Below, piece after piece: positions 1 through 29,716 of a stretch of 29,716 bases of DNA. Made by a program: the position numbers and the translations under genes. The notes under the pieces are model-generated. The model was not told the DNA's origin and did no database searches. It worked only from the letters and a program-made list of their open reading frames with translations. The stretch is from a virus: positions 1 to 29,716 of the IMG/VR virus record IMGVR_UViG_3300043595_000016. One strand, written 5' to 3'. Each line of letters starts with the position of its first letter. Position 1 is the stretch's first letter.

Positions 1-127
1 GGGGTGGGGGTGGATGAATCCACGGGATCATCGAGGGCGGCGAGGGCCTCACGCGCACGGTTCATGATCTGTTTCTGGCTCGTGGCTTCCCACAAGATGA
101 ACCGCAGCGCCTCGACGGCCTGCTCAT
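1..127. repeat. Terminal direct repeat, left copy
   Basis: These bases are identical to 29590-29716. Joining the two copies gives a circle of 29,589 bp. The repeat lies inside the coding sequence of a 111-aa ORF that stays in frame across the join, which argues that the join is real. A length of 127 is a usual maximum word size of short-read assemblers, so the repeat is probably an assembly overlap of a circular or permuted genome rather than a packaged terminal repeat. Confidence 0.95.
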
Positions 128-311
128 AGAGGGGGAGGCGGTTGACGGCGAAGACGATGCCTTCTAGGTGGGCGTCGTCCTCCCACTTCCCCCACGGAAC
201 CATCGGAGCGCCGTCCGCATCGCGGATGCAGGTGTAGCCGTTCTCCCTATCAACGCTCCACGGGCGCTTCTCCAGTAGCTCTCGGGCCGTCTGGGGGGTC
301 GTGGTGGTCAT
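1..311 (-). CDS. Hypothetical phage protein, 111 aa, N-terminal part (runs over the window ends)
   Basis: The start is ATG at 311-309, overlapping the TGA of the preceding gene as ATGA. The protein begins MTTTTPQTARELLEKRPW and has the look of small phage proteins with an N-terminal sandwich (a conserved-looking GYTCIRDADG segment) and a C-terminal helix rich in Ala/Leu/Glu. Reading continues past base 1 to base 29589 of the circle and ends in TGA at 29567-29565, which overlaps the start of the adenine methyltransferase gene as ATGA. Full length is therefore 111 aa. I do not recognise a named family. It belongs to the early leftward operon between the RDF-like and methyltransferase genes. Confidence 0.85.
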   Translation of the reverse strand, partial: MTTTTPQTARELLEKRPWSVDRENGYTCIRDADGAPMVPWGKWEDDAHLEGIVFAVNRLPLYEQAVEALRFILWEATSQKQIMNRAREALAALDDPVDSSTPT

Positions 312-556
312 CGGGAATCCGCCCGGACCAGATCGAAGAACGCCTCGTGTGCGTAGCCGGGAGCGTAGGTGTGGAGGCCGATGCGCCGATGCGGCTGAAA
401 CGGCAACGGAACCCCCGGCATGTCCTTGAGCGGCACGCGGCGATTCGGGCAGGGCCGCGCCTTGAGTCCCTTCTGCGGCGTGCACTCCCACTCCAGCTCT
501 TGACCCGTGGTTGGGGTCGTGCTCATCCCTTCGCTGCTCCTCTCCTGGGTGGTCAT
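308..556 (-). CDS. Small hypothetical protein, 82 aa
   Basis: The start is ATG at 556, overlapping the TGA of the upstream 59-aa ORF (ATGA); a second ATG ten codons in (MSTTPTTG), preceded by an AAGGG sequence, is an alternative. The open frame continues further upstream but there it shadows the neighbouring genes. The protein contains two cysteines (WECTPQKGLKARPCPNRR) that could be part of a small metal or disulfide motif, but the spacing is not diagnostic. Basic in the middle, no membrane segment. Stop TGA overlaps the next ATG. Function unknown; early-operon accessory protein. Confidence 0.75.
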   Translation of the reverse strand: MTTQERSSEGMSTTPTTGQELEWECTPQKGLKARPCPNRRVPLKDMPGVPLPFQPHRRIGLHTYAPGYAHEAFFDLVRADSR

Positions 557-732
557 CGGGCGCCTCCTCGCTGGACGCGGTCGAGGCGCTTGACGATCTC
601 GTGGATCTCGGCGGCCTCGGTCACGCGGTACACGCTGGTCAGCAGCAGGCGCGCTTCGCGCAGGTGGCTGATGGCTTCGATCAGGGCCCGGGGACGACGT
701 CGCGGCCGCGGCAGGACCGCCGGGGCTCTCAC
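553..732 (-). CDS. Small hypothetical protein, 59 aa
   Basis: A GTG start at 732-730 overlaps the TGA (731-729) of the RDF-like gene as GTGA, and its own TGA overlaps the next ATG as ATGA, so it fits the translational-coupling chain exactly. The protein has an Arg/Pro-rich N-terminus (RPRRRPR) followed by one long predicted amphipathic helix from LIEAISHLREARLL to EIVKRLDRVQ, possibly a coiled coil. The longer open frame to 891 is antisense/shadow of the upstream gene and was not used. No family recognised. Confidence 0.7.
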   Translation of the reverse strand: MRAPAVLPRPRRRPRALIEAISHLREARLLLTSVYRVTEAAEIHEIVKRLDRVQRGGAR

Positions 733-2114
733 GCCGCACCGCTGGCGTCGAACTCGCCGGCTACCAGGCGGGCGGTCCACGACACCCATTCGGCCACGCT
801 CAGCTCGTCGGGCTGCTTGCCGGTGCCGGCAACGACGAACACGTCGACCGCAGCCCATGATTCGAGGCCCTTGGCGTGGGCGCGCGGCCATACCCAGGTG
901 CTGACCGCGTCCAGGTCGGTCTCGCTGCTCTCGCCGGTGATGGCGTCGGGCAGGGAACGCATGAAGGCGTCCAGCGCCTGGAACTCGACCGGCACCAGCT
1001 CGGTCAGGGTGAACTTGTCGACGTCGCCGGGTGAGATGGACAGCACGCCAGCAGCCACCAGACGCACCGCGTCATGGTCGAAGCCGCGCTCGCGTCCCAG
1101 GGCGTGGATGCGCTTCATCCAGTATTCGGGATCGTCCTCGTCGGCCGCGGCCTGCGCCTTGCGGGGACGAGTGGCCGGAGCAGGGGACTCGAGGGGAGCC
1201 GAGTCGGAAGCCACCCCTTCCGTCTCGGGGTCGCCCTGCTCCGGCGCATCATTGCCCGGCTCATCCGGCGCAGCAGCGCGAGCACGACGCTGCCGGCCGG
1301 ATGGCGGGATCTCGGGTGCGCTGTTGGCCCGCTTCTTGGCGGGCCCCGGTGGCTCGGACTGCTCCGCGATCGACGGCGCCAGGTCCGCGCTGGTCAGCTG
1401 CGGGACGGGGGTCAGCTTGGGTCGTGGGCTGGTCGCCTCGGCCAGCTGCAGCGGCTCCGCGCCACCGGACAGCAGCTGCGCCGGCGTGATCTCGATGTCG
1501 AGCACCGGAACCGCGAAGCGCAGCGTCTGGGGCTTGCCGTTGGCTCCCGGGCGCTTCACCGAACGCTGCTCGAGCCGCAGGCGCGCGGGGAGAAGAGCGC
1601 CGCGCCCGGCGGCCAGCTGGATGATCTCCACCGCGCTGGCCAATTCGACGGCGGCGTAGTAGCCGGACGTGTCCAGGCGCCACACGCCGAGCCCCGGAAG
1701 GTCGCGCAGCATCACCGACAGCCGGGTGTGAATGTCGCACTCGCGGTTGTCAGCGTCGCACTTGCACGGGCCCTCGCTGATCGACTCGATGGTGCCGTCG
1801 CAGCGGCGCTGGCAGCCGCCGGCGGACCACAGCTCGTATGCCTGGGAGAAGGACAGATCCGAGGGCGGCACGATGACCTCGAGGCTGTCAGTCTCGGTGA
1901 CGACCTCCCATTGCTTACCGGCCGGGGCCAGCCATTCGCCGGGCTTGCCGCCGTACTCTGCGGCGGCCTGCTCGATGCGGCGCCGGTCGGGACTGGTCAG
2001 GCGGAAGGTCTCGAGCTTCTCGGGACGGGTGCGGCCGTTGCCGGCGGCGACCTGCTGGCCGATCCGGATGCGTCCGGCCTCGGCGATGCGGCGCTGCAGT
2101 GCCAGGAGGGTCAT
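729..2114 (-). CDS. Recombination directionality factor-like / 'hydrolase or metal-binding' phage protein, 461 aa
   Basis: I recognise the N-terminal ~240 residues as a family common in phages of Actinobacteria, annotated either as phiC31 gp3-like recombination directionality factor or as 'hydrolase or metal-binding protein'. Visible signatures are QRRIAEAGRIRIG at residues 8-20, FRLTSPDR near 37, a Cys-rich putative zinc site (GGCQRRCDG, then CKCDADNRECD, residues ~98-126) and LPGLGVWRLDTSGYYAA near 139. Residues ~255-325 are a Pro/Ala/Glu linker and the last ~135 residues form a second, helical domain beginning DPEYWMKRIHALGRERG that I do not recognise. Start ATG at 2114, 8 nt after the TAG of the exonuclease gene. 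The genome carries a tyrosine integrase, so an RDF role is not assured; the position next to a nuclease also suits a replication/recombination role. Confidence 0.75.
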   Translation of the reverse strand: MTLLALQRRIAEAGRIRIGQQVAAGNGRTRPEKLETFRLTSPDRRRIEQAAAEYGGKPGEWLAPAGKQWEVVTETDSLEVIVPPSDLSFSQAYELWSAGGCQRRCDGTIESISEGPCKCDADNRECDIHTRLSVMLRDLPGLGVWRLDTSGYYAAVELASAVEIIQLAAGRGALLPARLRLEQRSVKRPGANGKPQTLRFAVPVLDIEITPAQLLSGGAEPLQLAEATSPRPKLTPVPQLTSADLAPSIAEQSEPPGPAKKRANSAPEIPPSGRQRRARAAAPDEPGNDAPEQGDPETEGVASDSAPLESPAPATRPRKAQAAADEDDPEYWMKRIHALGRERGFDHDAVRLVAAGVLSISPGDVDKFTLTELVPVEFQALDAFMRSLPDAITGESSETDLDAVSTWVWPRAHAKGLESWAAVDVFVVAGTGKQPDELSVAEWVSWTARLVAGEFDASGAA

Positions 2115-2122
2115 GGTGGGTG

Positions 2123-3025
2123 CTACCTCGTCTCGATCAGCGGGTCGCCCATGACCCGCTTGGATGTCTGGAACAGCCAGCGCGCGGCGTCCTGCGCGGC
2201 GAGGTAGGCGTCGAAGACGGCCTCGTCGCAGCGGATCGGGAACGCTTCGCAGCTGTCGGGGGTGATGTGGATGGCCAGCCCGGTATCAACGTCAGGAACT
2301 GGCTGCGCCATGGCGCGCTCTTCGGGCCCGAGCAGGTAATAGCGACGGCGGAACTTCTCCATCCGTCGCGGGCGCCACACGGCGGCGTGCTTCGCCCAGC
2401 GGTAGGCGGCCAGCTGCAGGCCAACCTGCTCCGGGTACGGGGTGGTCGGGTTGCCGCGGGCGTCGACGCTCTTGCGGCTGCTCTTGTAGTCGGCGATGTA
2501 GCGCACGCCCTCGATGGTCAGGAAGGCATCGGCGGTGCCGGCGTAGCCGAGCTCGGGGTGATAGACGGCGACCTCGGTGGCCTGGTACGCCGGGCTGAAG
2601 CGGTCCAGCCACTCATCGAAGCGGTCGAGGAAGGGCCTGACCTCCGGATCCACCACCGGGCGTGTGCCGGTCAGCGCGTACTCCTCGCACGCCTTGTGCA
2701 CCAGCTCGCCCAGCTCGGTGGCCGAGCGGATGCCCTTCGGCTTGCGGAGGCGCGCGTCGCGCAGCCACTTCACGGCCTGACAGGTGGCAGCATCGGTGTG
2801 CGTGCACTCGGCCTCGTCGTCGGCCAGCATCGCCTGCCACGTCTTGGTCGAGTGGACGGCAGCCAGCGCTGCCTGCTCGCTGGCCCAGTACATCAGCGCC
2901 GGCTTGTCGAGGGCGCCGATGATGGTCGTCACGCTCCACAGCTCGAGGTCGCCCTGCTCAGGCGTAGCGTCCTCGATGGCAGCCTGGCCGAGCGCCGGGA
3001 CCTGCTCTGCGGCGAGGGCGTTCAC
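2123..3025 (-). CDS. RecB/Cas4-like PD-(D/E)XK exonuclease, 300 aa
   Basis: The PD-(D/E)XK nuclease core is visible in the middle: ELGELVHKACEEYALTG (helix I with H), then GYAGTADAFLTIEGVRY with the first acidic residue, IADYKSS as the D-x-K motif, and EQVGLQLAAYRWA as the QxxxY helix. This matches phage exonucleases of the RecB/Cas4 type that act on DNA ends in recombination or replication. I see no four-cysteine Fe-S cluster as in true Cas4. The GTG start at 3025 overlaps the TGA of the upstream gene (GTGA); the open frame continues to 3112 but overlaps that gene. It lies directly upstream of the RDF-like gene, suggesting a joint DNA-processing function. Confidence 0.85.
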   Translation of the reverse strand: MNALAAEQVPALGQAAIEDATPEQGDLELWSVTTIIGALDKPALMYWASEQAALAAVHSTKTWQAMLADDEAECTHTDAATCQAVKWLRDARLRKPKGIRSATELGELVHKACEEYALTGTRPVVDPEVRPFLDRFDEWLDRFSPAYQATEVAVYHPELGYAGTADAFLTIEGVRYIADYKSSRKSVDARGNPTTPYPEQVGLQLAAYRWAKHAAVWRPRRMEKFRRRYYLLGPEERAMAQPVPDVDTGLAIHITPDSCEAFPIRCDEAVFDAYLAAQDAARWLFQTSKRVMGDPLIETR

Positions 3026-3252
3026 CGGCCTTCGGCCTGCCACACTTCGAAGCTGGTTGCGTACTGGTCGCGCCAGGCGCTCTCCGGCAGGTCCTCGTGG
3101 ACGTCGGCGCACGGCTCGGCGGTGCCGTCGCTATGGACGTGGATGGCGTCAATCAGCCCCTTTGTTTCATGGCGGGACAAGGACCCTGTGCGCGGCTCTC
3201 CCGCGCCACCATTCGGGGCTGACTGTTCAATGGCGAGGACTGCGAAGGTCAT
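3022..3252 (-). CDS. Small hypothetical protein, 76 aa
   Basis: ATG at 3252 overlaps the TGA of the upstream membrane-protein gene as ATGA; its TGA overlaps the GTG of the exonuclease. Starts MTFAVLAIEQSAPNGG and ends FEVWQAEGR. The C-terminal half (WRDQYATSFEVWQAEG) is rich in aromatic and acidic residues. No transmembrane segment and no family recognised. Retained because of the exact coupling at both ends. Confidence 0.7.
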   Translation of the reverse strand: MTFAVLAIEQSAPNGGAGEPRTGSLSRHETKGLIDAIHVHSDGTAEPCADVHEDLPESAWRDQYATSFEVWQAEGR

Positions 3253-3593
3253 CGCTCTGGGTCCGTCACGTGCAGCACGCCAGTGATGGCCATGCCGAGG
3301 ACGAGCATGAGAGCTGAGAAGCCGGTGTACCCGCCGTATCCCATGATGACCAGGAGCAGGCCGGAGGTCAGGCCGGCGATGAGCAGGACGTGGCCGACGA
3401 GCTCCCAGAACAGTCGCCACCCATCGGGGTCGTAGCGGACGTACTCCGGAGCGGCTTGGCGGATCTCGTCAAGATATGAATGGGCTGGCCGGCGCATCTT
3501 GAGGATCGGCCCGCCCACGGTGTGGTACGTCTGGACCACGCCGAGGATGCGTTCGTCACCGATGCTGACCGCCGTCGCGTCCTTGCGGGTCAT
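3249..3593 (-). CDS. Membrane protein with two predicted transmembrane helices, 114 aa
   Basis: A soluble N-terminal ~60 residues containing PEYVRYDPDGWRLFWE is followed by two hydrophobic stretches, HVLLIAGLTSGLLLVIMGY and FSALMLVLGMAITGVL, separated by a short Gly/Tyr turn, so both ends are on the same side of the membrane. The gene is coupled to its neighbours by ATGA overlaps (3593-3590 and 3252-3249). In an immediate-early position behind the regulator, such proteins are often exclusion or host-takeover factors, but nothing here identifies the job. Confidence 0.75.
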   Translation of the reverse strand: MTRKDATAVSIGDERILGVVQTYHTVGGPILKMRRPAHSYLDEIRQAAPEYVRYDPDGWRLFWELVGHVLLIAGLTSGLLLVIMGYGGYTGFSALMLVLGMAITGVLHVTDPER

Positions 3594-3769
3594 GCGTCGG
3601 TCGCCCGGAGGCTCGGCATGACCTCGAAGGTGTACTCCTGGACCGTGAAGCCATCCTCACCGCGCATCTGGCGCTCTGTGAGCAGGCGGATCCAGCGGGG
3701 GGTGTGGCGCGTGGACGCCGGCGTGGGGGTGACATGCTGGCGTTCAGCGATCCGGTCAGTGAGTGCCAT
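3590..3769 (-). CDS. Small hypothetical protein, 59 aa
   Basis: ATG at 3769 is preceded by a good Shine-Dalgarno (AAAGGAGCC, 7-8 nt spacing), one of the few clear ribosome sites in the operon, because here a hairpin-bearing gap of about 70 bp separates it from the regulator gene. Reads MALTDRIAERQHVTPTPAS to MPSLRATDA and stops with TGA overlapping the next ATG. It begins with a short helix followed by a probable beta strand (GEDGFTVQEYTFEVM). No family recognised. Confidence 0.7.
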   Translation of the reverse strand: MALTDRIAERQHVTPTPASTRHTPRWIRLLTERQMRGEDGFTVQEYTFEVMPSLRATDA

Positions 3770-3788
3770 GGTGTAGGCTCCTTTCGCT

Positions 3789-3830
3789 GAGCCCGTTCCC
3801 TCTGTCTTCGCGGATGAGGGGAGCGGGCTC
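3789..3830. promoter_or_regulatory. Imperfect inverted repeat between the Fis-like gene and the next gene
   Basis: GAGCCCG..TCCC on the left pairs with GGGGAGCGGGCTC on the right, with a one-base bulge and a loop of about 14 nt. On the minus strand it lies just after the stop of the Fis-type gene and just before the AAAGGAG ribosome site. There is no following U-run, so it is more likely an attenuator or RNA-processing/stability hairpin than a simple terminator. Confidence 0.4.
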
Positions 3831-3838
3831 GGTGTGTG

Positions 3839-4042
3839 TCAGGCGTCGACGACGACCTGGCGCTTGAGGGTGATCCCGTGCTCTCGGATGAATCGGTGGA
3901 CCGTCGTGCGGTGGCGGTTGAGGATTCGAGCGGCCTCAGTGACGCTGCCATCGGCCTCGACCAGCGCCTGCTCGACCCGGTCGTGGGTCAGCTCGTTCGG
4001 CTTGGCGCAGGCATCGCAGTCGGTGTGCATCTCGGTCGTCAT
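3839..4042 (-). CDS. Fis-type helix-turn-helix regulator, 67 aa (Cro-like position)
   Basis: This first gene of the leftward operon encodes a 67-aa protein that is essentially one Fis/NtrC-C-terminal-type HTH: RVEQALVEADGSVTEAARI forms helices one and two and LNRHRTTVHRFIREHGI the turn and recognition helix (residues ~22-58). Two N-terminal cysteines (CDACAKP) may bind metal. ATG at 4042 sits only a few bases from a TGCTACTGT extended -10 on the same strand, so the mRNA may be leaderless. It faces the repressor gene divergently and shares with it the core RTTVH of the recognition helix, which suggests both bind the same operators. Likely lytic-side (Cro-like) regulator. Confidence 0.85.
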   Translation of the reverse strand: MTTEMHTDCDACAKPNELTHDRVEQALVEADGSVTEAARILNRHRTTVHRFIREHGITLKRQVVVDA

Positions 4043-4048
4043 TCCTCA

Positions 4049-4078
4049 ACAGTAGCAGGAAACGCGACGACCGTAGCA
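4049..4078 (-). promoter_or_regulatory. Leftward operator pair with overlapping early promoter
   Basis: Two 9-bp sites on the minus strand, TGCTACTGT (4057-4049) and TGCTACGGT (4078-4070), start exactly 21 bp apart. The proximal one is an extended -10 element (TG-C-TACTGT) about 7 nt before the ATG of the Fis-type gene, predicting a start of transcription at or very near the ATG. The distal copy covers the -35 region. Binding by the repressor would block the early promoter. Confidence 0.65.
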
Positions 4079-4107
4079 TTAGATTCCACCACGCGCAAGG
4101 GACCTTC

Positions 4108-4137
4108 GGCTACACCTGTTGCATGACGTGCTACAGT
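4108..4137 (+). promoter_or_regulatory. Rightward operator pair with overlapping repressor promoter
   Basis: A mirror image of the leftward pair: TGCTACAGT at 4129-4137 and a degenerate copy GGCTACACC at 4108-4116, again 21 bp apart, on the plus strand. TG-C-TACAGT forms an extended -10, and its spacing to ATG 4146 predicts a leaderless or nearly leaderless repressor mRNA. Confidence 0.55.
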
Positions 4138-4145
4138 ACGGCGGA

Positions 4146-4550
4146 ATGCTGGTGACAGAGCGCACCACGCTAGCCGTGGAACTCCAGGCGGTGATGGCGT
4201 CGCGAGGCGCGACCGAATGGTCGAAGATCCTCGACGTTGATCGGACCACCGTGCACAAGTGGTGGTCCGGAGATGCGTATCCGCGAGGACGTCAGCTCGA
4301 GGCGATCGCGCGTGAGGTGGGGATGTCCCTACGCTTCGTCCCTGAGGCCGTGGAAGAGGCGCCCTCCTGGGCGCGTCAGCTGACTGACGAGATCAAGCGA
4401 GAGATTCGTCGGGTCGCTCTGGGTCCGGACGCCGACTTCGAGGAGCACGAGTCTCTTGTGGAGCGAGTAGTCGCGAGGCTCGAAGCTCAGCGAACAAAGC
4501 CTCGGCGATCTGGCGGCGGCAGAGCACAGGCGAAACAGGGTGACGCCTGA
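4146..4550 (+). CDS. XRE-type phage repressor (CI-like), 134 aa
   Basis: An HTH covers residues ~8-60: LAVELQAVMASRGATEWSKI, then LDVDRTTVHKWWSGDAYPRG and LEAIAREVGMSL. The DRTTVHKWW recognition helix and the following WSGD..PRG turn are typical of XRE repressors. The rest is a charged helical tail (residues ~75-134) that may dimerise; it has no LexA-like protease motif, so induction by RecA cleavage is not indicated. Start chosen at ATG 4146 because the promoter and operator occupy the preceding bases; an in-frame TTG at 4119 would put the operator inside the gene. Divergent from the Fis-type gene and first gene of the lysogeny module. Confidence 0.85.
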   Translation: MLVTERTTLAVELQAVMASRGATEWSKILDVDRTTVHKWWSGDAYPRGRQLEAIAREVGMSLRFVPEAVEEAPSWARQLTDEIKREIRRVALGPDADFEEHESLVERVVARLEAQRTKPRRSGGGRAQAKQGDA

Positions 4551-4650
4551 GCCACTCGTATTCGACGAGGGCGACGATGAAACCGACGAGGGCGGGATCG
4601 ACGGATCGCACGGGCACCTCCAAGAGACCAGCGGGGGCACGCACCATTGA
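4540..4650 (+). CDS. Possible small acidic peptide, 36 aa
   Basis: A GTG at 4540 within the end of the repressor gene (11-bp overlap) opens a 36-codon frame, very acidic in the middle (FDEGDDETDEGG) and ending GGTHH before TGA. The position suits translational coupling to the repressor, and the acidic composition resembles small anti-regulator or mimic peptides. No family support, so it may be chance. Confidence 0.3.
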   Translation: MTPEPLVFDEGDDETDEGGIDGSHGHLQETSGGTHH

Positions 4651-4747
4651 TGATGCTTGGTCGGTTGGGTGCGGTCCAGAGCAGATAGGACTATTGCGTT
4701 GCCTGACGGCACCCGTGCACGATGCCCGCCATGCCTAGTCACGCAGT

Positions 4748-4753
4748 TCTAAT
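4748..4753 (+). promoter_or_regulatory. Possible -10 element of the membrane protein/sulfatase pair
   Basis: TCTAAT (5 of 6 matches to TATAAT) ends 6 nt before the ATG at 4760, which predicts a leaderless transcript starting at the ATG. No convincing -35 is visible. The 109-bp gap (4651-4759) contains nothing else that I can identify. Confidence 0.3.
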
Positions 4754-4759
4754 GCTCCC

Positions 4760-4924
4760 ATGCACACGGGCGTTCTGATCGCCTACGTCCTCATCATGGC
4801 GGCCGCCTGGATGGTCGTCCTGACGTGGGTCGGTTGGCTCCCCGGCGTCGCCCTGTGGGGCGCGGCTGCGAGTCTGAGCGCCGGAGTGATCCTGCTGATG
4901 TTGATCGAACGGCCGGCGCATTGA
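4760..4924 (+). CDS. Small membrane protein, 54 aa
   Basis: Two hydrophobic segments fill the protein: VLIAYVLIMAAAWMVVLTWV and LWGAAASLSAGVILLMLI, with WLPG at the turn. ATG at 4760; TGA at 4922-4924 overlaps the TTG start of the sulfatase-like gene as TTGA, so the two are translationally coupled and probably work together. Too small to assign; candidates are a membrane partner of the enzyme or a superinfection-exclusion protein. It is on the lysogeny strand and would be expressed in the prophage. Confidence 0.7.
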   Translation: MHTGVLIAYVLIMAAAWMVVLTWVGWLPGVALWGAAASLSAGVILLMLIERPAH

Positions 4925-6159
4925 TCCGAATCGACTGGCGCCCGCCAGTTGCCGCGATCGCTGCTGGCGCGGGCTACATCCTCGGCGCGTGGGCCTCGTT
5001 GGTCGCTCCGATCGAGTACACCTATCGCCCGCTGGTGGTCGTGATCGTCATTGGCCTGGTAGTCGGGCTCGCCGCCACGCCACTGGGGCGCTGGGCGCCC
5101 CTCGGTGCCGTGGCCGTCGCCTCACTCATCGCCCAGCCGGACACGTGGCCAATCTTCGCACTCGGCGGAGCCGCGCTGTGGATCATCGGGCGTCTGCGGC
5201 ATCGCCCGATCGACACGGCGACGCCCGTGCTCGCCGCCGCCCTTGCGTTCCTCGTCATCGGGATCGTCCAGGTCGCCCCGAATCTGTCATGGCCGGGGGC
5301 TGCTCCGGAGCGGACCGAGCGACCGGTGTATCTGGTCATGCTCGACGGCTATCCGCGCATCGACAGCCTGGCCGAGCACGGGATCGACAACGCGCCCTTC
5401 ATCCAGCAGCTCGGGGCGCGCGGCTTCGACCATTATCCCGACGCCCACTCGGTGCATCGCTGGACCGATCGGACCCTGACCGCCCTGCTGGCCGGCTCAC
5501 CTGATGGGATACCTGACATCGACAGTCGAGACCACGAGCGAGTCGCGGTACACAAGGCGCTCCGCGTGCCTGACGGCTGGGTGGCGATCGCGCCGCCGGT
5601 GGGCCACGTGGTGATGACCGGGCCGACCCTGCCGGTGGCCAGCGTCAACGACTTCGAGGCCTTCCTGATCGGCAAGTCGCTGCCTGCCATGGTCGCACCG
5701 GACCCGTTGCGCGAGTGGATCCGGGCCGATGTGGCACGGCGGGTGAGCGAGTCGCTGGCGGCCCTGCCACGCACGCCGGGACCGGTATTCGCTCACCTCA
5801 TGGCCCCGCACCCGCCCTTCCCTGACGGGCTGGAGTGCTGGCCCAGCTGCCAGGTCTTCCAGAACGATGCCGCGCGGCAGGGGATCACGACCGACGAGTG
5901 GTGGCGGCGCATGGGCGCCTACTTGGCGAGCCTGAACGACGAGCTGCTCGACGCTGTGGACGCCATCCTCGCCGAGCACCCGGACGCGACGATCGTCCTG
6001 TTCAGCGACCACGGCGGACGAGCGGACGAGGTGGACATGGATGAGTGGTATCGAACGCTGCTGGTGGCGAGGACGCCCGACCAGCCGATGCTGTTCGCCA
6101 GCGCGCCGCGGCCCGACGTGATCCTCCGGATGTTGGAGCCGAACGCCGCTCGGCGCTGA
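4921..6159 (+). CDS. Membrane-anchored sulfatase/alkaline-phosphatase-superfamily hydrolase, 412 aa
   Basis: The N-terminal ~130 residues contain four or five transmembrane segments (e.g. VAAIAAGAGYILGAWASL, LVVVIVIGLVVGLA, VLAAALAFLVIGIVQVAP). The catalytic domain follows: VYLVMLDGYPRIDSL gives the first metal-binding Asp, the HSVHRWTDRTLTALL segment holds the likely Ser/Thr nucleophile, FAHLMAPHPPF supplies metal/substrate histidines and VLFSDHGG is the D-H metal pair near the C-terminus. Family members act outside the membrane on sulfate or phospho-groups of surface polymers. The TTG start at 4921 overlaps the stop of the upstream membrane gene. Being downstream of the repressor on the same strand, it is probably a lysogenic-conversion gene that changes the host surface. 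Substrate unknown. It ends 6 nt from the convergent tail gene. Confidence 0.8.
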   Translation: MIRIDWRPPVAAIAAGAGYILGAWASLVAPIEYTYRPLVVVIVIGLVVGLAATPLGRWAPLGAVAVASLIAQPDTWPIFALGGAALWIIGRLRHRPIDTATPVLAAALAFLVIGIVQVAPNLSWPGAAPERTERPVYLVMLDGYPRIDSLAEHGIDNAPFIQQLGARGFDHYPDAHSVHRWTDRTLTALLAGSPDGIPDIDSRDHERVAVHKALRVPDGWVAIAPPVGHVVMTGPTLPVASVNDFEAFLIGKSLPAMVAPDPLREWIRADVARRVSESLAALPRTPGPVFAHLMAPHPPFPDGLECWPSCQVFQNDAARQGITTDEWWRRMGAYLASLNDELLDAVDAILAEHPDATIVLFSDHGGRADEVDMDEWYRTLLVARTPDQPMLFASAPRPDVILRMLEPNAARR

Positions 6160-6165
6160 CTCAGA

Positions 6166-6834
6166 TCACGGTGTGACCTGGAGGATGATGCGGTGGAAGG
6201 TCGCGTTGGTGGTCGGTGTGATGGAGGTCCATGCCAAACCTGGATCTGGAAGCGTGCCGTAGGACGTCCCAGCGAGGGTTAGGTGTCCGACCAGTGCCGA
6301 CGCCCCGGAGCCCGCGAAGAGCGGGGCGGAGCCCCAGGTGCGCATCGTCGGAGTCGCATGGTTAGTTTCCATGCAGGTCAGGTAGCGGCCCGCGGGAAGC
6401 GCCAGGGCACTGGCCGAGATGGTTTTGACGCCAGTGGTCGAGACGTCGAACGCGCCCTCAACGAGCAGGTCCCCTGGCTGCCATTCCTCGTCGGCCTCGT
6501 ACAGGCCGCCGCGCAGGGCACGAGTGGCAGCGTTGCCAGCCGTGCATTCGGCGACGAGATTGACGAGCGTGATCGGTTCGCGAACGATGAGCGGCTGGTA
6601 GAAGCGGCTGCCAGTCGGGAGCTGCCCTGTCGCCATGCTGTGCATCATTAGTCCTGGCAGCACGTAACTCGTCACCGCTCCCACTCCAGCCGGCCGGCCT
6701 TCGCCAATGCCACCGGCTCCGCTGCCATCCACTGGATCGATGTATTTGTGGGTGCTGTCGCTGCTGTCCCAGGCCGGCACCTTCCCGTCGGCGCGGTCGG
6801 TGATGTCAACGTCGATCATGCGTCGTTCGGTCAT
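6166..6834 (-). CDS. Minor tail protein (distal), 222 aa
   Basis: This last gene of the late operon follows the tail hub/beta-helix gene by 7 nt, with GAGGA as ribosome site. It reads as a beta-rich structural protein: a short acidic start (MIDVDITDRADGKVPAWDSS) followed by Gly/Ser/Thr-rich strands such as YVLPGLMMHSMATGQLPTG and ending FHRIILQVTP. Such domains form receptor-binding or decoration heads at the tail tip. The segment WDSSDSTHKYI resembles the repeated 'D...H.Y' motifs of tail fibres. Assignment is by position and composition. Confidence 0.65.
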   Translation of the reverse strand: MTERRMIDVDITDRADGKVPAWDSSDSTHKYIDPVDGSGAGGIGEGRPAGVGAVTSYVLPGLMMHSMATGQLPTGSRFYQPLIVREPITLVNLVAECTAGNAATRALRGGLYEADEEWQPGDLLVEGAFDVSTTGVKTISASALALPAGRYLTCMETNHATPTMRTWGSAPLFAGSGASALVGHLTLAGTSYGTLPDPGLAWTSITPTTNATFHRIILQVTP

Positions 6835-6841
6835 CTCATCC

Positions 6842-9800
6842 TCACAGGTTGTACGGCACGAGCAGCAGTTCGCTGGTCGCAGGATCTAGGGCGAGGACGG
6901 CCTCCTCGCCGGTCAGTACGCCAGCGTCGTCGTAGTACGGCCCATCACCGTCCACGCCCCACAGGGCACTGACCTCGACGATCACGTCGTCGCCCGAGTG
7001 GTCATAGGTGACGGTGCCAGGGTCGACGGTCAGGAGTCCAGCGCCACCGCCCCCGACGCCGGGCAGGCCGTCGTGGTCGAGCAGGTCGTGGCGCGTCTCG
7101 TTGAGGTACTGGGTATGGTCATCGTCGGCGAGCCCGCTGAGGACACCGTGGTCCGAGGCGCCGATCTCGCGGATGTTGGTCGAGCCCGACTGGCTGTAAA
7201 GCGACGTGAAGTTACCCGTCGCCAGATTGCCAAGCAGGTTGACGTTATCGGTGTTGGTGAGCTGGATGGCCGAGCGGGCGGTACCGTCCGTCTGGAAGAC
7301 GTTGTTAGCGATGATGATGTCCTCGACATCATCGGTATTGGTCGGCGTGACCGAGATGGCCTTGCCCGAGCTGTTCGACCACAGGCCGAACTGGTTGCCG
7401 GCAATCACGATCTCGCGCCAACGACCCGTTCCAGCCGAGACGATGCTGATCCCGTGACCCGACATGTTCTCGAAGGAGCAGTTGGTGACGAGCAACAGGA
7501 TCGTAGAGATGCCATTCGTCACCGCCACGTCGATGCCGTTGGTGAACTGGTTGGTCAGAGACAGGTAGGCGTTGACCTTGGTGTTCGTGATCTTCCCGCC
7601 GCCGCCCGATTCAATGCGAATGCCAGCCGTAGCGTCGTAATCGGCGGAATAGATCCATGAGTTGTCAATGGCCCAGTCCCCGCCATCGGGCAGGTCGACG
7701 TGGCGGATCTTGATGCCGTACTCGGCCGGTCCCAGGAAGTAGGACTGATCGACCGTCCAGCCGTAGCCGTCCTGGATGTCGAGGTTGATGTAGAAGCCCT
7801 TGACCGACAGCCGTTCATAGCGATTGAGGTCGCCCGAGGTGACGACGATCCCACCGCCCGCCGAGGGCTGGACGCCGGCGTTGTTGACCAGCGCCAAATC
7901 GCGCATTGTCACGCCGTGCGAGTCGATCGTGAACAGCGCTGCCGATCCCGAGTCGGTGATGAGCTTCGTAGCTCCGTCCGTCTCGGCATCCGACCCGGCC
8001 ATGCCGTCGCCGAAGACGGTCCCCGGCGCGGTGATCGCAGGGAGCGCGCCCGACACTAGGTAGGACCCGCCACGACCGGGGATGTAGAGGCGGCCGCCCG
8101 AGGCGTTGTAGTCGTTCACGGCTTCGGTGAAGGCCGTCAGGTTGTCTGTGCTTCCGTCCTCCACCGCGCCGTACGAATCGGTGTTGATCCAGGTCAGGAG
8201 GTTGCTGATCTCCCCGTGGCCATGCGGGTTCGGCCCGTCGAGCACCCAGACCGCCGCGCCGTCCGTGTTGTCCAGCAGGACCGACGTGCTGAACACTTCG
8301 TCCGGGTCGTCCTCGTCATCGACGTGCATCCAGCGGTCGCCGACGCGGAAGCCCTGGCTGATGTCGTCGTTGACGGTGGGCATTCGCTCACGGCGCACCT
8401 CGTGCTCGTGATCGGCGTTGGCGTGGATGTCGCTGTCATCGCCGAGCAGATCCTCGTTGCCGTCGCCCACGCTGCCCGGATCGGCGGTCCCGGCGTCCAC
8501 GAACGAGAAGCCGAGCCACGAACGAGCATCCGCGGTGCTGCCCTCAGTCGTTGGCAGGTCAACGCTGGCCGAGTCGTTATAGCGCAGGTTGCCGCCTGTG
8601 CCGCCCGATGTCGGCGTGGCGTGATGATGCCCGTACTCGATGACCAGGATGTCGGTGCCCACTGCGGTCGCCACGGCCGCCGACGTAGCGCGGAATGTCC
8701 GACTCTGCATCGTCGACGCAGCGGGGAACGGATTGCTGCCGGTGAAGTCGCCCACGTCCCACAGGGTCCCGATAAAGCCGGTCCCCGAGCGCCAGATACG
8801 TGCGCACCACTCCGTCCGATTGTTCTGCGTGGACTCATCGATGCCGACGCCGTGCCGGCTCTTACCCTTGACCGGCGACTCCCACTCGGCACCCTGCTGG
8901 ACGGCCCCGAGAAGGCCAGCGACGCCATTGAGAGCGATGCCGAAGAAGCCGAGGCACCGCTGCGAAGCTGCGACGTTGACGCCCGACCAGACATAGCCTG
9001 ACCCACCCTCGTCGTAGGTGCTCTGCGGTACGGGATTGAGCTGCTTTATGTCTGGCGGGAACGAGACGCCGTCCCAGGTCGAGGCGGCGTCTGAAGTCTG
9101 GAGCCCGATGCCCATGTCGTCCTCGGTGGGGTAGAGGACCCCGGTGACAAGCGTGCCGTCGCCGGGTGGGACGGTGGGAGTGGGAGCCTTCGGAACTGCC
9201 ACAGGCCGGCGCGTCTTGGCGATCTTCTTCGGCCGCGCCAGCGACAAGGCGAGGATGTACATGCGCTCAGCGCCGGGCTTCTTCGGGCTGTACGGCGTGA
9301 CCTTGACCTGGGCGACCATGCGGGTCACCGCGTCCCCGTAGTCCTCTTCGTAGCGTGCCGCCGCGGACTTGATCGAGATCCCCATGCCGGCACGCACGAG
9401 GTGCGCCTTGGAGGCCGGGACGAGGATCGACGGCTGATGCGTCACGTCCTCGCGCGAGCGGCCGGCCAGCAGATGCGGAGCGCGCCCGGTGGCGCCGGCC
9501 TCCGTCTGGGTCGTGGCGTCCGTCATCTTCTCGGCGTAGTAGTCGTGCTTCTCGATGACGTCGGTGTTCTCGGCCAGGATGTGGCCGCGCTGGTCGCCGT
9601 ACTCGGTGATGACCGTGGACAGCACCGGGTCCGCGCCGCCGCGCTGGATGGCGGGTCCCTGGTTCCACCACGGCGCGAAGACTGTGTCGTCGTCGACCTC
9701 GCTGCGCACGTCGCTGATCGACAGCGTCGACATGCGGAAGAAGTCGTCCTCCTCCTGCCACTGGAAGCAGTTGTGCGTCTCGCCGTCCAGATCGTGAAGC

Positions 9801-10420
9801 ACGATGCCCCAGTTCTGGCCCTCAGTCTCCGAGCACTCGCGCAGGATCTCGGTCAGCTGCGTGCCCATCTCGTAGGTGTGAGCCGGCATCTCCACTTCGC
9901 CATCGGCGGGGTTCGGCTTCACGAGGTGAGGGTCGTCGCCGTCGTCCCAGCGCTTGGCGACGATGTCGGTGGTCAGCCGCGGGTCCGTCTGACAGAACTC
10001 CTCGATCGCCGCGATGGCGCGCTCGGTGGCCGTCTCGGCCGGGCGATCCCAGTCCTCGCGCAGTGCAAGGCCGTGGAGCTCGCTGTTCTGGTCGCCCATG
10101 ACCGCGTGCTGTTCGCGGCCGGCGGCCACCTTCGTCCCCGGACCACGGGCACCTTCGATGCGGACGATCGGGCCGCGCTGCAGCCACAGCTCGTCGCCGG
10201 AAGCGTCCTCGGTGATGGTGACCCGGTTGTGCTCGTAGATCTCGACCGTGCCGTCGTCGTCGACGAAGGTGACATCGCCCTGGGCGCCGGTGCCCTGGCC
10301 GTACGCGCTGGCCGCGGTGATCTCCGGGTTCACGTCATCGAACAGGCGCACCTTGCTCGAGTAGTCGCTGGTGGACGCACCGGAGTGACCGCCGTGGCGG
10401 ACGTAGACCTTGACCGACAT
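6842..10420 (-). CDS. Tail hub / tail-spike protein with beta-helix domain, 1192 aa
   Basis: Residues 1-~400 look like a tail-associated hub/baseplate protein (SVKVYVRHGG start, later GMGISIKSAAARYEEDYGD and VKVTPYSPKK). A proline-rich linker (RRPVAVPKAPTPTVPPGDG) leads to a middle domain of unknown type. From about residue 748 the motif DSYGAVEDGSTDNLTAFTEA and LYIPGRGGSYLVSG marks a pectate-lyase-3-like right-handed beta-helix, with repeated Asn-rich turns (TNTDDVEDIIIANNVF) to about residue 1085. A tail-fibre motif (SDHGVLSGLADDDHTQYL) follows and the protein ends in a short beta domain. The enzyme-like spike probably binds or cuts a surface polysaccharide. It follows the tape measure by 3 nt. 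The fusion of hub and spike in one chain is noteworthy. Confidence 0.8.
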   Translation of the reverse strand: MSVKVYVRHGGHSGASTSDYSSKVRLFDDVNPEITAASAYGQGTGAQGDVTFVDDDGTVEIYEHNRVTITEDASGDELWLQRGPIVRIEGARGPGTKVAAGREQHAVMGDQNSELHGLALREDWDRPAETATERAIAAIEEFCQTDPRLTTDIVAKRWDDGDDPHLVKPNPADGEVEMPAHTYEMGTQLTEILRECSETEGQNWGIVLHDLDGETHNCFQWQEEDDFFRMSTLSISDVRSEVDDDTVFAPWWNQGPAIQRGGADPVLSTVITEYGDQRGHILAENTDVIEKHDYYAEKMTDATTQTEAGATGRAPHLLAGRSREDVTHQPSILVPASKAHLVRAGMGISIKSAAARYEEDYGDAVTRMVAQVKVTPYSPKKPGAERMYILALSLARPKKIAKTRRPVAVPKAPTPTVPPGDGTLVTGVLYPTEDDMGIGLQTSDAASTWDGVSFPPDIKQLNPVPQSTYDEGGSGYVWSGVNVAASQRCLGFFGIALNGVAGLLGAVQQGAEWESPVKGKSRHGVGIDESTQNNRTEWCARIWRSGTGFIGTLWDVGDFTGSNPFPAASTMQSRTFRATSAAVATAVGTDILVIEYGHHHATPTSGGTGGNLRYNDSASVDLPTTEGSTADARSWLGFSFVDAGTADPGSVGDGNEDLLGDDSDIHANADHEHEVRRERMPTVNDDISQGFRVGDRWMHVDDEDDPDEVFSTSVLLDNTDGAAVWVLDGPNPHGHGEISNLLTWINTDSYGAVEDGSTDNLTAFTEAVNDYNASGGRLYIPGRGGSYLVSGALPAITAPGTVFGDGMAGSDAETDGATKLITDSGSAALFTIDSHGVTMRDLALVNNAGVQPSAGGGIVVTSGDLNRYERLSVKGFYINLDIQDGYGWTVDQSYFLGPAEYGIKIRHVDLPDGGDWAIDNSWIYSADYDATAGIRIESGGGGKITNTKVNAYLSLTNQFTNGIDVAVTNGISTILLLVTNCSFENMSGHGISIVSAGTGRWREIVIAGNQFGLWSNSSGKAISVTPTNTDDVEDIIIANNVFQTDGTARSAIQLTNTDNVNLLGNLATGNFTSLYSQSGSTNIREIGASDHGVLSGLADDDHTQYLNETRHDLLDHDGLPGVGGGGAGLLTVDPGTVTYDHSGDDVIVEVSALWGVDGDGPYYDDAGVLTGEEAVLALDPATSELLLVPYNL

Positions 10421-10423
10421 GGT

Positions 10424-12319
10424 CTAGACGAACCCGGTGTCGGAGTGCGACCGGATGGCTGACAGCTCGACGCGCTTCTGATCGTGGATCGAGATCGTCG
10501 CCTGGAAGCGCGCGTGGACGTTGACCTCCGGGTTGAAGTCCTTGGCGGCGATCGTCGCCAACGGACCTTGCGTAGCGCGGACCGCGGCCGCGGTGAGATC
10601 CTGGCGGGCCAGTGCTGCCGCTGCCCGACTGCCCTCGTTGGCATCCAGCGTCGAGACGTGCTGGTTCAGGTTGGCGTATGCGCTGCGCTGCTCAGAGTTC
10701 CAGGAGTTGGCGATCGAGCTGGCCGTGGAGCTCGAGGCCGCGATCTCGGCTCGGATGTCGGCAGCAGCCTGCTCCAGCTGCGGCCGGACGTTGGTGTTGA
10801 AAAGGATGCCTTCGAGGAAGGGGCGGTCCTGGTCGATCTGGCCCTGGATCTTGTCCAGCGATTCCCGGTTGCGCGGCAGCTCATCGAGGATGCCCTGCAA
10901 GCCAGCGCGGGACTCGTTCCGCATGTTCTCGAAGTTGATGACCTCGACCGCTGCCACGCCGACCGCCGCCACGCCCAGGCCGATCGCCAGCCCGCCGGCC
11001 ACGCGGCCCGCCGTGCCGCCACCGCCCGGAGCAACCGGGGTTCCACCGCCACCGGTGCCGGGTAGGCCGACTTCCTTCGTGAAGAGGGGAGTGGCCGGGG
11101 TCGAGCCCCGCAGCGCGCCGATGCCAGCGCCCACGCCCTTACCGATCAACGACCCGGCCAGCCCACCGGCCAATCCACCGGTCAGCTTGTTGACGGCGAG
11201 GGCGGCGACCGCGATGCCCTGCACTTCCTTCGGCAGCGCCAGGAAGGCGTCCACCGCGATCTTGGCTGCCTGGCCGGTGATCTTAAGACCCTCGCCGATC
11301 GTGCCCCACGGCAAGCTGCCGAGGAAGCCGAAGACCTGCGAGACGCCTGACCCGACCTTGCTCCAGTCGAAGTCCTCCAGCTTGCCGAGAACACCCTCGA
11401 GGACTCCACCCACACGATCAAGGTTGCGGTCGGTGAAGATGCCGGCGATCGCTTCGCCCAGCCGTCCCGCAGCGTTCAGCGCTCGGGGCGAGCCGAGCAT
11501 CTCGATGATCTTCTCGCGCGTGCGGTCAATGGCAGGAAGGAGAGGTCCGGCCAGGCGCTTCTGCAGATCCTCCAGTCGATCGTTGAATGCCGCCTGCCGC
11601 CCCTCGGCGGTGGCGCCGGCCGCCGCGTACCGTCCGCCGAACTGGGTCGTGAGCTCGTCCAGGATGATGCGCTGCGCGCCGTACAGATCGTTCTGCTCGA
11701 CCAGCGTCTTGATCTGGTCTTCCTGCTGCTGGGTGAGCTGCACGCCCACACGGCGCAGAGCGCTGACGCCCTTGACCGGATCGTTGAGGGCCTTGCCGAC
11801 CTGGATGATGGTGCTCTGCAGGCCCTCCGGGCCGCCGCCCATCGCCTCGTTCATGTTGAGCGCGGCTTCGAGGGCGGGCTCGAAGGCGTCGTCGCGGATC
11901 TTCGTGAAGGTCAGCAGCAGGTTGGCGCCGGACTGGATGACCTTGTCATCCATCGTCGCGTTGAGGTTCTCGTACTCCTCGGCCAGCGCCCGGATTCCTT
12001 CAGCCGACTGGCCTGCCACGCCCTTGGTGGAGGCGATGACGGTGTTCGTGGCGGTGTTGACCGACTCCAGTTCGTTAAGCGACGCCACGCCGCCGCTGAT
12101 GGCGTTGGTGATGAGCGTGACGCCACCGCGCACCGCGCGCTCGAGGCCCACGCCCAGCGCCGTGCTGACCGCACCACTGAACACGCCGGCCTGCCGCCGG
12201 CCACGGGACAGAGCACCCTCCAGCCGGCCGAGGTGACGCTCGGCATTACCGGCCGTGCCGCTGAACTTGTCCTGCAGCTCCAGGCTGGCCAGCAGCCGCG
12301 CGGTGTCAGCCAGTGCCAT
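10424..12319 (-). CDS. Tail tape measure protein, 631 aa
   Basis: Starts MALADTARLLASLELQDKFS, the usual beginning of tape measure proteins. Residues ~60-250 carry the conserved tape-measure core (LNELESVNTATNTVIASTKG, then AEEYENLNATMDDKV and GPEGLQSTIIQVGKALNDP). Hydrophobic stretches lie in the C-terminal half (VAGGLAIGLGVAAVGVAAVE near residue 440), followed by an Ala-rich coiled-coil-like tail. The ATG follows the stop of the frameshifted chaperone without a gap, and GGAGG lies 9 nt upstream. At about 1.5 angstrom per residue the tail would be roughly 95 nm, i.e. a siphovirus with a short to medium tail. Confidence 0.93.
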   Translation of the reverse strand: MALADTARLLASLELQDKFSGTAGNAERHLGRLEGALSRGRRQAGVFSGAVSTALGVGLERAVRGGVTLITNAISGGVASLNELESVNTATNTVIASTKGVAGQSAEGIRALAEEYENLNATMDDKVIQSGANLLLTFTKIRDDAFEPALEAALNMNEAMGGGPEGLQSTIIQVGKALNDPVKGVSALRRVGVQLTQQQEDQIKTLVEQNDLYGAQRIILDELTTQFGGRYAAAGATAEGRQAAFNDRLEDLQKRLAGPLLPAIDRTREKIIEMLGSPRALNAAGRLGEAIAGIFTDRNLDRVGGVLEGVLGKLEDFDWSKVGSGVSQVFGFLGSLPWGTIGEGLKITGQAAKIAVDAFLALPKEVQGIAVAALAVNKLTGGLAGGLAGSLIGKGVGAGIGALRGSTPATPLFTKEVGLPGTGGGGTPVAPGGGGTAGRVAGGLAIGLGVAAVGVAAVEVINFENMRNESRAGLQGILDELPRNRESLDKIQGQIDQDRPFLEGILFNTNVRPQLEQAAADIRAEIAASSSTASSIANSWNSEQRSAYANLNQHVSTLDANEGSRAAAALARQDLTAAAVRATQGPLATIAAKDFNPEVNVHARFQATISIHDQKRVELSAIRSHSDTGFV

Positions 12320-12930
12320 CTAGATGACCCTCCTCAGTGCCTCGACGCCCTGGTCCTCGGCGGCCAGCCGGGTGCGGAGCAGCCGACCGACACCCAGCTC
12401 GGCCAGCAGCTGCAGACGCCATCGCCCTAGCCCGTAATCGTCGCGATGACGCCCGTCTGGGAAGTGGAGGTCGAGGATGGCTTCGACCGCGTCCGGCGCT
12501 TCTGCGTATGCCCGTTCGGCGCTGATGTCGACCCGTTGGTCGGCGAAGGCGGCGATGAGGTCGACGCCGGGGCCATTAAAGGGAGCACCACCGGATCCGT
12601 GTACAGCTCGTCTGCCTTGTCGGCCACGGGCGCCGCCAGTGCGAAGTCGCTCAGCACCAGGTCACGGATCGTCTCGTCGGTGACGGGGATCGGTGTCCCC
12701 TCGGCATCGACGAACGTCCATGAAGCGACCCCATGGATCAGGAAGCCCTCGGTCAGCAGGGCGGCGATCTCGCCATCCTCGTCCTGGGCCCCTTCCTTCA
12801 GCGAGTCGCGCAGGAAGCGCTGCAGGAGCATCCCGGCGCGCAGCCCGAGCTTCGGTCGCAGTCCGACCGTGTCCTTCTCGTGTGGCGTGCCCGCGCAGGG
12901 ACACGCCACCTCCACGTTGACCAGCTCCAT
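12320..12930 (-). CDS. Tail assembly chaperone, -1 frameshift product (gpGT-like), 203 aa
   Basis: Ribosomes that slip -1 at CCCTTTA (12583-12577) leave the 167-aa frame after codon 118 and continue in the -1 frame for 85 codons to TAG at 12322-12320, directly before the tape measure ATG. The -1 extension (NGPGVDLIAAFADQRVDISA ... YGLGRWRLQLLAELG) looks like real protein, while the zero-frame tail after the slip is low-complexity Ser/Thr/Pro. Two chaperone forms made by frameshifting, immediately upstream of the tape measure gene, are a hallmark of siphovirus tails; the long form bridges tape measure and tail tube subunits. Confidence 0.85.
12427..12930 (-). CDS. Tail assembly chaperone, zero-frame product (gpG-like), 167 aa
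   Basis: ATG at 12930, 2 nt after the tail tube stop. Residues 1-118 are the folded part (VACPCAGTPHEKDTVGLRPK, later EIAALLTEGFLIHGVASW and IRDLVLSDFALA), the typical size of gpG-type chaperones. A CPCAG motif near the start might bind metal. After the slippery codons CCT TTA the frame runs through a Ser/Thr/Pro/Arg-rich tail to TAG at 12427. The folded part is shared with the frameshifted 203-aa form; this shorter form is expected to be the major product. Confidence 0.85.
   Translation of the reverse strand: MELVNVEVACPCAGTPHEKDTVGLRPKLGLRAGMLLQRFLRDSLKEGAQDEDGEIAALLTEGFLIHGVASWTFVDAEGTPIPVTDETIRDLVLSDFALAAPVADKADELYTDPVVLPLMAPASTSSPPSPTNGSTSAPNGHTQKRRTRSKPSSTSTSQTGVIATITG
12577..12583 (-). 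promoter_or_regulatory. Programmed -1 frameshift site (CCCTTTA)
   Basis: The heptamer fits X XXY YYZ in the correct phase: zero-frame codons are CTC CCT TTA, slipping to CCC TTT. Downstream, GTCGACC (12565-12559) and GGTCGAC (12533-12527) form a perfect 7-bp stem starting 11 nt after the site, with CGGCG/CGCCG able to add a pseudoknot; these could stimulate slippage. Confidence 0.85.
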
Positions 12931-12932
12931 GG

Positions 12933-14000
12933 CTACAGCCCAGCGCTGGCGAGAGTGTTGACCACCGTGCTGCTGAAGACCTGGTCGAGCGTCTCAGCCT
13001 CGAGGAACGCCTTGCCGGTCAGCGTGACCGTGCTGTTGCCGCCGATGTTGCCGTCCTCGCGGGTGTAGTACCGCAGCGGAAGGTCGATGACCCACGAGAA
13101 GGGAACGTCGGGCGATCCGGTCTCGGCCACCGCCGTGGACTCGAACTCCAGGCGCACCATGCGATCAACCGCCGTGTCGCTCATCCAGGCGTCCGACTCA
13201 GAGCCGGTGCCGACCGTGTCCGACGTCTTGGCGAACTGGATCCCGAGCTCGATGATGCGCGCACCGCGGCCGTAGCCGCTGAGCTCGAAACCGGGAGCCG
13301 GCGCGAAGCGCTTCTGGTCGATCTCCTGGGTGATGTTGAGGTTGAAGGAGTGCATGGCGTCGGCGATGGGCGTGGTGCCCATGTCGCCCGGAGCCGTGTC
13401 GATGTACAGCGTGCAGTCCTTGAGGTAGACCGGGATGGCTTGCGCATCGACGGTCAGCCCCGTGGTCGGCACCGTGCCGTCCACCGGTGAGTCCGTGGAT
13501 CCGGTCGAGGCCGCGTGGCCGAAGACCCACGACATCGCCGCGCTCAACGGGCCGAGGCTCTCGTCGCCGCTGATCTGGAGCGAAGACAGGATGCCATCGC
13601 GCAGCTGGAACCAGTCGGAGGTCACGTCATCGCCGAACTCGTACGTGAACAGGTCGAAGGCATCCGCCGTCACCGAGGCCGGGACGTGGGCCCACGTCTT
13701 CGAGGTGCCCGAGCCGGTCGGCGTCTCGCCGCCACCGAACAGGGCCGACAGCATCAGCGGCAGCGAGTTGTAGTCGAGAGTCGGGTGGTTCAGCGACGCG
13801 CCGATCTCGGGAGCTCGCCGGGTGGGCGGTGCGACGAGGTCGAGGCTGCCAACGTCGCCCTCGGCGTCCGTCCAGTTGAGATTCACGCTGGGGACGCCGG
13901 TGAATGGGTAGGCGCGCTTGGCTGCGATGGCGGTGGCGAAGGCCGCCTGACGGCCGAACTGGTGCTTGCGGAAGCGGGTTAAGCCCTGGATCGGGGACAT
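12933..14000 (-). CDS. Major tail tube protein, 355 aa
   Basis: Position directly before the chaperone/tape measure block and the sequence support a siphovirus tail tube protein: MSPIQGLTRFRKHQFGRQ start, beta-rich body with VPSVNLNWTDAEGDVG, YEFGDDVTSDWFQLRDGIL, then SWVIDLPLRYYTREDGNIGG and TVTLTGKAFLEAETLDQVF near the C-terminus, the last part typical of tube proteins. At 355 aa it is larger than minimal tube proteins (~150-250 aa), so it may carry an extra domain. ATG at 14000 has AGGAGA upstream in a 73-bp gap (14001-14073) that shows only a weak 5-bp hairpin. Confidence 0.85.
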   Translation of the reverse strand: MSPIQGLTRFRKHQFGRQAAFATAIAAKRAYPFTGVPSVNLNWTDAEGDVGSLDLVAPPTRRAPEIGASLNHPTLDYNSLPLMLSALFGGGETPTGSGTSKTWAHVPASVTADAFDLFTYEFGDDVTSDWFQLRDGILSSLQISGDESLGPLSAAMSWVFGHAASTGSTDSPVDGTVPTTGLTVDAQAIPVYLKDCTLYIDTAPGDMGTTPIADAMHSFNLNITQEIDQKRFAPAPGFELSGYGRGARIIELGIQFAKTSDTVGTGSESDAWMSDTAVDRMVRLEFESTAVAETGSPDVPFSWVIDLPLRYYTREDGNIGGNSTVTLTGKAFLEAETLDQVFSSTVVNTLASAGL

Positions 14001-14073
14001 TGGAAGGTCTCCTGTCTAGCGTTGCGAGGAAGTCCGCCTACCGACCGGCGGCTGGTCACGACCGGAGGTTGTG

Positions 14074-14517
14074 TCAGTTCGCGTCCAGGCTCAGGCCCTC
14101 CAGCGTGATTCGGGTGGCGTAGTACTGCTTCTGCTGCTCGGGCGGCATCCACTCGGGTACGAACTCGGGGTCGTCCTCGGTGGCACGCACTTCGATCAGC
14201 GTCGCGGCGCCGGCGGCAGAAGCGTTGTCAGTGACCCAGTCGATGAAGCCGTCGACGAAGTCATCGGCCTGCTGGGCGGCCTCCTTTGAGTCGAAGATGT
14301 CGTGGACGATCACGAGCTCGGCCTGGGGATGTCGCTGGCGCAGCCCGGTGTAGGTGATGGTCGGCTCGTTGATCGCGTCGACGAACCCGGTCGGCGGGTA
14401 GATCGACCGCGGCCGCGCGGGGTAGACCTGCATCGCGACATTCACGCTGGCCGCATACCCTTCGAGCAGGGCCACGCTGGCGCTGCGCATGGCGTTGCGC
14501 ATCCGGGAGCGAGGCAC
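14074..14517 (-). CDS. Tail terminator / tail completion protein, 147 aa
   Basis: In the slot between the HK97 gp10-like connector and the tail tube, where siphoviruses encode the tail terminator. The sequence agrees in size and style: YPARPRSIYPPTGFVDAINE, then LVIVHDIFDSKEAAQQADDF and FIDWVTDNASAAGAATLIEV, ending YYATRITLEGLSLDAN, an alternating helix/strand protein. GTG at 14517 follows the TGA of the upstream gene by 1 nt; ATG at 14502 is an alternative start. Confidence 0.75.
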   Translation of the reverse strand: MPRSRMRNAMRSASVALLEGYAASVNVAMQVYPARPRSIYPPTGFVDAINEPTITYTGLRQRHPQAELVIVHDIFDSKEAAQQADDFVDGFIDWVTDNASAAGAATLIEVRATEDDPEFVPEWMPPEQQKQYYATRITLEGLSLDAN

Positions 14518-14518
14518 G

Positions 14519-14938
14519 TCAGGCCGCCCTGTTCCACAGCTCGATCAGGTCAGCCAGGATGTCCGTCTGCTCCAACGACTCACGCGCCGAGCGATGGAGG
14601 AACGGCTGCTTGCGGGCTCCGGGGTGCTGGGCCTTACGGGCGAACACCGGCTGCCCGCCGACGTTGAACTTCATGGCCTTCATGCGCCGGGGCTGAATCT
14701 GGTGCGCCTTGGCGCCCGCCTCGAGGAAGCGCGCGCCGTGGGTGGCCACGACGGCCGCCTTGCGCTGGGATGCGTTGCGACGTCGGATCGACCGCTGGGT
14801 CTTCCCGGTGCGGTTCTTGACGCGCCGCTTGGCGAGCGTGACCGTGCGGTCCGCCCATTCACGACCGGCCGGCTTGAAGACGGTCTTAATCGCCTTTAGC
14901 CGGCGACGAAGCTCGCGTGCGCCGTGCAGGTCGCTCAT
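14519..14938 (-). CDS. HK97 gp10-like head-tail connector, 139 aa
   Basis: A very basic protein with the layout of the HK97-gp10/neck family: N-terminal helix (ARELRRRLKAIKTVFKPAGR), NRTGKTQRSIRRRN (the 'TG.L..SI' strand motif), VATHGARFLEAGAKAHQIQP (the 'Y..e.GT..i.p' motif) and QHPGARKQPFLHRSARESLE (the 'hpG.k..pFl..A' motif). It joins head and tail. ATG at 14938 overlaps the upstream TGA (ATGA). Confidence 0.85.
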   Translation of the reverse strand: MSDLHGARELRRRLKAIKTVFKPAGREWADRTVTLAKRRVKNRTGKTQRSIRRRNASQRKAAVVATHGARFLEAGAKAHQIQPRRMKAMKFNVGGQPVFARKAQHPGARKQPFLHRSARESLEQTDILADLIELWNRAA

Positions 14939-15231
14939 CCGATGCCGAACCTTCGCCGGTGGCCCTTCATCAGCAGGTCGTACCTGCCTTGAAGGACCTC
15001 CCGGGCTGTCGTCGTGTTCGAGGCCATCTCGGCCTTCACAAGCGCAGCGGTGGCGAGAGCGTCGTCCGGCTCGTCGACTTCCTCGTCCCAGTCCCCGACG
15101 TCTGACTTAACCTGTGCGATCCCCGCGTCGAGCGTGCGCCCGAGCTGGTGATCCCAATCGTCAGATGTGACGTTGAGGACCTTCTTGAGTTCGTCGAGAG
15201 TCGGCCACTCTCCCTCGCCACCGCTGCTCAC
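14935..15231 (-). CDS. Head-tail adaptor (gp6-like), 98 aa
   Basis: Starts MSSGGEGEWPTLDELKKVLN and continues TSDDWDHQLGRTLDAGIAQV, the usual beginning of phage gp6-like connector proteins, which are mostly helical and sit under the portal. It lies directly after the capsid gene, the usual place. It ends RYDLLMKGHRRRFGIG and overlaps the next gene by ATGA. Confidence 0.8.
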   Translation of the reverse strand: MSSGGEGEWPTLDELKKVLNVTSDDWDHQLGRTLDAGIAQVKSDVGDWDEEVDEPDDALATAALVKAEMASNTTTAREVLQGRYDLLMKGHRRRFGIG

Positions 15232-15240
15232 TTCAGCCGC

Positions 15241-16977
15241 CTAGCTGGCGACGTTGAAGAGCTTGAAGGCGGTCGGGTAGTACGGCGCGAACCACACCAT
15301 TCCGACCAGGGCCACGTCGCGTCCGGCCTTCGCCGGGACGTCCACCTGGAGGGTGTACGTGCCGTCCTCGGCCCACACGAACCCACGCGACGGCCCGACG
15401 ATGGCGTACGCGCCCTTGTCGTCGAGGGCGGGGACATGCACGACCCGAAGGCCGCTGATGGTCCCGCTGATCCCGCCGGCCGCCGTGGCCGAGGCCTGGA
15501 GGCCCGGGTACAGCGGCTGGTTCGTGGTCGTCGCCTTGGCGTCGATGAACTCACCGATCGCCTTCGTCGACAGCCACAGGGTGTCCGGAGGTCGCCGCGT
15601 CGCGTTGTACGAGGCGACGAACGAGTCGCCCAGGTTCAGCGCGGCCGCGTTGAGTGCGGTCGCCGGCTCGGGGCCACCGTCGCTGATCGCCGCGATGAGC
15701 GCGTCGACTGCGGCGTCGTCCGTCTCGATCGCGTACGCCTCGGCCAGCAGCTCGAGGTACAGCTCCAGGAACGAGCGCGAGGCCCGCTTAAGCAGCTGCA
15801 GCGAGATGTCTCCCACGCCGCCGTACGTGGCGACCGGGAAGTCCTCGGACCCGATGATCGTCTTCTGGCTGGACAGCTCAGTCTTCTGAGTGGCCTGCTT
15901 GGCGACGGTCGGGCGCTGGGTGATCTTCGGCACGACCAGGGTCATGCCGGCGTCCGGGGTATCGATGCGCCGCGTGGTTGCCATGAACGGCCGCGACGGA
16001 TCGATGACGCCGATCATCTCGTTGACGTAGGCGTCCGGCATGATGCCGGCGTTGTCGGCCGTCACGAGATCCTGCACGGTGCGGAACTGGGCGTCGGGGA
16101 TGCGCTCGCCGCTGATGATCTTCAGCGCCGCCTCCATCCACATGCCCATCGAGGCCTTCGGCTTCTCGGGCGCCGTGCGCGGCACTTCGAAGCTCATGCG
16201 ACCGTGCTCTTCGATCCGCTCGAGGCGGTCGAGCATCTCGTCCATGGGCTTGCCGAATCGCTTGCTGATCGCATCCAGCAGCGACGTGTCCTCGACCGAC
16301 CTGGCCTGGACTTCGATGCGAGGCTGGGCCGGCTCGGCCGGCGGATCCTCTGTTGCGCTTGCCCCGGCAGCCGGGGCCCTGTCCTCTGCCACGGGGGCAT
16401 CCTCCTGTTGTGCCCGGACGCCGAGGATTTCTGCCTCGGCGTAGGCGGGCTGATAAGTGGGCGACGCCGCTCGGGCGTCCGCAAACTGGATGACGTTCGT
16501 GCGACGGCCAGCCCGAATCTCGGACCTGATGCGCGCGTTCTTGCCGATCTCGACGGACACGCCACGGATGACGCCGTCGTCCGCCAGGGCAAGGAACTCG
16601 TCGCCGCTGGGGGTCTTCGCGACGCGGAAGGTTGCGTAGCCGCCGTCCTCGCGCTCCTCGATGGAGATCGAGCGCCCCATGGGTCGGCGAGTCGGGATGA
16701 CGCGGCCGTCCTGTCCGACGCCGAGGTGCACCTCGTGCTCAAGCCCCATCAGCAGCATCGAGTCGGGGACCATGTCGGCGAAGGCACCGCGGGCCATGAC
16801 CTCCGGCCCGACGATGCTCTCGATCATCACGTCGAACGGGGCCAGGCGGACGTCGACCTCGCGCTTGGCGAGATTGCGGACCTTGACCTCCGACTCGAAC
16901 TCGATGTGCGTCGGGATCGCAAGGTCGGACACGTCGACGCCGAAGGCCTTGTCAGCGATGGCGGCGGTGTCGGTCAC
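15241..16977 (-). CDS. Fused prohead protease - major capsid protein (HK97 fold), 578 aa
   Basis: Residues ~25-190 are an HK97-type prohead protease: EVDVRLAPFDVMIESIVGPE, LMGLEHEVHLG with the likely catalytic His, and DDGVIRGVSVEIG with the catalytic Ser. A Pro/Ala/Glu linker (~190-240) leads to a coiled coil (LLDAISKRFGKPMDEMLDRL, ~250-275) in the position of the scaffolding delta domain. From ~290 the HK97 capsid fold follows (AGIMPDAYVNEMIGVIDPSR, MTLVVPKITQRPTVA, DTLWLSTKAIGEF, ending YYPTAFKLFNVAS). One chain thus carries protease, scaffold and capsid, and self-cleavage would release the shell protein. GTG at 16977 overlaps the TGA of the small upstream gene (GTGA). Confidence 0.92.
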   Translation of the reverse strand: MTDTAAIADKAFGVDVSDLAIPTHIEFESEVKVRNLAKREVDVRLAPFDVMIESIVGPEVMARGAFADMVPDSMLLMGLEHEVHLGVGQDGRVIPTRRPMGRSISIEEREDGGYATFRVAKTPSGDEFLALADDGVIRGVSVEIGKNARIRSEIRAGRRTNVIQFADARAASPTYQPAYAEAEILGVRAQQEDAPVAEDRAPAAGASATEDPPAEPAQPRIEVQARSVEDTSLLDAISKRFGKPMDEMLDRLERIEEHGRMSFEVPRTAPEKPKASMGMWMEAALKIISGERIPDAQFRTVQDLVTADNAGIMPDAYVNEMIGVIDPSRPFMATTRRIDTPDAGMTLVVPKITQRPTVAKQATQKTELSSQKTIIGSEDFPVATYGGVGDISLQLLKRASRSFLELYLELLAEAYAIETDDAAVDALIAAISDGGPEPATALNAAALNLGDSFVASYNATRRPPDTLWLSTKAIGEFIDAKATTTNQPLYPGLQASATAAGGISGTISGLRVVHVPALDDKGAYAIVGPSRGFVWAEDGTYTLQVDVPAKAGRDVALVGMVWFAPYYPTAFKLFNVAS

Positions 16978-17168
16978 TCGTCCGAGGCCTTCGCCTTCGT
17001 GGACTTGGACGGCTTCGCCTCTGGCGTCAGCGGAGTGGGCTTGACGTCGGCGTCGTTGGATTCGGCGGCCGCGCCGGCTGTCTCGCCCGCACGCTCAGGG
17101 ATGACAGCGTCGGCGAACTCGCGCAGGTCGCGAACCTTGGCCGGGACTCGTCGGAATGCTCTTGCCAT
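16974..17168 (-). CDS. Small head-associated hypothetical protein, 64 aa
   Basis: ATG at 17168 with GGAGG 9 nt upstream; that ribosome site lies in the 3' arm of a 15-bp hairpin. The protein has a basic N-terminus (MARAFRRVPAKVRDLREFAD) and a disordered Ala/Glu/Lys/Pro tail (TPEAKPSKSTKAKASDE). Its TGA overlaps the GTG of the capsid gene, so it probably sets capsid translation and may itself be a minor head or scaffold component. No family recognised. Confidence 0.75.
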   Translation of the reverse strand: MARAFRRVPAKVRDLREFADAVIPERAGETAGAAAESNDADVKPTPLTPEAKPSKSTKAKASDE

Positions 17169-17173
17169 AACAA

Positions 17174-17209
17174 AGGACCTCCAAGACCGCTCTGGGTCTC
17201 AAAGGTCCT
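17174..17209 (-). promoter_or_regulatory. 15-bp leader hairpin enclosing the ribosome site (possible attenuator/terminator)
   Basis: On the minus strand AGGACCTTTGAGACC pairs fully (with a few G-U pairs) with GGTCTTGGAGGTCCT around the loop CAGAGC, and is followed by TTTGTT and the ATG of the 64-aa gene. The hairpin plus U-rich tail looks like an intrinsic terminator, yet its 3' arm includes the GGAGG ribosome site. It could stop read-through from the portal gene, control translation of the capsid genes, or both. Confidence 0.65.
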
Positions 17210-17274
17210 CTGCGAGCGTTTGCGATGATGTGCGACTGGGGCTCTGGGCCCTCTGCGCTGTTCTGTTGGCGCCG

Positions 17275-17304
17275 AACCTAGCGAAGTCGGATTGCCAATG
17301 TCAA
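17275..17304 (-). promoter_or_regulatory. Capsid-gene promoter, TTGACA -18 bp- TAGGTT
   Basis: A perfect -35 TTGACA (17304-17299, overlapping the portal stop codon) and a TAnnnT-type -10 TAGGTT (17280-17275) are 18 bp apart. Transcription would start near 17268 and give a ~100-nt leader including the 15-bp hairpin before the 64-aa and capsid genes. This is the clearest internal promoter of the late region. Confidence 0.55.
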
Positions 17305-18623
17305 GCCGCGGCCAGGGTTCCGCACCGAGGACACATGATCTCGGCTGCGCCGGCGATGCGCCCGACGAGCTTCCGGCACGTCGGGCAGTGAAGGTCGCCG
17401 AGCGCTGAACGGGCTCCGGTCAGCTGCCGATTCGGCGGCAGCAGGGTCGGAATCGCCTGCGGCGGGCTGGGCGGAATCGGGGCGTAGTCGATGCCACCCT
17501 GGCCGTAGCCTTCCTCGGAGGCGGCGACCTCGGCCGGGTACACGCCGGCCTCGATGTACAGCTTGTGGACCTCGGCTCGCTCCTTGGCGCTGCCTCGCAG
17601 CAGCTGCTTCACATTGAAGCGGCCGACCGTCGAGCGCGTGAGCAGGTCGCTCATCTCCTGCTCGATCGGCTCGAGGTAGTTCGGAGACAGGCAGCGACGC
17701 TGGAAGTCGGTCCAGATCGTCTCGTCGTTGCGGTAGGTCAGCGAGGAGCCGCTGATCTGATACTCGAGCAGCGGCCCAGGCATGGTGAACATGCGAGCGG
17801 CGTCGCCGACGCTGGCCATGCGCGCATCGTTGAGCTGGGCCTTCTCCGGATTGAACGGCGCCTCGGACAGCTTCAGCCCGTTGGTCAGCCAGCGCGGGAA
17901 GCCCGGCGGCTTCTCCAGCCACTGCTCGTCCATCAGCGTGAGCTCGCCCGCGGTCATCTCCTGCTCAGTCGTGCCGACGATCGACGGGATGCTGCCGGCG
18001 AAGAAGTTAGCCGCCCATGCCTGCGACTCGACCGCCACGCTGACCGCCGCGCCGCACTTCTGCAACGGGCCGACGCCGCGGCCGTTGCGGCCGGGCAGGT
18101 AGGTGATCTGGCGCATGTCCTCGTTGCGCATGACACGGTCCGCCCAGCGGATCGTCGGGCGCAGCCGGTTGTCGTCGTTCTGCTCAACCTGGATCTCCCA
18201 CGGCGGGACCGGGAACAGGCTCATCGGTGAGCCATCCAGGGGATCGCGGACGGCGATCCACCACCATGCTTCGCCGCGGGTGGCCAGGTAGAAGCCGGTG
18301 TCGCGATAGAAGTCGCGCGGCGTGGTGAACGGGTTGGGACGCTGGATCATCCGCGGCGTCTCCTCGGCGGCCAGCCGTGTCCCGCGCCGAAACGCCTCCA
18401 TGCTCAGGCTGCCGATCGTGTTCGAGATCAGCGTCACCGCGCCGAAGATGGCCGGCGAGCCGAGCGCATCGTCGACACTGGTCGTGCGCCACGTCCCGGG
18501 CGATCGGTTCTGGATGATCGCCATCTGCTCATCGAAGGAAGGAAACTCGCCAGTGCGGGCCCGCACGTCGGCCGGTGTGACACCGTCCAGGAACAGCCCC
18601 GCCAGGTCGCTCAGAAAGCTCAT
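17301..18623 (-). CDS. Portal protein with C-terminal zinc ribbon, 440 aa
   Basis: HK97-type portal: MSFLSDLAGLFLDG start, AIFGAVTLISNTIGSLSMEA (the usual 'v..ai..Ia..ia..p' region), FTTPRDFYRDTGFYLATRGE, EIQVEQNDDNRLRP and KPPGFPRWLTNGLKLSEAPF, through LTRSTVGRFNVKQLLRGSAK. The last ~30 residues are unusual: HCPTCRKLVGRI, then AEIMCPRCGTLAAA, a C-x2-C/C-x2-C zinc ribbon resembling the Com protein of Mu-like phages. The reading frame is continuous, so it is a real fusion. The ATG at 18623 overlaps the terminase TGA (TGATG); the upstream extension of the frame is terminase shadow. Confidence 0.9.
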   Translation of the reverse strand: MSFLSDLAGLFLDGVTPADVRARTGEFPSFDEQMAIIQNRSPGTWRTTSVDDALGSPAIFGAVTLISNTIGSLSMEAFRRGTRLAAEETPRMIQRPNPFTTPRDFYRDTGFYLATRGEAWWWIAVRDPLDGSPMSLFPVPPWEIQVEQNDDNRLRPTIRWADRVMRNEDMRQITYLPGRNGRGVGPLQKCGAAVSVAVESQAWAANFFAGSIPSIVGTTEQEMTAGELTLMDEQWLEKPPGFPRWLTNGLKLSEAPFNPEKAQLNDARMASVGDAARMFTMPGPLLEYQISGSSLTYRNDETIWTDFQRRCLSPNYLEPIEQEMSDLLTRSTVGRFNVKQLLRGSAKERAEVHKLYIEAGVYPAEVAASEEGYGQGGIDYAPIPPSPPQAIPTLLPPNRQLTGARSALGDLHCPTCRKLVGRIAGAAEIMCPRCGTLAAA

Positions 18624-20005
18624 CAGCCGATCCTCGGTACGGTGCGTGGAGCCGATGCCAGCCACACGGCGCGGATAGCCGCCAGGGTGCCGGTGACAGC
18701 GTGCTCGGGGTTGCTTGGTCCGGCGATCCACGCGCCGGAGTCGTGCGGCTTGCGGCCGGTCCAGGTCAGGTCGTCGGTGATATGCGAGGCGCCATCCCAC
18801 GCCAGCCGTCCCTCGAGGACGTAGCGGGCGAATGCCTCCGAGGCGCTGGCGAACTCCTTGCCGTCCAGCGCCACCGCACGCGGGACGTGGCGGGCGAGGT
18901 CCTTGTCGGTCCAAGAGGCGAAGGCCAGCTTCTTGGCGCCGTACTTGGCGGCCAGGTCGCGGATCCGCTCGCCGAGCAGCGTCGAGTCGATCGGGTCGCC
19001 GTGGGCCTCTTCGAGCTCGACGAGGGCGATGCGGCCGTTGGTCATCATCCACGCCATGGCCACCGATGCCCGTCGTCCGGTGGGATCCATGTTGAAGGCG
19101 ATGGCCGGACGGACCGGGTCCTCTTCCAGCGTCGTCCGGCAGCGCATCCAAGCCGCGTCGCTCACGATGCGCGGCTGCATGGTGTCCACCCAGCGGCACA
19201 GATGCTCGACCTCGAACAGCGCCGGCGGCTTGGTGCGGAAGGCGTGCTCGATCGTCTCCGGCCGCATCCCGCGGCCCATCGAAGGGTTCGCCTCGGCCCA
19301 GCCGGCCTGATCGTCGAGGCTGCGCTCGGGAGCCGCGGACCACTCGAGGTACGCGAAGTCGGGCTCGTCGCCGGCCTCACCGCGCCGGCGCAGGTCGTTG
19401 AGGACGACCGAGGCGTGGCTGCCGGCGTTGGACAGGTAGATCGTCTGCGGGTCCGGGCTGGCGGTCAGGGTCGGCGCAGCGGCCCCGACGATGTCGTAAT
19501 CCTCGTACTCACGCAGCTCGTCGAAGATCAGCGTGTCAGCCGTCAGGCCGCGGGCTCCGCGCTGCGGGGCGACGATGCGGTACACCCCGCCGTTGCGCAT
19601 CTCGATCTTCTCCTGGCCGTTGGCCTCGCGCACGCTGCGCACGTCCTTGCGATCCAGCAGCCAAGCGACGCGAATGAAGACCTCGCGCGGCAGAGTGCGG
19701 TTCTGCGCGGTGTGGATGATCCGCTTGCCGGCGCGCAGATCCATGATGATGCGCGGCACCAGCAGCTCGGTCTTCCCGTTCTGGCGACCGACGATGATGG
19801 CCACCTCGCGGAACAGCCAGCCGTCGCGGCCGGTCGCGGTCAGGTACTTCGCGGCCAGCGACTGCCACGGGCGCAGGCTGATGCCGACCTCCTTGGCGAT
19901 GGCGTTGTACTGGCGGTACTTAGTCCTCGCCGGCGTGGGCGGCGACAGGCGCGGCGTCGTCGAGCCGAGCAGCCGCTGGGAAGTGTCAGGCGCTGCGACG
20001 GTCAT
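18623..20005 (-). CDS. terL: Terminase large subunit, 460 aa
   Basis: The ATPase is clear: ISLRPWQSLAAKYLTA (adenine-binding region), VAIIVGRQNGKTELLVPRII with Walker A GRQNGKT, LTADTLIFDELREYEDYD with Walker B, and TIYLSNAG as motif III. The nuclease half follows (AFNMDPTGRRASVAMAW with the first Asp; ASWTDKDLARHVPRA; HSGAWIAG is not identical to but resembles the C-terminal acidic region HDSGAWIAG). ATG chosen at 20005, a 20-nt overlap with the glycosyltransferase gene. No small terminase subunit is recognisable next to it. Confidence 0.92.
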   Translation of the reverse strand: MTVAAPDTSQRLLGSTTPRLSPPTPARTKYRQYNAIAKEVGISLRPWQSLAAKYLTATGRDGWLFREVAIIVGRQNGKTELLVPRIIMDLRAGKRIIHTAQNRTLPREVFIRVAWLLDRKDVRSVREANGQEKIEMRNGGVYRIVAPQRGARGLTADTLIFDELREYEDYDIVGAAAPTLTASPDPQTIYLSNAGSHASVVLNDLRRRGEAGDEPDFAYLEWSAAPERSLDDQAGWAEANPSMGRGMRPETIEHAFRTKPPALFEVEHLCRWVDTMQPRIVSDAAWMRCRTTLEEDPVRPAIAFNMDPTGRRASVAMAWMMTNGRIALVELEEAHGDPIDSTLLGERIRDLAAKYGAKKLAFASWTDKDLARHVPRAVALDGKEFASASEAFARYVLEGRLAWDGASHITDDLTWTGRKPHDSGAWIAGPSNPEHAVTGTLAAIRAVWLASAPRTVPRIG

Positions 20006-21254
20006 CGACGATCTCGGTGATCTTGTAGCTGCGGTCGAACTGCGACAGCCGCCGCAGCTTCTGGGCCAGTCGTGGATCGTCGACCTGCGCCTCGAAGTCG
20101 ACGAAGTGCACCGTGTGGCTGGCGAGACGGACACTCAGGGCGGGGGAGTGCTCGGTTCGGAAGCGGCCCGGGGTGAACGGGACCTCGTCCGGCAACGGCT
20201 CCGAAGCCGAGGCTTCCTTCGTCCGGATCGCCAGCCCGTACAGCTCGGCCAGACGCGCCAGCGCCGGCTTCTCGGCGTGGTACTTGGCGTTGTGGGCGGC
20301 ACCCAGCGCGGCGTACTTAGCGCGCAGGTCCTTGCTCTTGACGAGGGCGCGCAGGGCGTCGACGATCGTCTCCTCGGTGGCCTCGTAGAAGGGCAGCTTC
20401 TGCCGCGGGCCGAGGTTCCACTCCTTGCGCATCTGGCCCAGCGTCCACTCGTCGGCGCCGGCCACCACCGGAATCCCCATGCCCCACGCCTCGATCGCGT
20501 TGCAGCCGTAGCCGAGGCCGACCTGGTCGAAGTAGATGTCGGCGCTGGCCTTGCGGACCAGGCACTCAGCCCATGTGCGCCCCTCGATCAGCTCGAGCTC
20601 CACCTTCAGGCCCTCGGCCTGCAGCGCAGCCACCGCGGCGATGAGCGCCCCGGTGCTCTTGATCTCGCGGTTGGTCGGCGCCGAGACGACGAGGATGCCG
20701 TCGTGCTCGGTCCGGTTCTCGCGTCCGATCTCGGCCATGGCCTCCAGGTCATAGGCGGTCGGCAGCCAGTGCAGTTCGTGGGGGGCAACGCGCTGCAGGT
20801 CGATCGTCGAGACGGCCTGCACCATGTGGAAGCGATGGGCCTCGATCAACAGGCGATCGGGCTGATTGCGGAACAGCGTGCCGTGGTGATGCAGTAGCGC
20901 CGGCTTGCGCCGCCGAGCCTGCATGAGCTTGAAGTACGCCTTCACGTCGTTGTTGAGGTGAATGATGTCCGCCTCGTCGGCGAGCTCCTTGACCTGCGTC
21001 TGGGAGCTGCTCGTCCAGCGGATGTCGCGAGGGAAGTCGAAGTACGCCTCGGAGGTGTGCGCGGTCCGGATCGCCAGGGTGCCGAGCTTGTCGGCAGCGC
21101 GCCGGAAGCGCCCAGCCACGTCAGCCGGATCGTAGATGCCCGCGATGAGCGCCTTCAGGACGGTGGGGTCGGAGCCCCACCGTTCGGACGCCTGGGCGTA
21201 GCGGAAGTTCTGGCCGTTGGTGTCCAGCGCGGTCGACACGATCAGGGCGTCCAT
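19986..21254 (-). CDS. Glycosyltransferase (GT4-like) with C-terminal extension, 422 aa
   Basis: GT-B type features: an N-terminal domain (MDALIVSTALDTNGQNFRYA, DIIHLNNDVKAYFKLM, PALLHHHGTLFRNQPD) and a C-terminal nucleotide-sugar domain (GILVVSAPTNREIKSTG, VELELIEGRTWAECLVRKA, DIYFDQVGLGYGCNAIEAWG, MGIPVVAG), the last the donor-binding region of GT4 enzymes. From residue ~350 an extension (TPGRFRTEHSPALSVRLASH, then VHFVDFEAQVDDPRLAQKL) looks like a separate small phage domain. It is embedded between the lysis genes and terminase, so it probably glycosylates virion proteins or host cell-surface polymers. ATG overlaps the upstream stop (TGATG). Confidence 0.82.
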   Translation of the reverse strand: MDALIVSTALDTNGQNFRYAQASERWGSDPTVLKALIAGIYDPADVAGRFRRAADKLGTLAIRTAHTSEAYFDFPRDIRWTSSSQTQVKELADEADIIHLNNDVKAYFKLMQARRRKPALLHHHGTLFRNQPDRLLIEAHRFHMVQAVSTIDLQRVAPHELHWLPTAYDLEAMAEIGRENRTEHDGILVVSAPTNREIKSTGALIAAVAALQAEGLKVELELIEGRTWAECLVRKASADIYFDQVGLGYGCNAIEAWGMGIPVVAGADEWTLGQMRKEWNLGPRQKLPFYEATEETIVDALRALVKSKDLRAKYAALGAAHNAKYHAEKPALARLAELYGLAIRTKEASASEPLPDEVPFTPGRFRTEHSPALSVRLASHTVHFVDFEAQVDDPRLAQKLRRLSQFDRSYKITEIVDDRRSA

Positions 21255-21415
21255 CAGTGCGACCCGCCGGCCGGGTCCGTGGGATCCGGCCCGCGAGTGT
21301 TCAACGTGGGTGGCTCGGAGACCACTCCCGGGTGATCGCGGCGCAGCATCATCCCCGCCCCGACGACCAGGACGGCGATGAAGGCTGCAACAACGATCAG
21401 CGGGAGTTCAGGCAT
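21254..21415 (-). CDS. Single-pass membrane protein, 53 aa
   Basis: MPELPLIVVAAFIAVLVVGA is one transmembrane helix beginning almost at the N-terminus; the remainder is hydrophilic and Pro/Thr-rich (SEPPTLNTRGPDPTDPAGG). ATG at 21415, 3 nt after the holin-like stop; TGA overlaps the glycosyltransferase ATG. It resembles small accessory proteins of lysis cassettes. Function not assignable. Confidence 0.7.
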   Translation of the reverse strand: MPELPLIVVAAFIAVLVVGAGMMLRRDHPGVVSEPPTLNTRGPDPTDPAGGSH

Positions 21416-21418
21416 TGC

Positions 21419-21694
21419 TCAGCCGCTCGCCGGACCGGTGTCGCCACTGGGCGGATCGCCGATGTCAGTGTTCTGGGTCGCCGCGGCACGGTTGACGAGC
21501 TTCTGGGTCGTCTTCGGACTGAACACCGACATGCGCTGGACGACGGCGATGATGATCGAGATGGCGGCGATCGCGCCGGTGATGCCAGCTGCGAGGACGG
21601 CCTGCTCGTCGGGCGTGACGACGATACCGATGGCACCGGCCACGACCGCGATCAGGCGGACGAGCTCGAGGATGGCGATGGGCTCAGACTTCAC
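21419..21694 (-). CDS. Holin-like protein, 91 aa
   Basis: Two transmembrane segments (LELVRLIAVVAGAIGIVV and AAGITGAIAAISIIIAVVQR) with PDEQ at the turn and a charged, hydrophilic tail (VFSPKTTQKLVNRAAATQ), located directly after the endolysin gene (14 nt gap). Size and topology match class II holins of phages of Gram-positive hosts. The sequence begins MKSEPIAILELV. It is the best holin candidate of the several membrane proteins here. Confidence 0.7.
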   Translation of the reverse strand: MKSEPIAILELVRLIAVVAGAIGIVVTPDEQAVLAAGITGAIAAISIIIAVVQRMSVFSPKTTQKLVNRAAATQNTDIGDPPSGDTGPASG

Positions 21695-21708
21695 GAGTTG
21701 GGTACCTC

Positions 21709-22557
21709 CTACGGCTTGAGCGCGACGGCGGCGGCGATCGCCTGCTCGCGCATCGATGCACGGCCGTCAAAGCGGGCCGCCTTGAGTTGATCGGCGCTGG
21801 CAACCTGGCCGAGCGGGCGACGACGGGTGATGTCCTGCTCGTGGAACACCTTCAGCCCGCCCGATTCGCTGACGAATACGCACCAGGTCGGGCCGGCGCC
21901 GAAGTCCACACCGGCGACGGTCCCGACCACGGTGCGTGACGAGTCGTAGCCCAGGACCAGCGGCTTCGATTCGGCGCTCAGGTCGGGGCGCACCCGGAAG
22001 CTGGCCTGGCCGCGGACGACGGCCTCGTAGGGCGCGATGCCGATGATGTTGTTGACCCAGTCCATCTCATCCTCCAGGGGCAGCGGTTGGCCGAGTAGAT
22101 ACGGCTCGAGGTCGAACTTCACCCCGTTGCGCCGACCCTCCAGGTGGGTGTGCTTGGCCATCGTCTTGACCATGCCGTTGGGCGCCTTGTAGGTGCCCGG
22201 CGAGTTGCCGGTCAGGCCCAGCGGCTGGCCGCGCATGACCGGCGTCCAGGAAGCGGGCACGTCAACCCGGTTCAGGTGCCAGGGGGTCACCGTCAGGCCA
22301 CTGCCGAAATCGATCTCGACGCCCTTCGTGCCGGCCTTGTCGCTGACGGCCCGGGCGCGGAGGGCGCCAGCCGGGGCCCGGATCAAGTGGCCGTCCTTGA
22401 AGTTGCCAGCGTCGGTCGCCTCGTGCTTGCCGCCATTGACGAGGTCGGGGCCATCGAAGTGGTTGGTGATCCGATAGCCGAGGTCGCCCTTCGGACGCTC
22501 CCAGCCGGACGGATGGATCGGGAAGGCCATGAGGCCGGCCAGTGAGACAGAGGCCAT
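21709..22557 (-). CDS. Endolysin, M23-type (LytM) peptidase, 282 aa
   Basis: The M23 zinc site is visible: GGKHEATDAGNFKDG (H-x3-D) near residue 45 and MAKHTHLEGRRNG (H-x-H) near residue 135; between them PWHLNRVDVPASWTPVMRGQ and GLTGNSPGTY form the usual core. The rest (residues ~165-282) includes a beta-rich region, ASFRVRPDLSAESKPLV to TWCVFVSESGGLKVF, like an SH3-type cell-wall-binding domain, and a helical tail. It would cut peptide bonds in peptidoglycan. No mycolyl-arabinogalactan esterase is seen, which argues against a mycolic-acid host. ATG at 22557 overlaps the upstream stop (TGATG). Confidence 0.85.
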   Translation of the reverse strand: MASVSLAGLMAFPIHPSGWERPKGDLGYRITNHFDGPDLVNGGKHEATDAGNFKDGHLIRAPAGALRARAVSDKAGTKGVEIDFGSGLTVTPWHLNRVDVPASWTPVMRGQPLGLTGNSPGTYKAPNGMVKTMAKHTHLEGRRNGVKFDLEPYLLGQPLPLEDEMDWVNNIIGIAPYEAVVRGQASFRVRPDLSAESKPLVLGYDSSRTVVGTVAGVDFGAGPTWCVFVSESGGLKVFHEQDITRRRPLGQVASADQLKAARFDGRASMREQAIAAAVALKP

Positions 22558-23090
22558 CAGTCCCGAGGCTCCGTGTTCTCTGCGATGCGCTCGGTGTTCA
22601 CCGCTGTACGCTCGGCCGCATCGGCCACGCGCGTCACGGCAGGCTCCTCGCGGCGAAGGCTGTCGGCTTCGCGAGCGGCCAGGTCGACCAGGTCGGTGGC
22701 TGCGAGCTTGGCCGTGTCGAGCAGGTCGCCGGCGGTCTGTTCGGCCTGCGCGAGAATCTGCGCCGGCGGACGCGCCTCGGTCACTCGGCGGATGTAGAAC
22801 GCGATGGCCGAGTTGACGATGAGCAGGACGTTGCCGAACAGCAGGACGATGACGAGCGGGCTGGGATCACCGGTGGGCGCGCTGATGAGCGCCACGCCGA
22901 GGACCAGGAAGGCGCCATGCACGATGAAGCGGATGGCTTCCGATGCGATCCGGCCGCGGACATGCCAGCGGCGGCCATTCTTCACGTCGCCCAGGGCGCG
23001 CAGGTCAAGGATCGACTCGATGCCCAAGATCAGCGAGAAGAGGACGCCGATGGTGGCGATCAGCGTCCAGGCCGCGACGTACGGGTTCAT
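22557..23090 (-). CDS. Membrane protein with three helices and a coiled-coil tail, 177 aa
   Basis: Three hydrophobic segments: AAWTLIATIGVLFSLILGI, EAIRFIVHGAFLVLGVALI and LVIVLLFGNVLLIVNSAIAF; then a long charged helix from VTEARPPAQILAQAEQ to AERTAVNTERIAENTEPRD with heptad-like spacing. It lies before the endolysin in the lysis cassette and may be a holin, antiholin or spanin-like disruptor. ATG at 23090 overlaps the upstream TGA. Confidence 0.7.
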   Translation of the reverse strand: MNPYVAAWTLIATIGVLFSLILGIESILDLRALGDVKNGRRWHVRGRIASEAIRFIVHGAFLVLGVALISAPTGDPSPLVIVLLFGNVLLIVNSAIAFYIRRVTEARPPAQILAQAEQTAGDLLDTAKLAATDLVDLAAREADSLRREEPAVTRVADAAERTAVNTERIAENTEPRD

Positions 23091-23272
23091 TGCGGCGGCA
23101 CCGGGCGCTTGCGGAAGGACTCGTGCTCTTCAAGCAGCCGCAGCCGACGCGACTCGGCGGCTTCGCTCCTGGCATCGACGATGACCTTGTCGGTCTCCCG
23201 GTAGCGTGCAGCCGTCTCTTCGGGCGGCCGCACGAGCCCGAGGAACTCGAGCAGGCTGCGGACGGGTCTCAT
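23087..23272 (-). CDS. Small charged protein of the lysis cassette, 61 aa
   Basis: MRPVRSLLEFLGLVRPPEET followed by one charged helix (AARYRETDKVIVDARSEAAE...RLLEEHESFRK). Start and stop both form ATGA overlaps (23272 and 23090). The N-terminal amphipathic LLEFLGLV could sit on a membrane. The longer open frame to 23791 is shadow. Function unknown. Confidence 0.7.
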   Translation of the reverse strand: MRPVRSLLEFLGLVRPPEETAARYRETDKVIVDARSEAAESRRLRLLEEHESFRKRPVPPQ

Positions 23273-23475
23273 CGGCGCTTCGCTCGCACCTCGGCCGTCA
23301 GCTCCCGCACGGCGTCGGTGAGTGCGTCGACCCGGCTGTCCGAAGAGCGAAGGTCCTTCTGCGACTCGCGGTACAAGCGCCACAGGAAGTACACGACGAT
23401 GATCAGGGCGACGAAGGCCCCCGTCTGGCCCACGATCCGGGCCAGGATCGCATCGAGCAGCTCGACGAGATCCAT
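23269..23475 (-). CDS. Single-pass membrane protein with coiled coil, 68 aa
   Basis: One transmembrane segment (GAFVALIIVVYFLWRLY, residues ~19-35) flanked by an N-terminal amphipathic helix (MDLVELLDAILARIVG) and a C-terminal coiled coil (SRVDALTDAVRELTAEVR). This layout is typical of class III-type holins or lysis accessory proteins. ATG at 23475 with GGTGAG upstream. First gene of the lysis cassette after an 81-bp gap that contains a hairpin. Confidence 0.7.
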   Translation of the reverse strand: MDLVELLDAILARIVGQTGAFVALIIVVYFLWRLYRESQKDLRSSDSRVDALTDAVRELTAEVRAKRR

Positions 23476-23487
23476 TGCTCACCACAA

Positions 23488-23504
23488 GGAGCACGAGGTG
23501 CTCC
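23488..23504. promoter_or_regulatory. Perfect 7-bp hairpin before the lysis genes
   Basis: GGAGCAC - 3 nt - GTGCTCC, about 13 nt upstream of the 68-aa membrane-protein ATG on the minus strand. There is no U-run, so it may affect RNA stability or translation rather than termination. The rest of the 81-bp gap (23476-23556) shows no clear promoter. Confidence 0.4.
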
Positions 23505-23556
23505 GAACAACGGCGCTGTACATCAGAAAGCGTATGCCACATCGCGTGGTCTAACT

Positions 23557-23835
23557 TCAAGTCGCGTGACGGGTGAACTGGCCGGCGCGGCGCGTCTCGT
23601 GATGGTCTAGGCGGATCGGAGCGGTCGCCACGCGGTGCACCTCGCGCTCCAGCCACTGGGCGAACTCGAGCGGCGTCATCATCTGCTCGGGGTGCTCGCA
23701 GTCGTCCGGCTCGCAGTCGTCCAGCTGCCGCATGCAGGCCCGCGCGGCGGCCAGGATGTCGTCGGTGCAGCCGGCCAGCGAGCACAGCCATTCGCGTCGA
23801 GCTGGAGGGTGGTGACTACTCCGGTGACTTACCAC
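23557..23835 (-). CDS. Hypothetical Cys/His-rich protein, about 92 aa
   Basis: The core REWLCSLAGCTDDILAAARA, MRQLDDCEPDDCEHPEQM and TPLEFAQWLEREVHRVATA reads as real protein with C-x4-C and C-x4-C-x-H, possibly a metal site. The start is uncertain: GTG at 23835 is taken here, TTG at 23865 is the longest option; there is no ATG upstream of the conserved part. Its 5' end lies in the attP arm region. It is the first gene downstream of attP in the leftward direction; in this position a small terminase or late regulator is conceivable, but I see no HTH. Confidence 0.6.
   Translation of the reverse strand: MVSHRSSHHPPARREWLCSLAGCTDDILAAARACMRQLDDCEPDDCEHPEQMMTPLEFAQWLEREVHRVATAPIRLDHHETRRAGQFTRHAT
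23811..23829 (+). repeat. Arm-type integrase sites, left pair
   Basis: GGTGACT at 23811-23817 and 23823-23829, two direct copies exactly 12 bp apart, 52 bp to the left of the tRNA-like core. A matching pair lies on the other side of the core. Such paired short direct repeats flanking a core are the pattern of arm sites bound by the N-terminal domain of tyrosine integrases. Confidence 0.6.
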
Positions 23836-23881
23836 GCCATTGGTCGGCAGCGGATTCGGGCTCAATCCGCGCCTCCAGACC

Positions 23882-23931
23882 GGCGGCTGTTAACCGCTTG
23901 GTCGTAGGTTCGAATCCTACCGCCGGAGCCA
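23882..23931 (+). other. attP: attP core: 3' half of a tRNA-Asn gene
   Basis: From 23882 the sequence folds as a tRNA from the anticodon arm to CCA: stem GGCGG/CCGCT, loop CTGTTAA with anticodon GTT (23889-23891), variable TGGTC, T arm GTAGG-TTCGAAT-CCTAC, acceptor strand CGCCGGA, discriminator G and CCA (23929-23931). No 5' half (expected acceptor TCCGGCG and D arm) precedes it. This is the classic attP of a phage that integrates into a host tRNA-Asn gene and restores its 3' end. The integrase gene starts nearby. Confidence 0.9.
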
Positions 23932-23940
23932 CTTTCCCTC

Positions 23941-24246
23941 TCAAACGGACCCATCGGAACCCTCTCCTTCCGACCCTGTCCCGCGGTGCCGTGACTTATC
24001 TGGTGACTGACTGAGCTCACGTGCCAAAGCGCTCAGCAGAGAGTGCTCGTCATAGCCGCGAACCGCTACATGGCGATCCCCGGTGCGGATAGACAGTTCG
24101 ACATCACCGTCCGTCGTCTTCTCGCCCAGCCAGATGCGACTCTTCTCGTCGAAGCTCCAACCGTTGGCGGTGGCAGTCTCCTGCACGGCGCGCATGAACT
24201 CCACCCACTTGCTAGGTCGGTAATCGTCCACGCTGAACTGTGTCAT
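23941..24246 (-). CDS. Hypothetical protein between integrase and attP, 101 aa
   Basis: ATG at 24246 overlaps the integrase TGA (ATGA). MTQFSVDDYRPSKWVEFMRA, then NGWSFDEKSRIWLGEKTTDG and VELSIRTGDRHVAVRGYDEH form a compact alpha/beta protein; the tail (SPDKSRHRGTGSEGEGSDG) is disordered and encodes the right arm-site pair. No HTH is visible, so I do not call it an excisionase. The longer frame to 24714 is integrase shadow. Confidence 0.7.
   Translation of the reverse strand: MTQFSVDDYRPSKWVEFMRAVQETATANGWSFDEKSRIWLGEKTTDGDVELSIRTGDRHVAVRGYDEHSLLSALARELSQSPDKSRHRGTGSEGEGSDGSV
23990..24008 (+). repeat. Arm-type integrase sites, right pair
   Basis: CGTGACT at 23990-23996 and GGTGACT at 24002-24008, again 12 bp apart and in the same orientation as the left pair, 58 bp to the right of the core. 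They lie inside the C-terminal codons of the small gene behind the integrase. Confidence 0.6.
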
Positions 24247-25352
24247 CCGACCATCCCTTCGATCGCCTCGACCGCGGACGCATGCCGCTCGCCGAGCGCG
24301 ATGTAGTGCCGCTTCGTGGTGTGGGTTCGGGTGTGACCCATCAGCCGCGCGATCTCCATGTCGGACACACCGGCCCCGTACAGCCGCGAGGCGAAGGTCG
24401 CGCGCAGGGCCTTGAAGTCGAGGACCCGGATGCCTGCCGCGGCGTACAGGCGCTGCGCGTGGTGGGTCAGCCAGGTGCCGTTGATCGGGCCGCCGGAGGT
24501 GTTCGTGAACACCGGCCCGGTGGCGGTCGGCAGGAAGCCCTCGGCGATCAGCCGCTCGCGATGCGCTCGCAGCGCGACGACGACTGCCGGCGACAGCGGC
24601 ACCGTGCGGCGCGACTCGGAGGTCTTCGGGTCGACGCGAGAGTACCTGCCACCGACGCGGGCGAGCTCGTGGCGCACGGTGACCGATCCGACGTCGAGGT
24701 CGATGTCCTGCCACGCGAGGCCGAGCAACTCGCCCTGCCTGAGCCCAGTCGCGACGGCGAGGACGAAGAGCGCTGACAGCCGCTCGCCCTCCAGCGACCC
24801 GAGCAGCGTCTGGACCTCGGCGGCGGTGAACGCCTCCGGCTCCTCGACCGTCACGCGCGGCGCGTCGACGAACTCGCGAGACGCCACGTTGCGACTGAGG
24901 TGCCCGGCCCGCACGCCTTGGGTCAGCGCCCGGCGCAGGGTGGCATGCACGTTCTTGAGGCTCTTCGGCGACAGTCGCGGCTCCAGACGGGCCAGCGCGT
25001 CCTCGACATGCAGCGGGGACAGCTCCGACAGGCGGACCGGTCCGATCAGCGGCACCAGGTGATTGACGACGTCCGAGCGGTAGCTCTGGCGCGTAGTGGG
25101 CCGGATGTTACGCACGCTGGCCACCCACTGTTCGAGGTAGTCGCCAGTCGTCAGGCGCGTCCGCGTCACGCCGCCGCGCAGGTCGGCGCGCAGCTCGTCG
25201 AGCGCCCGCCTTGCCTCGGCGCGGGTCAGAACGGTCCGGGTCAGGTAGCGGCGGTTCGACCGCGGTCCGAGACTGACCTGCGCCCGCCAGCGGAAGGCCT
25301 CGCCGTCCGGCGTCTGCTTCCGGATCCGGAAGATGCTGCCCTCGCCCGCCAT
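24243..25352 (-). CDS. int: Tyrosine-family integrase, 369 aa
   Basis: Arm-binding N-terminus (GEGSIFRIRKQTPDGEAFRW ... RRYLTRTVLTRAEARRALDE), SAM-like core-binding domain (TTGDYLEQWVASVRNIRPTT to LKNVHATLRRALTQGVRAG) and catalytic domain with ALFVLAVATGLRQGELLGL (Arg I), LDFKALRATFAS (Arg II), LMGHTRTHTT (GH) and RHYIAL with the tyrosine nucleophile. The usual H-x-x-R box reads K-A-L-R, so its His is Lys. ATG at 25352 chosen because AGGAGG lies 6 nt upstream; ATG at 25367 is also in frame. It sits next to an attP made from tRNA-Asn and is coupled to the xis-like gene. Confidence 0.93.
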   Translation of the reverse strand: MAGEGSIFRIRKQTPDGEAFRWRAQVSLGPRSNRRYLTRTVLTRAEARRALDELRADLRGGVTRTRLTTGDYLEQWVASVRNIRPTTRQSYRSDVVNHLVPLIGPVRLSELSPLHVEDALARLEPRLSPKSLKNVHATLRRALTQGVRAGHLSRNVASREFVDAPRVTVEEPEAFTAAEVQTLLGSLEGERLSALFVLAVATGLRQGELLGLAWQDIDLDVGSVTVRHELARVGGRYSRVDPKTSESRRTVPLSPAVVVALRAHRERLIAEGFLPTATGPVFTNTSGGPINGTWLTHHAQRLYAAAGIRVLDFKALRATFASRLYGAGVSDMEIARLMGHTRTHTTKRHYIALGERHASAVEAIEGMVG

Positions 25353-25533
25353 CCGGCGCCTCCTCATGCTGCGATGCTAGCCGTTCGTCCAGGTCGCTGA
25401 CCCGCGTAAACCACCGGCGCCCGATCTTTCGCCCGGGGAGCTGGCCGGACGCCAACCAGCGATACACCGTCTCGACGTCGACGCCGAGAGTGTCGGCCAC
25501 GTCCTGGGGGCCGAGGTAGACGCGGTCGGTCAC
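25108..25533 (-). CDS. Excisionase-like MerR/HTH_17 DNA-binding protein, up to 141 aa
   Basis: VYLGPQDVADTLGVDVETVY, RWLASGQLPGRKIGRRWFTR and VSDLDERLASQ are a textbook excisionase-family winged HTH (residues ~5-57). The GTG at 25533 overlaps the upstream TGA (GTGA). After ~60 residues, where such proteins normally end, the frame has no stop and continues 245 nt into the integrase gene; this part is Arg/Ala/Pro-rich like shadow translation. Either the protein really has this tail or the stop was lost. It is likely to control integrase direction. Confidence 0.8.
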   Translation of the reverse strand: MTDRVYLGPQDVADTLGVDVETVYRWLASGQLPGRKIGRRWFTRVSDLDERLASQHEEAPDGGRGQHLPDPEADAGRRGLPLAGAGQSRTAVEPPLPDPDRSDPRRGKAGARRAARRPARRRDADAPDDWRLPRTVGGQRA

Positions 25534-25811
25534 AGCGAGCCCCACTGGTCGGCCATCGCGCCGGCGATGCCCTGGAGGGTGCGGCTGCGTTCCTTCCAGC
25601 GGTCAGGTCCGGGCGACGCGTGATGGACCCGCGGCTCACGGCCGGCGACGATGGTCGTCGGCTCTACGGCGCGGGCGGTGCCCTCCGACGCGCGTCGCTC
25701 GCCGGGGTCGTACTCGTGGGCGTTGAAGCCGAGGGCATGCAGCCGCGCCGGCAGGTGATCGGCCACCGGCCGCAGGCACACCAGGCAACGACGGCGCCAC
25801 GGAACGGTCAC
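25530..25811 (-). CDS. Hypothetical protein, 93 aa
   Basis: GTG at 25811 overlaps the upstream TGA; its TGA overlaps the xis-like GTG. RRRCLVCLRPVADHLPARLH has a C-x2-C pair, HALGFNAHEYDPGERRAS follows, and the C-terminal KERSRTLQGIAGAMADQWGS is a helix. Possibly a small zinc-knuckle protein. The longer frame to 26045 is shadow. Confidence 0.65.
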   Translation of the reverse strand: MTVPWRRRCLVCLRPVADHLPARLHALGFNAHEYDPGERRASEGTARAVEPTTIVAGREPRVHHASPGPDRWKERSRTLQGIAGAMADQWGSL

Positions 25812-26104
25812 TGGCGCGCCTGCTCTTTCTCGACAGCGCGCTTGACTTTCGTGAAGCGTCGGCGCTCGACGACCTTCAGGGAGGGCCATGTCTCGGCAGC
25901 CTCGGCGTCGGGAGCGTCCATGCGGTGGCGTCCAAACTCCAGCCGCTCTCCTTCCTTCGGCAGCACGGCGGTCGTGAACCCCGAGCACCGGCACGAATAG
26001 CCGTCGAAGGTGCCGGGGCCACCGGTGGACACCCACGCCGTGCAATTCTTCCGGCCGGTCCGGTTGTGCAGCGTCTCACCGTGATTGCAGCGCGTGCAGC
26101 TCAT
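25808..26104 (-). CDS. Small Cys-rich protein (putative zinc-binding), 98 aa
   Basis: MSCTRCNHGETLHNRTGRKN, then CTAW and GYSCRCSGF give C-x2-C, H, C and C-x-C, a plausible zinc site in the first ~42 residues. The motif is common in small phage proteins of high-GC Gram-positive hosts (C..C.H....H......C......C.C..f). The tail is basic and helical (FTKVKRAVEKEQARQ). ATGA overlap at the start (26104). Confidence 0.7.
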   Translation of the reverse strand: MSCTRCNHGETLHNRTGRKNCTAWVSTGGPGTFDGYSCRCSGFTTAVLPKEGERLEFGRHRMDAPDAEAAETWPSLKVVERRRFTKVKRAVEKEQARQ

Positions 26105-26514
26105 GGTGCATCGAGCCCTGGCCGTGGCAGCGTCTTCGGTGCGGTGCGCAGGATCTCGGTGATGCTGATCGCGTCGGCGGTGCGGTCGCCGCTCGAGCGC
26201 CAGATGCCGGCGAACACCCCGGGCACCTGGTCGAGCTCGCCCAGCCAGGCGCGCTGCTCGTCGGTGGCATCGTCGGGCGGGACCTTGACCTCGATGGCGT
26301 AGGCGCGGCCACCGCGCACGGCGAAGACGTCCGGCCAGCCGGAGTCGGCACCCCAGTGATCGGTCCGCGAGTCGTGGGTGACGGTGACGCGGTACTCGAG
26401 GCTGTGGGCGATCGTGATCCACAGCTCGACCAGCTGCCTATGCGTCGGCGTCCAGGTCGAGCGCATGGCGTCGGGGATGATGTCCTCGGCCTTGCGGCGC
26501 CAGGGTGCGGGCAT
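26101..26514 (-). CDS. VRR-NUC-type nuclease, 137 aa
   Basis: The VRR-NUC signature is visible: GADSGWPDVFAVRGGRAYAI (GxPD), EVKVPPDDATDEQRAW (ExK and the Gln) and LGELDQVPGVFAGIWR. This PD-(D/E)XK family includes phage Holliday-junction/structure-specific nucleases. The first ~25 residues are basic (PAPWRRKAEDIIPDAMRSTW). Coupled on both sides, next to an RHH protein. Confidence 0.82.
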   Translation of the reverse strand: MPAPWRRKAEDIIPDAMRSTWTPTHRQLVELWITIAHSLEYRVTVTHDSRTDHWGADSGWPDVFAVRGGRAYAIEVKVPPDDATDEQRAWLGELDQVPGVFAGIWRSSGDRTADAISITEILRTAPKTLPRPGLDAP

Positions 26515-26711
26515 CAGCTCGGCTGCCTGAACACAGACTCGACCGCATCGATGACACGCTGCGCCAGCCCGTTGGCCTCGAGGTCGTCGCGCTGAAACAG
26601 GCGGCGGCGGACGACTGCACCGATCGACCGATCCGTGCGTCCAGCCTCGTCGTTGAGGAAGTCGTACTCGCGTTGCGTGACTCGGACGGAGAGGATGACG
26701 TCTCGCCTCAT
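26514..26711 (-). CDS. Ribbon-helix-helix DNA-binding protein, 65 aa
   Basis: MRRDVILSVRVTQREYDFLN is the beta strand and helix one; EAGRTDRSIGAVVRRRLFQR the second helix of a CopG/Arc-type RHH dimer. Residues beyond 42 form a helical extension. It binds DNA, perhaps regulating the operon or the nearby repeat array. TGATG overlap with the nuclease gene, ATGA with the HNH gene. Confidence 0.78.
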   Translation of the reverse strand: MRRDVILSVRVTQREYDFLNDEAGRTDRSIGAVVRRRLFQRDDLEANGLAQRVIDAVESVFRQPS

Positions 26712-27046
26712 TCAGCCGCCCTCCGGCTGAAATCGGCGGTCGGGACGGACCATCGCGAGTCCTGGGGGGATATTTTCCGGAGTGGGCCTGTACTGTGGTG
26801 GGTGCCTCTTAAAAAACGCGAAGGCAGGCCGCGCGCTCCTTTAACTTGATTGCAACGCATGCAGGCGGCTTGGAGGTTGTCGGGCGTGGCCAGCCCGCCC
26901 CATGCCTTCGGGTGCCGATGGTCGACCGTGGTGGCCACCAGGGTGCAGCCATCCAGCCGCAGCTGGCATTCGTAGTTGTCTCGGATCAGGACCTCTCGAC
27001 GAGTCCGTTCCTCGGAGTAGGTCCAGTGGCGTTGCTGCTTGCTCAT
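26708..27046 (-). CDS. HNH endonuclease, 112 aa
   Basis: RREVLIRDNYECQLRLDGCT and TTVDHRHPKAWGGLATPDNL then QAACMRCNQVKGARG contain the HNH core (D-H, N, and C-x2-C pairs framing the zinc). Phages of this type often use a small HNH protein with terminase in packaging, but here it is in the replication block far from terL, between the ATPase/iteron region and the RHH gene. ATG at 27046 overlaps the upstream TGA. Confidence 0.85.
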   Translation of the reverse strand: MSKQQRHWTYSEERTRREVLIRDNYECQLRLDGCTLVATTVDHRHPKAWGGLATPDNLQAACMRCNQVKGARGLPSRFLRGTHHSTGPLRKISPQDSRWSVPTADFSRRAAE

Positions 27047-27255
27047 TGGACGCTCGCCGATCCCGGACCGGACACCCCTCTATAGAGGGGGGGTGTCCGT
27101 CCGTCCGAGGGGGTTTCGCTGTCCGTCTGGAGCGGACAGGAATCCGGACACGATTGAGCGTGGATCGGACACCGGTCGGACAGATCACCGGACATCGCCG
27201 AAATAAGGCCGGAAAGGGGCTCGGACACTTTCGCGGACACTTTCCGAGCGTTCAT
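27043..27255 (-). CDS. Small protein carrying the CGGACA repeat array, 70 aa
   Basis: ATG at 27255 overlaps the ATPase TGA, and its TGA overlaps the HNH ATG, so it fits the coupling chain. The protein is odd: KVSAKVSEPLSGLISAMSG, DRCPIHAQSCPDSCPLQ, then SETPSDGRTPPLYRG; the repeats appear as V-S/M-S/L-S or C-P depending on the codon frame. It may be a coupling ORF kept open over a DNA element rather than a functional protein. Confidence 0.5.
   Translation of the reverse strand: MNARKVSAKVSEPLSGLISAMSGDLSDRCPIHAQSCPDSCPLQTDSETPSDGRTPPLYRGVSGPGSASVQ
27069..27099. repeat. Long imperfect palindrome at the edge of the repeat array
   Basis: CGGACACCCCTC and GAGGGGGGGTGTCCG face each other around TATA; apart from a few extra G's in the run, the arms match. 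It could form a 12-bp cruciform or be a binding site for a dimer, and it ends in three overlapping GTCCG units (27095-27107). Confidence 0.6.
27069..27239. repeat. Iteron-like array of ten CGGACA motifs (candidate origin)
   Basis: Eight direct copies of CGGACA begin at 27069, 27133, 27145, 27166, 27177, 27189, 27222 and 27234; two inverted copies lie at 27094-27099 and 27120-27125. Neighbouring direct copies are 12, 21, 11, 12, 33 and 12 bp apart, close to multiples of the helical turn. The last two copies share the longer unit CGGACACTTTC. Copies fall in different codon frames, so selection is on DNA. Position after the ATPase gene suggests an origin or a regulator-binding array. Confidence 0.65.
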
Positions 27256-28460
27256 GCCACGTTCGACCATTGCTCGCCCGCCTTGGCGAACTTCGGAGGC
27301 TGGGCGCGCAAGCCTCGACGAAGGGCCTTGCCGATGGTGTCGGGCTTGGGTGGATCGGCTTCGTCGTCGGGGTCTAGCTCGTGAAGCGCAGCCACGATCT
27401 CCTTGATCGTCATGCCGTGATGGCCGACCATGACCTCGCTGATCCGCCTGGACAGGTGCTCCGAGAACGACGTCTCCCCGACGTCGACCGGTACGCCCTC
27501 CTTGTCGAATGTGATCGCCACTTTCTGGGGCTGCAGCGGCGCGTAGTTGTTGTGCTTGCGGTGCTGCAGGATCACCACGCCGGCATCGGCCTTCAGGCTG
27601 TAGGTGGTGCGGCTCAGGTTGTGCCAGAAGATCGACCCGAATGGGTAGCGCAGGTCGTCGGCCTTGGTGACATGCGCCAGGCTCAGGACGGGCAGCCCGA
27701 TGAACTCGAGGGCCCCGGCGTACAGGCTCACCGATTCGGGCTTGAGGGGGTCGGATCCGGCGCAGGCCGGCACGATCGAGTCGATGACCACGTAGTCGGC
27801 GCCGAACTCGATGGCCAGCTGGCGGATGTCCTCGGCCTGCGCCCACAGCGCACCGCGCTTGCCGCCCCAGGCGGCGGTCAACGGTCCGACGTGCAGAACC
27901 CTGTCCAGCATGGCCGGGCCGCCGATACCGGCGATGCGCCGCGCCCATTCGTCGGGATGGTTCTCGTAGTCGAGGATCAACACCCGCTTGTCGGCCTTCA
28001 GCAGCTCCACGATCCACATCGCCGACAGGGTGCCCTTGCCGACGCCTCCGGTGCCGTACAGGATGCTGTGGCCCAGCGGATCGAGATGGCCGATCAACAT
28101 CGGAGGCGGTGGGTCGGTGCTCACCATGGCCAGCACCCGAGCTCCCAACCGCGCCCCGATGCCAGAGGCCAGCATCTCCTCCGGCTCGTAGCGCAGGCGG
28201 TCGACGTAGTCCTTGGATTCGTCCAGGGCCGCCTGGGCGCTGGTACGCAGCTCGGCGATTCCGGTCGTGAGCTCCAACTTCAGGCGCGCCGGCATCCTGG
28301 CCAACGCCGCTGCACCGCGCTGCCAGTCCTCGAGGTCCACGTCGGTGGGCTCGACCGGGTCCCGGGCGAATGGCTCCGCGGCATGCCCGTTCAGCGGCGC
28401 TACCGGGGCGCGTTTCCGCGGTCGCGGACGTACTGGGGCCTGATCGGGCTCGGGAAGCAT
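27252..28460 (-). CDS. RepA/RecA-like AAA ATPase (replication protein), 402 aa
   Basis: The P-loop is HSILYGTGGVGKGTLSAMWI (Walker A GTGGVGKGT, near residue 140); LILDYENHPDEWARRI (the acidic residue after strand 2) and FGADYVVIDSIVPACAG (Walker B) follow, then VLSLAHVTKADDLRYPFGSI and VVILQHRKHNN, as in AAA_25/RepA-type hexameric helicases or helicase loaders. Residues 1-~100 are a Pro-rich start and a helical domain; the C-terminal ~90 residues resemble a small winged-helix (MTIKEIVAALHELDPDDEAD ... IGKALRRGLR). No DNA polymerase is encoded, so this is likely the phage replication initiator/helicase with the host replisome. ATG follows the upstream stop by 3 nt. Confidence 0.82.
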   Translation of the reverse strand: MLPEPDQAPVRPRPRKRAPVAPLNGHAAEPFARDPVEPTDVDLEDWQRGAAALARMPARLKLELTTGIAELRTSAQAALDESKDYVDRLRYEPEEMLASGIGARLGARVLAMVSTDPPPPMLIGHLDPLGHSILYGTGGVGKGTLSAMWIVELLKADKRVLILDYENHPDEWARRIAGIGGPAMLDRVLHVGPLTAAWGGKRGALWAQAEDIRQLAIEFGADYVVIDSIVPACAGSDPLKPESVSLYAGALEFIGLPVLSLAHVTKADDLRYPFGSIFWHNLSRTTYSLKADAGVVILQHRKHNNYAPLQPQKVAITFDKEGVPVDVGETSFSEHLSRRISEVMVGHHGMTIKEIVAALHELDPDDEADPPKPDTIGKALRRGLRAQPPKFAKAGEQWSNVA

Positions 28461-28463
28461 CAG

Positions 28464-28538
28464 TCAGCGGGAGCGGGTGCATCGGTCCATGCACGGGTGC
28501 AGGAAGACGGCGGCTTGCGTGGCGAGCGGGGTGGTCAT
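28464..28538 (-). CDS. 24-aa coupling peptide upstream of the ATPase
   Basis: ATG at 28538 overlaps the upstream TGA (ATGA) and the frame MTTPLATQAAVFLHPCMDRC-TRSR ends with TGA at 28466-28464, 3 nt before the ATPase ATG, which has no Shine-Dalgarno of its own. The mini-gene probably carries ribosomes to the ATPase start. It is too short to have a folded product. Confidence 0.5.
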   Translation of the reverse strand: MTTPLATQAAVFLHPCMDRCTRSR

Positions 28539-29128
28539 CGGGCCTCTCGGGACGTGGCGGCGGTGAGACGGGCACGGAATGCGTTGCCGATCCACTCGTC
28601 GGAGTAGTGCCAGTCACGAGCCTTCTCGATCAGGTCGTCCAGCTCGACGGACGGTGCCGCAGCGGACTCGAATCGAACGTGACAGGTACAGCCGATGTCC
28701 TCGCCTAGATGGAGCGGGTCGATTCCGCAGTTGATGTCATGCTCTGGTTCGGACGGTGCCGCAGCGGAGCGGGCGGCTAGAGCTACCAGACGAGTCCATT
28801 CCGCTCGCTTCGTGCCATCCGGCTCGTAGAGCGGCACCATCATGTAGCGGCCGTTGTAGTCGCCCGAGGCGGTCTCGATGACTGCCTTCGCTACCTCGAT
28901 GAGGTCCAGCCCCGCAGTAGGACCGGCTGCGGCCTCTCCGACGAGGACCAGCCCGCGATCCCGCATCCACTCGCTGACCCACGTTCGCCAGAACTCCTCG
29001 TCCACGATGATGGTCGCTGGCATCGCCTGACCGATCGCGCTCCGAATGTCGGCTGCCAGGGACGTGGCGAAGATCGGTGCCTGTGGCTCCACAGATGCGG
29101 GGCTCGTTGGTGGGGTGTCAGCGGTCAC
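28535..29128 (-). CDS. Hypothetical protein, 197 aa
   Basis: GTG at 29128 overlaps the methyltransferase TGA (GTGA). Segments: LAADIRSAIGQAMPATIIVD, EEFWRTWVSEWMRDRG, AKAVIETASGDYNGRYMMV and a Cys/His part, EHDINCGIDPLHLGEDIGCT-CHV, then DWHYSDEWIGNAFRARLTAA. The pattern of short conserved pieces joined by Ala/Pro/Ser linkers (AAAPSEPE, SAAAPSVE repeats) suggests several small modules. No family recognised. Confidence 0.7.
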   Translation of the reverse strand: MTADTPPTSPASVEPQAPIFATSLAADIRSAIGQAMPATIIVDEEFWRTWVSEWMRDRGLVLVGEAAAGPTAGLDLIEVAKAVIETASGDYNGRYMMVPLYEPDGTKRAEWTRLVALAARSAAAPSEPEHDINCGIDPLHLGEDIGCTCHVRFESAAAPSVELDDLIEKARDWHYSDEWIGNAFRARLTAATSREAR

Positions 29129-29568
29129 GATGCGACCTCCTCGGACTCGGCTCGGAAGATCAGGAGCAGGCAGTCCACCGGGCTGTTGTGGCCCGCTCCT
29201 CTGTGGTCTGGATTGACGAACTTCGGACGCCCCTTGAAGTAGCGCAGGGTCGCGCCCATCTCCAAGGCGCGGTGGAACCAGCGAACGTTTGTCCGGGCCG
29301 GGACTAACAGCACAGCGAGATCCGCGCGGGCCGCCATCTCCACAAATGGAGCGATGTCGGACCAGGGCGGGTTGCAGAACACGCGCTCACCGACCCAGGG
29401 ACGAGGGTTGCTCGGAGTTGAGGCCACATCGAGCAGGGCGTTGTCGTCATCGGCTGCGCCGTCCAACGTAAAACCGAACTCTCGGTGCAGACCCGCGAAC
29501 AGGTCCGCTGGCGTCCCCCATGCTTGGTGGCGATCACCGCGATACCAGTCCGTGTACGTTCGGCTCAT
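29125..29568 (-). CDS. Phage DNA N6-adenine methyltransferase (Dam-like), 147 aa
   Basis: Matches the phage DNA N-6-adenine-methyltransferase family: DRHQAWGTPADLFAGLHREF, GFTLDGAADDDNALLDVAS, RVFCNPPWSDIAPFVEMA with the catalytic NPPW, then LLVPARTNVRWFHRALEMGA, RYFKGRPKFVNPD and SPVDCLLLIF. It would methylate adenine in phage DNA, for protection from host restriction or for regulation. ATG at 29568 overlaps the TGA of the gene that crosses the circle junction. Confidence 0.9.
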   Translation of the reverse strand: MSRTYTDWYRGDRHQAWGTPADLFAGLHREFGFTLDGAADDDNALLDVASTPSNPRPWVGERVFCNPPWSDIAPFVEMAARADLAVLLVPARTNVRWFHRALEMGATLRYFKGRPKFVNPDHRGAGHNSPVDCLLLIFRAESEEVAS

Positions 29569-29716
29569 CGCTTCTCTCCGCTGTCAGGAGGGGTGGGGGT
29601 GGATGAATCCACGGGATCATCGAGGGCGGCGAGGGCCTCACGCGCACGGTTCATGATCTGTTTCTGGCTCGTGGCTTCCCACAAGATGAACCGCAGCGCC
29701 TCGACGGCCTGCTCAT
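29565..29716 (-). CDS. Hypothetical phage protein, 111 aa, C-terminal part (continues at base 1-311)
   Basis: This is the 3' end of the 111-aa gene that starts at 311. Codons read out of the left repeat copy continue as PPDSGEKR and TGA at 29567-29565, overlapping the methyltransferase ATG. The bases 29590-29716 duplicate 1-127. Confidence 0.85.
   Translation of the reverse strand, partial: EQAVEALRFILWEATSQKQIMNRAREALAALDDPVDSSTPTPPDSGEKR
29590..29716. repeat. Terminal direct repeat, right copy
   Basis: Exact copy of 1-127; see the left copy for interpretation. Confidence 0.95.

Follow-up and report, generated by a model that had tools for sequence, protein, structure and literature searches.

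The Iteron Array

The question raised by this locus is why ten copies of one hexamer are crowded into the gap between two genes of a phage genome, and which protein, if any, would read them. The window analyzed here, IMGVR_UViG_3300043595_000016, is an entire IMG/VR virus genome record of 29,716 bases, and it is the genome of a temperate tailed phage, as it carries portal, capsid, tape measure, and integrase genes. The iteron array spans positions 27069–27239, is not assigned to a strand, and is composed of ten CGGACA copies, eight on the plus strand (starting at 27069, 27133, 27145, 27166, 27177, 27189, 27222, and 27234) and two inverted copies on the minus strand (27094 and 27120). An earlier sequence-only reading had listed the same extent and counts and spacings of 12, 21, 11, 12, 33, and 12 bp, all of which are exact on recounting. 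The array occupies the gap between the stop codon of a helicase gene (27252–28460, minus strand) and the start, at 27046, of an HNH endonuclease gene on the same strand. Along the reading direction of the helicase gene, the array starts 12 bp past the stop codon, proceeds with direct-iteron spacings of 12, 33, 12, 11, 21, and 12 bp, and terminates in a 16-bp palindrome with inverted iterons on both sides.

The repeats are very probably the site at which copying of the phage DNA starts, an inference made because the array lies behind a helicase gene, because this layout recurs in dozens of phages, and because two residues of the helicase co-change with the repeat. The more specific reading, in which the array is the initiator-binding part of the replication origin of a temperate tailed phage and is bound by the winged helix of the helicase itself, is given a probability of roughly 0.86 in the absence of replication or binding data.

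Chance clustering in a GC-rich genome can be regarded as refuted. Across the whole window, CGGACA shows no enrichment (27 copies versus 28 expected), as this explanation would have it, but its clustering is extreme. Nowhere else in the 29.7 kb scanned does any 6-mer reach ten copies within 300 bp, and in Markov shuffles of the array region the commonest 6-mer reached a mean of 3.3 and a maximum of 7 copies, compared to the ten observed for CGGACA. Within-locus controls and conservation of arrays in dozens of relatives likewise argue against chance. GC skew across the window is flat and uninformative on the position of an origin. A second motif resembling TTGAGCGTGAA / TTCACGCTCAA was seen by eye between iterons, at 27152–27164 and 27245–27252 of the window and also in the arrays of L002, L004, and L007.

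The Helicase and Its Predicted Winged Helix

The gene preceding the array encodes a 402-residue RecA-like protein whose only recognizable domain is AAA_25 (Pfam E = 4.9e-11); it has no primase domain and, in particular, no N-terminal AEP primase. The AlphaFold2 model (mean pLDDT 83.9) has a RecA/KaiC-like core, and Foldseek places it in the RecA/KaiC/RadA fold. In homologs, this core is combined with an N-terminal DnaB_N domain (L005 and L010, E = 9e-32), a Toprim domain (L012, Toprim_3, 8e-11), or a Prim-Pol domain with PriCT_1 (L015 and L024, Prim-Pol 5e-40). Judged from these domain partners, the AAA_25 protein is a replication enzyme, and its distant relatives bear the annotation 'helicase RepA family protein'. 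DNA and protein searches of cultured phages and plasmids with this helicase returned no match, while a primase query run as a control worked. The nearest relatives of the helicase are found in Chloroflexota MAGs (L005–L007 and L042), not in actinobacterial phages, and the host may for this reason be a Chloroflexota bacterium.

The identity of this protein bears on a further explanation, in which the array is a parS-like partition site and the P-loop ATPase a ParA-type segregation protein. Weak CbiA/ParA P-loop matches to the helicase are consistent with such a role, and some mycobacteriophages have a parS locus of five direct repeats downstream of repA (PMC7157519). The RecA/KaiC-like fold and the homologs with DnaB_N, Toprim, and Prim-Pol domains argue against it, as does the lack of any ParB-like gene found in the neighborhood. 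In addition, an integrase is present, so that partition of the prophage would be unneeded. A partition site is thus considered very unlikely.

Returning to an origin read by the helicase, the part of the protein proposed to contact DNA is its C terminus. Residues 325–402 (27255–27488, minus strand) are predicted to fold into a winged helix, with an H-H-H-E-E order of secondary structure elements in the AlphaFold2 model and a mean pLDDT of 87.7 when modeled alone. Foldseek matches to the last ~75 residues are winged-helix proteins, and profile matches are to Zα (Zalpha) winged helices. The putative recognition helix comprises residues 373–385 (codons 27306–27344, minus strand) and includes Gly377 and Lys378 (27327–27332), the residues that change with the variable iteron bases.

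Conservation of the Layout in Related Phages

In the first three relatives, an array is located right behind the helicase stop codon, with motifs TGTCCG, TGTCGCG, and TACCCCAA. In the wider set, the region downstream of the helicase gene could be used for 120 non-redundant homologs, and 52 of these have a significant array (p < 0.01) directly 3′ of the helicase stop codon, usually as the strongest repeat cluster of the locus. The iterons themselves vary: CGGACA, CGCGACA, CGGGACA, TGGACA, GTGACA, CCGACA, and CAGACA are joined in further relatives by GCTGCA, TACCCCAA, GCTACA, GTAACA, CCCGGA, GGGGTA, GCACGC, and ACTTAC. Spacings between iterons of the same orientation have a period of ~11.5 bp (n = 541, 52 arrays), which bears out the helical phasing suggested from this phage alone. 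Comparison with relatives, which the sequence-only reading had put forward as a check on its proposal, is favorable with respect to the array, its phase, and its position, all of which are kept; the motif, however, is not kept and changes together with the protein.

The carriers of these arrays are tailed phages and prophages of Chloroflexota, Acidobacteriota, and marine Proteobacteria. Cultivated phages were reached through a distant relative, MW202867.1 (GTCCCA ×8). Alteromonas phages PB15 (GGTTCA ×13) and XX1924 (×12), Idiomarinaceae phage 1N2-2 (GGTACA ×11), Salicola phage CGphi29 (GGGACA ×6), and Roseobacter phage CRP-831 (GTATAA ×10) each have an array 3′ of the helicase gene (p = 0.003). 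No array follows the helicase gene in Arthrobacter phage AustinPowers, Mycobacterium phage Acadian, Pseudoalteromonas phage C7, or three uncultivated phages, and Gordonia phage Gustav, Salmonella phage Jersey, Escherichia phage K1H, and EBPR siphovirus 5 were left out of the array analysis, having little or no annotated gap after the helicase. Roughly one in two homologs has no array past the stop codon, and most of these are distant marine ones. There is also variability in placement: the array is displaced from the helicase gene in L019 (+594 to +752 relative to the helicase stop), L073 (+350 to +524), and L086 (−3153 to −2906). On the same scale, L134 has an unclassified ATGTCA cluster downstream (+679 to +922), and L164 has an equally unclassified 36-bp tandem repeat upstream (−2965 to −2713).

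The relatives also bear on the 70-aa open frame (27043–27255, minus strand) that, as had been reported, runs through the array of this phage and whose ATGA start overlaps the helicase stop. The repeats could in principle be coding, specifying a translationally coupled protein of ~70 residues with repeated VS/LS/SR motifs; 33/52 array loci, compared to 18/51 array-less loci, have an ATG or GTG overlapping the helicase stop, and frames through arrays are longer than in shuffles. These frames, however, range from 4 to >100 residues with no common sequence, and the iterons lie in different frames even inside one array, occur in both orientations, and follow the 11.5-bp phasing. Almost no weight is left for the coding explanation, and a coding function of the 70-aa frame is rejected as unlikely; it is probably not a gene. 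The claim that the DNA motif rather than a protein is kept was upheld, because the sites fall in two codon phases and no protein encoded there is conserved among relatives.

A Hairpin between Inverted Iterons

The 16-bp perfect palindrome CCCCTCTATAGAGGGG (27075–27090, not assigned to a strand), which the sequence-only reading had not recorded, is situated between the CGGACA at 27069–27074 and the inverted copy, TGTCCG, at 27094–27099. Its core pattern occurs once in the window, where 0.03 matches are expected. On the helicase-coding strand, an element composed of a pyrimidine tract, T[AT]A, and a purine tract is present in 38 of 55 arrays (5.2 expected) and in 10 of 51 array-less loci (6.2 expected). 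CTTTAG forms the core of 20 elements and CTAAAG that of 2, the family of cores to which this phage belongs being CTTTAG/CTATAG, and inverted iterons flank 28 of the 34 elements examined in this respect. The enrichment is observed directly, and the element is interpreted as a conserved origin hairpin. Melting, cruciform extrusion, and priming are candidate roles for it, none of which has been shown.

Conservation of the hairpin between inverted iterons also argues against the array being an operator, through which the winged helix of the helicase or an RHH protein would regulate the helicase operon or the downstream genes at the level of transcription, with replication starting elsewhere. The array does lie between two co-directional genes, phased repeats are found in operators too, and a NikA-like/RHH small protein is encoded close by (26514–26711, minus strand; a weak match). 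However, the array is 3′ of the helicase gene, away from its promoter, the downstream genes vary among relatives, and the gene that accompanies the array encodes a replicative helicase or primase-helicase. Neither the RHH gene nor the HNH endonuclease gene that adjoins the array (26708–27046, minus strand) is kept beside the arrays of relatives; a detectable homolog of either is found in no array-bearing relative. Both were rejected as partners of the array, since neither travels with it, and the RHH regulator array raised in the sequence-only reading is left without support. An operator in place of an origin is considered unlikely, although additional autoregulation is not excluded. The other proposal of that reading, an origin bound by the adjacent ATPase or initiator, is strongly supported by the comparison: the helicase-adjacent position is kept, primase or DnaB domains occur in homologs, and the winged helix of the helicase changes in step with the iteron.

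Co-variation of Winged Helix and Iterons

Co-variation was analyzed in the 39 array loci with iterons of the form N1N2GACA, with residues numbered as in the helicase of this phage. Among 254 columns ranked by mutual information (permutation z-score), the top column is residue 377 for N1 and residue 378 for N2, neighboring positions of the recognition helix. On an ATPase-domain-only tree, residue 378 ranks first of 252 in co-change with N1N2 (p = 6.3e-6) and residue 377 ranks second. Tyr377 is paired with T in 5/5 cases (for example, TGGACA), Gln378 with T in 4/4 (for example, GTGACA), and Lys378 or Arg378 with G at N2 in 23/27. Residues 377 and 378 together predict the iteron with an accuracy of 0.53–0.62, compared to 0.18–0.21 by chance; with close relatives excluded, the accuracy is 0.53, compared to 0.21 for the nearest ATPase domain and 0.18 for chance. 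A simpler ranking of close pairs places 377 and 378 near the top for N1 and 378 only 11th–16th for N2. A partial Mantel test of iteron against the whole winged helix, given the ATPase domain, was not significant (p = 0.09), and the column-level and tree-based tests are used in its place.

Two prophage-like copies in one Acidobacteriota genome, L053 and L058, illustrate a natural exchange. Their ATPase domains are 98% identical, and their DNA is ~92% identical up to ~150 bp before the stop codon. Past that point, the winged helices are 76% identical and the arrays cannot be aligned; the iterons are CCGGAC in L053 and TGGACA in L058, and residue 377 is Arg and Tyr, respectively. A similar joint divergence of winged helix and iterons is seen in L002 and L042. 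As far as sequences alone can tell, the winged helix and iterons change as one unit, and the difference between L053 and L058 is possibly a compatibility switch.

Proposed Mechanism and Comparison to Known Systems

In the proposed mechanism, the helicase, encoded just upstream, would bind the iterons via its C-terminal winged helix, with residues 377 and 378 reading the variable bases N1N2 of N1N2GACA. Phased binding is inferred to line up several protomers along the same side of the double helix, and at the distal palindrome the flanking inverted iterons would set helicases face to face, in a ring orientation and number that are unknown. The facing helicases may then open the CTATAG/CTTTAG hairpin, or extrude it as a cruciform, for loading and priming. 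The primase is inferred to be supplied by another protein or by the host in this phage; many relatives encode a primase-helicase fusion.

The arrangement resembles that of SaPI Rep and SCCmec Cch2, in which a C-terminal domain binds iterons directly downstream of the helicase gene (PMC7581432). Similar to those elements, the helicase gene is followed by an iteron origin with inverted repeats, here a proposed one, and a C-terminal domain is the reader, here predicted and with binding untested. The main differences are that the motor is a RecA-like AAA_25 protein rather than the staphylococcal Rep/Cch helicase type, that the iterons of this phage are phased at 11–12 bp with a conserved CTTTAG/CTATAG hairpin between inverted iterons, and that the carriers are the tailed phages and prophages described above. 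Pfam and Foldseek gave no Rep/Cch family match for this helicase. By this comparison, the phage origin would be organized like those of SaPI and SCCmec, but its different motor excludes it from that family.

The oriV of RSF1010 employs a RepA helicase, a separate RepC, and stem-loop priming sites, ssiA and ssiB, in a RepA/RepB′/RepC system (PMC4234260). A RepA-type RecA-like helicase, iterons, and stem-loops are common to both, those of RSF1010 being primase start sites. In contrast to RSF1010, the proposed reader here is the winged helix of the helicase itself and not a separate RepC, no RepC-like gene being found among the scanned neighbors, and a single central hairpin has iterons on its sides. 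PrimQH-type AEP primases combine a RepA-type helicase with a C-terminal winged helix that has been proposed as a possible origin reader (PMC5862659); iterons are not mentioned in that work. Relatives of the present helicase share the order of primase, RecA/RepA helicase, and winged helix, and this phage has the last two in that order. It differs in that the primase domain, present in L015 and L024, is missing, and in that an origin and specificity residues are now proposed. P4 α and pRN1 Orf904 are also helicases with a C-terminal winged helix at an origin, which in pRN1 is a stem-loop 3′ of the replication gene (PMC4234260), but their helicase is SF3-type. No published account of the iteron/hairpin layout was found in open-licence full text.

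Whether these loci amount to a widespread and previously undescribed class of phage origin is, in our estimate, evenly balanced. In such a class, a replicative RecA-type helicase would be its own initiator, two adjacent winged-helix recognition residues would set the origin sequence, and the winged helix would be traded together with the iterons as one module, around a conserved inverted-iteron/CTTTAG hairpin that would be the starting point of unwinding and priming. The C-terminal winged helices of primase-helicases had previously only been proposed to read origins (PMC5862659). Candidate origins, candidate residues for reading them, and natural pairs in which both are exchanged are now at hand, making the origin specificity of phage helicases directly testable, including in the cultivated Alteromonas, Idiomarinaceae, Salicola, and Roseobacter phages. 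For metagenomic phages, origins may be sought by inspecting the region directly 3′ of a RepA-type helicase gene for iterons and a hairpin. The rapid exchange of winged helix and iterons resembles the swapping of replicon modules under attack by origin-directed nucleases (PMC8263062).

Other genes of the record may be mentioned for completeness. A Dam-type adenine methyltransferase gene (29125–29568) is located two genes upstream of the helicase. An exonuclease (2123–3112) and a recombination-directionality-factor-like protein (729–2114) are encoded at the opposite end of the record, and the viral record may be circularly permuted.
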